A DNA stretch of 64,000 bases from Salinisphaera sp. LB1. Lineage in GTDB: Bacteria > Pseudomonadota > Gammaproteobacteria > Nevskiales > Salinisphaeraceae. This document shows positions 1-64,000 of this stretch, one piece after another. Location: NCBI RefSeq assembly GCF_003177035.1, contig NZ_CP029488.1, positions 3,664,501 through 3,728,500 of the forward strand, written 5' to 3'. Each line of letters begins with the position of its first letter. Position 1 is the stretch's first letter. Made by a program: the position numbers and the translations under genes. The notes beneath the pieces were generated by a model. That model was not told where the DNA came from, did no database searches, and saw only the letters and a program-made list of their open reading frames with translations.

Positions 1-1431
1 GCCCAGCACCAGGGCCAGCACTAATACCAGCTTCTTCTGGGGAGCCACCGGCTTGATAGGTTGAACGGCGTGGTCGATGATCCGCACATTGCCGACCGTT
101 CCCGCCTTCATCACGCGCAGCTGCTGGGCCCGGTTTAGCAGGCCGGTATAGAGCTCGGTCTTGACCTGCACATCGCGTTTGAGCCGCAGAATATGTTTTT
201 CGGCCTCGGGCAGCTTATCGATCTTTTGCTGGAGTTGATGGCTCTGCTGCTTGAGCCGGGCCATCTGGTGGCGCGCCGCTTGCAGAGCCGGATGCTTGGC
301 GGTATAAGTCTGGCGGAGTTCAGCCAGCTTCATCGCCAGCTTGGAGCGTTTGTCTTCGATGTTGACGCCCTGTTGGAGCAACGCCTGCCCTTCCTGATCC
401 AGATCCACCGCCTGGCTATGATTCTGCTGGTAGTCCGCCAGCTTGCTTTCGGCCGATTGCACGTCGGACTTGAGCTTGGGTAGCTGCTGGTTGAGGAAAT
501 CCAGGCTCTTCTTGGCTTGCTCCGACTGGGCCTCCACATTCTGCTGAAGATAATTATTGGCGATCGAGTTCACCACCCGGGTGATATGCGCCTTGTCGTG
601 GCCCTCGAGGGTCATGTTTACGATCCCGGTATCCTGACCCTGCTCGCCGACCCCGAGTCGCTGAGAAAGATCGTTCACCTGCTGCAGCCAGGCATGGTGC
701 ACCACAGTGAAGTCGGTCGGCGGCGCGGCCACGGCCAGTTGCTGGACAAAGATCTGCACCGCATGGCCTTGCGCGGTATGGCCGCTGGCCGGTTTGCCGA
801 CTTGGCCGGTGAGCACCTTGTGGCCCTTAGGGCCAAACAATACATACTGGCCGCCGCCGAGGGCACGCAGGTCGAATGCCTTGCCGAAAAGCACGTTCGG
901 CACGTCCAGCCGGGTCACCTTGATGCTGGTCGGCTGCCAAGCATAGTGCGACCACCAAAAGCCATGGCTGGGAGAGACCGCGCTCGTGCTAGCCGTGCCC
1001 TGCTCCCGGCGCCGAGCGATAGCGTCGCCGATGACGGGGAAATAATCGGGTGTGACCGAAATATTCAAGTTAAGCTTTTTCACCGTCTGACCGATCACGG
1101 CGCGCGACTGCATGATCTGCATTTCCGGCGCGGCTTTACTGCTGCTCTGCCCCGTGAGCTGCCCGATCTGGGAGGTAATGCCTTCCAGCGGTGAAGCAGA
1201 CTGGTTCGGTTCCACCTGCAGCAATGCGTTTACCTGATACGTGGGCGAAACCACGAACAGATAGAACACGGCCAGCGCCAGTGCCGCGATGACACAGGCG
1301 ATGATTTTCCATTTACCAACCGACACAATGCCCCACAGGCGGGCGAGATCGATTTCGTCGTCCGGCTCGTATTCCCGGCTCGGTTCGGCAGGCCTCATGT
1401 TATGCGGCCGATCGCCGGTCGAATCATTCAT
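1..1431 (-). CDS. wzc: Wzc-like polysaccharide co-polymerase / tyrosine kinase (3' end outside window)
   Basis: Inner-membrane protein that controls chain length and export of capsule or exopolysaccharide together with Wza and Wzb. I translated 477 codons from an ATG at 1431; the frame runs off the left edge. After an acidic N-terminus there is a Wzz domain with a first membrane segment near residues 41-61 followed by the TYQVNALLQVE signature. A long periplasmic coiled-coil region follows, then a GNVR-type segment and the start of a second membrane segment (KKLVLVLALVLG) at the edge. The BY-kinase domain with Walker motifs and Tyr tail would lie beyond the window, so kinase activity is inferred from family and from the adjacent phosphatase gene. 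The start is 18 bp downstream of wza; an AGGGAG lies 13 nt upstream, rather far for an ideal ribosome-binding site. Confidence 0.85.
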   Translation of the reverse strand, partial: MNDSTGDRPHNMRPAEPSREYEPDDEIDLARLWGIVSVGKWKIIACVIAALALAVFYLFVVSPTYQVNALLQVEPNQSASPLEGITSQIGQLTGQSSSKAAPEMQIMQSRAVIGQTVKKLNLNISVTPDYFPVIGDAIARRREQGTASTSAVSPSHGFWWSHYAWQPTSIKVTRLDVPNVLFGKAFDLRALGGGQYVLFGPKGHKVLTGQVGKPASGHTAQGHAVQIFVQQLAVAAPPTDFTVVHHAWLQQVNDLSQRLGVGEQGQDTGIVNMTLEGHDKAHITRVVNSIANNYLQQNVEAQSEQAKKSLDFLNQQLPKLKSDVQSAESKLADYQQNHSQAVDLDQEGQALLQQGVNIEDKRSKLAMKLAELRQTYTAKHPALQAARHQMARLKQQSHQLQQKIDKLPEAEKHILRLKRDVQVKTELYTGLLNRAQQLRVMKAGTVGNVRIIDHAVQPIKPVAPQKKLVLVLALVLG

Positions 1432-1448
1432 CAACTTGCAAAGGCTCC

Positions 1449-2723
1449 CTAAAGGCCGCCGTTTTTGGCGCGGCTGTAGATCAGCAGGGTCTGGAATATG
1501 GTGTTAAGCGCGGGTGTGATCTGGGCGAACGCGCGGTTGAAGTTCACGAGGCTCGCCGGCGCGGCATACACGATATCTCGCGGCTTGAGCTCGAACTGGT
1601 TGGCCAGTACGAGGCCCACCGGAGAGTTGGCGTTAAGACGGTAGACCGTTGGGCGCGAAATCGTACGCCCGCTATCCGAGTCTACCGACGCGCCGTTGGT
1701 CAAGCCGCGGATGACGTAAATGGCGCTGGTATTGGCGGAATCGAGACTCACACCCCCGGCGTCCGCGATGGCGTCGTTGAGGGACATGCCCCCCGTCGAG
1801 TACGGAAGCGCCGTCTGCTTGGAAAATTCACCAACCATGAACACGCGGTTGGCGCTGTCGTCGACAAGCAAATGGTCGTTTGCCTGCAGCGGCACCGAGC
1901 GCCCGGCGGAGTAGATCTGGTTCAAGTCCAGACGGGTGCGGTGCCCGTTGCGCACGAGCACGACATTCTGTACGCCGACACTGCTCGCACCGGAGCTGTT
2001 ACCGCCACGTGCGGCCGAACCGGATCCGGAGAGCGACTGACACTGGTTGAGCGCGTCCAGCAGATTAAGCGTGATATCGGTAATCGATACCGTGCATGGT
2101 TTGCTGACGTCGCCGGAGATATAAACATGCTGGCTGCGGTATTTCATGACCCGCACGTCAACCTGCGGATCCTTTATATAGCTGGAGAGACGCTGGGAAA
2201 TAACTTTTCTGAGATCGCTGGTGGTGCGGCCGGCCGCTTTGATCTCGCCAACGTACGGGAAATATATCTTCCCGTTGGCGTTGATTAACTGCCCCTGGAT
2301 GTCGCCGCTATTGCTGTTTGACTGGGTTGGATTGGTAAGCTCCGGGTGACCATAGACGACGACCTGCAGCACGTCGCCCGGCCCCAAGCGGTAAACCGAT
2401 GTTTTCGACCGCACGCTGACTTTTCGTTCGGCCGGGGTGACGGTCTGCTGGGAGCGTTTCTTATCCTGCTCCTCGATGAGCGCTGGCGTTATCTTTATCA
2501 GCCGCGGCTGGTAGTCGATCTTGCGCTTGTTTTGCTTTTGCTGGTAGGTGGAAACCCGGCTGGCGCCGAAGTTGTACCAGGATGGCCCCTTAAGCCCGGC
2601 GGAACTGTACCCTGGCATGGCACAACCGGCACTCAGACCCAGCAGCGCCAAAGCTGCCACATAAGAAGCCCCCCGCACGTGTGCGCGCGCCCGCTCGAGC
2701 AAGGCACCGTCGATTCTTAGCAT
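1449..2723 (-). CDS. wza: Polysaccharide export outer-membrane lipoprotein Wza
   Basis: Forms the outer-membrane exit channel for capsule or exopolysaccharide and contacts Wzc across the periplasm. The 424-residue product starts with a signal peptide ending in the lipobox LSAGC (lipidated Cys34). The Poly_export domain begins near residue 111 with YRLGPGDVLQVVVYGHPEL, SLBB-like repeats follow, and a C-terminal amphipathic helix fits the Wza barrel. A longer reading frame exists upstream, but the ATG at 2723 puts the signal peptide at the N-terminus and has a G-rich Shine-Dalgarno stretch before it. It lies between wzb and wzc on the same strand, the usual order being wza-wzb-wzc; here wzb comes first. 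Confidence 0.93.
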   Translation of the reverse strand: MLRIDGALLERARAHVRGASYVAALALLGLSAGCAMPGYSSAGLKGPSWYNFGASRVSTYQQKQNKRKIDYQPRLIKITPALIEEQDKKRSQQTVTPAERKVSVRSKTSVYRLGPGDVLQVVVYGHPELTNPTQSNSNSGDIQGQLINANGKIYFPYVGEIKAAGRTTSDLRKVISQRLSSYIKDPQVDVRVMKYRSQHVYISGDVSKPCTVSITDITLNLLDALNQCQSLSGSGSAARGGNSSGASSVGVQNVVLVRNGHRTRLDLNQIYSAGRSVPLQANDHLLVDDSANRVFMVGEFSKQTALPYSTGGMSLNDAIADAGGVSLDSANTSAIYVIRGLTNGASVDSDSGRTISRPTVYRLNANSPVGLVLANQFELKPRDIVYAAPASLVNFNRAFAQITPALNTIFQTLLIYSRAKNGGL

Positions 2724-2838
2724 CTGCAACCTGCCCCTACCAAACATGGTAAATCCTGACGGCCAAAGCCGGCAGATCAAAACTGCCCTGGCGCCCATAT
2801 CGACGCCTTAAACCCGGCCTGCGCGCCCATTCAATAAA

Positions 2839-3276
2839 CTACTGATCCAGCCGAACAGCCCAATCCGCCACACACTCTGCAATTTCCGCGTAACCGGCCT
2901 CGAATACGTCGCGACTTTGGCGGTAAGGATCCCTGATGTCGTCTCCACCCCGCCAATGCGTGATCATGAACACCCGGCCGCGACTTTCCGGAAACTGCGC
3001 TTCGACCCACTGCTTCTGCCGATCTTCCATGACGAGCACGAGCTCGTACTCGCGCAACATCTCGCCGGTGAGCTGACGACCGCTATGATGGGCCAGATCC
3101 AGCCCCTCGCGCTCGGCGATCTCCTGCGCCGGCTCCGGCATGCTGCCACCGACGACGGCGGCGATACCCGCGGAAACCACAGTGGCGCCCGGCAGCTTTC
3201 GCCGGAACAAGCCTTCGGCAAGCGGGCTACGACAGATATTGCCCGTACAAACGCAGAGAATGTTGTTAAATCGCAT
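2839..3276 (-). CDS. wzb: Low-molecular-weight protein-tyrosine phosphatase Wzb
   Basis: Cytoplasmic phosphatase that dephosphorylates the tyrosine-rich tail of Wzc and so cycles polysaccharide assembly. The 145-residue length is typical. The phosphate-binding loop CTGNICRS (nucleophile Cys10, Arg16) sits at the N-terminus, and the general-acid Asp is in DPYRQS near the C-terminal third. It lies 17 bp downstream of a lipoprotein gene and 115 bp upstream of wza, all on the minus strand, so co-transcription is likely. Function is confidently assigned from the motifs and the wza/wzc neighbours. Confidence 0.95.
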   Translation of the reverse strand: MRFNNILCVCTGNICRSPLAEGLFRRKLPGATVVSAGIAAVVGGSMPEPAQEIAEREGLDLAHHSGRQLTGEMLREYELVLVMEDRQKQWVEAQFPESRGRVFMITHWRGGDDIRDPYRQSRDVFEAGYAEIAECVADWAVRLDQ

Positions 3277-3293
3277 AAGGCAAGGTTGCCCGC

Positions 3294-3794
3294 TCAGCTG
3301 CCTTTCGCCGAGCTATTCACGTCGGCACTGCCCCTGAGATTGCCCAGCTGATCCACCACCTTGACTTTATTGTATTGCCCTTGCGGCAAATGCAGGGCCA
3401 CACATGGGGTGATCATCGCCTGGCTGACGGCTGCATCCAGCCGCGGGGCGTGCCAATCCATGCCGATGGTGAGTACATTGTTCTTGATGCCGGTTTTCTT
3501 GCCGTCGAGCTGGATATCGTAACCCCCAGTCGGGCGCTGGCCCATTTCGACGATGAGTACGCCGTTGCGCGCCATCTTCGGGTTAAAGCCGTTGACGTTG
3601 CGGTAGTCGATCCAGTTTTGGAATGCGTCGGGATCGGCAAAGTAATGGACTTCGGAGGCTTGCGACGGCGTGCCGCAATACGTGCTCTTGCCCACCACCG
3701 ATACCCCCGATGCGCTTCTACCGAGGTGGAGCGTACTGCAGCCGGCTATGGCAACGGAGGCGATTAAAAGCAGGCCAAGACGCATTAGGGACAT
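3294..3794 (-). CDS. PrcB-like lipoprotein of a polysaccharide locus
   Basis: A 166-residue predicted lipoprotein: MSLMRLGLLLIASVAIAGC gives a signal peptide with lipobox IAGC. The mature part contains MGQRPTGGYDIQLD, which resembles the PrcB C-terminal domain (named after a treponemal protease-complex subunit). The in-frame extension upstream lacks signal-peptide character, so the ATG at 3794 (or the next Met, three codons on) is the likely start; neither has a strong Shine-Dalgarno. It sits between cysC and wzb in what looks like one transcription unit, suggesting a periplasmic or outer-membrane accessory to polysaccharide export. No enzymatic residues are recognised; the role is unknown. 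Confidence 0.7.
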   Translation of the reverse strand: MSLMRLGLLLIASVAIAGCSTLHLGRSASGVSVVGKSTYCGTPSQASEVHYFADPDAFQNWIDYRNVNGFNPKMARNGVLIVEMGQRPTGGYDIQLDGKKTGIKNNVLTIGMDWHAPRLDAAVSQAMITPCVALHLPQGQYNKVKVVDQLGNLRGSADVNSSAKGS

Positions 3795-3879
3795 ACGGGT
3801 GGCACCAGCGGTTCGAGTCGAAGCGCGGGAGGATAGCACAACGTGTCAGGTGTACCGACACGTTCAAAATAAACGGTCT

Positions 3880-4515
3880 TCACCGTACGGTACCGGCGGC
3901 GGCGACGAGCGAACGCTCGAGGTAGCCGTGTGTGATCAGGTACTCGACAAGTTGGTCCACGCAGCCGGTGATGTCTTTCTCCGCGGTGTGCAGATGCACT
4001 TCGGCGTGTTCCGGCGGCTCATACGGTGCGCTGATGCCGGTGAAGTTGGGGATACTGCCGGCGCGCGCCTTCTTGTACAGCCCTTTGGGGTCGCGCTGTT
4101 CGCAGACTTCCAGGGGGGCATCGACAAACACTTCGACGAAATCTTCCTCGCTCGACAGGGCCCGCGCCATTTCGCGGTCCCGGCGGTAGGGTGAGATGAA
4201 GGCGGTGAGGTTGATGATGCCGGCGTCGCGGAACAGTTTGGCGACTTCGCCGATCCGCCGGATATTTTCGATCCGGTCTTCCGGCGTGAACGACAGGTCG
4301 CGATTGAGCCCCGTGCGGACGTTGTCGCCGTCCAGGCGGTAGGTGCGACAGCCCATGTTGGTGAGCCGCTCTTCGAGCGCGACGGAGATGGTGGATTTGC
4401 CCGAACCGGAGAGGCCCGTGAACCAGATGGTGAGGCCGCGGTGCCGGTTGATGGCTTCGCGCCGTTGCCGGTTGACCGAGCCTTCGTGCCACACGATGTT
4501 TTCTGTATTGCTCAT
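3880..4515 (-). CDS. cysC: Adenylyl-sulfate (APS) kinase
   Basis: Phosphorylates adenosine 5'-phosphosulfate to PAPS, the donor for sulfate reduction or for sulfotransferases. The 211-residue protein has the P-loop GLSGSGKST at about residues 34-42, the LDGDNVR substrate motif, and the family FISPYRRDRE and GLYKKARAG segments. It is a stand-alone kinase: no cysD/cysN sulfurylase genes lie next to it. Its position upstream of wzb-wza-wzc on the same strand makes PAPS supply for a sulfated polysaccharide a reasonable hypothesis, but no sulfotransferase is visible in the window. Confidence 0.95.
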   Translation of the reverse strand: MSNTENIVWHEGSVNRQRREAINRHRGLTIWFTGLSGSGKSTISVALEERLTNMGCRTYRLDGDNVRTGLNRDLSFTPEDRIENIRRIGEVAKLFRDAGIINLTAFISPYRRDREMARALSSEEDFVEVFVDAPLEVCEQRDPKGLYKKARAGSIPNFTGISAPYEPPEHAEVHLHTAEKDITGCVDQLVEYLITHGYLERSLVAAAGTVR

Positions 4516-4560
4516 GGGTTCGAGCCTATGTCCTCATCTGAACGGTTTGCGGGTGCTCCG

Positions 4561-5343
4561 TCAGCGACCGCCGGCCTCGAGTTGCCGAAGGAGCGCTGGA
4601 ATGACATCGGCGGCACGCCCTGCGCACTTTACATCGCACAATCCCGTGATTGGCGTTTCCGCGGGATTGATCTCGATTGCCGTGCCCTGCCCCGATGCCG
4701 CGGCGTATACGGGCGCGGCAATGTATTCGAAAACCGCCGTAGTGCCAATCATTAGTACCACGTCGAAACCGCTGGCGAGTTCGCGCTGATAACGTTCCAG
4801 CGCGGAACGAGGCAGCGTTTCCTCGAACAGCACCACCGCCGGACGCTCCACCCCCGCGCAACGCGCACACAGGGGCGGCCATTGTCGCAAGCCGGCGTAG
4901 TCCGCCACTTCGCGGGATTGTCCGCAGCGCACGCAGAACAGACGATGAATATTGCCGTGCATTTCGATGAGATGGCGCGTGCCCGCGGCCCGATGCAGGC
5001 CATCCACGTTCTGGGTGACCACGCATAAATGGTCGACATGTTCGGCCAGCGACACGAGCCCCTGGTGGCCGGCATTGGGCCTCGCGCCGCGACAGGCCGA
5101 CTCGATCTGCGCCAGATATTTCCAGGTCAGCGCCGGATCGCGCGCGAACATCGGGCCCGAGAGCGCTTGTTCGATGGGCACGCCGTCGGCCGTGGCCTGA
5201 TCATTGTAAAGGCCGCCCACACCGCGGTATGTCGGCATGCCCGAGTCGGCGGACATGCCGGCACCGGTAATCGCGAGCACGCGCGAGGCCGAGCCCAGAG
5301 CGCTTGCCGCACGGGCGATGTTGTCGTCGAGCGAACATGACAT
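4561..5343 (-). CDS. cobB: Sir2-family NAD-dependent protein deacylase
   Basis: Sirtuin that removes acyl groups from protein lysines using NAD+. Visible motifs in order: GAGMSADSGMPTYRG (NAD-binding), TQNVDGLHRAAG, the HGN segment with the catalytic His, a zinc site of two Cys pairs (CVRC and CARC), and GTTAVF for the NAD ribose. The ATG at 5343 gives 260 residues with the sirtuin fold starting after about 20; the frame upstream runs into non-coding sequence, so the longer version is rejected. The gene ends 45 bp before cysC. CobB is the most likely name, but other bacterial sirtuin subclasses cannot be excluded. Confidence 0.88.
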   Translation of the reverse strand: MSCSLDDNIARAASALGSASRVLAITGAGMSADSGMPTYRGVGGLYNDQATADGVPIEQALSGPMFARDPALTWKYLAQIESACRGARPNAGHQGLVSLAEHVDHLCVVTQNVDGLHRAAGTRHLIEMHGNIHRLFCVRCGQSREVADYAGLRQWPPLCARCAGVERPAVVLFEETLPRSALERYQRELASGFDVVLMIGTTAVFEYIAAPVYAAASGQGTAIEINPAETPITGLCDVKCAGRAADVIPALLRQLEAGGR

Positions 5344-5564
5344 GGTGCGCAGTATGCCGGAGGCCGAACGATGAATGTAGGTGGCCGGGCTGGTGAGGCG
5401 CGGAGCGGGATCGTTGTGCCTTGGCACCGCGGGGTGTCGAGTGGGCCGACCACCGCGCTCCGGCCGGTGGATTTGGCGTTTGCAGAGGATTCCTTGGCGG
5501 CGCGATTCGACATGTGGGGCGGTCGTGGCTTGGGCGATTTTGTCTGGTTGGTAGGCGTAGTTCT

Positions 5565-5650
5565 GTCGGCTTACGGCCTTCGACCTAAGCCGACCTACAC
5601 GCTTCGATCGGGCTTTTTTAGGTGGATTAGCCGGAGGCGTAATCCGACAT
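5565..5650. repeat. BIME: REP plus inverted REP
   Basis: First unit of the family. The left hairpin GTCGGCTTACGGCC...GGTCTAAGCCGAC-type (here with loop ttcga) is followed by about 17 bp and a right hairpin GGATTAGCCGGAGGCGTAATCC. Read from the right, the left hairpin is the same repeat in inverted orientation. The stretch from the sirtuin start to here (5344-5564) holds no recognisable gene. Confidence 0.85.
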
Positions 5651-5698
5651 GGGGCAGCCGTGGCGTAGGTGGTTTGGCCTGGTTGCCGGCATGGTTCT

Positions 5699-5785
5699 GT
5701 CGGCTTACGGCCTGGGGTCTAAGCCGACCTACGCGCGTTGTTTGGCCTTCTGTAGGTCGGATTAGCCGGAGGCGTAATCCGACAT
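5699..5785. repeat. BIME: REP plus inverted REP
   Basis: Second unit, with a slightly degenerate left loop (ggggtc) and an intact right hairpin preceded by the GTAGGTCGG head. Confidence 0.85.
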
Positions 5786-5836
5786 GGGGCGGCGGCCACG
5801 GCACGGGCGGCTTCATCGGGCTGTCGGGGCGGTTCT

Positions 5837-5858
5837 GTCGGGTTACGGCCTGCGGCCT
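5837..5858. repeat. Left half of a REP interrupted by IS copy 1
   Basis: The hairpin is cut after GGCCTGCGGCCT; the other half resumes at 7375 as AACCCGACC. The two halves differ from the usual repeat by matching changes (CGGGTTA against TAACCCG instead of CGGCTTA against TAAGCCG), so the stem would still pair. Confidence 0.9.
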
Positions 5859-6160
5859 GATATGGATTGACCTGTCAACTATGACTTATCACTTATTCAT
5901 AATCGGTGTGCTGGCGCATGCCCTTGGAACAGAACACGGGCGGCGGATGCGACGGTAGATCACTCTGATATACGTGGATTGGGTACCGACCTGACATGTC
6001 TTCGTCGCGGAGCTGCCTTGCTCTAAGTGCGGGGATCAGCGGACCGAGTCCGCTGCCCCATAGGCCGGCCAAGGATTCTCCAACCGGGCCGATCGTGTTC
6101 TGATCCAAGGGCATGCATGACCCTGTCCTCCTGCTGGGCGATTAGAATGGCGCGTACGGC
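5859..6160 (-). ncRNA. IS 3' non-coding region, candidate target-guiding RNA
   Basis: Downstream of the transposase stop there is no credible gene but much structure. An inverted repeat of 23 bp with one mismatch (arms 5916-5938 and 6094-6116, GCATGCCCTTGGA-type) encloses 155 nt. Inside is a hairpin at 6031-6059 (AGCGGAC/GTCCGCT core extended by GGGG/CCCC). At 5965-5981 the plus strand reads CTGATA-tacg-TGGATTG, the element's own right end (CTGATATGGATTG, 5857-5869) with 4 extra bases, and next to it CCGACCT (5986-5992) matches the REP head. IS1111-group elements are known to encode their guide RNA (seekRNA/bridge RNA) downstream of the transposase; that this region is such an RNA is inference, and its ends are not known. 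Confidence 0.5.
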
Positions 6161-7279
6161 TTAAGCGACCGCCGCCGTGTTCACCGGAACGTCACAGGCG
6201 ATCGCCCAGATGAAACCCGCCAGTTCACGCGCCACCGCGGTCGTCGCTTGGGGCGTGTTCTTACCCGCACCGATCAGATGTCGATAACGGCCGCATAACC
6301 GTTTCTGAGCCTGCCAGGCGATCGCCTGCACGTGAGGGCTCGTTTGTTCGGCTCGGCGCTGTATCACCGCACTCTTGCGCGCGGGGAAACGATACGCCCA
6401 GGCGGCTTCGACGAGCACACGCCGCACATGACCGTTGCCGGTCTTGGTGATGCCGCCTTGACGCGTCGCGCCCCCGCTCGAGTGCTCGCTGGGAACCAGG
6501 CCGAGATAGGCCATCAATTGACGCGGTGAATCAAAGCGGGTGATATCGCCCAACTCGGCCAGCACGGTCATGGCGGTGATCAGCGAGATGCCGCGCAGGG
6601 CCATGAGCGCTTCGACGACCGGGCGCATGGACCAGGTCTCGCAGGCCCGGCGCATCTGTTCGATCAGCGCCGCCACGCGACGCTGCGCGTCGTGCACGGT
6701 ATCGATATATTCCGTCAAAACGATCTGCTGCACGGGCGTGGCCATGCGGAGTCGCTCGATCCAGCGAAAATGCGCCTGGGTCCATCGACTCTTGCCGTCA
6801 TACACGTGACCGTGACGCAGCAGGAACGCGCCCAGGCGCTGACGCGCCACGCGCTCGATCGCTTTGAGATCTTCGCGCGCCCGAGTGAGATCGCGCATGG
6901 CTTCCTGCTCTTGATCGGGCACCCAAACCGGGGTGAGCTCACCGGCGCGATGGAGCCGTGCCAGACTCAGCGCATCCCGCCGGTCGGTCTTCACCCGATC
7001 CGTGGCGCGGCGCGGCATCAAACCGGGGGCCACCACGATACAGTCGTGGCCCATCTGCGTGATCTGACGATGCAGGCCGTAGCCGCACGGCCCGGCTTCG
7101 TAGCACACGCCCAGCACTTCACCATCCGGCGACAGCTTGTGCATCAGGCGCTTGATCGCCGTGGCCGTATTGGCAATCTCGCCGCGGTAAACCGGCGCGG
7201 CCCGACCCGCAGCTGCCACAGCCACCGCAATCGTGGCCTTGTGCACATCCAATCCGACATAAACGCTAAACTCTGACAT
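6161..7279 (-). CDS. IS110/IS1111-family transposase (DEDD recombinase), copy 1
   Basis: Catalyses excision and site-specific insertion of its element, guided by an element-encoded RNA in characterised relatives. The 372-residue protein has an N-terminal RuvC-like DEDD domain starting with YVGLDVHKATIAVAV, a middle coiled-coil region, and a C-terminal Tnp20 domain with LRGISLITAMTVLAELGD, YLGLVPSEHSSGG (containing the serine region) and TKTGNGHVRRVLVEAAW. Start ATG at 7279 has AGGAGG 9 nt upstream. The protein translated from the copy at 15801-16919 is the same, indicating recent transposition or gene conversion. The frame is intact, so the element may be active. Confidence 0.97.
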   Translation of the reverse strand: MSEFSVYVGLDVHKATIAVAVAAAGRAAPVYRGEIANTATAIKRLMHKLSPDGEVLGVCYEAGPCGYGLHRQITQMGHDCIVVAPGLMPRRATDRVKTDRRDALSLARLHRAGELTPVWVPDQEQEAMRDLTRAREDLKAIERVARQRLGAFLLRHGHVYDGKSRWTQAHFRWIERLRMATPVQQIVLTEYIDTVHDAQRRVAALIEQMRRACETWSMRPVVEALMALRGISLITAMTVLAELGDITRFDSPRQLMAYLGLVPSEHSSGGATRQGGITKTGNGHVRRVLVEAAWAYRFPARKSAVIQRRAEQTSPHVQAIAWQAQKRLCGRYRHLIGAGKNTPQATTAVARELAGFIWAIACDVPVNTAAVA

Positions 7280-7317
7280 GACCTGCCCTCCTCAATGTGG
7301 CTCTGCTTGAGAATGAT

Positions 7318-7354
7318 CCCGTCCTCAACGTAACCCACGAGCGTTGAGGACGGG
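7318..7354. other. Left-end hairpin of IS copy 1
   Basis: Perfect 13-bp inverted repeat CCCGTCCTCAACG/CGTTGAGGACGGG with an 11-nt loop, between the transposase start and the left inverted repeat. It abuts the inverted repeat directly. Role unknown; it could be a recombinase-binding or transcription-damping structure. The same hairpin is at 16958-16994 in copy 2. Confidence 0.8.
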
Positions 7355-7374
7355 CAGGTCAATCCATGGTGTCT

Positions 7375-7439
7375 AACCCGACCTACGCGCCTTGTTTCGG
7401 CTGTTGTGACTCGGATTTATCGGAGGCGTCATCCGGCAT
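7375..7439. repeat. Right half of interrupted REP plus following inverted REP
   Basis: Continuation of the unit broken by IS copy 1: AACCCGACCTACGCGCC, a spacer, and a degenerate right hairpin ending ATCCGGCAT. A spurious open frame runs through it into the photolyase gene. Confidence 0.8.
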
Positions 7440-7519
7440 ACGGCGGCCGCGGCACGGGCCGGCATCCGGCTCGAATTGACCCGCGTAGGATACGTGACTC
7501 GACCCCGCAGGAGCCGCGA

Positions 7520-9088
7520 TTGGCTGGTATCCGAAATCTCGTCATCGTGCTCGGCGATCAGTTGGATCGCGGCCTGTCGGCGTTGGACGATTACGATCCC
7601 GAGCAGGATGTGGTCTGGATGGCGGAAAACCAGACCGAAGCGACGCATGTGTGGTGCCACAAGAAACGGCTGGTGCTGTTTTTTGCCGCCATGCGCCATC
7701 ATCGCGACGATCTGTGCGCGCGTGGATACCGCGTCTGGTACCACGCGCTGGACGTGGACGGGCGGCGCGACAGCGGCGTCGATTTCGTGGCGATCCTGAC
7801 CACCGCGGTACGCGAGCTCGGCCCGAAGCGGCTGGTGATGACCGAATGCGGTGATTATCGGGTACAGCGCGTACTGGCCGATTGTGCAAAGCACCACGAC
7901 CTGCCCCTGCAGGTTCGGCCCGATCGCCACTTCTACTGCCGTCTCGAGGCTTTCAACGACTGGGCCGATGCCCGGGGCTCGCTGACGCTGGAGTACTTCT
8001 ATCGCTGGATGCGGCGCACCGAGCATATCCTGATGGTTGGCGACCAGCCGGAAGGCGGCCAATGGAATTTCGACAAGCAGAACCGCCAAACCTTTGGCCG
8101 AGACGGCCCCGGCGAACTCCCGCCGCTTCGTCGTTTTCGGCCGGACGCGATCACGCGAGCCGTTATCGATATGGTCGCAGCGCGATTCGATGGTCACCCC
8201 GGCCACATCGAGAGCTTCGACCTCCCGGTCACCCCCGAGGAAGCGCGCACGGCGTTGCGCGATTTCATCGACCATCGGCTCGCGTTGTTCGGCGACTATC
8301 AGGATGCGCTCTGGACCGACATGCCGTTCGCCTATCACTCCCGCCTGTCCGCCGCGCTCAATCTTCATCTCATCGGCCCGCGCGAATGCGTCGACGCGGC
8401 TATCGCGGCTTACGAGTCCGGCAAGGCGCCGCTGAACAGCGTCGAGGGATATATCCGCCAGCTGCTGGGATGGCGGGAATTCGTGCGCGGCCTCTATTGG
8501 CACGAAATGCCCGCCTATGCCGGCCGGAACGCGCTGCGCGCCGAATTACCGGTGCCGCGCGGGTATTGGGACGGCGACACCGATATGGCCTGTGTTGCCG
8601 ACGCCATGCGCAACGTGGTGGACAACGGTTACGCCCATCATATCCAGCGGCTGATGGTGCTCGGGCTTTTCGCGCTCGTGGCCGGCGTGCACCCGTACCG
8701 CTTTCACGAATGGCATATGGCGATGTATCTGGATGCCATCGACTGGGCCAGCCTGCCCAACTCGCTCGGCATGAGCCAGTTCGGCGATGGCGGCCTGCTT
8801 GGCACCAAACCGTATTGCGCATCAGGCAATTACATCAACAAGATGAGTAATTACTGCAAGCATTGCCGGTTCGACTACAAGCAGGCAAGTGGCGATAAAG
8901 CGTGTCCAATAACAACGCTTTACTGGGATTTCCTCGACCGTAATCTAGAGGCTTTTCGCGATAATCGGCGCATGGTGTTTCAGGTCAAGAACCTGGAAAG
9001 GAAACGCGCGGATACGGAATTGATGGCGGCCATTCGTCGCCAGGCTCGTACGCTCCGGCAGCAGATCGAAGACGGCGAAAGGATTTGA
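7520..9088 (+). CDS. Cryptochrome/photolyase-related protein of the Fe-S (6-4) photolyase type
   Basis: Probably repairs UV (6-4) photoproducts with light, using FAD, in the family of Agrobacterium PhrB and CryB. The 522-residue product begins with a photolyase N-domain (RNLVIVLGDQLD). Four Cys (358, 446, 449, 462; YCKHC in the middle) have spacings of 88, 3 and 13 residues, matching the [4Fe-4S] ligands known for PhrB. The FAD-domain segments GYIRQLLGWREFVRGLYW and MSQFGDGGLLGTKPYCASG are present. I chose the TTG at 7520 because GGAG lies 6 nt before it and the protein homology starts there; the longer frame upstream is only REP sequence. It is directly downstream of IS copy 1. Confidence 0.9.
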   Translation: MAGIRNLVIVLGDQLDRGLSALDDYDPEQDVVWMAENQTEATHVWCHKKRLVLFFAAMRHHRDDLCARGYRVWYHALDVDGRRDSGVDFVAILTTAVRELGPKRLVMTECGDYRVQRVLADCAKHHDLPLQVRPDRHFYCRLEAFNDWADARGSLTLEYFYRWMRRTEHILMVGDQPEGGQWNFDKQNRQTFGRDGPGELPPLRRFRPDAITRAVIDMVAARFDGHPGHIESFDLPVTPEEARTALRDFIDHRLALFGDYQDALWTDMPFAYHSRLSAALNLHLIGPRECVDAAIAAYESGKAPLNSVEGYIRQLLGWREFVRGLYWHEMPAYAGRNALRAELPVPRGYWDGDTDMACVADAMRNVVDNGYAHHIQRLMVLGLFALVAGVHPYRFHEWHMAMYLDAIDWASLPNSLGMSQFGDGGLLGTKPYCASGNYINKMSNYCKHCRFDYKQASGDKACPITTLYWDFLDRNLEAFRDNRRMVFQVKNLERKRADTELMAAIRRQARTLRQQIEDGERI

Positions 9089-9174
9089 GAATGTTTCACG
9101 GCAAGATGGGCCCTATGGGTTGGGGACGAGGCGTGTCGGCGTACGGGCGCGGCGTTTGATCGCCGGGTGCTCGG

Positions 9175-9247
9175 TGGCGGCTTAAGCCGACCTACGCGTG
9201 TTGATTGGGCTCTTGTAGGTCGGATTAGCCGCAGGCGTAATCCGACA
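9175..9247. repeat. BIME with degenerate left hairpin
   Basis: The left arm is decayed (tcggtggcggcttaagccga) and the right hairpin, preceded by GTAGGTCGG, is intact with loop GCA. It lies 87 bp downstream of the Fe-S photolyase gene. The 9089-9413 gap contains this and the next unit and no gene. Confidence 0.75.
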
Positions 9248-9305
9248 GGTTCGCCCGTAAATCGGATCCTGGCCGCGCGCTTCGTTCTGCGTACCGGGTT
9301 CTCGG

Positions 9306-9392
9306 TGTCGGCTTACGGCCTGCGGCCTAAGCCGACCTACGCGCGGTGTCTGGGCTTTTGTGGACCGATTAGCCGCAGGCGTGATTCCACAT
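9306..9392. repeat. BIME next to the RAYT gene
   Basis: Intact left hairpin (loop TGC) and a right hairpin with several substitutions (GTGGACCGATTAGCC, GTGATTCCACAT). It ends about 20 bp from the stop codon of the RAYT transposase gene. Confidence 0.8.
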
Positions 9393-9413
9393 CGGTCGTG
9401 TCGGCATTCCGCG

Positions 9414-9911
9414 TTATTCGCGCCCGATATCTGCCGGTATCGCGGGCGACACGCGACCCCAGTCCGGCGTATACCAGCCCTGCTGTACACAATGCGCGAA
9501 GCTCGAATGCGGCCACGCGGCCGGGGCTGGCGCGAGGCCGTGCTTGACCGGGTTGTAGTGGATGTAATCCATATGCTGGGCGAAATCGCTTTCATCGCGG
9601 ATCGTGTGTTCCCAGAAGCGCGGTTGCCATATCGGCGTCGAGACGGCCATGCGTTTGGATACATGGGCTTTAACCAGACGCCAACGCAGCGAGTAATTGC
9701 GTTCGCCCGGCGGCAATGTCCAGATCGCATGCAGGTGATCCGGCAAGACGACCATCGCCTCGATATCGAACTGGTGACGCGAACGCACGGCGCGCACCGC
9801 ATCGCGAAGGAAGTCGACATGGCGCGCCTCGGCAAACCACGGGCGGCGACCCGCCGTTACGACGGTAAAGAAGTAACAGCCGCCATCCACGTAGTTACGA
9901 CGGTAGCGCAT
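9414..9911 (-). CDS. REP-associated tyrosine transposase (RAYT)
   Basis: Single-strand-specific HUH nuclease related to IS200/IS605 Y1 transposases; E. coli RAYT cuts and joins REP DNA and recognises a GTAG tag beside the hairpin. The 165-residue length equals that of E. coli RAYT. The metal-binding HUH motif is in LPDHLHAIWTL and the catalytic Tyr in YIHYNPVKHGL; the N-terminal RYRRNYVDGGCYFFTVVT is typical. Start ATG at 9911 has GGGGAG about 5 nt upstream. REP units lie on both sides (9306-9392 and 10005-10125), and the REPs of this window carry 5' GTAG heads, so this enzyme is the likely agent of their spread. Confidence 0.93.
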   Translation of the reverse strand: MRYRRNYVDGGCYFFTVVTAGRRPWFAEARHVDFLRDAVRAVRSRHQFDIEAMVVLPDHLHAIWTLPPGERNYSLRWRLVKAHVSKRMAVSTPIWQPRFWEHTIRDESDFAQHMDYIHYNPVKHGLAPAPAAWPHSSFAHCVQQGWYTPDWGRVSPAIPADIGRE

Positions 9912-10004
9912 GCTCGCTCCCCGACCCGTGTCTTTGCCCTTTGGCGATTGTAATGAGGTTGGTTGCGCAGGCAATGGCGGAGGTGGTGTTTCATACCCGA
10001 CTCG

Positions 10005-10125
10005 GTAGGTCAGATTAGCCGGAGGCGTAATCCGACATGGCGCCGACCGCGGCGTGGGCGGTTTTATCTGGCTGTCGAGAGCGATTTTGTCGGCTTACGG
10101 CCTTCGGCCTAAGCCGACCTACGCG
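10005..10125. repeat. REP pair upstream of the RAYT gene
   Basis: Order is reversed relative to other units: a REP with GTAGGTCAGATTAGCCGG head (10005-10038), a 50-bp spacer, then the other hairpin (10089-10125, loop TTC). With 9306-9392 it brackets the RAYT gene. Confidence 0.85.
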
Positions 10126-10160
10126 TGTTTGGGCCTGCCTGCATGTGATCGGCCCACACC

Positions 10161-10436
10161 TCAGTCGGTTCGCCGGGTTTCGTTCACGTCGTCCGCCAGC
10201 CAAACCTTGATCAACGACTGGTAGGGCATATCACGTTTGTTAGCTTCGGTTTTGATGCGATCGAGAAGAGCTTCGGGCAAACGCAGCGATATAGTTTTGG
10301 TCGAGGGCTTTAACTGGGGAAACGAAGCCCGTTGAGCCGGACTCCAATTTATATAATCGGTCGAGTCATGGCTTTCCCAGAACTCTTTTTCTTCCGCCTC
10401 ATTTTTAAAATCAGGAATCTTTTTCAACTTGCTCAT
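10161..10436 (-). CDS. brnA: BrnA-type antitoxin (CopG/ribbon-helix-helix)
   Basis: DNA-binding antitoxin that neutralises BrnT and represses its own operon in the known type II system. The 91-residue product starts MSKLKKIPDFKNEAEEKEFW, contains the conserved DSTDYINW motif, and ends in a ribbon-helix-helix region TKTISLRLPEALLDRIKTEA. The start at 10436 is preceded by GAGAGGG; it overlaps the 3' end of the toxin gene by 26 bp, showing translational coupling in toxin-first order, as is usual for BrnTA. Confidence 0.92.
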   Translation of the reverse strand: MSKLKKIPDFKNEAEEKEFWESHDSTDYINWSPAQRASFPQLKPSTKTISLRLPEALLDRIKTEANKRDMPYQSLIKVWLADDVNETRRTD

Positions 10437-10722
10437 AAACAGCCCTCTCTTTTCGGTGCATATCACGAGCGGAAATCACTCTGATTAGCGTACCGCTTTG
10501 TCTCAAGGTGAAAGTGATATGCAGTAGCCTTCCATCGTCAGTTTCACCCAGAGCATGGTAACGGGCTTCCGTCTGACTATGCCTGGCATCTTCCATCACC
10601 ATAAGCGGTTCATTGAAAAATATTTCTTCCGCTTGGGACCGGCTGACTTTGTGCTTTTTCGCACTCTTACGGGAGTTTCCCTCATCCCAGTCGAAGCCCG
10701 TGACTCGTCCCCAATTGATCAT
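10411..10722 (-). CDS. brnT: BrnT-family ribonuclease toxin
   Basis: RelE-fold ribonuclease toxin of a type II system. The 103-residue product has the family core FDWDEGNSRKSAKKHKVS, EEIFFNEPLMVMEDARHS, RYHALGETDDGRLLHITFT and the C-terminal IRVISARDMHRKER. The ATG at 10722 has no Shine-Dalgarno; a good promoter places transcription start at or next to the A of this ATG, so a leaderless message is likely. The locus is in the REP/IS-rich zone, consistent with horizontal acquisition. Confidence 0.92.
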   Translation of the reverse strand: MINWGRVTGFDWDEGNSRKSAKKHKVSRSQAEEIFFNEPLMVMEDARHSQTEARYHALGETDDGRLLHITFTLRQSGTLIRVISARDMHRKERAVYEQVEKDS

Positions 10723-10756
10723 TTTTGTATATTATCAACATATACAAATGCGTCAA
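10722..10756 (-). promoter_or_regulatory. brnTA promoter and operator palindrome
   Basis: Reading the minus strand: -35 TTGACG (10756-10751), 16-bp spacer, -10 TAATAT (10734-10729), then ACAAAA and the ATG. A perfect 9-bp inverted repeat TTTGTATAT/ATATACAAA (10724-10732 and 10740-10748, 7-bp gap) covers the spacer and -10, the expected place for BrnA autorepression. The local A+T-richness contrasts strongly with the surroundings. Confidence 0.75.
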
Positions 10757-10856
10757 CAAGCGCTGATATGGACCACGGCTTAGCGCTGACGTTAGGCGCA
10801 ATTCGAGATGTAAAGCCGCCAGCTCTGACAGTTGCTCTGCTCGTTGGGCCTCAATC

Positions 10857-10894
10857 TGTCGGCTTACGGCCTGCGGCCTAAGCCGCCCTACGCG
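10857..10894. repeat. Single REP hairpin
   Basis: Lone left-type hairpin (loop TGC, one change GCCGCCC) between brnTA and the CPD photolyase gene; no partner hairpin is visible. Confidence 0.75.
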
Positions 10895-10998
10895 CTTTGT
10901 TCGGCCTTTGGACCCGTCGCCAATGACTTGCGCGCTATCATCTGTTGTTTCTGGGTATACGTACGCCCGGTGGTGTATCGATCGACGAGTGAGCTTCG

Positions 10999-12444
10999 AT
11001 GAAGAAACGCGTGATTATCTGGTTTCGGCGCGACTTGCGACTGGCGGACAATCCGGCGCTGCACGCTGCGCTCGCGGCGGAATTCGACTCGATCGTGCCG
11101 GTGTTCATTCATGCGCCTGACGAACTCGGCGACTGGGCGCCGGGCGGTGCGCAACGCGTCTGGCAACATTTTTCCCTTGCGGCGCTGGACACCGATCTAC
11201 AGGCGCTGGGTTCGCGGCTGGTGATCCGGCACGGGCCGACGATAGCCGCGCTGGATGCGTTGATCGAAGAAAGCGGGGCATGCGCGGTCTACTGGAATCG
11301 GCTGTACGATCCCGACACGATCGCTCGCGATAAACGGGTGAAGCGCCACCTCGAGGATGCAAACGTCCAGACCGCCAGCTTTAACGCCGCCTTGCTGCAC
11401 GAACCGTGGACCGTTTCGACCCGGCAGAACACGCCGTACAAGGTGTTCACGCCGTTCTGGAAAGCCATTCGCGACCAGCCGGTGCGAAATCCACTCCCTG
11501 CCCCCGAGGCGTTGCCGGCGGTGTGGTCCCGGATTGGTTCGCAGGCGCTGCCGGATCTGGGCCTGCTGCCGAATATCCGATGGGATACGGGCATCCGTGA
11601 TGCGTGGCAGCCGGGCGCGAACGGTGCCCACGCGCGCCTGGAAACCTTTGTGAACGACACGCTCGGCGGCTATGGCGACAGCCGTGAGCGCCCCGCGCAG
11701 CCCGGCACGTCGTGTCTTTCGCCGCATTTGCATTTCGGTGAGATCGGGCCCCGCCAGATCGTCCATCGTGTGGAAGAGTGGTTGTACGACCACGGTAATG
11801 AATCGCATCGTGAGCATGCGAATATCTTTCTCAGCGAAATCGGCTGGCGTGAGTTCGCACACCACGTGTTGTTCCACTTTCCGAACACGCCCGATGAACC
11901 GCTCGATCCACGGTTCAAGCATTTCCCCTGGGCCGAGGATGACGAGGCCCTGCAGGCTTGGCAGGCAGGCCGCACCGGGATCCCGATGGTGGATGCCGGC
12001 ATGCGCGAGCTTTGGGCGACCGGCATCATGCACAACCGCCTGCGCATGACGGTGGCGTCGTTCCTGACCAAGAATCTGCGGATCGCCTGGCAGCATGGCG
12101 AACGCTGGTTCTGGGATACGCTGGTGGATGCCGATCTTGCGAACAATACGCTCGGCTGGCAATGGGCGGCGGGTTGTGGCGCTGACGCCGCCCCATTCTT
12201 CCGTATATTCAATCCGGCACGCCAGGGCGAGCGTTTCGATGCGGACGGCGCGTACGTCCGACGTTGGGTTCCCGAGCTCAGCGGCCTGCCGGACAAACAT
12301 ATTCATCGGCCATGGGCCGCGCCGCAGAAAGCGCTCGACGATGCCGGCGTGACGCTGGGCCAGACCTATCCGAACCCGATTGTCGATCTCAAGGCTTCGC
12401 GCCAGGCGGCGCTCGACGCGTTCGATCGGATCAAGAATACATAG
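10999..12444 (+). CDS. phrB: Deoxyribodipyrimidine photo-lyase (class I CPD photolyase)
   Basis: Uses blue light and FAD to split cyclobutane pyrimidine dimers. The 481-residue protein starts with the Rossmann-type N-domain IIWFRRDLRLADNPALHAAL and has the C-terminal FAD/DNA-binding segments TSCLSPHLHFGEIGPRQI, IGWREFAHHVLFHFP, GRTGIPMVDAGMRELWATG and WFWDTLVDADLANNTLGWQWAAGCGADAAP (partial match quoted in pieces: WFWDTLVDADLANN, WQWAAGCGADAAP). The length and antenna-domain layout fit bacterial class I enzymes. It is the second photolyase gene in 5 kb; the two are not close paralogues. No Shine-Dalgarno stronger than GAGCTT precedes the ATG. Confidence 0.95.
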   Translation: MKKRVIIWFRRDLRLADNPALHAALAAEFDSIVPVFIHAPDELGDWAPGGAQRVWQHFSLAALDTDLQALGSRLVIRHGPTIAALDALIEESGACAVYWNRLYDPDTIARDKRVKRHLEDANVQTASFNAALLHEPWTVSTRQNTPYKVFTPFWKAIRDQPVRNPLPAPEALPAVWSRIGSQALPDLGLLPNIRWDTGIRDAWQPGANGAHARLETFVNDTLGGYGDSRERPAQPGTSCLSPHLHFGEIGPRQIVHRVEEWLYDHGNESHREHANIFLSEIGWREFAHHVLFHFPNTPDEPLDPRFKHFPWAEDDEALQAWQAGRTGIPMVDAGMRELWATGIMHNRLRMTVASFLTKNLRIAWQHGERWFWDTLVDADLANNTLGWQWAAGCGADAAPFFRIFNPARQGERFDADGAYVRRWVPELSGLPDKHIHRPWAAPQKALDDAGVTLGQTYPNPIVDLKASRQAALDAFDRIKNT

Positions 12445-12474
12445 CCGCCGATGATTTGCGGCAACGATCTGCTT

Positions 12475-12509
12475 TGTAGGTCGATGAGATGGAGGCGTCA
12501 TCGCACATG
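12475..12509. repeat. Degenerate REP
   Basis: Decayed right-type hairpin (GTAGGTCGATGAGATGGAGGCG) opening the 12.5-13.0 kb array. Confidence 0.5.
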
Positions 12510-12561
12510 CGGTGCCGGCCCCGGCTTGGGCGATTGCGCCGGCTCGCCGGGTGCGCGGGCC

Positions 12562-12649
12562 TGTCGGCTTACGGCCTTTGGCCTAAGCCGACCTACGCAC
12601 TTCCATCGAGCTTTTATAGGTCGGATTAGCCGGAGGCGTAATCCGACAT
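12562..12649. repeat. BIME, array at 12.5-13.0 kb
   Basis: Intact pair of hairpins. It is preceded by a spacer containing GGCTCGCCGGGTGCGCGGG that recurs before the other units of this array and of the 15.2-15.5 kb array. Confidence 0.85.
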
Positions 12650-12701
12650 GTGGCGCCGGCGCCGGCCTGCGCGATTGCGCCAGCTCGCCGGGTGCGCGGG
12701 C

Positions 12702-12778
12702 GTGTCGGCTTACGGCCTGCGGCCGGAGCCGACCTACGCGCTGCTTTTGTAGGCGGGTTAACCGGAGGCGTCATGCGG
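12702..12778. repeat. BIME, array at 12.5-13.0 kb
   Basis: Shortened unit: the left hairpin has ggccggagccgacc, the linker is trimmed, and the right hairpin is degenerate (GTAGGCGGGTTAACCGG). Confidence 0.75.
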
Positions 12779-12827
12779 GGCCATCCCCAGCCCGGGCGGT
12801 TGAGTCAGCTCACCGGGTCCTCAAGCC

Positions 12828-12915
12828 TGTCGGCTTACGGCCTTCGGCCTAAGCCGACCTACGCGCTTCGATCGAGCTTTTGTAGGTCGGATTAGCCGGA
12901 GGCGTAATCCGACAT
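12828..12915. repeat. BIME, array at 12.5-13.0 kb
   Basis: Intact pair with loop TTC in the left hairpin and the standard linker CTTCGATCGAGCTTTT. Confidence 0.85.
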
Positions 12916-12962
12916 GCGGCGCCGGCCTGGGCGAATTGGGCTGGCTCGCCGGGTACGCGGGC

Positions 12963-13034
12963 GTGTCGGCTTACGGCCTGCGGCCTAAGCCGACCTACGT
13001 GCTTCGATCAGGCTATTGTAGGTCGGATCACATT
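12963..13034. repeat. BIME with truncated right hairpin
   Basis: Left hairpin intact; the right one stops after GTAGGTCGGAT. Ends the array. No gene is seen in 12445-13082 apart from these repeats. Confidence 0.75.
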
Positions 13035-13082
13035 CGGGGCGGGCCTGGCATGTGGGTGCTGGGCTTCCACTCCGGTATTCAT

Positions 13083-13106
13083 AAAAAAGGACTCCCGAAG
13101 GAGTCC
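13083..13106 (-). terminator. Intrinsic terminator (minus strand)
   Basis: GGACTCC-TTCG-GGAGTCC stem with a UUCG-type tetraloop followed by six T on the minus strand. It lies 18 bp beyond a small minus-strand open frame and about 240 bp beyond orn, so it ends that transcript. Confidence 0.85.
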
Positions 13107-13124
13107 TGAGGTGGCGTTCCCGTA

Positions 13125-13262
13125 TTATTTTTCTGCAGCTTTGAAGCTGCGTCTGCCGGGATTCTTTATTTCGCCGTGTCGTGGATTGTTGTTCTCCATC
13201 CCCTCCGAGAGACCGCGCGATACGGCGCCAATGCGTTGCTTCGTTAGTGGCCCTCGGCGCAT
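13125..13262 (-). CDS. Possible small basic protein of 45 residues
   Basis: I do not recognise this frame. Starting at the ATG at 13262 it encodes MRRGPLTKQRIGAVSRGLSE then GMENNNPRHGEIKNPGRRSF and KAAEK, strongly basic and without a membrane segment. A second in-frame ATG (21 codons on, after a GGAGGGG stretch) would give 24 residues. It lies between orn and the intrinsic terminator at 13106-13083 on the same strand, the position of a last operon gene. Alternatively the stretch is simply the orn 3' untranslated region or a small RNA. Confidence 0.3.
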   Translation of the reverse strand: MRRGPLTKQRIGAVSRGLSEGMENNNPRHGEIKNPGRRSFKAAEK

Positions 13263-13348
13263 ATGTTTTGTTTTACGCCGCGCGCCAGCGCGGGTCAACG
13301 TATCGGCAGTTAGACCTTAGGCGAACGATTTCATGTTTCCTATTATCA

Positions 13349-13894
13349 TCAAACCTTTAACAGGGTATCTCGATAGTAGGACAGCTCCTCGATCGAGTCG
13401 CGTATGTCGTCCATGGCCAGATGACTCGAATCCTTGGAGAAGCCGCTCGCCACTTCGGGCGCCCAGCGGCGGGCAAGTTCCTTGAGGGTGCTGACATCGA
13501 TATGCCGGTAATGGAAGTAGGCCTCCAGCTCGGGCATGTAGCGGGCGAGAAAGCGGCGATCCTGGCAGATGCTGTTGCCGCACATGGGCGAGCGACGCGC
13601 GGGCACGTAGCTTTCAAGAAACTCGATGGTCCGACGCTGGGCTTCGACTTCATCAACACTCGAGGCGCGAACCCGCGCTACCAGCCCGGAGGCGTTGTGC
13701 TGGCGCGTGTTCCATTGGTCCATTCCCTGCAGCCGATCATCACTCTGGCGGACGGCCAGGACCGGCCCTTCGGCGAGTATGTGAAGATTCGCATCGGTGA
13801 CCAATGTGGCGATCTCAATGATGCGATCGGCGTCCGGGTCGAGGCCCGTCATCTCGAGGTCGATCCAGATCAGGTTATCGTCGGCGTAGCTCAT
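13349..13894 (-). CDS. orn: Oligoribonuclease
   Basis: DEDDh 3'-5' exonuclease that degrades 2-mers such as pGpG; essential in many gammaproteobacteria. The 181-residue length is exactly typical. Exo I motif [21 protein letters not shown], the Exo II region [21 protein letters not shown] and the terminal [14 protein letters not shown] are all present. The ATG at 13894 has AAGAAG upstream; the longer frame is not conserved sequence. Divergent from the phhB-like gene. It lies between the two IS copies, so homologous recombination between them would remove it. Confidence 0.97.
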
Positions 13895-14019
13895 GGGTTC
13901 TTCTTGGTTCCTAAACTTGCATTGTGCGCGAGGCGTTCGCCGACGACCACCCACCGGGTTCGTCACGGCGGCGGGCAGTGTTATCGTGACATCGAACAGT
14001 TCTCAACCGAGTCACGCTT

Positions 14020-14352
14020 ATGAATTCGCTCGCGGATCAGAAATGCGCCCCCTGCGAGGGCGGCACCCAGCCGATGACGGGTCAGACGGTGACCGATCGC
14101 ATGAAGCAGCTCAGTGATCATTGGCAGAATGCGGATGACGAGAAGATCGTAGGCCAGTTCAAGTTCAAGAACTATTACCGGACCCAGGCATTCGTGAACG
14201 CCGTGGCATACATCGCGCACTGCGAAGATCATCACCCCGATATCACGTTCGGTTACAACAGCTGCCGCATCGAATTGACGACGCACGCCATCGGTGGCCT
14301 GTCCGACAATGATTTCATCAGCGCAGCGAAGATCGATCGCCTGTTGAATTGA
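14020..14352 (+). CDS. phhB: 4a-hydroxytetrahydrobiopterin dehydratase (pterin-4a-carbinolamine dehydratase)
   Basis: Dehydrates 4a-hydroxytetrahydrobiopterin to recycle the pterin cofactor of phenylalanine hydroxylase, or acts in related pterin chemistry. The 110-residue protein contains the signature EDHHPDITFGYNSCRIELTT (two catalytic His) followed by GGLSDNDFISAAKID. An N-terminal Cys-containing extension (DQKCAPCEGG) is common in proteobacterial members. No phenylalanine hydroxylase gene is nearby. Short distance to convergent recR. Confidence 0.9.
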   Translation: MNSLADQKCAPCEGGTQPMTGQTVTDRMKQLSDHWQNADDEKIVGQFKFKNYYRTQAFVNAVAYIAHCEDHHPDITFGYNSCRIELTTHAIGGLSDNDFISAAKIDRLLN

Positions 14353-14404
14353 TTCGCGGCCGGCCCGGCCAGGCGCAGCCGCTACCGTCCGCTTGTTCTT
14401 TCGT

Positions 14405-15001
14405 TTACAGCGGCCGGCGGCCGGAGAACGCCTGGCTCAGGGTGCCGGCGTCGACGTACTCGAGCTCGCCCCCCACCGGTACGCCGTGGGCAATACGGGT
14501 GACACTGGCGCTGTTCTGGCGCGCGAGGTCGGCGATGTACTGAGCGGTCGCCTCGCCCTCGACGGTGGCGCCGACGGCGAGTATCAGCTCCGCCACCGGT
14601 CCGCGGACCAGACGGTCGCGCAGAACATCCAGGCCGAGCTGCTCGGGGCCGATACCGTCGATGGGCGACAGATGCCCCATGAGCACGAAATAGCGCCCGT
14701 CGAAGTTGGTGTTCTGCTCGATGGCCATGACATCGGCCGGACTTTCGACCACGCACACGCGGCTGGCATCCCGCTGCTCGTTTCGACAGATCTCGCAAAG
14801 CTCGGCTTCGGCGAACATCCGACATTCGCGGCAATGCCGGATGTTGGCTATCGCCGTCTGAATCGTCTGCGCCAGATGGATACCGCCCTCGGGCTCGTTC
14901 TGAAGCAGATGAAACGCCATACGCTGGGCGCTTTTCGCGCCCACGCCGGGCAGTACGCGGAAAGCGTCGATCAGCCGGGATAAAGCAGGAGCAAAGGCCA
15001 T
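14405..15001 (-). CDS. recR: Recombination mediator RecR
   Basis: Works with RecO and RecF to load RecA on gapped DNA. The 198-residue protein has the helix-hairpin-helix segment [20 protein letters not shown], a four-Cys zinc finger ([16 protein letters not shown]), and a Toprim domain with [12 protein letters not shown]. The ATG at 15001 matches the normal N-terminus [15 protein letters not shown]; the upstream extension is not conserved. Normally it follows ybaB within a few bases in dnaX-ybaB-recR; here 2.1 kb of REPs and an IS separate them. Confidence 0.96.
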
Positions 15002-15191
15002 AGCGGTTTCGTGGTGCACATCGTCTGGGCCGAGGCCGCGATTATGCCGGAATACGGGCTGGTTCTGGGGGCTTGTTGTTGCCGGCGGGTGCCGCAGCCC
15101 GGGCTGATGCGGCATTACGAGGGGCGCGGCGGTGGCTGGCACGGGGCTTCGGTCTGCGCGTCTGGACCAGCTCGCCGGGTGCGCGGGGCTC

Positions 15192-15278
15192 TGTCGGCTT
15201 ACGGCCTGCGGCCTAAGCCGACCTACGCGCTTCGATCGGGCTCTTGTAGGTCGGATAAGCCGGAGGCGTCATCCGATA
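15192..15278. repeat. BIME, array upstream of recR
   Basis: Intact hairpin pair (right hairpin starts GTAGGTCGGATAAGCCGG). The flanking spacer GGCTCGCCGGGTGCGCGGG is shared with the 12.5 kb array. Confidence 0.85.
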
Positions 15279-15333
15279 GCGGACCGGCCCCGGCCCGGGC
15301 GAATTGGGCCGGCTCGCCGGGTGCGCGGGGTTC

Positions 15334-15420
15334 TGTCGGCTTACGGCCTTCGGCCTAAGCCGACCTACGCGCTTCGATCGGGCTTTTGTAGGTCGGATTA
15401 GCCGGAGGCGTCATCCGATA
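15334..15420. repeat. BIME, array upstream of recR
   Basis: Intact pair, 142 bp after the previous unit, with the same spacer before it. Confidence 0.85.
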
Positions 15421-15474
15421 GCAGGCCGGCCACGGCCCGGGCGAATTGGACTGGCTCGCCGGGTGCGCGGGGCT

Positions 15475-15498
15475 CTGTCGGCTTACGGCCTGCGGCCT
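15475..15498. repeat. Left half of a REP interrupted by IS copy 2
   Basis: Cut at exactly the same base of the hairpin (after GGCCTGCGGCCT) as in IS copy 1; the other half resumes at 17015. Confidence 0.92.
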
Positions 15499-15800
15499 GA
15501 TATGGATTGACCTGTCAACTATGACTTATCACTTATTCATAATCGGTGTGCTGGCGCATGCCCTTGGAACAGAACACGGGCGGCGGATGCGACGGTAGAT
15601 CACTCTGATATACGTGGATTGGGTACCGACCTGACATGTCTTCGTCGCGGAGCTGCCTTGCTCTAAGTGCGGGGATCAGCGGACCGAGTCCGCTGCCCCA
15701 TAGGCCGGCCAAGGATTCTCCAACCGGGCCGATCGTGTTCTGATCCAAGGGCATGCATGACCCTGTCCTCCTGCTGGGCGATTAGAATGGCGCGTACGGC
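15499..15800 (-). ncRNA. IS copy 2 3' non-coding region, candidate target-guiding RNA
   Basis: Same sequence as in copy 1: 23-bp inverted repeat at 15556-15578 and 15734-15756, internal hairpin at 15671-15699, right-end mimic at 15605-15621 and REP-like CCGACCT at 15626-15632. RNA function is inferred. Confidence 0.5.
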
Positions 15801-16919
15801 TTAAGCGACCGCCGCCGTGTTCACCGGAACGTCACAGGCGATCGCCCAGATGAAACCCGCCAGTTCACGCGCCACCGCGGTCGTCGCTTGGGGCGTGTTC
15901 TTACCCGCACCGATCAGATGTCGATAACGGCCGCATAACCGTTTCTGAGCCTGCCAGGCGATCGCCTGCACGTGAGGGCTCGTTTGTTCGGCTCGGCGCT
16001 GTATCACCGCACTCTTGCGCGCGGGGAAACGATACGCCCAGGCGGCTTCGACGAGCACACGCCGCACATGACCGTTGCCGGTCTTGGTGATGCCGCCTTG
16101 ACGCGTCGCGCCCCCGCTCGAGTGCTCGCTGGGAACCAGGCCGAGATAGGCCATCAATTGACGCGGTGAATCAAAGCGGGTGATATCGCCCAACTCGGCC
16201 AGCACGGTCATGGCGGTGATCAGCGAGATGCCGCGCAGGGCCATGAGCGCTTCGACGACCGGGCGCATGGACCAGGTCTCGCAGGCCCGGCGCATCTGTT
16301 CGATCAGCGCCGCCACGCGACGCTGCGCGTCGTGCACGGTATCGATATATTCCGTCAAAACGATCTGCTGCACGGGCGTGGCCATGCGGAGTCGCTCGAT
16401 CCAGCGAAAATGCGCCTGGGTCCATCGACTCTTGCCGTCATACACGTGACCGTGACGCAGCAGGAACGCGCCCAGGCGCTGACGCGCCACGCGCTCGATC
16501 GCTTTGAGATCTTCGCGCGCCCGAGTGAGATCGCGCATGGCTTCCTGCTCTTGATCGGGCACCCAAACCGGGGTGAGCTCACCGGCGCGATGGAGCCGTG
16601 CCAGACTCAGCGCATCCCGCCGGTCGGTCTTCACCCGATCCGTGGCGCGGCGCGGCATCAAACCGGGGGCCACCACGATACAGTCGTGGCCCATCTGCGT
16701 GATCTGACGATGCAGGCCGTAGCCGCACGGCCCGGCTTCGTAGCACACGCCCAGCACTTCACCATCCGGCGACAGCTTGTGCATCAGGCGCTTGATCGCC
16801 GTGGCCGTATTGGCAATCTCGCCGCGGTAAACCGGCGCGGCCCGACCCGCAGCTGCCACAGCCACCGCAATCGTGGCCTTGTGCACATCCAATCCGACAT
16901 AAACGCTAAACTCTGACAT
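15801..16919 (-). CDS. IS110/IS1111-family transposase (DEDD recombinase), copy 2
   Basis: Same 372-residue translation as the copy at 6161-7279, including the N-terminal GLDVHK motif, Tnp20 domain and AGGAGG ribosome-binding site. The lack of any amino-acid difference over the whole length points to recent movement within this chromosome. The frame is complete. Confidence 0.97.
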   Translation of the reverse strand: MSEFSVYVGLDVHKATIAVAVAAAGRAAPVYRGEIANTATAIKRLMHKLSPDGEVLGVCYEAGPCGYGLHRQITQMGHDCIVVAPGLMPRRATDRVKTDRRDALSLARLHRAGELTPVWVPDQEQEAMRDLTRAREDLKAIERVARQRLGAFLLRHGHVYDGKSRWTQAHFRWIERLRMATPVQQIVLTEYIDTVHDAQRRVAALIEQMRRACETWSMRPVVEALMALRGISLITAMTVLAELGDITRFDSPRQLMAYLGLVPSEHSSGGATRQGGITKTGNGHVRRVLVEAAWAYRFPARKSAVIQRRAEQTSPHVQAIAWQAQKRLCGRYRHLIGAGKNTPQATTAVARELAGFIWAIACDVPVNTAAVA

Positions 16920-17014
16920 GACCTGCCCTCCTCAATGTGGCTCTGCTTGAGAATGATCCCGTCCTCAACGTAACCCACGAGCGTTGAGGACGGGCAGGTC
17001 AATCCATGGTGTCT

Positions 17015-17079
17015 AAGCCGACCTACGTGTTTCGATCGGGCTTTTGTAGGTCGGATTAGCCGGAGGCGTAATCCGACAT
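17015..17079. repeat. Right half of interrupted REP plus following inverted REP
   Basis: Continues the unit broken by IS copy 2: AAGCCGACCTACGTG, linker, and an intact right hairpin ending at 17079, 50 bp from the ybaB stop codon. Confidence 0.9.
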
Positions 17080-17128
17080 CCCGGGCCAGGCGCGAGGCCC
17101 GCGCGTTGCACGGGCCTCGATCGGCTGT

Positions 17129-17452
17129 TTAGAACGGCAGGCTCATGCCTTCCGGCAGTTCCATGCCGCCCGTCAGCTCGGACATTTTTTCCTTGCTTGC
17201 GGTCTCCACGTGTTGAACGGCGTCGTTGATTGCCGCGGCCACGAGATCCTCGAGGAACTCCGGGTCTTCTTCCAGTGCCGACGGGTCGATATGCACTTTT
17301 TTGACTTCGTGCTTTCCGGTCATCACGACCTTGACCAGTCCGGCGCCGGACTCACCCGTGATTTCCATCTGCGCCAGCTCTTTCTGGGCTTCCTGCATCT
17401 TGCCCTGCATGGCCTGGGCCTGTTGCATCATTTTGCCGATGGAACCTTTCAT
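17129..17452 (-). CDS. ybaB: YbaB/EbfC nucleoid-associated protein
   Basis: Small dimeric DNA-binding protein found next to dnaX and recR in most bacteria. The 107-residue product has the N-terminal Met/Gln-rich helix [20 protein letters not shown], the central [20 protein letters not shown] and the C-terminal [11 protein letters not shown]. Its start overlaps the dnaX stop as ATGA, so translation is coupled. Confidence 0.96.
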
Positions 17453-19623
17453 TGATTGTCTCTTTGCTGCATCGCGCCCGGTGAGCGATGGGGTTTGATC
17501 GTTTCGGGACGCAGCCGGGCACCAAGCTGGCTACGCAATTGCTGAATGATCGGGTCGTTTTCGATGGATGCAACCGCATCCTGCTGCCGCTTTTCGGCAT
17601 TGGCCTCGATACGCTTGGCCGGCGTGTCGTGCAGCTCATCCACCACGTTGATCTTGAGGTGCGGGGGCGCGGCCGTGCCCCAGGCATCCGCCAGGGCCGA
17701 TTGCAGCCGCTCGCGAGCATCCTCGGTAGCCAGAAAGGCGTTCGCACGAGCCAGTTCGAGCTCGATCAACGTGTTGTCGAGATGGCGGCATACGCCGTTG
17801 CTGGCAAGCTGAGCCGCGAACCCGCGAATATCGAGACGCGGAACAAGCGCGTGCCAATCCTCGGGGTGATCGCGGGTCGACGCGAAATCGAACGTGTCGC
17901 CTGTGGCCTCGGGCGCGTGCCCGGTGTTTTCCTCCGCCGCGCCCGCCGTCCGCGACGAATCGACAGCCGCGACACCCGGATCCAGCGGGCGTTGTTCCGG
18001 CGTGGCAACCGCCGCAACGGCGGCCTCATCGGTCGTCTGGCGCCCCGCTTCGGGCTGCGACTGTGCAGAGCTCACGTGCGTCTCGGCAACGGCCGGCGCG
18101 CCCTGTTGTTGATGGGCCCCGCCGGTCGATTCGCGGTCGGTGGAAGCCGTCGCGTCCGGCGCCGGCGTGGGCACCTCGGCCGCCGCGCGATTCGCCGGGT
18201 CTGGCGTGGCGGGTTCCTGCGCCGCTGGGCCGCTTTGCTCGGTGATCGCCGCAGGCCGTTCGGCAACCGTCGGTGCAATGTCCGCCGGCGCTTGTGCAAG
18301 CGGTTCCGACACGGCCACGGCTGGCCCCGCGGCATCGGGCGTCGCGACCTGCTCAGCGGGTGTGGCCGTCGACTCGTCTGATCCGCCGTCTTTTTTGCCC
18401 TGCAGCTGCGCGCGGGCGCGGGCCATCGCCTCGCGCGCGCTTAGCTTGCGACCCGCCGGGGCACCCTGTTCCGGCGCCTGGGGCCCACGCGAGGCCGGCG
18501 CTGGCGAACTCGTCGACGCGGGCACGGGGTTGTCGCTGCCTACCGGCGCGAAAGCCAGCATGCGCAATACCGACATCTTGACGCCGACTAACGGATCCGG
18601 CGCATTCGGCAAGTCGCGTATACCGGCAACCGTAATGTCGTAGAACAACTGTGTGACGCGCGGATCGAGGCGATCTGCCGAGGCCTGCCAACGCGCGCTT
18701 TCGTCATCGATTGCTTCGCCGACCACCTGCACTGTCGCGATGTGCTGCCAGGCGGTCGCGATCGCCTCGAGCAGGTATCGCATGTCGATGCCCTGGGCAT
18801 AGAGCGACTCCAGCGCAATCAGGGCGACGGTGGCCTGCGCGTCGATCACCGCGTCGATCAGTTCGGCGACACGCGCTTCGCCAATCGTGCCGAGCATGTC
18901 GCGCACACCGTCGACGTCCAGATGACCGCCGCCGAACGCAACGGCCTGATCCAACAACGACAGCCCATCGCGCATACTGCCATCAGCCCCGCGGGCGAGC
19001 TCGGCCAACGCTTCCTCGTCGGCCGACAACGACTCCGCGTCCACAATATGGCGCAGCCGATCGGCGATACGCGTTGCCGACAGACGCTTCAACGGAAATT
19101 GCAGACATCGCGAGAGGATGGTCACCGGGATCTTTTCCGGTTCGGTCGTAGCCAGCAGGAACTGAACGCGTGGCGGCGGCTCCTCGAGCGTCTTCAGCAG
19201 CGCGTTGAAGGAATGCTTGGTCAGCATGTGCACCTCGTCGATGAGGTACACCTTGGTGCGGCCGCGCGTGGGTGCGTACTGCACGTTGTCCATCAGGTCA
19301 CGAGTGTCATCGACACCGGTACGCGACGCCGCATCGACTTCGATCAGGTCGACATAGCGGCCTTCGTCGATTTCGCGGCAGGTGGCGCAGGCCTCCTCAC
19401 CGACGCAGGGCGACGCGCTCACGCCGCGCTCGCAGTTCAGGCATTTGGCAATAATGCGCGCGAGCGTGGTCTTGCCCACGCCGCGTGTACCGGAAAACAA
19501 CAGCGCGTGATGCAGCTTGTCGCCGTCAAGCGCATGCGTGAGCGCACGAACGACATGCTCCTGGCCAACGAGCTGATCGAAGCGGCGGGGCCGCCATGTT
19601 CGCGCCAGCGCTTGAAAACTCAT
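17449..19623 (-). CDS. dnaX: DNA polymerase III subunits gamma and tau
   Basis: Clamp-loader ATPase; tau also ties the two core polymerases together and binds DnaB. The 724-residue protein has the Walker [14 protein letters not shown], four zinc Cys ([17 protein letters not shown]), the [20 protein letters not shown] Walker B region and sensor SRC, then a long Ala/Pro/Glu-rich linker and tau-specific C-terminal domain. The ATG at 19623 gives the normal [15 protein letters not shown] start. Codons 410-411 are AAA AAA (A6 run at 18396-18391); the -1 frame after it stops 12 codons later, which would yield a gamma-like product of about 423 residues. Confidence 0.97.
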
Positions 19624-19831
19624 GCGGAGAAACGTGACCTGACGTGACAGGACACTAGCGGCGCTTGCGTCATGAGGCGAACCATCCCGGAACGAATGCG
19701 GCTTATCTTTCCAACTATCGCGGCGTGGCCCGGACGTTTCAAGCGAAAACGTCCGCCGCGTCAACAGCCAGGGCCGACCCCCACCCAGCGAAAGCCATCG
19801 CCCGCGCCGCCGGCGGGCCGATAAAGGTGGC

Positions 19832-19937
19832 GGCCCGCGCCAGCGACACCCCGGCGCCCGAGTCCGCCGCTACCGCTGCTCCCTTCCGGGCCTGACGGGG
19901 TTTACGGCATATCGTCGCGGGGGCACCGACGCGGGCC
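19832..19937 (-). ncRNA. ffs: 4.5S RNA (signal recognition particle RNA, small bacterial type)
   Basis: RNA of the SRP that binds Ffh and targets membrane proteins. On the minus strand the ends GGCCCGCG and CGCGGGCC pair to close a single long hairpin of about 106 nt. The apical domain IV has the conserved core CAGGCCCGGAAGGGAGCAGC with the GGAA tetraloop and the asymmetric loop bases. Placement just upstream of dnaX is common in gammaproteobacteria. End points are set by the terminal pairing and could be off by a few bases. Confidence 0.95.
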
Positions 19938-19982
19938 ACCATTGCAAACGAGTGCTTCGGTTTTCGCGCCGACGCACTTTAT

Positions 19983-20073
<91 letters not shown>

Positions 20074-20121
20074 TAAAAACGGCTGCAGATTGTAACTGAT
20101 ACGTCGCCCTTGCGGGCGACC

Positions 20122-20299
20122 GGAGAGGGAGGGATTGTAAAATCGCTTTTGGCGATTTTTATCCTCCGGACTCACAAGCCAAGCTTGTTCGCGTCAGCCG
20201 CTGCGCGGCTGGTCGAACCCTCGGTACGGGCCTTTTATGTACGACTTGGCGCACACACGCTTTCCAGGCCTGCTCCTTCGACCGCTCGGACACCTCTCC
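20122..20299 (-). pseudogene. Broken duplicate of tRNA-Ser(GGA)
   Basis: Both ends of the neighbouring tRNA-Ser are repeated (GGAGAGGGAGGGATT at one end and the acceptor/D-arm through the anticodon region at the other), but a 77-nt segment (20137-20213) splits the T-arm and about 19 nt (20231-20249) replace the six bases between variable arm and anticodon stem. One anticodon-stem base is also changed (GCAGGCC for GCACGCC). The 5' flank AACGGCTGCAGATT is duplicated too. The 77-nt insert contains two hairpins, AAAATCGC/GCGATTTT and CAGCCGC/GCGGCTG. It cannot fold as a normal tRNA. Confidence 0.85.
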
Positions 20300-20635
20300 T
20301 AAAAAAACGGCTGCAGATTCTAACTGATAGACGCCCGTAGCGAGCGCCTGCCGAATATCGGCTCGTGATTCACGAAGCGCAAATCGGGCAGTGATTGTAC
20401 CTGACCCACAGGAACGGGAACAGCCTCTGCGTACATAGACATGGCGACAAACGCCGAAGTGGATATCATTCTGGCGTCAACACAGCATGCGGGGCGTACC
20501 GCGGATGAACGTGCGACATCCTCCCGACATACGCCCAGAGTCGATCAGCTTGGCCACGTGGGTCAGATGCGCCGCGAGAATGCGATGCCTCAGCCAACCC
20601 GTGCGCCCCACGCCCTGCCCTACGGGCTTCGATCG

Positions 20636-20723
20636 TGTCGGCTTACGGCCTGCGGCCTAAGCCGACCTACGCGCTTCGATCGGGCTTTTGTAGGTCGGAT
20701 TAGCCGGAGGCGTAATCCGACAT
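20636..20723. repeat. BIME in tandem copy 1
   Basis: Intact left (loop TGC) and right hairpins with the standard linker. Confidence 0.88.
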
Positions 20724-20856
20724 CGGCGCCGCGACATAGGCGGCTCGGCCGGCTCGCCGAGCGCTCAGGCTTGGCGATGTGTATCCGATGCGCCGGGCGA
20801 ATGCGATGCCTCAGCCAACCCGTGCGCCCCACGCCCTGCCCTACGGGCTTCGATCG

Positions 20857-20944
20857 TGTCGGCTTACGGCCTGCGGCCTAAGCCGACCTACGCGCTTCGA
20901 TCGGGCTTTTGTAGGTCGGATTAGCCGGAGGCGTAATCCGACAT
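20857..20944. repeat. BIME in tandem copy 2
   Basis: Same sequence as copy 1 by eye. Confidence 0.88.
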
Positions 20945-21077
20945 CGGCGCCGCGACATGGGCGGCTCGGCCGGCTCGCCGAGCGCTCAGGCTTGGCGATG
21001 TGGATCCGATGCGCCGGTCGGCGGCGATGCCTCGGCCAACCCTTGCGCCCTGCGCCCTGCCCTACGGGCTTCGATCG

Positions 21078-21165
21078 TGTCGGCTTACGGCCTGCGGCCC
21101 AAGCCGACCTACGCGCTTCGATCGGGCTTTTGTAGGTCGGATTAGCCGGAGGCGTCATCCGACAT
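21078..21165. repeat. BIME in tandem copy 3
   Basis: As the others except GGCCCAAGCC in the left arm and GGCGTCATCC in the right, both weakening the stems slightly. Confidence 0.88.
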
Positions 21166-21187
21166 CGGCGCTGCGCGAACTGACATT

Positions 21188-21514
21188 CTAGCTCGACGTG
21201 CCGAGTGGCGGCGGTGTGGTCAGGCAACGGGACCGCGGGTTGCTGGCGTCTGTGCCCTGCAGGGCCGTGCTGTAGGCGGCAACGGGGCCGTTCGGCACCG
21301 AGGGAATTTTCATATCCGGGTCGGGCTTGGGAATCTTGAGGCCAGCCGGGCTCTTGAGCTTCGGAAACACCTTGGCATTTTCATAACGCTGCGTCGTAAG
21401 GCAGTTCGGGGAGCCCGCACAACCGCCGAGAACCGCGGCCAGCAGGAGCACGAGGCCGCCCTCCATCGCTCTTCGACCCATAAGCCTTGCCTTAACCTTT
21501 TCGATTTTATTCAT
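21188..21514 (-). CDS. Small lipoprotein with BamC-like N-terminal motif
   Basis: A 108-residue predicted lipoprotein. MNKIEKVKARLMGRRAMEGG leads into a hydrophobic stretch and lipobox LGGC. The mature part reads YENAKVFPKLKSPAGLKIPK and MKIPSVPNGPVAAY, resembling the flexible N-terminus of BamC that in E. coli lies on BamD, but the helix-grip domains of BamC are missing. It begins 62 bp after yjbH on the same strand, so it probably belongs to the yjb operon. Function unknown; a periplasmic partner for YjbH export is a guess. Confidence 0.6.
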   Translation of the reverse strand: MNKIEKVKARLMGRRAMEGGLVLLLAAVLGGCAGSPNCLTTQRYENAKVFPKLKSPAGLKIPKPDPDMKIPSVPNGPVAAYSTALQGTDASNPRSRCLTTPPPLGTSS

Positions 21515-21576
21515 TGCGCTTCCTTGAAAGCTCCACAGTGTCGCACGACGCATCCGTACCCAACGACACGCTCGCC

Positions 21577-23736
21577 CTAGTTGTCTTTCTTGAAGCCGTC
21601 CCAGTAGCGATTAAGATCGCGTGTACCGGTAAGCGAGTACAGCGTATAACGCCGGTTCAGCGATGCCCCGCCGTCACGCGTGAGCGGCGTATAACGGGCG
21701 GTCACATAATCACGGGAGGACTTGGTGAAGAAGATATCGAGCGGCATGGTGAGATAGATCCCCTTGTTGAAGCTGCCCTCGCCATATTTGCTGCCCGCGG
21801 AGGTGAACACGGCATAGGCGCCCAGCGTCACGCCGGAATCGAAGGTCTTGGACAGATCGATCGTGGTGCCATAATCCTTGGCCAGATAACGCCCCACGCT
21901 GAGCCGGGCCAGGATGTGGTCGATGCCGGTCTGGATATAGGCGGTCGCATGGCCTTCCACCGTGGAGTATTTCTTGAAACCGAACTGGGTATTGTAGTCG
22001 CGCTTTTTCACCCAGTTGACGTCGGCGCCGAACGCCACCCGGCTGTTGAACGGACGATACAGGACCTCGCCCCCGACACCACCGTACATCTGCTCTAGCA
22101 GACCGCCATAGACCATGCCAAACACATTGTCCGACAGCCGGGCGGTGCGCGTGTACTGCAGGTTATAGACGCCGACCGATGTGTGCTTGAGATACGAGAC
22201 GACGTCGCTGCGTACCCGTGGCAGCTGGCTTGGGGCTTCGTAATTAGCGTGGCTGAGATTATCAAATAACGAGTAGGCCACCGAAGCACTGGCCCAGCCG
22301 TGCTGATCGGTGCGGTATTGCAAGCCGACACGCGCCAGGGCCTGGTACAGCAGACCGTCCGGGCCGCCATAGTTGTAATTCAGCCCCGGTCCGATGTCGT
22401 AGGAAAACCCGCGCACGGATTTTTCGTATAACGTCTTGCCCGGTTTGGACTGAGCCCCAGCCTTGCTGACGCCCGACACCGTGACGCCTTGGCGATAATC
22501 CAGGTCCGCGAATGGACTGTCCGGACTCGTCAGCAGCGGATCGGACGGCAACGGTTTGCGCGGCAGCTTGTCGTCACGCAGGAAGAAACCGCCGCCCTGC
22601 CAACGATATTCGAACGAGCTGATATCGCTGCTTGCAGCGTTGTGCAGGATGCGGTTGCCCCGCAGTTCCGCCTGCGCCATGTGGCGATAGGTCGTGGGCG
22701 AGCCGTCGACGATGAGCGTATGGTCTTTTTTCGCAATCCGGGTGACCGTGATACCGGCGTTATCGCTCAATTTGCTGGCGACATTCGACCACGATTTGGG
22801 CTGATTGTCGCGGCTCTTCTTCGGCACCACCGGGGCCGGGTCGGACTTCGGCTGGGTCAGATGAGCTAAATTGACCGACAACGTGCCGCCGAGCATGACC
22901 GTGGTGCCACGCTCAAATCCCGCGGACAGCGTCACATTACGGTTCAGGCGCAGACGGGCGCCGAAATTGACCGGTAGCTTCTGCTGGAAGCTGTCGTGCA
23001 GCGGTTGATGCTTGTAATTGTTGCCGTCATATTCGATTTGCAGCGTGAGTGGGCGCCAAGGCGTGGTGTATTGAATCCCGCCGAACAATGCTTCCCGTCC
23101 GGTGAACCATGATGTCACGCTGAATTTCCCCGTATTACCCAACCCGCCCGCGAATCCAACGCGATGGCTGAAGTGGCTGGAGATCAAGCTCAACGGGTTG
23201 CCCAAATCGCCCCGGCTGCCGAGATAACCCCAGGCGACGCCCAGACTAAAATCGAAGTTGTACCAGCGCTTGTTGGCGACCAGATATTCGCTGCTGAACA
23301 GGCCGGTGCCGCCCAAGTCGCGAAAGCCTATCGAGAATTCTGGCACGTAACGGCTTTCATGGACGGGCGTAATCTTGAGATCGACGCCTTTGTCCAGGTA
23401 GCTACGGTTTCCCGCAATAGCCCGCCCGTACAAGCGATTGGAGATCGACGTGTACCGAAATCCCGCTTGCAACCAACGGAACGGCTGAAAACTGAAGGCG
23501 AAGTTGCTATACGGTTGGATATGGCTGTACGTAAATGAAAACTCACCTTCCGGGGCATGGCGCGCGGTGGGTGTTTCGAGCAGCCCGGTGCCACCATAAT
23601 CGGTCTGAAAGACTGGCAGCCGACCGGTCTTTTCAGCGGCAATCCCCGGACGCACGACCACGGGCAGGACGAGCACACACGACAACGCAGCGAGACGCGC
23701 CAGCCGGCGACGCCCGCGGGTAACCTGTTCAACCAT
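21577..23736 (-). CDS. yjbH: YjbH-family outer-membrane exopolysaccharide protein
   Basis: Large predicted outer-membrane beta-barrel protein of the yjbEFGH / gfcABCD exopolysaccharide system. The 719-residue product begins MVEQVTRGRRRLARLAALSC with a signal peptide, then the family signature YGGTGLLETPTARHAPEGEF and repeated aromatic beta-strand patterns, ending DLNRYWDGFKKDN. The start at 23736 overlaps the yjbG stop by 8 bp; the longer frame lacks a signal peptide. Its family name is DUF940/YjbH; the molecular role is export- or secretion-related but unproven. Confidence 0.92.
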   Translation of the reverse strand: MVEQVTRGRRRLARLAALSCVLVLPVVVRPGIAAEKTGRLPVFQTDYGGTGLLETPTARHAPEGEFSFTYSHIQPYSNFAFSFQPFRWLQAGFRYTSISNRLYGRAIAGNRSYLDKGVDLKITPVHESRYVPEFSIGFRDLGGTGLFSSEYLVANKRWYNFDFSLGVAWGYLGSRGDLGNPLSLISSHFSHRVGFAGGLGNTGKFSVTSWFTGREALFGGIQYTTPWRPLTLQIEYDGNNYKHQPLHDSFQQKLPVNFGARLRLNRNVTLSAGFERGTTVMLGGTLSVNLAHLTQPKSDPAPVVPKKSRDNQPKSWSNVASKLSDNAGITVTRIAKKDHTLIVDGSPTTYRHMAQAELRGNRILHNAASSDISSFEYRWQGGGFFLRDDKLPRKPLPSDPLLTSPDSPFADLDYRQGVTVSGVSKAGAQSKPGKTLYEKSVRGFSYDIGPGLNYNYGGPDGLLYQALARVGLQYRTDQHGWASASVAYSLFDNLSHANYEAPSQLPRVRSDVVSYLKHTSVGVYNLQYTRTARLSDNVFGMVYGGLLEQMYGGVGGEVLYRPFNSRVAFGADVNWVKKRDYNTQFGFKKYSTVEGHATAYIQTGIDHILARLSVGRYLAKDYGTTIDLSKTFDSGVTLGAYAVFTSAGSKYGEGSFNKGIYLTMPLDIFFTKSSRDYVTARYTPLTRDGGASLNRRYTLYSLTGTRDLNRYWDGFKKDN

Positions 23737-24490
23737 GATTCGCACTCTGACCCAGCGGGAAACTGCGGCATTTGCGGCCGACCGGCATATGCGCCACCAA
23801 GTCCGCGATTGCGTCGCGCATCCACGGGAAGACGGCGCCCTTGAGATCAATCGCACCGACGATACGCATACCGGGCGTGAGCTCTGTATCGGCATAATTC
23901 CAGGCCGCCACCCCATAATGATCGACGTGGCCGCTCGGTGATACGAGCGCTACTTCGTCGGTGGAACCGCCTTTAAGGTTCGGATCGCGCCGGAGCAGAT
24001 CGGAAAGCCGCAGCCCGGGCTGCCACGCGACGCGATGAACGCCCACTGCATCCCAGACCTGAACCGTATCGGGCACACGGCAGTAACCGATCGCGGCCAC
24101 ACGTGACACAGGCGGCTGCTGATTCGGATGCGCCATCAACCAAGCCGGCGACCAGTCACCGGGCTGGCGATAATGATGGGTCTTCGCCAGCTGAATTTGC
24201 CACTGGTGGACGGCCTTGACCAGACCCGGATAACCCTGGCGCTTGAGCCGCCACTGCAGCTGCTTGAACTGATCGAACAGGTCGGATCGCCGCCTTTTTT
24301 CTGTTGCATCGGTACTACGGGCCCGGATGAACGCATAAGGCCAGGCGACTTGGCCGACGTTTGGCATGGACAACCATGCCTCGATCAACGATGTCTTGTT
24401 ACCGGATGCCGTCGTCTGGGCCTGCAGCCCGAGCATCGGCGCGACGCACAGAACCGCGCCGGTCAACCATTTTCGCCACATCCTCGCCAT
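23729..24490 (-). CDS. yjbG: GfcC/YjbG-family capsule biosynthesis protein
   Basis: Periplasmic protein with a signal peptide (WLTGAVLCVAPMLGLQAQ) and a C-terminal GfcC domain containing ubiquitin-like folds (VQVWDAVGVHRVAWQPGLRL; GMRIVGAIDLKGAVFPWMRD). 253 residues, the usual size. Translation may start at the ATG at 24490 or at 24481, the latter having GGGA at better spacing. Between yjbF and yjbH; part of the exopolysaccharide operon that in E. coli responds to osmotic and envelope stress. Confidence 0.9.
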   Translation of the reverse strand: MARMWRKWLTGAVLCVAPMLGLQAQTTASGNKTSLIEAWLSMPNVGQVAWPYAFIRARSTDATEKRRRSDLFDQFKQLQWRLKRQGYPGLVKAVHQWQIQLAKTHHYRQPGDWSPAWLMAHPNQQPPVSRVAAIGYCRVPDTVQVWDAVGVHRVAWQPGLRLSDLLRRDPNLKGGSTDEVALVSPSGHVDHYGVAAWNYADTELTPGMRIVGAIDLKGAVFPWMRDAIADLVAHMPVGRKCRSFPLGQSANHG

Positions 24491-24574
24491 TCCCGATTGG
24501 GCGGCCTCCCCTGCGATGCGATCAGTGCAATCGACACGCGCTTACCAGCCGCGATTTTCCACGTGGTCCCCGGG

Positions 24575-25246
24575 TCAGCTCTGCGCCCACCACGGCCGCG
24601 CAACCTGCCAGCTGATACCGGGCGCCCCGGGCCAGGCCGCCACGTCGGCTTTCCAGACATGGCCTCCAGCGTCGCGCCAGTATACCGATCGCGTCTCGCC
24701 GCGGTCGGCCCAATCTAACGTTTCCGTGCATTTGTACAGTTCGCGCGTGGTTAACGGCAATTTGATCGCGCGGGTTTTGGTGCTACACACCCAGCGCGCT
24801 TCGGCGCGCCCGGCATGGCGAACGCCCTTCTTGTCGACCCAGGATCGCTCGACCCGGAATCGTTCGTCGGAGCCGAGCGATGCCATCGAAATCAACTTGC
24901 CGTCAGCCCCCATGGACTTGCTCATTTCCAGACGTGGCTTGATACCTGCTATTGACTGCAGAAAGCCATGTCGCAACACCACGGTTTCGTTGCGCGCTGT
25001 CTGCCAGAAGGTGAGCCCGCCCTGTTCTTCGGCGAGCACTAGCAGCCCCCCCCCGCGCCCGAACGAGAGCTCGATCGAAGCATACGGCACTTTTCTGGCT
25101 CGTGCAGCCAGATCGCCGTGCTGACCCGGCACCATACTGCCGAGCGTTGCCAGCATCGGGCTGCCAGACGTACTACAACCGCTGAGCGCGATAACGCTAA
25201 TGCCGGCAAGCCAAGCAAAAAAATGGGCCGCCCGAAAGCGGCCCAT
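24575..25246 (-). CDS. yjbF: YjbF/GfcB-family lipoprotein
   Basis: Predicted outer-membrane lipoprotein of the exopolysaccharide operon; 223 residues. MGRFRAAHFFAWLAGISVIA gives a signal peptide with basic n-region and lipobox LSGC. The body has the family pattern YASIELSFGRGGGLLVLAEE and WVCSTKTRAIKLPLTTRELY. The only start codon that supplies this signal peptide, the ATG at 25246, is inside the stem of an intrinsic-terminator hairpin, so both transcription into and translation of the gene are probably restricted. The longer upstream frame crosses yjbE and is rejected. Confidence 0.85.
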   Translation of the reverse strand: MGRFRAAHFFAWLAGISVIALSGCSTSGSPMLATLGSMVPGQHGDLAARARKVPYASIELSFGRGGGLLVLAEEQGGLTFWQTARNETVVLRHGFLQSIAGIKPRLEMSKSMGADGKLISMASLGSDERFRVERSWVDKKGVRHAGRAEARWVCSTKTRAIKLPLTTRELYKCTETLDWADRGETRSVYWRDAGGHVWKADVAAWPGAPGISWQVARPWWAQS

Positions 25247-25250
25247 TTTT
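25217..25250 (-). terminator. Intrinsic terminator/attenuator between yjbE and yjbF containing the yjbF start
   Basis: Perfect 13-bp stem (25238-25250 with 25219-25231), 6-nt loop TTTCGG and a seven-T run on the minus strand, 43 bp after yjbE. It is a textbook terminator shape and, being A-tract flanked, may also work in the other direction. The yjbF ATG (25246-25244) lies in its 5' arm, so the same structure could block ribosome access. Confidence 0.85.
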
Positions 25251-25292
25251 CGCACTGGAGTTGGTGATAACACCAGCAATCTCGCGATGGAA

Positions 25293-25628
25293 TCAGGTAC
25301 CGCCAGTGCCCGTGCCGCCCGTACCACCGGTACCCGTGCCGCCTGTACCCGTACCACCGGTACCGCCGACACTGACGTTCTTGTTGTTACTGCCCGACGC
25401 AACTGCAAGCGAGGCGCCCACAACAGCGGCGGCGCCAGCAGCGGCCATGGCCCCATAGGCCAACGCCTGCGACTGGCCTGCGCCGGCCGCGCCACCCGAC
25501 TTCAAAGGAGCCGATGCGCTGGAGGCGCTACCCGAACTGCCCTGGGCACTCGCGTCACTGGTCTGTGCGAAAGCCATCGGCGATGCCGCAAACATCGCGA
25601 TGCTGATCCCAGCCAAAACCTTTTTCAT
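25293..25628 (-). CDS. yjbE: YjbE/GfcA-like low-complexity secreted protein
   Basis: First gene of the yjb operon; 111 residues. The signal peptide MKKVLAGISIAMFAASPMAF-AQ is followed by a Ser/Ala/Gly-rich region, a hydrophobic Ala-rich stretch and a tail of Gly-Gly-Thr-Gly-Thr repeats (about residues 89-111). The tail is coded by near-repeats of ACCGGTACC-type DNA, so copy number could vary between strains. GGGAG lies 8 nt before the ATG. Its function in E. coli is not known beyond exopolysaccharide production. Confidence 0.82.
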   Translation of the reverse strand: MKKVLAGISIAMFAASPMAFAQTSDASAQGSSGSASSASAPLKSGGAAGAGQSQALAYGAMAAAGAAAVVGASLAVASGSNNKNVSVGGTGGTGTGGTGTGGTGGTGTGGT

Positions 25629-25672
25629 ATCATCAACTCCCGTGTAGTAACGGAGACTACTCTGGATAAACC

Positions 25673-25708
25673 GCTTCCAATACTACGACTCACCGAAAAA
25701 GACTTCAA
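25673..25708 (-). promoter_or_regulatory. Predicted sigma-70 promoter of yjbE
   Basis: -35 TTGAAG (25708-25703), 17-bp spacer, -10 TAGTAT (25685-25680). Transcription would start near 25673 and give a leader of about 45 nt with a small hairpin GTAGT/ACTAC just before the GGGAG ribosome-binding site. Confidence 0.6.
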
Positions 25709-25740
25709 GAGTTGGTCCCCTTAACCCCCGGGTACAGGCC

Positions 25741-25773
25741 GTAGCGGGATACCTTTTCTGGTTCCCGCGCTAC
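25741..25773. other. Hairpin between dapA and yjbE
   Basis: GTAGCGGGATACC and GGTTCCCGCGCTAC pair with small bulges; a four-T run follows only on the plus strand. It could end stray plus-strand transcripts or weakly end dapA transcripts; the minus side has no T-run. Confidence 0.4.
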
Positions 25774-25807
25774 TTTTACCATACATCGTCGCTGATTGTA
25801 TAACCGA

Positions 25808-26698
25808 TTAATGTTCGCCCACGACCTGTTTGATGGCATCCCGCACGGCGTCCTGAAAATGGTCCGCGAGCGGGGTCAGCGGCAGCCGGATACCGGGCTC
25901 GATCCAGCCCATTTCCTGGAGCGCCCATTTGACAGGAATCGGGTTCGCCTCGAAGAACAGCGCCGAATGCAGGGGGGCCATTTCGGCGTCCAGACGCTCG
26001 GCTTCTTCACGCTTGCCCTCGATGGCGGCCGTGCACATGCGGCTCATGAGGTTCGGCACGACATTCGCCACCACCGAGATGTTGCCCTTGCCGCCGACCA
26101 GCATCGATTCCATTGCCGTGCCGTCGTCGCCGGAATAGATCTGCATGGCGTCGCCGACGTGTTCGATCAACTCATGAATACGCTCGATCGAGCCCTTGGC
26201 CTCCTTGAGCGCGACGATGTTGTCGATGGTGGCCAGCCGCGCCACGGTTTCGGGCAGCATGTCGACGCCGGTTCGACTCGGCACGTTGTAGAGGATCTGC
26301 GGTATGTCCACGGCCATGGCGATGGCATGGAAGTGCCGATAGAGTCCTTCCTGGCTCGGCTTGTTGTAGTACGGGCAAACCAGCAGCGAGGCGTCCGCGC
26401 CCACGCGCTTGGCATGGCGCGTCAGCCGAATCGCTTCGTCGGTCGCGTTCCCGCCCGTACCGGCGATGACGGGAATGCGCTTATCGACGATCTCGACCGT
26501 GCGCTCGATGACTTCATCGTGCTCGCGAAAGCCCAATGTCGCCGACTCGCCGGTCGTACCCACCGACACGATACCGTGAGTACCCTGCTCGATATGCCAG
26601 TTGATGAGCCGTTCGAGCGATTGCCAATCGACGCTGCCATCGGCATGCATCGGCGTCACGATGGCGACCATGCTTCCGCCGAGCGCTTGCGTATCCAT
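25808..26698 (-). CDS. dapA: 4-hydroxy-tetrahydrodipicolinate synthase
   Basis: Condenses pyruvate with aspartate semialdehyde, the first committed step to lysine and diaminopimelate. The 296-residue (beta/alpha)8 protein has GTTGESATL, the catalytic Tyr in ILYNVPSRTG, the Schiff-base Lys in IVALKEAKGS, and GGKGNISVVANV. Start ATG at 26698 gives the usual MDTQALGGSMVAIVTPM; a second ATG two codons upstream is possible. Divergent from gcvR, with about 100 bp between. Confidence 0.97.
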   Translation of the reverse strand: MDTQALGGSMVAIVTPMHADGSVDWQSLERLINWHIEQGTHGIVSVGTTGESATLGFREHDEVIERTVEIVDKRIPVIAGTGGNATDEAIRLTRHAKRVGADASLLVCPYYNKPSQEGLYRHFHAIAMAVDIPQILYNVPSRTGVDMLPETVARLATIDNIVALKEAKGSIERIHELIEHVGDAMQIYSGDDGTAMESMLVGGKGNISVVANVVPNLMSRMCTAAIEGKREEAERLDAEMAPLHSALFFEANPIPVKWALQEMGWIEPGIRLPLTPLADHFQDAVRDAIKQVVGEH

Positions 26699-26801
26699 TA
26701 CCACAGTGCCTCCTCACGCGTGGGAAGCGGGAATTGTAACCGTGTTGTTGGTGCTAACATACCCGCCTTTTGAACGTCCCGATTCGCGAACCGAGACCCG
26801 C

Positions 26802-27341
26802 ATGCCCGAAATAAAGAAGTATCTGTCGCTCATCGTGCTTGGCGCCAGCCGGGACAAGCTGGCCCACGACCTCATCCGCGCGATCGGGCGCCGCGGTTGC
26901 GAAATCATCGAGTGCCGTATCACGCCGCTGGGCGATCATTTTTCGGCGGTGCTCCTGCTCGCCGGCAATTGGAGCGCCATGGGCAAGATGGAAAGCGCCC
27001 TGCCCGGCCTGGCCGAGCACCTGGGCCTGGCCATCCAGTTCGAGCACACCGAGCCCGCTGAACTGGCGCGCGAATTCCGGCCCTATGCCGCCGAAGTGGT
27101 GGCCCCGCAGCAGCCGCGTCTTCTGGCCGAGCTGATGAGCTTTTTCACCGAACAGGACGTCGCCGTGCAGGAGGCCAGCGTACAGGCCTATCAGTCCGGT
27201 ATGACCGGGGCCGACATGTGTACGGTTCATCTTTCGCTGCACGTGCCGGTCACCCAGCATCCGCAGACGCTGCGCGATGCCTTCATGGATGTATGTGACG
27301 ATCTGCACGCCGACGGCCTGCTCGATCCGATCAAGACCTAG
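26802..27341 (+). CDS. gcvR: GcvR-like glycine cleavage system regulator (double ACT domain)
   Basis: 179-residue cytoplasmic protein with two ACT domains (about residues 8-80, LSLIVLGASRDKLAHDLIRA, and 95-170, PRLLAELMSFFTEQDVAV). In E. coli GcvR binds GcvA and represses gcv genes. The position between dapA and bcp is exactly that in E. coli and Pseudomonas (dapA/gcvR/bcp). No gcv genes are nearby, so the target is inferred. Confidence 0.87.
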   Translation: MPEIKKYLSLIVLGASRDKLAHDLIRAIGRRGCEIIECRITPLGDHFSAVLLLAGNWSAMGKMESALPGLAEHLGLAIQFEHTEPAELAREFRPYAAEVVAPQQPRLLAELMSFFTEQDVAVQEASVQAYQSGMTGADMCTVHLSLHVPVTQHPQTLRDAFMDVCDDLHADGLLDPIKT

Positions 27342-27381
27342 CCCGCGCCGCCCCGCCCATCGTTATCAAGGAATTTCCGCT

Positions 27382-27867
27382 ATGAGTACAATCGCGCCCG
27401 AAGACAAGGCTCCCGACTTCAAGGCGCCGGCGACCGGCGACAAGACCCTCTCGCTGGCCGATTTCGCCGGCCGGACGCTGGTGCTGTATTTCTACCCGCG
27501 CGACAACACGCCCGGCTGCACGCAGGAAGGCGAGGCCTTTCGCGACCTGTACACGGCGTTTCAGGCCGCTGGCGCCGAGATCGTTGGCGTATCCCGCGAC
27601 TCGCTGCGCAAGCACGAGAACTTCCGCAGCAAGCACGGCTTTCCGTTCGACCTGATCAGCGACGCGGACGAAAGTGTCTGCAACGCTTATGGTGTGCTCA
27701 AGGAAAAGAACATGTACGGTCGAACCCATATCGGAATCGAGCGGAGCACATTCGTGATCGACGGCACCGGTGTCGTGCGGAACGTCTGGCGCGGCGTGAA
27801 GGTTCCCGATCATGCCGACGAGGTACTGGCTGCCGTGCGCGCATTGCGTGCCCCTGGGGCCCAGTGA
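27382..27867 (+). CDS. bcp: Thioredoxin-dependent peroxiredoxin, BCP family
   Basis: Reduces hydrogen peroxide and organic peroxides. The 161-residue protein has the peroxidatic Cys46 in YFYPRDNTPGCTQEGEAFRD and the conserved Arg in GIERSTFVIDG. The resolving Cys that many BCPs carry five residues later is absent (Glu/Ala here), pointing to a 1-Cys mechanism or another resolving residue. ATG at 27382 lies 40 bp after gcvR. Confidence 0.95.
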   Translation: MSTIAPEDKAPDFKAPATGDKTLSLADFAGRTLVLYFYPRDNTPGCTQEGEAFRDLYTAFQAAGAEIVGVSRDSLRKHENFRSKHGFPFDLISDADESVCNAYGVLKEKNMYGRTHIGIERSTFVIDGTGVVRNVWRGVKVPDHADEVLAAVRALRAPGAQ

Positions 27868-27904
27868 CCTGTCTCGTCCCACCCACCACGCGGTAACGCT
27901 CGCT

Positions 27905-29323
27905 ATGGCCCGACGGGTTTTCGTTCTCGATACCAATGTGCTGATGCACGACCCCACCGCCCTGTTCCGTTTTCAGGAACACGATGTCTACATACCGATG
28001 GTCGTTCTCGAAGAACTCGACGGCGGCAAGAAGGGGGTCTCGGAAGTCGCCCGCAACGTGCGCCAGGTGAGCCGCTTTCTCGATGAGTTGATCGCCGGGC
28101 AGACGCATGCCGATATCGAGCGCGGCATCAGCCTCGATCAACGGGCCGCTGCGGTGGCGGCGCGTGGCAACGGACGTGATGCGCCGGAGGCCAGCGGCCG
28201 TCTGTTCTTCGAAACCCGGCCGCCCGAGGGCGAACTGCCGACCATGCTCCCGGGCAGCAAGGCAGACAACTCGATCCTGCTGAGCGCCCTGGCCCTGCGC
28301 AAGGTATTCGGCCAGTCCGAAATTGTCCTTGTTTCCAAGGACATCAATCTGCGCATCAAGGCGTCGGTGATCGGCATCGAAGCCGAGGACTATTTCAACG
28401 ACAAGGTCATCGAGGATCTCGACCTGCTCTACACCGGCCATGCCGCGTTGCCAGGCGACTTCTGGGACCGGCATGCCGAGGACATGCAGTCGTGGAACGA
28501 CATGGGCCAGACCTTCTACCAGGTCAGCGGCGGCGATGTGGCCGATTGGCACGTCAACGAATTGTTGCATTTCGATCGCCCGAACGATGTCGAGCTGATC
28601 ACCCGGGACATCGAGGGCGAGACTGCCCTGCTCGAACTGGCCGAGGATTTTCGCGAAGGCAAACGCCACGTCTGGGGCGTGCATGCACGCAATCGCGAGC
28701 AGAACTTCGCCCTCAACCTGCTCATGGATCCGGACGTCGACATCGTCACCCTGCTGGGGGCGGCCGGCACCGGCAAGACCCTGCTCACGCTGGCGGCGGC
28801 GTTGTCGCAGACGCTCGACGAGTCGCGCTACCGCGAAATCATCATGACCCGCGTGACGGTTCCAGTGGGCGACGATATCGGGTTCCTGCCCGGCACCGAA
28901 GAAGAGAAGATGACGCCCTGGATGGGGGCGCTCATGGATAACCTCGAGGTACTGACCGGCAACAGCGGCACCGCATCCGAATGGGAGCGGGCCGCGACCA
29001 ACGAGTTACTGTCCAACCGCATCAAGATCCGCTCGGTCAACTTCATGCGCGGGCGGACCTTCCTCGAACGGTTCGTGATTCTCGACGAGGCACAGAACCT
29101 GACTCCCAAGCAGATGAAAACGCTCATCACCCGCGCCGGGCCTGGGACCAAGTTCGTATGTCTGGGCAACCTGGCCCAGATCGATACGCCGTATCTTACC
29201 GAGAGCAGTTCGGGGCTGACTCGCGTGGTCGACAGCTTTCGCAATTGGCGCCATGCCGGGCATGTCACCCTCGCCCAGGGCGAACGCTCCCGTCTGGCGC
29301 ATTTCGCCTCCGATCACCTCTGA
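27905..29323 (+). CDS. PIN-PhoH fusion ATPase (PhoH2-like)
   Basis: 472-residue protein with an N-terminal PIN nuclease domain (VFVLDTNVLMHDPTALFRF, acidic residues at EELD) and a C-terminal PhoH helicase-like ATPase domain (Walker A LGAAGTGKTLLTLAAA, Walker B ILDEAQNLTPKQMKTLITR). PhoH2 relatives are reported as RNA helicase/RNases. The ATG at 27905 is 38 bp past bcp and starts the PIN domain directly. The YlaK/PhoH2 subgroup is the best match; the substrate is unknown. Confidence 0.93.
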   Translation: MARRVFVLDTNVLMHDPTALFRFQEHDVYIPMVVLEELDGGKKGVSEVARNVRQVSRFLDELIAGQTHADIERGISLDQRAAAVAARGNGRDAPEASGRLFFETRPPEGELPTMLPGSKADNSILLSALALRKVFGQSEIVLVSKDINLRIKASVIGIEAEDYFNDKVIEDLDLLYTGHAALPGDFWDRHAEDMQSWNDMGQTFYQVSGGDVADWHVNELLHFDRPNDVELITRDIEGETALLELAEDFREGKRHVWGVHARNREQNFALNLLMDPDVDIVTLLGAAGTGKTLLTLAAALSQTLDESRYREIIMTRVTVPVGDDIGFLPGTEEEKMTPWMGALMDNLEVLTGNSGTASEWERAATNELLSNRIKIRSVNFMRGRTFLERFVILDEAQNLTPKQMKTLITRAGPGTKFVCLGNLAQIDTPYLTESSSGLTRVVDSFRNWRHAGHVTLAQGERSRLAHFASDHL

Positions 29324-29385
29324 CAAGCTGGGGCGGCGCGCCCGGTCCGGCGGTCAGCGAACGGCGCGCGCGAGACGGGATGCCA

Positions 29386-30474
29386 TCAGTCGGCATCCCG
29401 CGCGCCGGGCTGCCCCGACTCGTCGACATTCACGTTCTGCGGCCATGCCTTGAGCACCGAGTGCACAAGCGTAGCCAGGGGAATGGCAAAGAAGACACCC
29501 CAGAATCCCCAGATGCCGCCGAAGAACAGAACGGCCGTGATGATGGCGACGGGATGCAGATTGACCGCCTCGGAGAACAGGATCGGGACCAGCAGATTGC
29601 CGTCGAGCATCTGCAGAATGGTATAGGCAATCAACACCCAGACGGTCTGCGCATGCATGCCCCACTGGGCGTACGCCACCAGCACGACCGGCACCGTCAT
29701 GCCGAATGCGCCGACGTAGGGCACCAGCACGGAAAAGCCCACCAGCGCCGAAAGCAGCATGGCGTAATCCAGCCCGAGCGACCAGAACACGATGTAGGCC
29801 GCGATCCAGACGATCACGATCTCTACCGCCTTGCCCCGCACATAGTTGCCGAGCTGGACATTGACGTCGCTCCAGACCTGCCTCAGCAGCGCGCCGTTGC
29901 GCGGCACGAACCGGGCGAACCAGCCGAGCAGCTGATGCTTGTCGCGCAGTATGAAGAACACCATCAACGGGACCAGCACCAGGTAGACCGCCAGATAGAA
30001 CAGACTGGCACCGACCATGAGCGAACGGCTGAGCACGGTCTTGCGCAGCGACCCGACATCGATCGACACGCTGCCGATGAGCGCATTCATCTGCTCGGGC
30101 GTAATCAGCGACGGGTAGCGCGCCGGCAGTCCGCTGATCCATGCTTGCACGCTATGCACGAGATCCGGCAGCTCCTGGAGGATCTGGCCGGCCTGGCGCG
30201 TGAGCAGCGGCATGAGCGCGAAACTCACCCACACCACCCCCAGCAGCAGCGCCACCGATACCAGGGCCGCGCCGGCCGTTCGTGGCACGCCCAGGCGGCC
30301 GAGCCAGATGACCGGCGCATCCAGCAGATACGCCAGAACCAGGGCCGCCAGCACGGGCGCGACAAGCTGCCCGACGAACAGCACCAGCACCAGGCCGACG
30401 AGGAGCATGAAAACAAGCGAAACCAGCTGGGGGTCCGACAGATGCCGGGCAAACCAGGCGCGAAACACATTCAT
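29386..30474 (-). CDS. perM: AI-2E/PerM-family membrane transporter
   Basis: 362-residue inner-membrane protein with about eight membrane segments, including an N-terminal pair (LVSLVFMLLVGLVLVLFVGQ), a periplasmic stretch with the coiled segment around QILQELPDLVHSVQAWISGL, and the conserved C-terminal region LLVPILFSEAVNLHPVAIIT. The family includes the putative AI-2 exporter TqsA and PerM, neighbours of bepA in E. coli, which favours the PerM name. Convergent with phoH, divergent from bepA. Substrate unknown. Confidence 0.88.
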   Translation of the reverse strand: MNVFRAWFARHLSDPQLVSLVFMLLVGLVLVLFVGQLVAPVLAALVLAYLLDAPVIWLGRLGVPRTAGAALVSVALLLGVVWVSFALMPLLTRQAGQILQELPDLVHSVQAWISGLPARYPSLITPEQMNALIGSVSIDVGSLRKTVLSRSLMVGASLFYLAVYLVLVPLMVFFILRDKHQLLGWFARFVPRNGALLRQVWSDVNVQLGNYVRGKAVEIVIVWIAAYIVFWSLGLDYAMLLSALVGFSVLVPYVGAFGMTVPVVLVAYAQWGMHAQTVWVLIAYTILQMLDGNLLVPILFSEAVNLHPVAIITAVLFFGGIWGFWGVFFAIPLATLVHSVLKAWPQNVNVDESGQPGARDAD

Positions 30475-30766
30475 CGAAGCCGTTCTCGTTGTGGGGTGCG
30501 GGCATCAGCGGGCTATCGTAGGCGCTGAAGATGAACGATGCACGCATGCCGGCTCACGGCCTGTCGCGCTTGCCGCGCCGACACCGGGCCGGCGTCGTGG
30601 CATTTCGCCGGCAGCGACCGGGCGACGCCGGCGCGATGGCCACGATGGGCCGGCCTGCAACCGCCGCGCGGGCCGCCTCCGGCGCCCGGACGCTCGGTGA
30701 CCCGATCGAACCAAACGCGCTACGCTGAGTCCAACGACTCAAGGGTTTTGATCGATCTTGCTCACC

Positions 30767-32272
30767 ATGCGCAACTCAAGTGCCGTTGCCACCGGCCTGC
30801 TCCTGCTGGCCGGGGCGATCACCACGGCCGGCCCGGCGGCGGCCGCGGACAACGGCGACTACAACCTGCCCGATCTCGGCCAACCCGCCGATACCGCGCT
30901 AACGCCTAGCGAAGGAATACGCCTCGGGGCCCAGGTGATCGCGCGACTGCGCAGCCAGCACATGATCATCGAGGATCCCGAGCTGTCGGCTTACGTGAAC
31001 AGCGTCGGCCGGCGCCTGGCGCGTCATACCGACCGGCCCGCCGACGAGTTCCACTTCTATGTCATCGACAGCGACGATATCAACGCCTTTGCGCTGCCCG
31101 GCGGCGATATCGGGGTGAACGCCGGCCTTATCACGGCAACCAAGTCGGAGAGCGAACTCGCCAGTGTGATGGCGCACGAAATCGCGCATGTCACGCAACG
31201 CCATATCGCGCGTCAGATGGCGGAAAGCCGCGGCGATACCATTGCCACGCTCGCGACGGCCATTGTCGCGGCCGTTGCCGGCGCTGCGGCCGGCGGCGGC
31301 GGCGACGCGGCCGTTGCCGCGATTACCGGCGGCATGTCGCACCTGGGCATGCAACAACTGAGCTACACCCGCGCCGATGAGCATGAAGCCGATCGGGTCG
31401 GCATCCGCGATCTGGCACGGTCGGGCTACAACCCGTATGCCATGGGGCGCTTCTTCGGCACCCTACAGCGCCAGAGCGATCTCTACGGACAACAGCTGCC
31501 GCAAATCCTACTCAGCCACCCCGTGACCTCGACCCGCATAGCCGAGGCCAACGCGCGCGCCGCGGATTACCCCAACGTCAAGGTGCACACCAACCCGGAA
31601 TATCCCTACATGCGCGCGCGCGCCCGGGTGCTCGAGGCACGAAGCGCCAATGACATGCGCGATTACTTCAAGGGCGAAATTCATGGCGACCACCCGATCG
31701 CCGCCGACAAGTACGGCTACGCCCTCGCACTCAGCCGCCTGAGCCAGAACCAGCACGCCATCGCGCTGCTGCGCGCGGGGCTAAAGGCCCATCCCGACAT
31801 CCTGGCCTGGCGCATGGGCCTGGCCGATGCGCTCGAGCATGCTGGTGACAATGCCGAGGCCAATAAAGTGCTGTCCGCCGCGCTCAAGAAATTCCCCCAC
31901 AGCGATCCCCTCAAACTCGCCTACGCGCAGAATCTCGAGGACGAGGGCAAGCCGGCCGCGATGCGCAATTATCTGCTGTCGCAGACCAGCGTGCTGAACA
32001 CCTACCCGGCCGCACAGCGCCTGCTCGCGCGCGGCGCCGGCAAACAGAACAACCTCGGCGAGGCCTACTACCGCCAGGCGCGGTATTTCGCCATGCTCGA
32101 CGACTATCCGCGGGCGATCAATCAACTTCGGACCGCACTGCAGACCGCGAAATTGAGCGCCTACGACAAGTCCCGTTTGCGTGCGCTACGCGATCAGATG
32201 GTCCGCGCCTGCCACCACGCGTGGTCGAAGGACAAGTGCCGGCGCGGCGTCGCGAAAGGCAACGACTATTGA
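30767..32272 (+). CDS. bepA: Periplasmic M48 metalloprotease/chaperone BepA
   Basis: Assists assembly or removal of outer-membrane proteins such as LptD at the BAM complex. 501 residues: signal peptide (MRNSSAVATGLLLLAGAITT), an M48 protease domain with zinc motif in VMAHEIAHVTQRH and third ligand in DEHEADRVG, and a C-terminal TPR domain from about residue 310. A TTG three codons upstream is possible, but the ATG at 30767 gives a normal signal peptide. Divergent from perM as in E. coli. The 292-bp divergent gap (30475-30766) shows no other gene. Confidence 0.94.
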   Translation: MRNSSAVATGLLLLAGAITTAGPAAAADNGDYNLPDLGQPADTALTPSEGIRLGAQVIARLRSQHMIIEDPELSAYVNSVGRRLARHTDRPADEFHFYVIDSDDINAFALPGGDIGVNAGLITATKSESELASVMAHEIAHVTQRHIARQMAESRGDTIATLATAIVAAVAGAAAGGGGDAAVAAITGGMSHLGMQQLSYTRADEHEADRVGIRDLARSGYNPYAMGRFFGTLQRQSDLYGQQLPQILLSHPVTSTRIAEANARAADYPNVKVHTNPEYPYMRARARVLEARSANDMRDYFKGEIHGDHPIAADKYGYALALSRLSQNQHAIALLRAGLKAHPDILAWRMGLADALEHAGDNAEANKVLSAALKKFPHSDPLKLAYAQNLEDEGKPAAMRNYLLSQTSVLNTYPAAQRLLARGAGKQNNLGEAYYRQARYFAMLDDYPRAINQLRTALQTAKLSAYDKSRLRALRDQMVRACHHAWSKDKCRRGVAKGNDY

Positions 32273-32560
32273 TGCCCGCGCCGGACCCCGGTGTCGCCGC
32301 GGCACCCCGCCCCACCATGACCGCCCGCCGCCCATCGATGTAACCGGTGGCGTCGCACCCGGCGACAACATGCCGCGACCGGCATGAAGAATGGTGTTGC
32401 AATATTCGCCGCAGCGACGCTTGGCGGGGCGGTCCGCACGCCGGCTGAAGGGGCGCGGCCCCCGGCACGCGTAGCGCGTAGTCCCAAGCCGGCACACGGC
32501 GCTGTCCGTCGCCGCGCGTCGCGGCTTCCGGCCGCCAGACCCCCAGCCACGTCTCGGCCC
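32273..32560. other. Intergenic region, bepA to lapA (convergent)
   Basis: 288 bp, GC-rich. Overlapping open frames here do not look like proteins. lapB, which follows lapA in E. coli, is not present. Confidence 0.6.
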
Positions 32561-32851
32561 TCAGGTATTGTGGGTCGGCATGCTGCGCAAGTTGGCGATT
32601 TCGGCCTCTGCATCCCTGAGCTGGCGGCGAGTGCGCGCCAGCCGGGCGCGAAGCTTGGCCATGCGCACACCGCATACGATCAACGCGAGAACGAGCCCCA
32701 GCAGAAACGCCAGACCCAGCAACACGGACAGCGGCGCCGCCGCGCGGGTCCATAATAGATCGACGGACGTCGAACCGTAATTGAGGAACCCGAAGGCCAG
32801 ACCGACGAAAACCGCCAGGATCACAATCAGGTTACGGATGAGGCGCAGCAT
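32561..32851 (-). CDS. lapA: LapA-family membrane protein (lipopolysaccharide assembly protein A)
   Basis: 96-residue inner-membrane protein with two hydrophobic helices (LIVILAVFVGLAFGFLNYGS and LSVLLGLAFLLGLVLALIVC) and a C-terminal coiled coil (RLARTRRQLRDAEAEIANLR). E. coli LapA acts with LapB in FtsH-dependent control of LpxC. It follows ihfB as in many gammaproteobacteria, but the usual lapB does not follow. Start ATG at 32851. Confidence 0.88.
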   Translation of the reverse strand: MLRLIRNLIVILAVFVGLAFGFLNYGSTSVDLLWTRAAAPLSVLLGLAFLLGLVLALIVCGVRMAKLRARLARTRRQLRDAEAEIANLRSMPTHNT

Positions 32852-33259
32852 GACATTCCTCGTTGGATCGACGAGCGCATCGGCCCGAGAGAGCGGGCCC
32901 AGTCTAGGGCCTGTTTCCGTTTGGTGCGAGCGCCGCGTGGGAGACCGCAAATCGTGTCGGGCAAGACCTGCAACGCCGTCGGGCGTCGGCGTCGCGCGTT
33001 GCAGCCGCCGTGCACCGGACGCCCAGTCCGATGATCCGGCATCGCCACGGTATGATCCGTTTCGATCCGCCCCGGGGCCAGTGCCAATCCACACCCGCCA
33101 CGTTGCCGTAGCGCGGGCACGACATGTCGCCCCGCAAAGGAATCAGGATCGCCCACCGGTGGGAATTGCCGCGCCGCTCGCGCTGACCACAGCTTAGCCA
33201 ACGCTTACGCCCCGGCTGCCGAAGCGCCCGCAGACACAGCGAACCGGACTTGAGCGGGG
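32852..33259. other. 408-bp intergenic region between ihfB and lapA
   Basis: No gene recognised. An 8-bp inverted repeat TGCAACGC/GCGTTGCA (32969-32976 and 32996-33003) surrounds a GC-rich segment and may form a stem-loop. The lapA promoter is presumably here. Confidence 0.5.
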
Positions 33260-33547
33260 CTAGGATTGCGGCTTGTTGACCCGCTCGCGGAGTTCCTTGC
33301 CCGGCTTGAAATGCGGCACGTACTTGCGCGGAATATCCACGGCCTCGCCCGTCTTGGGGTTGCGGCCACGCCGCGCCGGTCGGTGATGGACCGAAAAACT
33401 GCCAAACCCACGGATCTCGACACGCCCACCCTCGGCAAGCTCCTCGATCACGTCGTCCAGCAGCAGTTTGACGGCCAGCTCCACGTCGCGCTGGGTCATG
33501 TGTGCCTGGCGATCGACCAGACGCTCTATCAACTCGGATTTAGTCAT
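33260..33547 (-). CDS. ihfB: Integration host factor subunit beta
   Basis: Half of the IHF heterodimer that bends DNA in recombination, replication and transcription. 95 residues with the HU/IHF fold: [20 protein letters not shown], then [20 protein letters not shown] and the arm [11 protein letters not shown] with the intercalating Pro. Lies downstream of rpsA on the same strand, its conserved position, but separated from it by a strong terminator. Confidence 0.97.
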
Positions 33548-33681
33548 CCAGCGCTCTCCCTAGAAACGCCGTCCCCCAATGACGTGCCGATATACGGCCC
33601 GCCCCAAAAACTTCGTTGCCGACCGGCGATTTGCGTACGCGCTATTCGCCGCCCCGCAGACAACCGTTAAGAGGCTAAGTA

Positions 33682-33713
33682 AAACACGGGGTGCACGCAA
33701 GCACCCCGTGTTT
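33682..33713 (-). terminator. Intrinsic terminator after rpsA
   Basis: Perfect 13-bp stem AAACACGGGGTGC/GCACCCCGTGTTT with a 6-nt loop and a T-rich tail on the minus strand, 8 bp beyond the rpsA stop. It separates rpsA from ihfB transcription. Confidence 0.9.
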
Positions 33714-33720
33714 ATCCTTC

Positions 33721-35400
33721 TTAGTTGTCGCGATCGGCCATCTGCTCCTTGAGCAGTTCGCCGAGACTGGTCGTACCGGTCGAGGCATCGGTATCCGTGT
33801 AATCGCGCATCGCCTGCTGCTCGTCCTTTTCTTCCTTGGCCCGGATCGACAGGCTGATCGAGCGGTTGCGACGATCGACGCCGACAAAACGGGCCTCGAC
33901 CGGCTCGCCTTCGGACAGCACCGAGCGTGCATCCTCGACACGTTCGCGCGAAATGTCCGACGCCCGGATGTAACCCGTCACATCGTTGCCGAGATCGACG
34001 GTCGCGCCCCGCGCATCGACCGAGGCGATGGTACCGGAGACGATGCTGCCCTTCGGATGATCGGCCACGAACGAGCCCATCGGATCCTGGGCCAGCTGCT
34101 TGATGCCCAGCGAGATGCGCTCGCGGTCGGCATCGATGGCCAGCACCACGGCCTCGACTTCGTCGCCCTTGGAGTATTCACGCACGACTTCCTCGCCCGG
34201 CTCGTTCCAGGACAGGTCCGACAGGTGAACCAGGCCGTCGATGTTGCCCGGCAAGCCGACGAAGATGCCGAAGTCGGTGATCGACTTGATCTGACCGGTA
34301 ACGACGTCGTTGCGCGCGTGCTGCGCGGCAAAGTCTTCCCACGGGTTCGACTGGCACTGCTTCATGCCGAGCGAGATACGACGGCGCTCTTCGTCGATCT
34401 CGAGCACCATGACCTCGACCTCGTCGCCGACCGAGACGATCTGATTCGGGTTGACGTTCTTGTTGGTCCAGTCCATCTCGGACACGTGCACCAGGCCTTC
34501 CACGCCTTCCTCGATCTCGACGAAGGCGCCGTAGTCGGTGATGTTGGTGACGTTACCGAACAAACGGGTGTGCTCGGGATAGCGGCGCGCAATGTTGACC
34601 CACGGATCGTCGCCCAGCTGCTTCAGGCCGAGCGAGACGCGGGTGCGCTCGCGATCGAACTTGAGCACCTTGACTTCGATTTCCTCACCCACGTTGACCA
34701 CGTCCGAGGGATCCTTGATCCGCTTCCAGGACATGTCGGTGATGTGCAGCAGGCCGTCGATGCCACCCAGGTCCACGAACGCGCCGTAGTCGACCAGGTT
34801 CTTGACGATGCCCTTGAGCACGATGCCTTCCTGCAGCGTGTCGAGCAGCTGCTTGCGCTCTTCGCTGTACTCTTCCTTGAGCACGTCGCGACGCGAGACC
34901 ACCACGTTGTTACGCAGACGGTCCAGTTTGATGACGCGGAACTCGAGCGGCTTGCCTTCGAGATAGGTCGTGTCGCGCACCGGGCGCACGTCGACCAGCG
35001 AGCCCGGCAGGAACGCGCGAATGTTGCCCACGTCGACGGTGTAGCCGCCCTTGACCTTGCCGGAGATGTGGCCGACAACGGATTCGCTGTTCTCGTAGGC
35101 TTCGGTGAGGAAGTCCCAGGTCCGGATCCGCTGGGCTTTTTCCTTCGACAGGCGGGTCGCGCCGAAGCCGTCTTCCACGGCCTCAAGGGCGACTTCAACC
35201 TTGTCGCCTTCGCCAACGGTCAGTTCGCCGTTCTCGTCGTAGAATTCATCGATCGGGATCACGCCTTCGGACTTGAGGCCCGCATCGACGATCACGACAT
35301 CGTTCTTTACTTCCAGTACCTCAGCGTTGATGAGGGAACCGGGCTGCATGGTACGACCCTGCAGACTTTGCTCGAATAGTTCGGCGAAACTTTCAGACAT
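33721..35400 (-). CDS. rpsA: 30S ribosomal protein S1
   Basis: Binds mRNA and helps the 30S subunit load messages with weak Shine-Dalgarno sequences or structure. 559 residues with six S1 (OB-fold) domains; repeats such as [40 protein letters not shown] and [20 protein letters not shown] mark domains 3-5. N-terminus [13 protein letters not shown] is typical. Follows cmk by 111 bp. The long antisense open frame over it is a base-composition artefact. Confidence 0.99.
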
Positions 35401-35511
35401 GAGTGGGGAAAATCCTGCGGCGCCCAGACTATCGACGCCATCCGTTGTTGAAAAGACAAAAACACCGCCCGCGGCATTGCACCACGAACGGACCCGTTCG
35501 AGGCCGGCAGG

Positions 35512-36210
35512 TCAGTCGACGCGCCAGCCCTTGGCCGCCACCAGGTCGTGAATCTTCTCCAACGAGGTGGCGACATCCTCGCCGGTGGTATCGATGACAT
35601 GGGCATCGGCCGCCGGCTTGAGTGGAGCCGCATCCCGCGACGCGTCGCGTTGGTCCCGCTCCACAATCTCACGATATATCCGCTCAAGATTAGCAGCAAC
35701 ACCTTTTTCGGACAACTGCGCGTAACGGCGCCGAGCGCGTTCGTCGGCAGAGGCCGTGATGTAGAGCTTCAAGTCCGCCTGCGGAAAGATCACCGTGCCC
35801 ATGTCGCGGCCATCGGCGACCAGTCCCGGGGGCGCCACGAAATCGCGCTGGCGCGCCAATAACGCGTGGCGGATGTCAGGCAGGGCCGCCCAGCGCGAGG
35901 CCGCTTCCGAGACATCGTCGGCACGGATGGCGTCGGTGACATCCGCGCCCGCCAGCTCGACGCGCTGGCCCGCCCCCGTATCGGGCACGAAGTGTACCGC
36001 CAGCCCCTGCGCGATGGCGGCCGCGCGCGCGCGGTCGGCATCGGCGCCCGCGTCGAGCCCCTCACGCAATGCGGACAGGCCCACCAGTCGATACAGGGCG
36101 CCGCTGTCGAGCAGCCACCAGCCGAGGCCACGCGCCAGTTCCGAGGCCAGCGTGCCCTTGCCGGCACCGCCCGGGCCATCGAGCGTGATCACGGGCGCGC
36201 TGGCGGTCAC
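35512..36210 (-). CDS. cmk: Cytidylate kinase
   Basis: Phosphorylates CMP and dCMP. 232 residues with P-loop ITLDGPGGAGKGTLASELAR, GRDMGTVIFPQADLKLYITA (substrate) and the LID-type segment RARRRYAQL. There is no ATG in a sensible place; the GTG at 36210 overlaps the aroA stop as GTGA and puts the P-loop at residue 12, the normal distance. aroA-cmk-rpsA order is conserved in proteobacteria. Confidence 0.95.
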   Translation of the reverse strand: MTASAPVITLDGPGGAGKGTLASELARGLGWWLLDSGALYRLVGLSALREGLDAGADADRARAAAIAQGLAVHFVPDTGAGQRVELAGADVTDAIRADDVSEAASRWAALPDIRHALLARQRDFVAPPGLVADGRDMGTVIFPQADLKLYITASADERARRRYAQLSEKGVAANLERIYREIVERDQRDASRDAAPLKPAADAHVIDTTGEDVATSLEKIHDLVAAKGWRVD

Positions 36211-37532
36211 GACGGTGCCCGCGTCTGGATGTTCAAGCCGGTCTGTGCCGCGAGCTCGACGAAGCCGGGAAAGGAGGTATCGACGTAGTCGCAGTCGTCG
36301 ATGACGATGGGCGCGGACGCGCGCAGCCCCGCCATCGCAAACGACATGGCGATGCGGTGATCCTCGTGGCTGGCGATCTCGCCGCCGCCGAAGGCGTCGC
36401 CCTGCGGGCGGCCGACGATGGTCAGGCCATCCTCGACTTCGTGGCAGTCCACCCCGAGTTTGCGCAGCCCTTGCGCCATCACGGCGATTCGGTCGCATTC
36501 CTTGACCCGTAACTCGGCCGCGCCGGTCACGCGGGTGGTGCCGGCCGCACAGGCCGCGGCCACGAAGATCGCCGGGCATTCATCGATCGCGAGCTCGACC
36601 TCGGCGGCGCCGATGTCGATGCCGCGCAGTTCGGCCGAACGCACCCGGATATCGGCCACCCGCTCGCCGGCCTGGTCGCGCTCGTTTTCGAGCATGATAT
36701 CGGCGCCCATGGCGAGCAGAATATCGATCACACCGCGCCGCGTGGCATTGATGCCGACGCCGCGCAGGGTGATGTCGCTGTCCGCCGCGATCGAGGCCCC
36801 GACCATGAAAAACGCCGCCGAAGACAGGTCCGCCGGCACCTCGACATCGGTGGCCGTAAGCGCCTGGCCACCGGCCAGGGCCACCGTGTTGCCGTCGCGC
36901 GCGATCTCGACGCCAAACGCATCCAGCATGCGCTCGGTGTGATCGCGAGAAACCCCCGGTTCGTGTACGCGCGTCGTGCCCTCGGCATACAGCCCGGCCA
37001 GCAGGACGCAGGACTTGATCTGCGCGCTGGCGACCGGCGGCGTGTAGTCGATTGCGGCGAGTCGGGCGCCGCCGGTGATCGAAAGCGGGGCCCGGTCGCC
37101 GTCGCGGCCCGCGATTTTCGCGCCCATCCGGCGCAACGGGTCGATGACGCGCTTCATCGGCCGGCGCGACAGGCTGGCATCGCCGGTCAACACGGAATCG
37201 AAGGCCTGTGCGGCCATGATGCCGGACAGCAGCCGCATCGAGGTACCGGAATTGCCCAGATCCAGCGGCGCCGCGGGGGCATGCAGGCCGTGCGGGCCCA
37301 TGCCCTCGATCACACATGTGGCGCCATCCAGCACATGCGTCACCCCCATGGCCCCGAATGCGTTCAGGGTGGCCAGGCAATCGGCACTTTCCAGAAAACC
37401 CGAAATACGGCTGGTGCCCCGCGCCAGCGAGGCGAACATGATCGCCCGATGCGAAATCGACTTGTCGCCGGGCACCGTGACCTCGCCGCTCAGCGCGCCC
37501 CCGGGTTGTACGTGAAAGGTCCTACCGCTCAT
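36207..37532 (-). CDS. aroA: 3-phosphoshikimate 1-carboxyvinyltransferase (EPSP synthase, class II-like)
   Basis: Sixth step of the shikimate pathway: shikimate-3-phosphate plus PEP gives EPSP. 441 residues; motifs PGDKSISHRAIMFASL, LGNSGTSMRLLSG, RRPMKRVIDPLRRMGA, SAQIKS, RDHTERMLDAFG, NATRRG and KECDRI. The set GDKS, SAQIK, RDHTE and NATR is that of class II (CP4-like) enzymes rather than the E. coli class I type; class II enzymes are often less glyphosate-sensitive, a family inference. The start overlaps the tyrA stop and its end overlaps cmk, giving tight translational coupling. Confidence 0.96.
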   Translation of the reverse strand: MSGRTFHVQPGGALSGEVTVPGDKSISHRAIMFASLARGTSRISGFLESADCLATLNAFGAMGVTHVLDGATCVIEGMGPHGLHAPAAPLDLGNSGTSMRLLSGIMAAQAFDSVLTGDASLSRRPMKRVIDPLRRMGAKIAGRDGDRAPLSITGGARLAAIDYTPPVASAQIKSCVLLAGLYAEGTTRVHEPGVSRDHTERMLDAFGVEIARDGNTVALAGGQALTATDVEVPADLSSAAFFMVGASIAADSDITLRGVGINATRRGVIDILLAMGADIMLENERDQAGERVADIRVRSAELRGIDIGAAEVELAIDECPAIFVAAACAAGTTRVTGAAELRVKECDRIAVMAQGLRKLGVDCHEVEDGLTIVGRPQGDAFGGGEIASHEDHRIAMSFAMAGLRASAPIVIDDCDYVDTSFPGFVELAAQTGLNIQTRAPS

Positions 37533-38437
37533 CGCTCGTCGCGCTCCCGCTGTGACGCAAACCCATCGCGCGCGGTTTTCGCGCGCTGGAAAACTTCATC
37601 AACCCGCCCGTCGTCGCCGGCGGCGATGGCGGCCCGCACCCGCTGGAGCCGATCGATGTAGGCGTCGAGCGTGTGCAGAACCGGCTCGCGATTGGCGCTG
37701 ACGATATCGCGCCACAACGCCGGATCGCTAGAGGCGATGCGGGTAAAGTCCGCGAAGCCACCGGCCGCATAGGCGAAAATTTCGGTGCGCTCGGCCATCG
37801 CGGCCAATGTGTCGACCAGGGTATAGGCCAGCACATGCGGCACGTGGCTGGTGGCCGCCAGCACCTCGTCGTGGTGCGCCACCGTCATGTGCGCGACCCG
37901 CGCGCCGAGCGCCGCCCACATCGCCTCGACCGCGGCCAGTGCGGTCGCCTCGGTCTGTTCGTCCGGCGTCAGGATCACGCGCCGGGCCTTGAACAATGTG
38001 GCGAAGCCCGCCTCGATGCCGCTGTTTTCCGTGCCCGCAATCGGGTGACACGGCACGAAACGCGCGCGGGCCGCGGGCGCGAACACGTGCTGTGCCGCCT
38101 GCACCACGCTGGCCTTGCTGCTGCCGGTATCGGTCACGATCGACTCAGGCGCCCGCGCGGCGGCGATCTCGCGCAACACCGGGTCGAGCGCGCCCGGGGG
38201 CGTGGCCATGACGATCAGATCGGCGTCGGCGACGGCCGGCGCGATCCGGGTGTGGCACGCATCCACCATATCGAGTTCGATCGCACGCGCCGCATCCGCC
38301 TCGTTCACCACGGCGCCGGAAAGATGCCCGCCGTAGCCGGCTACGCGCAGCCCGCGCGCGATGGAGCCGCCGATCAAGCCCAGGCCCACGATCGCGATAC
38401 GGTCGATATCCGGCAACACGGCGCCGTGATTCGTCAT
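37529..38437 (-). CDS. tyrA: Prephenate dehydrogenase (arogenate/prephenate type)
   Basis: NAD(P)-dependent oxidative decarboxylation of prephenate to 4-hydroxyphenylpyruvate for tyrosine. 302 residues with Rossmann motif IAIVGLGLIGGSIARGL, VTDTGSSKASV, and the catalytic His region FVPCHPIAGTENSGI. No chorismate mutase or ACT domain. In pseudomonads this gene is fused to aroA; here they are separate frames overlapping by 4 bp. The start overlaps the hisC stop. Confidence 0.95.
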   Translation of the reverse strand: MTNHGAVLPDIDRIAIVGLGLIGGSIARGLRVAGYGGHLSGAVVNEADAARAIELDMVDACHTRIAPAVADADLIVMATPPGALDPVLREIAAARAPESIVTDTGSSKASVVQAAQHVFAPAARARFVPCHPIAGTENSGIEAGFATLFKARRVILTPDEQTEATALAAVEAMWAALGARVAHMTVAHHDEVLAATSHVPHVLAYTLVDTLAAMAERTEIFAYAAGGFADFTRIASSDPALWRDIVSANREPVLHTLDAYIDRLQRVRAAIAAGDDGRVDEVFQRAKTARDGFASQRERDER

Positions 38438-39555
38438 AGGCCGAGCACGCGGTCGAGCGCCGCGATGAAGCGCTCGTTATCGGCGGCACACCCGACGGTT
38501 ACGCGCAGATGCTTCGGCAGCCCATAGCCGGCCAGCGGCCGCACGATCACGCCTTCATGCAACAGGGCCTGATAGACCGGGCGTGCCTCGCGCCCGGTAT
38601 CGAAGGTGACGAAATTAGCCTGGCTCGGCAGGCAAGCGAGCCCCCGCGCCGCCAACGCATCGCTCAGACGCGCGCGTTCCTGCGTGTTGGACGCAATCGA
38701 GCGCGCGATGAAGTCGTGGTCGTCGATGGCGGCGGCCGCGCAATGCAGCGCGATCATGTTCACGTTGAACGGCTGACGAATACGGTTGAGGAAATCCGCC
38801 ACCATGGTCGAGCTCAGGCCATAGCCGAAGCGGAGCGCGGCCATGCCGAAGATCTTGGAGAATGTCCGCGTGATGACGAGATTACCGTATCGCGCCAGCC
38901 AGGCGGCCTCGTCCACCATCGCCGCCTGCGTCTGGTATTCGATGTAGGCCTGATCCAGCACCACGACCGTCGCCGGCGGCACGCGATCGAGAAATGCCGC
39001 CAGCGCGTCGGGCGTGACCCAGGTGCCGGTCGGATTGTTCGGGTTGGCGATGAACACCACGCCGGTGTTGTCGTCGATCGCCGCGAGCATGGCGTCCAGA
39101 TCGTGCCCGTAGGGCATCTCACCATCGCCGGGCAGCGCCGGCACTTCGCGCACGTCGGCGCCCACGGCACGCGCGACGATCGGGTAGACCGCGAACGAGT
39201 GCTGCGAAACCACCGCGTTCTTGCCCGGACCGAGAAACACCCGTCCGGTGAGTTCAAGGATATCGTCCGAGCCGTTGCCGAGCGTGACACGGTCGGGCTC
39301 GACACCGTGACGCGCGGCAATTTTATGTTTGAGCTCGTAACCGCTGCCGTCCGGGTAGCGATACAGGTCGCCGTCGAAATTCGCCAACGCCGCGCGTGCG
39401 GCCGGCGCGGTGCCGAGCGGATTTTCGTTGGAGGCAAGCTTGATGATCGAGCTCAGGCCCAGCTCACGCTTGAGGTCCTCGATCGGCTTGCCCGGCACGT
39501 AGGCGGACAGACCGTGAATTCCGGCGTGAGCCTGTTCGGACAGGGTTTTCGGCAT
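38434..39555 (-). CDS. hisC: Histidinol-phosphate / aromatic aminotransferase
   Basis: PLP-dependent class I/II aminotransferase; in this gene order (pheA-hisC-tyrA) it probably aminates phenylpyruvate and hydroxyphenylpyruvate as well as, or rather than, imidazole-acetol phosphate. 373 residues; IKLASNENPLG, FIANPNNPTGTWV, VVLDQAYIEYQ, and the PLP-lysine in TRTFSKIFGMAALRFGY. ATG at 39555 (MPKTLSEQAHAG) is preferred over one 7 codons upstream. Ends inside the tyrA start. Confidence 0.93.
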   Translation of the reverse strand: MPKTLSEQAHAGIHGLSAYVPGKPIEDLKRELGLSSIIKLASNENPLGTAPAARAALANFDGDLYRYPDGSGYELKHKIAARHGVEPDRVTLGNGSDDILELTGRVFLGPGKNAVVSQHSFAVYPIVARAVGADVREVPALPGDGEMPYGHDLDAMLAAIDDNTGVVFIANPNNPTGTWVTPDALAAFLDRVPPATVVVLDQAYIEYQTQAAMVDEAAWLARYGNLVITRTFSKIFGMAALRFGYGLSSTMVADFLNRIRQPFNVNMIALHCAAAAIDDHDFIARSIASNTQERARLSDALAARGLACLPSQANFVTFDTGREARPVYQALLHEGVIVRPLAGYGLPKHLRVTVGCAADNERFIAALDRVLGL

Positions 39556-39582
39556 GACGCTATCTCGACGTGACAATCGACA

Positions 39583-40686
39583 CTACTCGGCCTCGCGCCC
39601 GATCGAGTGCGGGTACGAGCCCAGAATCTTGAGCATGACGGCCTCGGACTCGATCGACTCGATCACGCGGCGGACCGGCGCATCGTCGGCGTGGCCTTCG
39701 ATGTCGATGAAGAAATTGTAGTCCCAGGCCTGGCGGCGCGACGGACGCGACTCGATGCGGGCCAGGTCCACCCCGGCATCGGCGGCCGGCGCGAGCAGGC
39801 GATAGAGCATGCCGGGCCGGTTGCGGATGGACACCAGGATCGAGGTCATGTCGTTGCCGGACGCGGCCACATGCTGCGTGCCCAGGACCAGGAACCGTGT
39901 GGTGTTGTTGGGCTCGTCCTCGATATTCGAGGCCAGGATCGGCAGGTCATAGAAATCGCTGGCCGCGCGCGCGGCGATCGCGGCCGCGGCCGGGTCCCCT
40001 GCCACGCGCCGCGCGGCCTCGCCATTCGAGGCCACTGCTTCGCGCACCACACCCGGCAGGTGCGTGTCGAGCCAATTCCGGCATTGCGCCAGGGACTGGG
40101 CATGAGCGACCACGCGCTTGATACCGCCGAGCCCGGTGGCATGCGACAACAGATGATGATGCACCGCCAGCGCCACCTCGCCGCAGATCGACAGCCGGCT
40201 GCCGACGAGTTGGTCGAGCGTGTGCGTGACCACGCCTTCGGTCGAGTTCTCGACCGGGACCACACCGAAGTGGGCGTTGCCCGCCTCCACGTCGCGAAAG
40301 ATATCGCCGATCGCCGGTTTCGACGACGCCACCACCGCATGCCCGAAATGCTTGTAGACGGCGGCCTGGGTATAAGTGCCCTCGGGCCCGAGATAGGCCA
40401 CGGTCATCGGCTTCTCGAGCGCCAGGCAGGCGGACATGATCTCGCGCATGATGCGCGCCACGGCCGCGTCCGGGAGCGGCCCCGGGTTGCGCGCAGCGAC
40501 GCGTTCGAGGACCTGGGCCTCGCGTTCCGGCCGATAGAAATCCGTCCGCCCGGCGGCGCGCTTGATCTCGGCGACCTTGAGCGCGACGTCCGCGCGCTCG
40601 TTGATCAGCGCCTGGATCCGCTGATCCAGTTCGTCGATTTTCGCGCGCGCGTCGGCGAGCGCCTCGTCATCGGATGGTGTGCTCAT
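39583..40686 (-). CDS. pheA: Bifunctional chorismate mutase / prephenate dehydratase
   Basis: Makes phenylpyruvate from chorismate in two steps. 367 residues: AroQ chorismate mutase (about 1-90; KIDELDQRIQALINERADVA), prephenate dehydratase (about 100-275; YLGPEGTYTQAA, PVENSTEGVV, the TRF motif in NNTTRFLVLG) and a C-terminal ACT domain with ESRPSRRQAWDYNFFIDIEG, the phenylalanine-binding ESRP site for feedback inhibition. ATG at 40686 begins MSTPSDDEALADAR; no leader peptide or attenuator was recognised upstream. Confidence 0.97.
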   Translation of the reverse strand: MSTPSDDEALADARAKIDELDQRIQALINERADVALKVAEIKRAAGRTDFYRPEREAQVLERVAARNPGPLPDAAVARIMREIMSACLALEKPMTVAYLGPEGTYTQAAVYKHFGHAVVASSKPAIGDIFRDVEAGNAHFGVVPVENSTEGVVTHTLDQLVGSRLSICGEVALAVHHHLLSHATGLGGIKRVVAHAQSLAQCRNWLDTHLPGVVREAVASNGEAARRVAGDPAAAAIAARAASDFYDLPILASNIEDEPNNTTRFLVLGTQHVAASGNDMTSILVSIRNRPGMLYRLLAPAADAGVDLARIESRPSRRQAWDYNFFIDIEGHADDAPVRRVIESIESEAVMLKILGSYPHSIGREAE

Positions 40687-41017
40687 GGCCCGGGGCCTGT
40701 TGACGTTTAAAACGGCGCCGCGTTGTGGCCCTGACTCGCAGCGGCCGCGGCGCGGGACGCCGACTGGGGTGGTTTCAAGAACAGATTGATCCGCCAACAC
40801 CACACGGCGCCATGGCGGACACGCCCGCAGGGGCGGCGGTCATTCTGCCACAATCCGGCAGGATCGCTCGCCGGCAGCGCGACGTCTCGCACGGGAATGA
40901 GCGCGCCGACGCGGGGCCCGGCGTATTCCGCGGCCGCGCCCGCCATCCGCGCGCACCATCGGCCGGGCCCCGACACGGATTGCGGACCGCGCCGAGCGCG
41001 GCCCGCAACGGGCACGA
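40687..41017. other. 331-bp intergenic region between serA and pheA
   Basis: GC-rich, with overlapping open frames that do not resemble proteins. It presumably holds the pheA promoter and the serA 3' end; no clear terminator hairpin with a T-run was found. Confidence 0.5.
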
Positions 41018-42211
41018 TCAGCCGGCGTTGCGACCGATCGCGCCCAGGTAACGTACGCACAGGACGCCGGAAATCCCGGCCAGCTCGTCGAGCGCGCCCT
41101 GGTCCACATCCGTGTCCACATCCACCATGGACAGCGCGACCTCACCCTTCGACTTGTTCAGCAGATCGGCGATGTTGTGGTTGTGGCGCGCGAGCGCGGA
41201 GGTGATCTGGCCGACCATATTCGGCTGGTTCTTGTTGATCACCACAATACGGCGCGCGTCCGCCGTCGGCGGCATGATCGCCTCGGGGAAGTTCACGGAA
41301 TTGCGGATGTTGCCGACCTCCAGCCAATCACGAAGTTGGTCGGCGATCATGATGGCGCTGTTATCCTCGGCCTCGTCGGTGGATGCGCCCAGATGCGGCA
41401 GCGTGATCACCTGATCGTGACCACGCAGCTTCTCGGACGGGAAATCGCAGACGTAGTACTTGAGATGCCCCTCGGTCAGCGAATCCAGCACCGCGTCTTC
41501 GTCGACGATTTCGGCGCGCGAGAAGTTCAGCAGGACCGCGCCCTGGGGCATCAGCTTGAGTCGCTCTGCATTGACCAGACCGCGGGTCCCGTCGACCAGC
41601 GGCACATGCAGACTGACGAATTCCGAGCCGGATATCAGGTCGTCCGCCGACAAGGCTTCCGCCACGCCGGCACTCAGGCGCCAGGCATTGTTGATGGTGA
41701 TGCCCGGATCGAAACCGGAGACGTCCATGCCAAGCGCCTGTGCCGCATTGGCGACGTTCACGCCGACCGCGCCGAGGCCGATCACACCCAGCGTACGGCC
41801 CGGCAATTCGATACCCTTGAACTTCTTCTTGCCGGCTTCGACCTCCTTCTTGAGATCCTCGCCGGTCGAGGTGAGCGCCTCGACATAGCGCCAGGCGCCG
41901 AGAATGTTGCGTGCCGACAGGAGTATGCCGGACAGCACCAGCTCCTTGACCGCATTCGCATTCGCGCCCGGCGCGTTGAACACGGGCACGCCGCGCTCGG
42001 TCATCCTGTCGACCGGAATATTGTTCACGCCGGCACCGGCGCGACCGATGGCGCGTACGGAGGCCGGAATGTCCATGTCGTGCATATTGGCCGAGCGCAG
42101 GATGATCGCATCCGGCTCGCTCATTTCCGAGGCCACTTCGTAGAGGCCGTGCGGCAGCTTGTCGAGGCCGCGCGCGGAGATGCTGTTGAGGGTTTGAATC
42201 TTCAGGCTCAT
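41018..42211 (-). CDS. serA: D-3-phosphoglycerate dehydrogenase
   Basis: First step of serine synthesis, 3-phosphoglycerate to 3-phosphohydroxypyruvate. 397 residues: substrate-binding N-domain (RSANMHDMDIPASVRAIGRA), NAD-binding GLGAVGVNVANAAQALG, catalytic His in TLPHLGASTDEAEDN, and a C-terminal ACT domain (VVINKNQPNMVGQITSALAR) for serine feedback. ATG at 42211. Sits between serC and pheA, an insertion relative to the usual serC-pheA order, placing both serine genes together. Confidence 0.95.
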   Translation of the reverse strand: MSLKIQTLNSISARGLDKLPHGLYEVASEMSEPDAIILRSANMHDMDIPASVRAIGRAGAGVNNIPVDRMTERGVPVFNAPGANANAVKELVLSGILLSARNILGAWRYVEALTSTGEDLKKEVEAGKKKFKGIELPGRTLGVIGLGAVGVNVANAAQALGMDVSGFDPGITINNAWRLSAGVAEALSADDLISGSEFVSLHVPLVDGTRGLVNAERLKLMPQGAVLLNFSRAEIVDEDAVLDSLTEGHLKYYVCDFPSEKLRGHDQVITLPHLGASTDEAEDNSAIMIADQLRDWLEVGNIRNSVNFPEAIMPPTADARRIVVINKNQPNMVGQITSALARHNHNIADLLNKSKGEVALSMVDVDTDVDQGALDELAGISGVLCVRYLGAIGRNAG

Positions 42212-42354
42212 GACAATCCTTGTTGAAGGCAATCCTGGAAACGGGGCCCCAAAAAGGGCCGCGGTCAGGGGCCGCCGGCCTGCCCCCCGGGCATCCTGGG
42301 GGCGTGCCGGCGCCGACGCCTGGGCCGGTCCACAGCCCGGGTCATCGTTCCGTG

Positions 42355-43437
42355 CTAACCGTTGGTCCGGGCAAACGTATCCATGAAATCGATCAAGGCA
42401 TCCACACCGGCTTCCGGCATCGCGTTATAAATCGATGCGCGCATGCCACCGACCGAGCGATGCCCCTTGAGCGTCGACAGACCGGCCTCCTCGGCTCCGG
42501 CCAGGAACTGCTTGTTCAGGGTATCGTCGGCGAGCAGGAACGGCACGTTCATGCGCGAGCGCACGGCCGGGTCCACCGGGTTGGAGTAGAAGTCCGAGGC
42601 GTCGATGTAGTCGTAGAGCTTGGACGACTTGCGGATATTGATCTTCTCGATCGCTTCCAGGCCGCCCTGGTTCTCCAGCCACTCGAAGGTCAGGCCGCAG
42701 ATGTACCACGCGTAGCAGGCCGGCGTGTTGAGCATGGAATCGGCGTCGCGCTGCTGCTTATAGTTGAGCACCATCGGGCACGATGCCTGGGCCTGTTCCA
42801 GCAGATCGTTGCGCACGATCACCATCGTGACCCCCGCCGGGCCCGCGTTCTTCTGCGCGCCGGCATAGATCACGCCGTATTTGGCCACATCCACCGGGCG
42901 CGACAGGAAGTTCGACGACATGTCGGCCACGAGCGGCGCATCGCCGACGTCCGGCACCTGCTGGAATTCCACGCCCTGAATGGTCTCGTTCGGGGTGAAA
43001 TGCAGATAGGCCGCGTTCGAGGACAGGTTCCAGTCCGAGAGCGCCGGGATCGAGGTGAAACCGTCGGCCTCGCCGGAGGCGGCGAGGTTGGCCTCGCCGT
43101 ACTTGCCGGCTTCCTTGATGGCCTTCTTGCCCCAGTTGCCGGTCACGACGTAATCGGCCGTATGCTGCTCGCCCATCAGATTCAACGGCACGCCGGCGAA
43201 CTGGCCGGCCGCCCCGCCCTGCAGGAACAGCACGCTGTAATCATCCGGCACATCGAGCAGACGGCGCAGCCGCGCGGTCGCATCCTCGGCAATCGATACG
43301 AAGGCCGAGCCGCGATGGCTCATTTCCATCACGGACATGCCGGTGCCCTTCCAGTCGAGCATCTCGGCCTGGGCTTTTTCCAGCACTTCGACCGGCAGGG
43401 TCGCGGGACCTGCACTGAAGTTATACACACGTGACAT
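42355..43437 (-). CDS. serC: Phosphoserine aminotransferase
   Basis: PLP enzyme that makes phosphoserine (and the pyridoxine precursor) from the SerA product. 360 residues; NFSAGPATLPVEVLEKAQAE at the start, FLQGGAAGQFAGVPLNL, PLP-lysine in YAGAQKNAGPAGVTMVIVR. ATG at 43437 has GAGGAG at good spacing. Located 44 bp from gyrA on the same strand as in pseudomonads; serA follows after 143 bp. Confidence 0.97.
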   Translation of the reverse strand: MSRVYNFSAGPATLPVEVLEKAQAEMLDWKGTGMSVMEMSHRGSAFVSIAEDATARLRRLLDVPDDYSVLFLQGGAAGQFAGVPLNLMGEQHTADYVVTGNWGKKAIKEAGKYGEANLAASGEADGFTSIPALSDWNLSSNAAYLHFTPNETIQGVEFQQVPDVGDAPLVADMSSNFLSRPVDVAKYGVIYAGAQKNAGPAGVTMVIVRNDLLEQAQASCPMVLNYKQQRDADSMLNTPACYAWYICGLTFEWLENQGGLEAIEKINIRKSSKLYDYIDASDFYSNPVDPAVRSRMNVPFLLADDTLNKQFLAGAEEAGLSTLKGHRSVGGMRASIYNAMPEAGVDALIDFMDTFARTNG

Positions 43438-43481
43438 GAAACCACTCCTCGTGGAAAACAAAGCGGGCGCGCCCGCCGACA

Positions 43482-46085
43482 TCAATTCTCGTCGGGCGTC
43501 TCGGGGGTCTCGGTTTCGCCGTCGCCGGGCGCGGCTTCATCGTCCGCGTCCTCGACCGCGATACGATCCACGCCCACCAGGCGTTGATCGTCGGCCACCC
43601 GGATGATTCGTACGCCCTGGGTGTTGCGGCCCAGCACGGACACCTCGGAGACCGCCGTGCGGATGAGCGTGCCCATATTGGAAATGAGCATAATCTCGTC
43701 GTCTTCGGACACCTGCGTGGCGCCGACCACTGCACCCGTCTTGTCCGATTGCTTGAGTGCGAGCACACCCTGGCCGCCCCGGCCGCGCAGCGGATAGTCA
43801 TCCACCGGCGTGCGCTTGCCATAGCCGTGTTCGGTGACGGTGAGAATCTCTCCCTCGCGCACGACGATCAGGCCGATCACGGCCGCGGATTCGTCGTCCG
43901 CGGGCAGGCGGATGCCGCGCACGCCGGCGGCGTTGCGGCCCATCTGACGCACGTCCGCCTCGGCGAAGCGAATGACCTTGCCGACCGATGTGAACAACAT
44001 CACCGTATCCTGTCCGCCGGTCCGGTCGACGCCGACCAGGGCGTCGTCGTCGCGCAGATCGATGGCGATGATGCCGTTGGTGCGCGGCCGCGAGAACTGC
44101 TCCAGCGCGGTCTTCTTGACCGTGCCGTTGCGGGTGGCAAAGAACACGTGCTCGTCGGTGTTGAAATCCTTGATCGGCAGCACTTCGGAAATGCGCTCGT
44201 CGGACTCCAGCGGCAGCAGGTTCACGATCGGCTTGCCGCGCGCGCCGCGGCCGGCACTGGGCAACTCGTACACCTTGAGCCAGTACGCCTTGCCGTACGA
44301 CGAAAAGCACAGCAGTGTGTCGTGGGTGTGGGTCACCCACAGTTTCTCGATGAAATCGGCGTCCTTGGTCTTGGTCGACGACTTGCCACGACCGCCACGG
44401 CGCTGCGCGCGATAGTCGCCCAGCGGCTGGCTCTTGACATAGCCTTCGTGCGTCAGCGTGACGACCACATCCTCGGGCGAGATCAGATCGGCGGTGGTCA
44501 GATCCAGATGATCATCCAGGATCTGGGTCTTGCGCTCATCGCCGTATTCGTCGCGTACGGCGACCAATTCGTCACGAATGACCTCGAACAGGCGCGCCAT
44601 CGACGACAGGATCTCGAGATAATCGGCAATGTCGGCGAGCAGCTTCTCGAACTCCTCGACGATCTTGTCCTGCTCGAGCCCGGTCAGACGGTGCAGACGC
44701 AGATCGAGAATGGCCTGGGCCTGGGTCTCGGTGAGCCGGTAGCGGCCTGAATCCTGCAGCCCGTAGTGGCGCGACAGATCGGTCGGGCGCGAGGCATCGG
44801 CGCCAGCGCGCTCGAGCATGGCGTTGACCTGGCCGGGCGCCCATTCGCGACCCATCAAGCCTTCTCGGGCTTCAGCGGGGCCGGACGAGGCCCGGATCAG
44901 GGCGATCACCTCGTCGATATTGGCCAGTGCGACCGTGAGACCTTCCAGCACATGCGCCCGCGCGCGCGCCTTGGCCAGTTCGTACTGGGTACGCCGGGTG
45001 ACGACTTCGCGCCGATGCCGGATGAAGGCTTCCAGCATCTGCTTGAGGTTGAGCGTACGCGGCTGGCCGTCGTCGAGCGCGACCATGTTGATGCCGAACA
45101 CGGTCTGCATCTGCGAATGACGATACAGGTTGTTGAGCACCACCTCGGGGGTTTCCCCGCGGCGCAGCTCGATCACCATGCGCATGCCGTCCTTGTCGGA
45201 CTCGTCGCGCAGCTCGGTGATGCCCTCGACGCGTTTTTCCTTGACCAGCTCGGCGATCTTTTCCAGCAGCCGCGCCTTGTTGACCTGGTACGGCAGCTCG
45301 GTGACCACGATCGCCTGTTTGCCGCGTTCGTCGACATCCTCGAAATGGGCCCGCGCCCGGGTATAGATCCGCCCACGGCCGGTTTCGTAGGCCTCGCGAA
45401 TGCCCGAGGCGCCGTTGATGATGCCCGACGTGGGAAAATCCGGGCCCGGGACGTGTGCCATCAGTTCGGCGATGGTCACGTCTTCGTTATCCATCACCGC
45501 CAGGCAGGCGTTGATGATCTCGCGGATGTTGTGCGGCGGGATGTTGGTCGCCATACCCACGGCGATGCCGGTGCCGCCGTTGACCAGCAGGTTCGGCAGC
45601 CGGGTCGGCAACACCGCCGGCTCGGATTCCGACTCGTCGTAGTTGGGAATGAAATCGACGGTGTCCTTGCCGATGTCGGCCAGCAGCTCGTGGGCGAGCT
45701 TGGCCATGCGCACTTCGGTGTAGCGCATCGCCGCCGGCGCGTCGCCGTCGACCGAGCCGAAGTTGCCCTGGCCGTCAACCAGCACGTAACGCATGGAGAA
45801 ATCCTGCGCCATGCGGACAATCGTGTCGTAGACCGCCGAGTCGCCGTGCGGATGATATTTACCGATGACGTCGCCGACCACGCGGGCGGACTTCTTGTAC
45901 GGCCGGTTCCAGTCGTTGGACAACTCCTGCATCGCGTAGAGCACGCGGCGATGCACCGGCTTGAGGCCGTCGCGCACATCGGGCAGCGCGCGCCCGACGA
46001 TCACGCTCATCGCATAGTCGAGATACGACTGGCGCATCTCGTCTTCCAGGTTGATCGACAGGATCTCTTTTGCGACGTCGGCCAT
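43482..46085 (-). CDS. gyrA: DNA gyrase subunit A
   Basis: Breakage-reunion subunit of gyrase. 867 residues: winged-helix/tower N-domain with QRDR segment [17 protein letters not shown] (wild-type Ser and Asp at the positions equivalent to E. coli 83 and 87), the catalytic Tyr in [10 protein letters not shown], and a C-terminal beta-pinwheel with the GyrA-box QRRGGRGKS. Highly conserved N-terminus [20 protein letters not shown]. Acidic C-terminal tail as usual. Divergent from mtaD. Confidence 0.99.
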
Positions 46086-46330
46086 AGGCTAGTTCAAGTT
46101 GGCGATCCGGCGCGCAGTCGCGGTCCGCCGGCAGATTCGGAAAACCTCCCGAAACCTGCCTGTCGACCGGGCCCGAAAGACCTCTGCGCGAAGCGCGATA
46201 TGATACCACAGCCATTGCCATCGGCCGCCCGCGACGCTGTCCGGGATACGGCCTGTCCGGTAGCATCGGCGCGCCGGCGCCCGGCACCACCGAACGGCCG
46301 CTCATTCAACGCCCCAAGCGAGGCACGATC

Positions 46331-47674
46331 TTGTCCGAAACCGTCATTCACGCCCGCTGGATCGCCCCCGTCGATGGCACGCATCGATGGCTCGAACATC
46401 AAGCCGTGGTGATCCGCCAGGGCCGCATCGCGGCCATCCTGCCACGCGAACAGGCCGAGCACGCCTATCCGGACGCCGAGGTGATCGAGCGTGGGCGTCA
46501 TCTGCTGGTGCCCGGCTTCATCAACGCCCACACGCATGCGGCGATGAACCTGATGCGCGGGGTGGCCAACGATCTCCCGCTGATGCCCTGGCTGCAACAG
46601 CATATCTGGCCGCTGGAATCGGAATTCATGTCGAAGGTCTTCGTCGCCGACGGCACCGATCTGGCCATGGCGGAAATGATCCGCGGCGGCACGACCTGCT
46701 TCAACGACATGTATTTCTTCCCCGATGTCGTGGCCGAGCATGTCGATCGCGCCGGGATGCGTGCGGCCATCGGCATGATCCTGATCGATTTCCCCACGGT
46801 CTGGGCGGCCACGCCGGATGAGTATCTCGACAAGGGCCTGGCCGTGCACGATGCATGGCGCCACCACGAGCGCATCGTCACCCCGTTCGCCCCGCACGCG
46901 CCCTACACCGTTTCCGACGGGCCACTGGCCAAGATGCGCACCTACGCCGACGAAATGGACGTACGGGTACACATGCACATTCACGAAACCGCATTCGAGG
47001 TCGACAGCGCCGTGGCCGAGCACGGCCAGCGGCCGCTGGCGCGGCTCGATGCGCTCGGCCTGCTCACGCCGAATCTGCTGGCCGTGCACATGACCCAGCT
47101 CACCGCCGCCGAGATCGAGCGCTGTGCCGCGGCCGGCGTGCACGTGATTCATTCGCCGGAATCCAACCTCAAGCTCGCCAGCGGCCTGGCCCCGGTGCAA
47201 AAACTGCGTGATGCCGGCGTCAACGTGGCACTGGGAACTGACGGCGCAGCCTCCAACAACGATCTCGACATGATCGGAGAAATGCGCACCGCCGCGCTGA
47301 TCGGCAAGGTGGCCGGCAACGATGCCGCCGCCGTCTCGGCCGACGCCGCGCTGGAAATGGCCACGATCGCCGGCGCGAAGGCGCTCGGCATCGCCGAGCG
47401 CACCGGCTCGATCGAGGTCGGCAAGGCCGCCGATCTGGCCGCCATCGATCTGGGCGAACTGGAGACGCGGCCGGTATTCGACCCCATCGCCGCCCTGGTC
47501 TACAGCGCGAACCGCCAGCAGGTCACCGACACCTGGGTCGCCGGGCGCGCCCTGATGCGCGACCGCCAGCTGACCACGCTGGATGTCGACGACCTCATGC
47601 ACCGCGCCGACACCTGGGCCGATAAACTGGCCGCATTCCGCGCCCAACCGGAGAACGATCGTCATGCCCAGTAA
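46331..47674 (+). CDS. mtaD: 5-methylthioadenosine / S-adenosylhomocysteine deaminase (TRZ/ATZ amidohydrolase)
   Basis: Deaminates methylthioadenosine or S-adenosylhomocysteine. 447 residues of the amidohydrolase superfamily: metal ligands in NAHTHAAMNLMRG, HMHIHETAFEVD, LLAVHMTQLT and LGTDGAASNNDLDM. Start is TTG at 46331 with GAGG 8 nt before; no ATG fits. The ubiG start lies inside its last codons, so the two are coupled, as in the pseudomonad mtnA-mtaD-ubiG region; mtnA itself is not here. Confidence 0.92.
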   Translation: MSETVIHARWIAPVDGTHRWLEHQAVVIRQGRIAAILPREQAEHAYPDAEVIERGRHLLVPGFINAHTHAAMNLMRGVANDLPLMPWLQQHIWPLESEFMSKVFVADGTDLAMAEMIRGGTTCFNDMYFFPDVVAEHVDRAGMRAAIGMILIDFPTVWAATPDEYLDKGLAVHDAWRHHERIVTPFAPHAPYTVSDGPLAKMRTYADEMDVRVHMHIHETAFEVDSAVAEHGQRPLARLDALGLLTPNLLAVHMTQLTAAEIERCAAAGVHVIHSPESNLKLASGLAPVQKLRDAGVNVALGTDGAASNNDLDMIGEMRTAALIGKVAGNDAAAVSADAALEMATIAGAKALGIAERTGSIEVGKAADLAAIDLGELETRPVFDPIAALVYSANRQQVTDTWVAGRALMRDRQLTTLDVDDLMHRADTWADKLAAFRAQPENDRHAQ

Positions 47675-48374
47675 TCAGCAAGCCGAACTGGATAAGTTCG
47701 ACGCCATGGCCGCCGACTGGTGGGATCCGAGCGGCCACATGCGGCCGCTGCACGACATCAACCCGCTGCGCACGGCCTACATCGAGCGCCGGGCTGGCGG
47801 CCTTGCGGGCAAGCGCGTGCTCGATGTCGGCTGCGGTGCCGGCCTGCTCGCCGAGGCCATGGCCGCGCGCGGCGCGCGCGTCACCGGGATCGATCTGGCG
47901 CAACAGGCGGTGGAAGCAGCGCGGCACCATGCCGAGCAATCGCGGCTGGACATCGATTATCGCGTGGTCTCGAGCCGTGATCTGGCGGCCGAACTCGCCG
48001 GTACGTTCGATATCGTGGTCGCCTACGAAATGCTCGAACACGTCGACGAACCTGCGTATGTGGTCGACGACTGTGCCCGGCTGACGGCAGCCGGCGGCCA
48101 TACCTTCTTCTCCACCATCAATCGCACGCCCAAGGCCTGGACGCTCGCGATCGGCGGCGCCGAGTACGTGCTCGGCCTGTTGCCGCGCGGCACCCATGAA
48201 TACGCCAAGCTGATCAAGCCGGCCGAACTGTCGGCGTACTGCCGGCACGCCGGCCTCGACGTGGTCGACATCAGCGGCATGCGTTACAACCCGCTGACCC
48301 GCCATGCGGCATTCGGCGCACGGCCGGATGTGAACTACTTCGTGCACGCGCGCCGCAACGGGGATGACTCTTGA
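47664..48374 (+). CDS. ubiG: Ubiquinone biosynthesis O-methyltransferase
   Basis: SAM-dependent enzyme for both O-methylations of ubiquinone. 236 residues with KFDAMAADWWDPSG at the N-terminus, SAM motif I VLDVGCGAGLLAEAMA, VVAYEMLEHV, and HTFFSTINRTPKAW, all typical. Overlaps mtaD by 11 bp and the next gene by TTGA. Confidence 0.97.
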   Translation: MPSNQQAELDKFDAMAADWWDPSGHMRPLHDINPLRTAYIERRAGGLAGKRVLDVGCGAGLLAEAMAARGARVTGIDLAQQAVEAARHHAEQSRLDIDYRVVSSRDLAAELAGTFDIVVAYEMLEHVDEPAYVVDDCARLTAAGGHTFFSTINRTPKAWTLAIGGAEYVLGLLPRGTHEYAKLIKPAELSAYCRHAGLDVVDISGMRYNPLTRHAAFGARPDVNYFVHARRNGDDS

Positions 48375-49051
48375 GCCCGGCCGGGCAACGCAGTGTGCTG
48401 TTCGACCTGGACGGGACGCTGATGCATACCGCGCCCGACCTGGTCGGCGCGCTCAACGACATGCGCCGCGCCGACGGCCTGGACCCGATGCCGGAAGACG
48501 TGCTCGCCCCCTACTGTTCCTACGGCGGGCGCGGCCTGCTGGGCCGCGGCTTTGATCTCACGCCGGACGATGACGGGTATCGCGAGGCCTACGATCGCTT
48601 CATCGCGCGCTATCGCCAGCGCATGACGCAGGAAAGCCATCCCTACGATGGCATTCGCGAACTGGTCGCACGCCTGGGTGCCGCCGATCTGGCCTGGGGC
48701 GTGGTCACCAACAAGGTGGAGGCGCTGGCTGTGCCGTTGATCGAACACACCGCCTTCGACCCGGCCCCCGGGTGCGTCATCGGCGGCGACACGGCGGGCG
48801 TATCCAAGCCCGATCCGCGGCCGATCCTGCTGGCCTGCGAGCGTATGGGCGTCGAGCCGTCGCATTCGGTCTACGTCGGCGATTCGGATCGCGACATCCT
48901 GGCCGGGCGCGCGGCCGGCATGCCGACGATCGCGGCCAGCTACGGCTATGTGCCGGTGGATGACGATATCGCGCAATGGCAAGCCGATGCCGTGGTCGCT
49001 ACGCCGGCCGAACTGTGGGACGCGATTCAGCGGCTGCAGCCCGCCGCCTGA
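48371..49051 (+). CDS. mupP: HAD phosphatase of the Gph/MupP type
   Basis: 226-residue HAD-superfamily phosphatase: motif I VLFDLDGTL, motif II VVTNK, motif III Lys in GVSKPDPRP, motif IV GDSDRD. The sequence alone would be called phosphoglycolate phosphatase. Synteny argues for MupP: in Pseudomonas the gene right after ubiG is the N-acetylmuramate-6-phosphate phosphatase of the peptidoglycan recycling route. I cannot separate the two without a tree. TTG start overlaps the ubiG stop (TTGA). Its last 25 bp overlap the convergent glycosylase gene. Confidence 0.8.
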   Translation: MSPAGQRSVLFDLDGTLMHTAPDLVGALNDMRRADGLDPMPEDVLAPYCSYGGRGLLGRGFDLTPDDDGYREAYDRFIARYRQRMTQESHPYDGIRELVARLGAADLAWGVVTNKVEALAVPLIEHTAFDPAPGCVIGGDTAGVSKPDPRPILLACERMGVEPSHSVYVGDSDRDILAGRAAGMPTIAASYGYVPVDDDIAQWQADAVVATPAELWDAIQRLQPAA

Positions 49052-49773
49052 CTTTCGGCGGCCTGTTGGCGGCCGTGGGCACAGGTCGGCGCCAGCACGC
49101 AGCGCGCGCAGTCCGGTGCCCGCTTGTGACATCGATGCTTGGCGTGGGCCACGATCAGCGCATGCAGTTCGTCGTAGAACGCGGCGGTGGCACACGCCCC
49201 TACAGCCGTCTCGATCGAGTCGCGCAGCCGTTCGTAGCGCCGCGGCCCCTGCCACATCCCGTAGCGCTCAAGGATTCGAAACGCATACGCATCGGCAATA
49301 AAGCGTGGTCGGTCGAAGGCATAGAGCGCAATCACGTCGGCGGTTTCCGGGCCGATGCCATGCAATGCACGCAGCTCGTGGCAAAGGGTGGCCGTACCCA
49401 GCGCCTCGATCGCCGCAAAGCCGCCGCGTGCGACGAACCAACGACACAACGAGCGCAGCCGCTCGGCCTTGATCCGGTGCGGGCCGGCCCGACGGATCAG
49501 GCCCGGCAGGTCATCGTGCGCCAGGATCGCCTCGGGTGTCAGCGGACCGGCGTCGCGCAGCGCGGCGATGGCGATCTCGACGTTGGTCCATGCCGTGTGC
49601 TGGGTGAGTACCGCGCCGACCAGAATCTCGAATCTCGGATGGGAATCGTCCTGGGTCGGCCACCAGTGCTGGGGCCCGTAGGCCGATGCCAGGCGATCGT
49701 GGAAATCCACGATGGCGGCGGCTGTTGGGATTCTACCGGCCGCGCCCGACGGCTTTTTCTCTTGTGAAGACAT
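49027..49773 (-). CDS. HhH-GPD DNA glycosylase with Fe-S cluster (MagIII-like)
   Basis: Endonuclease III superfamily base-excision enzyme, 248 residues. HhH motif LRALHGIGPETADVIALYAF, catalytic Asp in RFIADAYAFRIL, and a C-terminal Fe-S ligand set Cys-x6-Cys-x2-Cys-x5-Cys (CHKRAPDCARCVLAPTC). The Lys that gives EndoIII its AP-lyase activity is replaced by Glu (GIGPETAD), as in the MagIII 3-methyladenine glycosylases (GxGxESAD), so it is probably a monofunctional alkyl-base glycosylase. The ATG at 49773 lies at the edge of a MITE-like element and has no Shine-Dalgarno, so the true start may be downstream. Confidence 0.82.
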   Translation of the reverse strand: MSSQEKKPSGAAGRIPTAAAIVDFHDRLASAYGPQHWWPTQDDSHPRFEILVGAVLTQHTAWTNVEIAIAALRDAGPLTPEAILAHDDLPGLIRRAGPHRIKAERLRSLCRWFVARGGFAAIEALGTATLCHELRALHGIGPETADVIALYAFDRPRFIADAYAFRILERYGMWQGPRRYERLRDSIETAVGACATAAFYDELHALIVAHAKHRCHKRAPDCARCVLAPTCAHGRQQAAESQAAGCSR

Positions 49774-50150
49774 TTATATCCGCAGATCAACGCAGATTCA
49801 CGCCGATCAAGAAAGCGCACATGCGCTGAACTCGACTGGCATTCATTGACGAACGGATTGCGATCCGGCACGCCATTCATTCGAAAAGGCATCGGCTCGT
49901 GCCACCACGGCGAACTAACACTATCTGACAGAGTCGCGTTGCCGCCCGAAATCGTGCTTCGGCAAGGCGCTTGGCGCCAGCCTTGGTCGTGTCGAGGCCA
50001 AGCTGCGCAGCGTCGCAGGGCGCTGACTAGCGCATTTTCCTCTGCACCCGCCCCGTGGGGTATCGAAAAATGTACGGCCAGGAACGCACATCGAAGCCAG
50101 TGAATGCTGACATAACATCTGCGTCAATCTGCGTTGATCTGCGGATAAAT
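49772..50150. repeat. MITE-like element, 379 bp, with about 30-bp terminal inverted repeats
   Basis: Ends are near-perfect inverted repeats: ATCCGCAGATCAACGCAGAT followed by TCACGC at 49779-49803, matched at 50121-50150 with one substitution (GACGC) and a 2-base deletion. The inside has no intact gene; a minus-strand reading suggests decayed short peptides only. It fills the gap between rluB (24 bp away) and the start of the glycosylase gene. Confidence 0.7.
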
Positions 50151-50174
50151 GCCTTACAACAATAGAAGCACGCT

Positions 50175-50918
50175 CTAACGTTTGAGATCGACCAACTTGG
50201 CCAGCGCGCTGACTTCCTTTTTATCGAGCTCGCGGTAGCTGCCGGCCTTGACCCCGGTCGGCAAAGGAATCGGGCCGAAGCCGGTCCGCATGAGGCGCGA
50301 GACGGTCACACCCTGGCTGTCCCAGAGGCGGCGCACGACGCGGTTGCGCCCCTGGCGCACGGTAACCTCGAACCAGCGGTTGGCGCGATGGGCATCGTAG
50401 CCCTCGCGGATCGAATCGAAGCGCGCAATGCCGTCTTCCAGCTGCACCCCCTCGACCAGCCGATCGAGCATGGCCTGATCGACTTCACCGCGCACGCGAA
50501 CGGCGTAAGTGCGCACGATTTCGTACGACGGATGCTCCAGCCGCCGCTTCAATTCGCCGTCGGTGGTAAGCAACAGCAGGCCCGAGGTATTGACGTCGAG
50601 CCGGCCGACGGCGAGCCAGCGTCCTGCGTCGAGCTTGGGCAGCTTGCGAAAGACCGTGGCCCGGCCTTCCGGATCGCGACGGGTCACGACCTGGTCGATG
50701 TGCTTCTTGTAGGCGAGAACACGAACCGGGACCTCGCCGCGCTTCGCCAGATTGAGCGGCCTGCCGTCCAGTCGCACGCTATCGCCCGCCGCGAGTGTAT
50801 CGCCGAGCGTCGCCACGCGCTCATTGATCTTGACGCGGCCCTCGGCGATCGCGCGTTCGAGTTCGCGCCGCGAACCGTAGCCGGCGTGCGCCAGCACTTT
50901 CTGTATACGATCAGCCAT
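50175..50918 (-). CDS. rluB: 23S rRNA pseudouridine synthase RluB
   Basis: Makes pseudouridine in 23S rRNA (2605 in E. coli). 247 residues: N-terminal S4 domain (RIQKVLAHAGYGSRRELERA), catalytic Asp in GRLDVNTSGLLLLTTDGEL, and RQGRNRVVRRLWDSQGV. RluB rather than RsuA, E or F from context, since it belongs with scpA-scpB in many gammaproteobacteria; here fpr lies between. Shorter than E. coli RluB because the basic C-terminal tail is missing. Confidence 0.9.
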   Translation of the reverse strand: MADRIQKVLAHAGYGSRRELERAIAEGRVKINERVATLGDTLAAGDSVRLDGRPLNLAKRGEVPVRVLAYKKHIDQVVTRRDPEGRATVFRKLPKLDAGRWLAVGRLDVNTSGLLLLTTDGELKRRLEHPSYEIVRTYAVRVRGEVDQAMLDRLVEGVQLEDGIARFDSIREGYDAHRANRWFEVTVRQGRNRVVRRLWDSQGVTVSRLMRTGFGPIPLPTGVKAGSYRELDKKEVSALAKLVDLKR

Positions 50919-50938
50919 GATTGGATCCGATGGTCCGG

Positions 50939-51718
50939 TTATTTCTCGACGAAGGCACGTTCGATGACGTATTCGCCCGGCTTGCCGATATGCGGCGATA
51001 CCGTGAACCCGCGATCGTCGAGCAGCTTCGCGGTGTCGTCCAGCATACCCGGGCTGCCGCAGATCATGGCGCGGTCGCGCTCGGGATCGAGCGGCTCCAG
51101 GCCCAGATCGCCGGTTATCCGGCCGTTGTCGAGCAGCGTGGTCAACCGCCCCTGGTTGCGGAACGGCTCGCGACTGACGACCGGGTAATACAACAACCGA
51201 CCCTGGATGAGTTCGCCCAGGATCTCGTCGTTGGGCAGGTCGTTCTTGAGCAGCTCGTCGTAGGCCAGATCCTCGATGTAGCGCACCCCATGCACCACGA
51301 TCACCCGCTCGAAGCGTTCGTAGGTCTCCGGATCGCGCACGACCGACAAAAACGGCGCCAGACCGGTGCCGGTCGACAACAGATACAGATTGCGCCCCGG
51401 ATGCAGGTCGGTAATCAGTAGCGTACCGGTCGGCTTGGTCGATACGAATACTTCATCGTCAACCTTGAGATGCTGCAGGCGCGAGGTCAGCGGCCCATCC
51501 GGCACCTTGATCGAGAAGAACTCGAGGTATTCCTCGTAATTGGCCGACACGATGCTGTAGGCGCGCAACAGCGGTTTGCCGCTTTCGGTCGGCAAGCCGA
51601 TCATCACGAACTGGCCGTTCTCGAACCGCAGGGAATGGTCGCGCGTCGTGGTGAACGAAAACAGGGAATCATTCCAGTGCTTCACGCTGGTGACGCGTTC
51701 GGTATTCAGGGCTGCCAT
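50939..51718 (-). CDS. fpr: Ferredoxin/flavodoxin-NADP+ reductase
   Basis: FAD flavoenzyme passing electrons between NADPH and ferredoxin or flavodoxin. 259 residues; FAD motif RAYSIVSANYEEYLEFFSIK, NADP-binding LLSTGTGLAPFLSVVRD, MICGSPGML, and the C-terminal VIERAFVEK typical of the bacterial Azotobacter/Rhodobacter-type reductases. ATG at 51718 is chosen because the frame upstream is unconserved. Inserted between scpB and rluB. Confidence 0.95.
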   Translation of the reverse strand: MAALNTERVTSVKHWNDSLFSFTTTRDHSLRFENGQFVMIGLPTESGKPLLRAYSIVSANYEEYLEFFSIKVPDGPLTSRLQHLKVDDEVFVSTKPTGTLLITDLHPGRNLYLLSTGTGLAPFLSVVRDPETYERFERVIVVHGVRYIEDLAYDELLKNDLPNDEILGELIQGRLLYYPVVSREPFRNQGRLTTLLDNGRITGDLGLEPLDPERDRAMICGSPGMLDDTAKLLDDRGFTVSPHIGKPGEYVIERAFVEK

Positions 51719-51794
51719 GAGATGTCCATCATCAAACCGCTTTCGCGGCATCAAACCAAAACAAGTGTGGCGGGTAACGTGGTGCCGGCGCGGC

Positions 51795-52490
51795 TTATTC
51801 CAAGTCCGCACGGTCGTCGGGCGGCACGTCGGTTGATCCCTCCGGCGTGCCCGCATCGCCGTCGTCGGCGTCTCCGCGCAGGCGTGCGACCGCCGCGTCG
51901 AGCGTGTCGACATCCTTGAGCTCGGGCAGGCTCGGCAGATCCGCCAATCGTTTCACGCCGAAATCGTCGAGGAAACGCGGGGTGGTGGCATACAGCGCCG
52001 GCCGGCCGGGTACTTCACGATGGCCGACTACCTTGATCCATTCGTACTCGGACAGGGTCTTGATGATGCCGGTCGACACCGACACCCCGCGCACCGCTTC
52101 GATGTCGGAACGCGCCAGCGGCTGGCGGTAGCAGATGATCGCCAGTGTCTCGAGCATGGCGCGCGAAAGCTTCGGCGGGCGTTCCTCCCAGAGCCGGGCC
52201 ACCAGCGCGCCGTAGTCCGGCCCCACCTGGAAGCGCCAGCCGCCGGCCACCTCGACCAGGTCCGCGGCCGAGTCGGCATAGCGCCCGGCCAACGCCGACA
52301 GCGCGGTGCGTACATCGGCCTTGTCGACCGCATCGGTGGTCTCGAGCAGCCGCACGAGCTGGTCGACCGACAACGGCGAATCCGCGGCCAGCAACAACGC
52401 CTCGATACAACGCACCAGCCGCTCGGAGACTTCGGGGCTCTCGCTCGTCCGGGCGGCGCCGGCCTCGGGTGACGGCTTCGATTCGGTCAT
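51795..52490 (-). CDS. scpB: Segregation and condensation protein B
   Basis: Winged-helix kleisin-associated subunit of the SMC condensin. 231 residues: LVRCIEALLLAADSPLSVDQ, AMLETLAIICYRQPLARSDI, VVGHREVPGRPALYATT and FLDDFGVKRLADLPSLPEL are the family blocks; acidic C-terminal tail. ATG at 52490 overlaps the scpA stop by 4 bp. SMC itself is coded at the right end of this window. Confidence 0.96.
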   Translation of the reverse strand: MTESKPSPEAGAARTSESPEVSERLVRCIEALLLAADSPLSVDQLVRLLETTDAVDKADVRTALSALAGRYADSAADLVEVAGGWRFQVGPDYGALVARLWEERPPKLSRAMLETLAIICYRQPLARSDIEAVRGVSVSTGIIKTLSEYEWIKVVGHREVPGRPALYATTPRFLDDFGVKRLADLPSLPELKDVDTLDAAVARLRGDADDGDAGTPEGSTDVPPDDRADLE

Positions 52491-53302
52491 TCCGCCCCCC
52501 GGCGGCGCAGCGACACGGGCGCATACGGCGCCGCCTGCTCGATCGCGATCAACGACTCGCGCGCCAGCTCCAGAATCGCCAGAAACGACACGACGACGCC
52601 CAACCGCCCTTCCTCCAATGAGACCAGGGTAACGAATGCCACCGGGCGGTCCGAATCCAGCCGCTCGAGAATCCGCGTCATGTGCTCGCGCACCGACAAC
52701 GGCTCGCGCTCGATCACATGCCGCGAATACAGCTCCGCCCGCGTCAGGACGTCGTGCAGCGCGCCGAGCAGCGCACGCAGATCGGTTTCCGGTGCCGGAC
52801 GCTCGATGGCCATCGCCACGGGCTCGTGCCGGACGGGCGTGATGTCGCGCCCGACGCGCGGGCATTCGTCCAGGCTTTCCGCCGCCTCCTTGAACTGTTC
52901 GTATTCGGCCAGGCGGCGGATCAGCTCGGATCGCGGGTCCTCGCCCTCGTCTTCTTCCGCGTGCTCGGTCTTCGGCAACAGCATGCGCGACTTGATCTCG
53001 GCCAGCATCGCGGCCATCAGCAGATACTCGCCGGCCAGCTCGATCGCCATTTCCTCCATCAATTCGATATAGGCCATGTACTGCTGGGTGATCGTGAACA
53101 CCGGAATATCGAGGATGTTCAGGTTCTGACGGCGGATCAGGTACAGCAACAGATCGAGCGGGCCTTCGAAGGTCTCCAGAAACACGCGCAGCGCGTCCGG
53201 CGGGATGTACAGATCCTCGGGCAGCGCCTCGTAGCGCTCGCCCGCGACCCGGATGGCTTCATCATCCGGCGTCGGCTCCGAGTCGGCGGCGGTCGCGGTC
53301 AA
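52487..53302 (-). CDS. scpA: Segregation and condensation protein A
   Basis: Kleisin that bridges the SMC heads. 271 residues; conserved FEGPLDLLLYLIRRQNLNIL near residue 49, YLLMAAMLAEIKSRMLLPK, and a C-terminal winged-helix region FLAILELAREGLI-like (here FLAILELARESLIAIEQ). An N-terminal acidic extension precedes the domain. Starts 15 bp after trpS; same strand. Confidence 0.96.
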   Translation of the reverse strand: MTATAADSEPTPDDEAIRVAGERYEALPEDLYIPPDALRVFLETFEGPLDLLLYLIRRQNLNILDIPVFTITQQYMAYIELMEEMAIELAGEYLLMAAMLAEIKSRMLLPKTEHAEEDEGEDPRSELIRRLAEYEQFKEAAESLDECPRVGRDITPVRHEPVAMAIERPAPETDLRALLGALHDVLTRAELYSRHVIEREPLSVREHMTRILERLDSDRPVAFVTLVSLEEGRLGVVVSFLAILELARESLIAIEQAAPYAPVSLRRRGAE

Positions 53303-53317
53303 GATCGGCGGACGGCC

Positions 53318-54334
53318 TCAGACCGCGCCCGGCAGGAAGCCGGTCGCCGCATATGCGGCATCGAGCGTCGGTTGGGCCCGTTCACGGGCGGCCGCAGCGC
53401 CGCGCGCCAGGATGGCGTCCAGCCCGGCGGTGTCGGCGGCGAATTCCGCGTAGCGCGCCTGCAGCGGCTCGAGGAATGCCACCACCGCCTCGGCCAGGTC
53501 ACCCTTGAGCGCACCATAGCCGGAATCGGCGTAGTCGACCTCCAGATCGGCGATCGGACGATCGGTCACTGCCGAGAAGATCGACAACAGATTCGATACG
53601 CCCGGCTTGTTGGCCTCGTCGAAACGCACCTCACCGTCGGAATCTGTGACCGCGCGCTTGATCTTCTTGACCACTTTCTTCGGCGGGTCGAGCAACTTGA
53701 TGACATTGGCCTCGACATCGTCCGACTTGCTCATCTTGGCGGTCGGCTCGCCGAGGCTCATGATGCGCGCGCCCACCTCCGGGATGAACGGCTCCGGCAC
53801 GGTGAACACGGACTCACCCACGCGCGCATTGAAACGCTCGGCCAGATTGCGGGTCAGTTCGAGATGCTGCTTCTGGTCGTTGCCGACCGGCACGGCATCG
53901 GCCTGGTACAGCAGGATGTCCGCCGCCATGAGCACCGGATAGTCGAACAGGCCCGCATTGACGTTGTCGACGTTCTTGGCCGACTTGTCCTTGAACTGCG
54001 TCATGCGGTTGAGCTCGCCCATCGACGTATGGCAGTTCAAAAGCCAGGCCAGCTGGGCATGCGCCGGCACGTGCGACTGCACGAACAGCGTCGCGTTGTC
54101 CGGATCGATGCCGGCGGCCAGATACAGGCACAGGAATTCGTGGCAGCGAGCACGCAGCGCGGCGGCGTCCTGGCGCACGGTGATCGCGTGCATGTCGACC
54201 AGCGCAAACAGGCAATCATGGGTCGACTGCATGTTCACCCAGTGCTTGAGCGCACCGATGTAATTGCCCAGCGTGAGTTCGCCGGAGGGCTGAATACCGG
54301 ATAATACGACCGGTCGGGCATGGGCCGAGGACAC
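53318..54334 (-). CDS. trpS: Tryptophanyl-tRNA synthetase
   Basis: Class Ic synthetase, 338 residues. The HIGH-equivalent is [17 protein letters not shown], the KMSKS loop is AKMSKSDD, and QFKDKSAK plus [20 protein letters not shown] are typical. It leads the trpS-scpA-scpB-fpr-rluB run. Confidence 0.97.
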
Positions 54335-54412
54335 GAGCTACTACTCCCAGCTGTCGAGAATGACGAACGCGCGAGTATACGGCACCGCGCCGGAAGCGCC
54401 GAGCCTATGGCG

Positions 54413-55051
54413 TCAGGCGGTTTCGTCCCCGTCCAGACCGATCGCCTCGGCGCTGCCCTTGCCCGGGCGCAGGATCCGGGGCACGTCTTCGGTCAGGTCG
54501 ACCACGGTCGTCGGTTCGACGCCGGTGGCGCCGCCATCCACCACGAGATCAATCTGCCGGTCGAATTCCTCGCGTACCTCGGTGGCCTCGGACAGGGCGC
54601 GATCGTCGCGGGCGACCGCGGTCACCGTCATGAAGGGCTCACCGAGCGCATCGACGATCGCACGCGCGACCGGATGACCGGGTACCCGGATGCCGATCGT
54701 CTTGCGCTTGGGGTGCGCCAGCCAGTTCGGCACCTGTTTGGACGCCTTAAGGACGAAGGTGTAGGCCCCGGGCGTTGCGGACTTGAGCAGACGAAAACTT
54801 GGATTTTCCACCTTGGCGTAATGCGCGATCTCCGACAGGTCGCGGCACACCAGGGTGAAGAAATGATCGCGATCGAGCCCGCGGATCTGCCGGATACGCT
54901 CCATCGCGTTACGATCGCCCATGGCGCATGCCAGGCCGTAGGATGAGTCCGTGGGATAGGCCACCACCTGGCCGGCACGCAGCGCACTGGCGACCTTTTC
55001 GATACGGCGGGGCTGCGGGGTCTCCGCGTGGATGTGGACGAGTTCGCTCAT
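54413..55051 (-). CDS. yciO: YciO-type protein of the Sua5/YrdC family
   Basis: 212 residues with the YrdC fold: GQVVAYPTDSSYGLACAMGD, KRKTIGIRVPGHPVA, and the GATGVEPTTVVDLT motif that binds nucleotide. YciO is related to the TsaC/Sua5 enzymes of tRNA t6A synthesis but is usually not their functional replacement; the exact role is unsettled. The Ser-Ser-Tyr in PTDSSYG distinguishes it from TsaC. ATG at 55051 (MSELVHIHAE). Next to trpS as in E. coli. Confidence 0.9.
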   Translation of the reverse strand: MSELVHIHAETPQPRRIEKVASALRAGQVVAYPTDSSYGLACAMGDRNAMERIRQIRGLDRDHFFTLVCRDLSEIAHYAKVENPSFRLLKSATPGAYTFVLKASKQVPNWLAHPKRKTIGIRVPGHPVARAIVDALGEPFMTVTAVARDDRALSEATEVREEFDRQIDLVVDGGATGVEPTTVVDLTEDVPRILRPGKGSAEAIGLDGDETA

Positions 55052-55152
55052 ACATTTATTGTAACCATTCCCGGCCGCATCGCCCATAGTCGAGCCTGGC
55101 TGCATACGGCACACTATGATCCCCTATACACCCGTTTCGGGAACCAATTGCC

Positions 55153-55452
55153 ATGGATTACTTTGCTATCGTTTCCTTTGACGTGGCCGAGAGCGCCGAC
55201 GGTCGGGCCAAGGCCGGTGAAGAGCATCGCCAGCGCTTGCGCGATCTGGATGCCGAAGGCCGCCTGCTGACGGCCGGCCCGCTGCCGCGCACCGACGCCT
55301 ACGGCAAGATCACCGAGGGTTATCAGGGCAGCATCATCATCGCGGCCTTCGACAGCCTGGAGTCGGCCCGCCAATGGGCGAAAGTCGATCCCTACAACGC
55401 CGAAGGCGTATACCTGGAATCCAGGGTCTATCCGTACAAGAAGGTCTTTTAA
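55153..55452 (+). CDS. yciI: YciI-family protein
   Basis: 99-residue protein of the dimeric alpha+beta barrel type: EEHRQRLRDLDAEGRLLTAGPL with a conserved His and the Asp of DPYNAEGVY. Some family members have weak hydrolase or dehalogenase activity; function otherwise unknown. Followed after 9 bp by a bolA gene, a common pairing. Confidence 0.92.
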   Translation: MDYFAIVSFDVAESADGRAKAGEEHRQRLRDLDAEGRLLTAGPLPRTDAYGKITEGYQGSIIIAAFDSLESARQWAKVDPYNAEGVYLESRVYPYKKVF

Positions 55453-55461
55453 GCCGTTTCC

Positions 55462-55728
55462 ATGAGTGATCGCATCCATCGTATCCGCGCCGCCCTCGCC
55501 ACGGGGCTGGACACCGACGACATCGCCATCCGCGACGACAGCCACCTGCATGTCGGCCACGCGGGCGCGGCAACCGGGCTCGGGCATTTTCATGTCACGA
55601 TCCGGTCGCCGAGGTTCTCCGGATTAAGCCCCATCCAGCGTCATCGACTGGTTTATGACGCGCTGGGCGATCTCATGCAGACCGATATCCACGCGCTGCA
55701 GATACGCGCACTGGCCCCCGAGCAATAA
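55462..55728 (+). CDS. BolA-family protein
   Basis: 88-residue class II KH-like protein. The conserved H in SHLHVGHAG, GLGHFHVTIRSPRFSGL and RHRLVYDALGDLMQTDIHAL are the family pattern. BolA proteins partner with monothiol glutaredoxins in Fe-S handling and can regulate transcription. Assignment to BolA itself rather than IbaG is favoured by the longer variable region and the yciI neighbour. Confidence 0.93.
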   Translation: MSDRIHRIRAALATGLDTDDIAIRDDSHLHVGHAGAATGLGHFHVTIRSPRFSGLSPIQRHRLVYDALGDLMQTDIHALQIRALAPEQ

Positions 55729-55740
55729 AACCGCCAGAAA

Positions 55741-55974
55741 TTGAGGTCAGGACCATCCCCGGGGGCACGCGCCGAGATCGGCGCCAAGGGCGCATATCGA
55801 TGCGTGGACAAGGCCGTGCCGGCCGGGGCGCATCACCTGACCGTCTACGCCGGCATCGACAATCTGTTCGACGAAAAATATTCAGGCAACATCCGCATTA
55901 ACAGCGACGGCGGACGTTATTTCGAACCGGCGCCCGGCGGCTCTATCTATACCGGCTTGAAGTTCCGGCTGTAA
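55741..55974 (+). pseudogene. C-terminal remnant of a TonB-dependent receptor
   Basis: The readable part GAHHLTVYAGIDNLFDEKYS, GRYFEPAPGGSIYTGLKFRL is the last beta-strands of a TonB-dependent receptor, ending in the aromatic-rich strand used for BAM recognition. At most 77 residues survive out of a normal 650-750; no plug, TonB box, signal peptide or credible start is present. It is a truncated relic, just downstream of bolA. Confidence 0.8.
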
Positions 55975-55993
55975 GGGCTGAGCCGCGGCACGC

Positions 55994-56404
55994 TCAGCCG
56001 CTGAGGAATTCGTTCAAAGTGGCTTCGTCCAGCGCACTGACTCGCAGGGTGCGGCTTTCGACAGGCGCGCCTGCGCCGTCGGCCTTGCGGCGCAGTACCA
56101 CCAGCGGCTGGTAAGCATCGAATTCGGCTTCGTGGAACGCCACGCGTGGATCGTGCTCAACCGCGCCCGGGGCATAGATGCCACAACGAGCGACGGCATA
56201 TTCGCTGTCGCCGGCTACGCGAAACTCGCGACGGCCGATACGTTCGCCCGCGGCCTGGAATGCCGCAGCCACCCAATCATCGATGGCCGACCAGGCCTGT
56301 TCGGCCATGGCCTCGCGCCGCTCGGCCAGGCGCTCGTTGTCGCCCATCCGCGATTGCACTTCCCCGGTTGTGACCTCGAGCCAGCTTCGCGCCACCCTGC
56401 TCAT
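55994..56404 (-). CDS. Hypothetical protein
   Basis: Unrecognised frame of about 136 residues starting MSRVARSWLEVTTGEVQSRM (an upstream start and MGDNERLAERREAM are alternatives). It is soluble, mixed charge, with a helical N-terminal half (ERLAERREAMAEQAWSAIDD) and a beta-like C-terminal half (YQPLVVLRRKADG). Codon use is like the neighbours. No motif suggests a function. Confidence 0.55.
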   Translation of the reverse strand: MSRVARSWLEVTTGEVQSRMGDNERLAERREAMAEQAWSAIDDWVAAAFQAAGERIGRREFRVAGDSEYAVARCGIYAPGAVEHDPRVAFHEAEFDAYQPLVVLRRKADGAGAPVESRTLRVSALDEATLNEFLSG

Positions 56405-56569
56405 CCTGTATTGGAATCGACGCGATAGACTACGATCTCGGGGCACGGACGGCAAGGCTGCGGCGCCGCGGCGTGACTTGCCTTGATCGTGGACCTGGCA
56501 CGAGACGATTGAGAACTCGCGCCTCGTTGATATCGCTTGTGTTCGCCCAATGCTCGCTGCAAGCTCCGC

Positions 56570-56896
56570 TTACTTGGCGATGCCTAGAAACACAGCCAGG
56601 CACCGTTCAACCTCCAGCATTGAATCTGGATCAATACGTCCGAACACTTGGCCTACCCTGGAACGTTTAACGGTTATGGCTTTATCTACCATCACCTGCG
56701 AAGCTTTCTGCAAGCCATTGGCGTCGCTCGGTTGAATGGCAATACGAAATAAGGGCGCGGCTACTCGAGTGCTTGTTACCGGTAATACGGTCACTGTAGC
56801 GTGCTCATGGAATTGATCGGCCTGAATGATGACTGCGGGTCTCGGTTTGCCATAATCGCCTTGAATGGCAATAGTCACAAAGTCGCCCCGCGTCAT
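56570..56896 (-). CDS. mazF: MazF/PemK-family endoribonuclease toxin
   Basis: 108-residue toxin that cleaves mRNA at short sequences in characterised relatives. Typical blocks: MTRGDFVTIAIQGDYGKPRP, AVIIQADQFHEHATVTVLPV, RVAAPLFRIAIQPSDANGL, and QVMVDKAITVKRSRVGQVFG. Overlaps the antitoxin stop by 4 bp (antitoxin first), the usual MazEF arrangement. Lower GC than its neighbours, consistent with transfer. Confidence 0.93.
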   Translation of the reverse strand: MTRGDFVTIAIQGDYGKPRPAVIIQADQFHEHATVTVLPVTSTRVAAPLFRIAIQPSDANGLQKASQVMVDKAITVKRSRVGQVFGRIDPDSMLEVERCLAVFLGIAK

Positions 56897-57111
56897 TCTG
56901 TCCAGCCGTCGATATCAGCGAGCGCATCATCCATGAACGCCTGCGTATCGATGTCGGCCCGGTCTGCTGCAGCTGCGAGCCGTGACTGGCGGCGGCATTC
57001 TTCCAAAAAACCGGCCCGGCGCGTATCAGGCACCCAGATTTGCACCGGCCGCAGTCCTGCCATGCGCAACGCATCACGATGCTTTCGAACTCTTGAATTG
57101 ACGTCAGGCAT
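56893..57111 (-). CDS. MazE-like antitoxin (DUF3018 type)
   Basis: 72-residue antitoxin of the DUF3018 family that pairs with MazF toxins: SRVRKHRDALRMAGLRPVQI, WVPDTRRAGFLEECRRQSRL, and the acidic toxin-binding tail DALADIDGWTE. The ATG at 57111 has GGAGG 8 nt before and is preferred to one nine codons upstream that lies within the operator. Confidence 0.9.
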   Translation of the reverse strand: MPDVNSRVRKHRDALRMAGLRPVQIWVPDTRRAGFLEECRRQSRLAAAADRADIDTQAFMDDALADIDGWTE

Positions 57112-57122
57112 GCTGGAATCCT

Positions 57123-57163
57123 CCGTTACATGCAACATATTACGCCTTTCAACGTTACATGCA
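57123..57163 (-). promoter_or_regulatory. mazEF promoter with two operator repeats
   Basis: GTTACATGCAAC occurs twice as a direct repeat (57123-57134 and 57152-57163, 29 bp apart); each copy is itself an imperfect palindrome. On the minus strand TTGCAT and TAATAT with 16 bp between form a promoter whose -35 is inside one repeat, the other repeat lying just after the -10. This fits autorepression by the antitoxin. Confidence 0.65.
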
Positions 57164-57251
57164 ACGGCATGCGCGAACGATCAAGCCGCCCTTTCCTTCG
57201 CCGCTATTTGAAATAACGCCGCATTACCGGTCCAACCAACGCCGCACCGCA

Positions 57252-60304
<3,053 letters not shown>

Positions 60305-60351
60305 AGGCGACGAGAACGAAAGTGGATGAGGGACCGTGGGCGGCGCGGACG

Positions 60352-63300
60352 CTAGCCGGCGAGATCCAACGCCTGATCGATGTCGACGCTGACCAGCCGG
60401 GATACGCCGGGCTCGGCCATGGTCACGCCGTGGAGTTGTTCGGCCAATTCCATGGTCAGTTTATTATGCGTGATGACGATGAACTGCACCTGTGCGGACA
60501 TCTTGCGCACCAGTTCACAAAAACGCGAGACGTTGGCATCGTCGAGCGGCGCGTCGATCTCGTCGAGCATACAGAATGGCGCCGGATTGAGCTCGAACAG
60601 TGCGAACAGAAGCGCCACCGCGGTCAGCGCCTTTTCGCCGCCGGACAACATCTGGATCGAGGCGTTGCGCTTGCCGGGCGGCCGCGCCATCACGCGCACG
60701 CCAGTGGTCAGCCAGTCCTCGTCGGTCAGTTCGAGCGCGGCCTCGCCGCCGCCGAACAATTGCGGAAACATTTCCGAGAAGCGGCTGTTGACCTGATCGT
60801 AGGTGGACTTGAAGCGCTGACGCGTCTCGCGGTCGATCTTGGCGATCGCCTGCTCCAGGGTCGACAACGCCTCGGACAGGTCCGCGTGCTGCTCGCCGAG
60901 GTATTGCTCGCGCGCGGCGACTTCGTCGTATTCCTCGATCGCCGCCAGATTGATGGCGCCGAGCCGGGCGATCCGGCGTTCGATGGCTTCAATCGCTTCA
61001 TTCCAGGCGTCGACGGTGGCGTCCTCGGGCAGCGTCCGGGCAATATCGGCCGGCGCTTCGCCCAGTTCCGACAACTGTTCCACCACGCCCTGGCGCCGGA
61101 CGCCCGCCGTTTCGACGTCGACCTTGGCCTGTTGCAGGCCGTCGCGCGCACTCTCGGCGACCTGCTCGGCGTTCATCGCCGCCTGCGCACTCTGTTCCAA
61201 CTCGTTTTCACGCGCGGTCAATGATTCGCGTGCCGCACGCAATTCGCGCTCGGCGCGCGCCTGGATTTCACGTGCCGCATGCAAATCGTCCGCGCTGTAT
61301 TCGCTGGCCGCCTGTTCGCCGGGGCCACTGGCGTCGAAACGTTCCAGCTGACCATTGACATCGTCCAGGGCGGTTTGGGTATCCGCCAATCGCGAGGCGA
61401 GGTTCTCCCGCCGGCTCGCCAGCTGCGACAGGGCGCTGTCGAGTTCGCTCAGGCGACGCTCGGCGGCGGCCGCCTCGCTGCGCGCCTTGTCCCGTGCGTT
61501 ACGCGTCGCCGCCAGCGTATCGCGCGCCTGCTGGCGAGCAGCGGCGAAGCGCTCGGCCTCGGTCTCCAGCTCGGCAACCCGGGCCTGGGCGGCGTCGGCC
61601 TGCGCGCTGGCCTCGGCATACTGGCTGGCCAGCTCGGCCAGCTCCGCTTCGATCTCGGCATCGCGGCGCCGCGTCTGCTCGACCCGCAGGCGCTCGCCTT
61701 CCAGCTCGGCGCGCCGCGTTTCCAGCGCGCGCTGGCTCTGGCCGACCCGTTCATCCAGTTCGCTGGCCTGGGCACGACGGGTCTCGAGCTGCTCACGCCG
61801 TTCGGCCAGTGCGGCCTCGCTGGCGGAACGGCGCGCGTCGAGATCGCGTACTTCGTCGTCGAGCGCGGCGATCCGTTGCTCGCGCTCGAACACGCCGCGT
61901 TCGGCCGATTCCGGGGCCGGCGTGGTGAGACTGGTGGCACCGATCCGACAGCCGTCCGGGGTGACCAGCAGCTGATTCGGGCCCAGTTGCTCGCGCGCCG
62001 CCAGCGCCCGCGACAGGTCCGGGGCCACGAAAACATGGGCGGCCGCCGCCCGGATCGCGGCCGGCCCGTCGATGCCCTCGGCCAGCGCAGCCAGACCGGC
62101 CGGCGGCTCGGGCGTCGCGACCGCCGGCTCGCGATCGGATTCGATCAGGGTGACGGGCTCGTTGGGCCACGCCGATGCATTGGCCGAACCGGCCAGGCTT
62201 TCCACCGTGAAACCACGCAGCAGCGCGCCCAGCGCGGCTTCGGCCGCGGCCCGCCAGTCGTCACGCACCTGTACGCGGCGTGCTACGCCCTGGGCCTGGC
62301 CATACCCGCAGGCCGCCAGCCAGGTATTGATCGCTTCGTCGTCTTCGCGCAGCACGGCCTGCTGCATCTTGCGCTCAGAGGCCAGCTCGGCCTGGCGCTC
62401 GCCGAGCGCGGTACGCTGCGTCGTCAGTTGCTGTTCCAGTTCTGCTATTTCGGCGCGTAACGCGTCGATGGCTTCGGCCGTGGTCGCGGCCTGCTCGCGA
62501 TCGAACTCGAGCTGTTGCGTGCGGGCCGCGACGTCCTGTTCGCTCGCGGCGAGCGCCGACTCATCGATCGTGGGCAGGCGTTCGCGCTCGCCGCGCCGTG
62601 CGGCGTCGCGCTCGGCCAACGCGTCGCGTTGTTGTGCCGCATAGCGTGCGCGCGTGCGCTCGGCGTCGAGTTGCTGCACCGGGTTGTGCTCGCCCGCGTT
62701 GAACGCATCCCAGGCGGTCTCGGCCTGCGTGGCCTCTTGCTCGGCCGCCGCCAGGCGCTCGCGCGCCGCCTCCAGGCCGGCCGCCGCGGCATCGCGCTCG
62801 GCCTGGCGGGTCTGCTGTTCGGCCGCCAGCGCCCGGTCGGCCTCGTGATCGGCCTCGCGTCGTTGCGCCAGTGCATCGCGCCGGTCGAGCAGCGCCTGGC
62901 GCTCGCGCTGGCGCATCTGCGCAACTTCGCGGGCATGATCGAGCGCCTGTTCGATCCGCCCGACATTCGCCTGGGCGTCGTAGAACGCGGCCTGGCGGTT
63001 CTGTACTTCGGTCATTGCCTGCTGTTGCGCCTTGTTGGCCGCCTCGCGCGCGCTTTCAGCCCGGCGGCGTGCCGAGATCGCCTCGCGCAGCCGATCCTCG
63101 GCCGCGCGCAGCGTGGCCTCGGCGGCCTCGACTTCGCCGGCGCGCGCCTGCCAGCGCAGGGTGAGCAATTCCGCCCGCAACCGGCGCTCGTCCGCCTTGT
63201 AGCTCTTGTACTTCTCGGCGTTGGCGGCCTGGCGCTTGAGCGTGCCCAGGCGCTGGCTCACCTCGGAGATGAGATCGTCCAGTCGTTCCAGGTTCTCGCG

Positions 63301-63864
63301 CGTATGCCGAATACGGTTCTCGGTCTCGCGGCGGCGCTCCTTGTATCTGGAGATGCCGGCCGCCTCTTCGAGCACCTGGCGCATGTCTTCCGGCTTGGCC
63401 TCGATCAGGCGGTTGACCGCGCCCTGCTCGATCACGGCGTAGTTGCTGCGGCCACCCAGGCCGGTGCCGAGAAACAGGTCCACCACGTCGCGCCGACGCG
63501 CCCGCGTGTTGTTGATGAAGTACTTGGAGCCGCCGTCGCGGCTCAGTTCGCGCCGGATGGATATTTCACCGAAGGCACCGTACTGCCCGCCGAGCTTGCC
63601 TTCGCTGTTGTCGAACCGCAGCTCGACCGATGCCCGCCCCACCGGCTTGCGGGCATGCGAGCCATTGAAGATGACATCTTCCAGCGCCTCGCCCCGCAGT
63701 TGCCGCGCGCTCGACTCGCCGGTCACCCAGCGCACGGCGTCAATTACGTTCGATTTGCCGCAACCGTTGGGCCCGACGACGCTGGTCAGATTCGAGGCCA
63801 GCGAGAGCGTCGTCGGATCGACGAACGACTTGAAACCGGCGAGCTTGATCTGGGTCAGACGCAT
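60352..63864 (-). CDS. smc: Chromosome segregation protein SMC
   Basis: ATPase of the bacterial condensin with ScpA and ScpB, both coded in this window at 51.8-53.3 kb. 1170 residues: Walker A VVGPNGCGKSNVIDAVRW (31-38), long coiled coils, a hinge in the middle (about 510-650; GLAALAEGIDGPAAIRAAAA, LVTPDGCRIGATSLT), a second coiled coil very rich in Ala, Glu and Arg, and the C-terminal signature LSGGEKALTAVALLFAL with Walker B FCMLDEIDAPLDDANV. No gene is seen in 63865-64000. Confidence 0.98.
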   Translation of the reverse strand: MRLTQIKLAGFKSFVDPTTLSLASNLTSVVGPNGCGKSNVIDAVRWVTGESSARQLRGEALEDVIFNGSHARKPVGRASVELRFDNSEGKLGGQYGAFGEISIRRELSRDGGSKYFINNTRARRRDVVDLFLGTGLGGRSNYAVIEQGAVNRLIEAKPEDMRQVLEEAAGISRYKERRRETENRIRHTRENLERLDDLISEVSQRLGTLKRQAANAEKYKSYKADERRLRAELLTLRWQARAGEVEAAEATLRAAEDRLREAISARRRAESAREAANKAQQQAMTEVQNRQAAFYDAQANVGRIEQALDHAREVAQMRQRERQALLDRRDALAQRREADHEADRALAAEQQTRQAERDAAAAGLEAARERLAAAEQEATQAETAWDAFNAGEHNPVQQLDAERTRARYAAQQRDALAERDAARRGERERLPTIDESALAASEQDVAARTQQLEFDREQAATTAEAIDALRAEIAELEQQLTTQRTALGERQAELASERKMQQAVLREDDEAINTWLAACGYGQAQGVARRVQVRDDWRAAAEAALGALLRGFTVESLAGSANASAWPNEPVTLIESDREPAVATPEPPAGLAALAEGIDGPAAIRAAAAHVFVAPDLSRALAAREQLGPNQLLVTPDGCRIGATSLTTPAPESAERGVFEREQRIAALDDEVRDLDARRSASEAALAERREQLETRRAQASELDERVGQSQRALETRRAELEGERLRVEQTRRRDAEIEAELAELASQYAEASAQADAAQARVAELETEAERFAAARQQARDTLAATRNARDKARSEAAAAERRLSELDSALSQLASRRENLASRLADTQTALDDVNGQLERFDASGPGEQAASEYSADDLHAAREIQARAERELRAARESLTARENELEQSAQAAMNAEQVAESARDGLQQAKVDVETAGVRRQGVVEQLSELGEAPADIARTLPEDATVDAWNEAIEAIERRIARLGAINLAAIEEYDEVAAREQYLGEQHADLSEALSTLEQAIAKIDRETRQRFKSTYDQVNSRFSEMFPQLFGGGEAALELTDEDWLTTGVRVMARPPGKRNASIQMLSGGEKALTAVALLFALFELNPAPFCMLDEIDAPLDDANVSRFCELVRKMSAQVQFIVITHNKLTMELAEQLHGVTMAEPGVSRLVSVDIDQALDLAG

Positions 63865-64000
63865 GCCATGTTCAGCCCGCTACGCCGATCGTGATGCCTT
63901 GGATTTCGCGCATTGTCGCCCCTGACACGGCTACGCGCCGCTACGCATGCAAAGCCGGCTAGTGTAACCTAGCGCCGCGTTGATCCGACACGATGCCATC

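Follow-up and report, generated by a model that had tools for sequence, protein, structure and literature searches.

A predicted REP-targeting guide RNA of the seekRNA/bridge RNA kind downstream of the transposase gene in an IS1111-group insertion sequence of Salinisphaera sp. LB1

Overview

The window analyzed here, a stretch of 64,000 nucleotides from Salinisphaera sp. LB1, contains two copies of an insertion sequence (IS), and the region downstream of its transposase gene very probably encodes a seekRNA/bridge RNA of the IS1111 group, judging from comparative sequence evidence. The structure of the RNA was established from covariation and its target guides from their change together with the targets, and empty target sites were found in the genome. 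A sequence-only reading had proposed that the IS carries a REP-targeting guide of this type in its 3′ region, and the proposal is strongly supported by the covarying stem, by guides that change with their targets, and by 19 unoccupied REP heads. The RNA adds to a kind that is already published.

The insertion sequence and its ends

The element and its immediate surroundings are as follows.

5859..7374, minus strand: whole IS, 1516 bp, with limits set by the IS1111 rule (7-nt left and 3-nt right extensions)
6161..7279, minus strand: transposase, 372 aa, with the Pfam domains DEDD_Tnp_IS110 and Transposase_20
5862..5874, no strand assigned: subterminal inverted repeat on the transposase-3′ side, ATGGATTGACCTG, a 13-nt perfect match
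7355..7367, no strand assigned: subterminal inverted repeat on the transposase-5′ side, CAGGTCAATCCAT
5837..5858, minus strand: right half of the interrupted REP target, from flank reading
7375..7386, minus strand: left half of the interrupted REP target, from flank reading
15499..17014, minus strand: second IS copy, with 0 differences in 1516 positions, in another REP about 9.6 kb away

A DEDD transposase with the PF01548 and PF02371 domains, a feature of IS1111, was identified with Pfam and NCBIfam, and scored 275 bits against the NCBIfam model NF033542, “IS110 family RNA-guided transposase” (cut-off 140). Residues D11, E61, D99, and D102, which we take to be the DEDD residues, were invariant in all 10 aligned transposases. 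The similarity of the protein to that of IS621 was weak (E = 5.8e-4) and that to ISCro4 slightly better (E = 4.2e-8). The subterminal inverted repeats are identical at 13 of 13 positions, the IS1111 range being 11–13 bp. The limits of the IS were set by locating its ends, applying the IS1111 rule that the ends extend 7 nt (left) and 3 nt (right) beyond the subterminal repeats (PMC11187229), and comparing the flanks with unoccupied REP heads; the extensions are AGACACC on the left and ATC on the right. When the limits are set in this way, both copies are flanked by GTAGGTCGG[G/C]TT + AGGCCG, which matches the 19 unoccupied genomic sites, and no target bases are added at the junctions.

Non-coding DNA amounts to 302 nt downstream of the transposase gene (5859–6160) and 95 nt upstream (7280–7374), the long downstream region being another IS1111 feature. 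IS1111 elements are described as forming a promoter at their circle junction (PMC11187229); the one predicted here (TTGACA, 17 nt, CACCAT) is weak, with three of six matches to TATAAT in its −10 element; in 18 of the 19 other distinct junctions of relatives, the −10 element matched at four or five of six positions (best of three spacings). Elsewhere in the window, at 19835–20073, the minus strand carries a small SRP RNA gene next to one for tRNA-Ser (GGA).

Occupied and unoccupied REP targets

Both copies of the IS break their REP at one and the same position. Read in the transposase sense, the left and right flanks are GTAGGTCGGGTT and AGGCCGCAGGCCGTAACCCGAC for copy 1, and GTAGGTCGGCTT and AGGCCGCAGGCCGTAAGCCGAC for copy 2. 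The REP halves on either side of each copy are complementary to each other (GGGTTA with TAACCC and GGCTTA with TAAGCC), so the two copies inserted independently, each into a different REP variant. In the 4.14-Mb genome, a single contig, 19 GTAGGTCGGNTTAGGCCG sites are unoccupied, and the reversed control pattern has no occurrence. STTAGGCCG, the 9-mer specified by both guides together, occurs 32 times genome-wide vs. 313 times for its reversed control, and is therefore rare in this genome; 19 of its 32 occurrences fall in unoccupied REP heads. A pattern for the complete REP, built on a presumed spacing, gave no match in the genome, probably because that spacing was wrong, and the shorter pattern was used instead.

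Structure and relatives of the RNA

Three structural units are distinguished in the downstream region.

5916..6116, minus strand: structured guide RNA (seekRNA/bridge RNA, as predicted from fold and covariation), with outer stem arms at 6094–6116 and 5916–5938
6009..6084, minus strand: target-loop domain, 76 nt, with a GGAG...CTCC stem, both target guides, and the inner hairpin
6031..6059, minus strand: inner hairpin between the target guides, from fold and covariation (helix 5)

The sequence-only reading had placed the sequence features exactly: the inverted repeat at 5916–5938/6094–6116, the hairpin at 6031–6059, CTGATA-tacg-TGGATTG at 5965–5981, CCGACCT at 5986–5992, and TAGGCCG at 6061–6067. 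It had given no strand; we assign the guide RNA to a minus-strand transcript because the transposase gene runs on that strand. The inverted repeat spans 23 bp with one mismatch, extends to 29 nt at 90% identity, and leaves 155 nt between its 23-bp arms. The minus strand of 5911–6121 folded at −101.1 kcal/mol vs. −72.95 ± 4.93 in 200 shuffles, none of which reached as low a value (z = −5.71). Together with the covariation of the stem in 18 relatives, this confirms a structured domain beyond chance, as had been claimed.

The relatives were gathered in several ways. A single scan of genome contigs yielded 40 loci. A covariance model, R1, with a core of 133 positions, was built from 24 sequences; it had matches in 2 of 17 genomes at family level, 21 of 369 at class level, and 15 of 398 at phylum level. 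These counts include the genome itself each time, and stricter filters were applied in the class and phylum searches. When 97 sources were searched with R1, leaving out the duplicates from the same genome (L001–L008, L053, and L054), 90 matches were obtained. Searches within the orders of two relatives, which reached two and five genomes, added no new loci. Two alignments were selected by eye for alignability from 28 distinct RNA candidates: A1, with 24 sequences, and A2, with 18.

In the 18 sequences of A2, the named structure (the outer stem, target-loop stems, and inner hairpin) was paired in 88.1% of the cells, and double-sided changes were found in 27 of the 36 tested pairs. For the outer stem, whose covariation across relatives was a check that the sequence-only reading had put forward, double-sided changes occurred in 19 of 20 pairs. 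In total, 112 cells carried double-sided changes vs. 39.2 ± 5.3 in shuffled alignments (0 of 500 as high) and at most 33 in slid controls; because RNAalifold derived the structure from A2 itself, the latter comparison is tilted in its favor over the slid versions. The pairs that RNAalifold proposed for the donor loop hardly vary and are therefore neither backed nor opposed by covariation. With the Rfam 15 covariance models, no match was obtained inside 5916–6116 at E up to 1 and none at the gathering score; the search of the locus returned two chance hits only, far below the gathering score and both outside the RNA.

The target guides change with the targets

The two guides proposed for the target loop are listed below.

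6061..6067, minus strand: right target guide CGGCCTA, complement of the target TAGGCCG (permutation test)
6023..6029, minus strand: left target guide CACTTAG, matching the target through CTTAG or TTAG (permutation test, signal at −2 to −3)

A structured and covarying RNA would fit equally well with a 3′ UTR or stability element of the transposase mRNA that has no guide role, in which case the target matches would be chance and the REP specificity would reside in the protein. What makes this very improbable is that, across 31 distinct guides, right guide and right flank change in step to a degree that none of 20,000 permutations reached. In this comparison, the guides were read from model columns, a fixed expression located the right end of each element, the left end was taken from the inverted repeat, and the guide itself was not used in placing the ends. 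The test kept 58 of the 90 matches, with 54 rows distinct in guide and right flank. Of the other 32, the right guide was not aligned over 9 nt in 18, the fixed expression gave no right end in 13, and the flank was shorter than 9 nt in one; some of these right ends are visible by eye (e.g., in L028), yet were kept out of the test.

Over positions +3 to +7, the right guide matched its own right flank at 3.61 of 5 positions on average vs. 1.47 ± 0.21 when the pairs were re-dealt (maximum, 2.33; 0 of 20,000 as high). The own matches at positions +3 to +8 were 0.80, 0.82, 0.78, 0.76, 0.45, and 0.36, and those of mismatched pairs 0.26 to 0.32, from which we conclude that the right guide reads to about +6. 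TAGGCCG thus holds as a target guide, as the sequence-only reading had it, and the comparison of guides with targets in relatives that it had called for comes out in favor of guidance. Eight rows scored low: L040, L046, L062, and one row of L064 scored 0 of 5; L059 and one row of L050 scored 1; and L024 and L034 scored 2. By eye, L040 and L046 seem to be out of register in the alignment, and the flank of the low-scoring L064 row is the start of a second RNA copy. At L064, positions 1501–1944 hold two guide RNA copies 283 nt apart, the second RNA lying directly after the right end of the first.

The left target guide, which was absent from the sequence-only reading, was compared in 30 rows (29 distinct, with 19 distinct guides). 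Its own matches at −1 to −6 were 0.84, 0.79, 0.49, 0.30, 0.21, and 0.37, and those of mismatched pairs 0.63, 0.38, 0.24, 0.19, 0.20, and 0.37. At −2 to −3, the score was 1.28 of 2 vs. 0.66 (0 of 20,000 permutations), and at −4 to −6 it was not significant (3415 of 20,000 permutations). In the sequence comparison, the left guide thus follows the left flank across about 3 nt.

CGGCCTA lies 5′ of CACTTAG, so that the complement of the top strand precedes the match to the bottom strand, which is the order of IS1111; as in the target loop of bridge RNAs (PMC11208160), the left and right guides address opposite strands and share the core. The core was also compared among relatives, using 55 distinct rows. 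All 29 right guides ending in CTA had AG at the right junction; of the 21 ending in TTA, 17 had AA, three AG, and one GG. In the TTA rows with a readable left end, the left junction was AG in 11 of 11. These counts indicate that the second core base at the right junction goes with the right guide, with AG kept at the left junction, and the second core bases of target and donor therefore seem able to differ. The TTA/AA pattern was observed in L085, L096, L099, L101, L103, L105, L042, L024, L060, and L075.

The proposed donor loop

Four segments were assigned to the second loop.

5965..5972, minus strand: right-end donor guide UAUAUCAG, as suggested by comparison with relatives, resembling the right end CATATC/AG
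5973..5982, minus strand: CCAATCCACG, probable opposite arm of a donor-loop hairpin (containing the TGGATTG of the sequence-only reading)
5986..5992, minus strand: AGGTCGG, probable donor-loop hairpin arm and not a target guide
5993..5997, minus strand: candidate left-end donor guide AUGUC, proposed from the sequence

TATATCAG (5965–5972) resembles the right end of the IS, ..CATATC/AG. Among eight relatives that depart from TATC, the RNA and the end agree in six (L009, L026, L028, L035, L038, and L074) and disagree in two (L065 and L071), a count in which L028 comes from outside the kept set and several relatives are close kin, so that it offers support for a right-end donor guide rather than proof. 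ATGTC (AUGUC in the RNA) could pair with the GACA of the left IS end. In L037 (3672–3824) and L098 (1501–1651), the donor loop is replaced by unrelated sequence on the 5′ side of TATCAG; the TATCAG part itself is retained, as are the target guides.

The sequence-only reading had interpreted CTGATA-tacg-TGGATTG as a mimic of the IS end. Support is limited to its CTGATATA part (5965–5972), since in relatives the TGGATTG part and the element end vary independently of each other: most aligned relatives have CAACCCG there, and their ends read CAATCCA or CAATACA. The same reading took CCGACCT, beside the mimic, as the guide to the REP head. CCGACCT does match the REP head over 7 bases, both in the RNA and in the left flank, but this exact layout is now highly unlikely. 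AGGTCGG was found in 14 of the 58 kept RNAs. The left flank could be read for nine of these; it contains GGTCGG in the two window copies and lacks it in the other seven. AGGTCGG is also identical in a sister element that sits outside REPs. The same segment is thus combined with different targets in relatives, an outcome that had been named as evidence against guidance and that applies to CCGACCT. Nor do donor and target mimicry lie side by side, as had been suggested, since the target guides and donor guides occupy two separate loops. In the seekRNA/bridge RNA reading that we prefer, AGGTCGG probably forms one arm of the donor-loop hairpin. Among 43 distinct 3′ halves, 13 of the 14 with GCGG have CCGC or CTGC, and 10 of the 14 with GGUCGG have CCAC; 15 of the 43 fit neither 5′-arm class.

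A coding function for the region is the least probable alternative: a 73-aa minus-strand open reading frame exists at 5893–6114 and is open in the sister element too, but stops interrupt it in the remaining 16 of the 18 aligned sequences (five of these with another open frame there), the changes in the stem are compensatory, and the alignment contains single-base gaps.

A sister element with different guides in the same genome

The genome contains three copies of the sister element (L049, L051, and L052), whose flanks are non-REP by inspection. Its transposase is 78% identical to that of the window element over 375 columns, and its DNA 76%. The sister right guide, GACCCTA, predicts TAGGGTC, and the actual right flanks are AGGGTC, AGTGTC, and AGGGCC. 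The left guide ends in ACTAG and the left flanks end in GCT, CCT, and AAT, which gives left matches of 2, 2, and 1 nt plus the core. When the 134-nt core RNAs of the sister and window elements (5947–6080) were compared, 20 of 55 positions differed in the target half vs. 1 of 79 in the donor half. The likeness of the donor halves reflects either strong constraint, as the conservation in A1 suggests, or exchange or gene conversion between the elements, and the two are not separable here.

One speculative extension, which we consider possible but on balance doubtful, is that IS1111 guide RNAs evolve by module, with the donor half shared or converted within a genome and the target loop replaced, so that REP-seeking and non-REP-seeking elements would be interconverted by the target loop alone. 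It would also hold that target and donor cores need not match, since in some relatives only the right guide follows the second core base (AA) and the left junction keeps the donor AG. Two resident elements with different guides amount to a natural reprogramming experiment inside one genome.

Proposed mechanism and comparison with known systems

By analogy with ISEc11 and ISPa11 (PMC11187229), the RNA would be transcribed in the transposase sense, from the minus strand, and would fold into a long outer stem carrying two loops. In the target loop, the guides would flank the inner hairpin and overlap at the core AG; in the donor loop, TATATCAG would match the right IS end and ATGTC might pair with the left end. 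The guides appear to be ordered alike in both loops, the 5′ guide pairing with the top strand to the right of the core and the 3′ guide matching the left side. The transposase may then unite the excised circle (..TATC-AG-ACACC..) and the REP (..STT-AG-GCCG..) on the RNA, the circle and the RNA–protein complex being presumed by the same analogy. Strand exchange at AG would yield the observed junctions STT/AGACACC ... ATATC/AGGCCG.

In the present case, both target guides of an IS1111 guide RNA were located from sequence only and tied statistically to their targets in many relatives. The covariance model and the table of guides and flanks can be used to find related elements and to read their guides, and such elements are candidates for programmable DNA insertion.

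Several published systems resemble this one. In PMC11187229, a transposase-bound RNA was reported for ISPa11, an IS1111 element of Pseudomonas aeruginosa that targets REPs, as the window element does; in the IS1111 family as described there, RNA and transposase co-purify, and both circle formation and transposition depend on the RNA. ISPa11 and ISEc11 share with the window element a DEDD transposase, subterminal repeats with 7-nt and 3-nt extensions, a seekRNA from the 3′ non-coding region, and a complement of the top strand 5′ of the match to the bottom strand. In contrast, the element, host, and REP sequence differ, and RNA binding and transposition are experimental there and predicted here. 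The seekRNAs described there measure 70–100 nt, with long forms of 145–170 nt; in the window element, the target-loop domain is predicted to span 76 nt and the whole stem domain 201 nt.

PMC11208160 had earlier predicted target and donor loops in IS1111 RNAs, and the scheme given there for IS110, with both loops and overlapping core pairing, fits the layout found here. The bridge RNAs of IS621 and the IS110 group have, likewise, two loops, opposite-strand target guides that overlap at a dinucleotide core, and a second loop for the donor, and IS621 also inserts into REPs. However, in the IS110 group, the RNA lies 5′ of the gene and the guide order is reversed, according to PMC11208160 and PMC11187229; because its RNA is downstream of the gene, the window IS does not belong to the IS110 group in the narrow sense. 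Finally, ISPa11, ISPpu9, ISPpu10, and ISRm19 appear in PMC1525189 as members of the IS110 family, broadly defined, that interrupt REPs at a fixed position, as the window element does, although they were described before RNA guidance was known, in other hosts and with other REPs.
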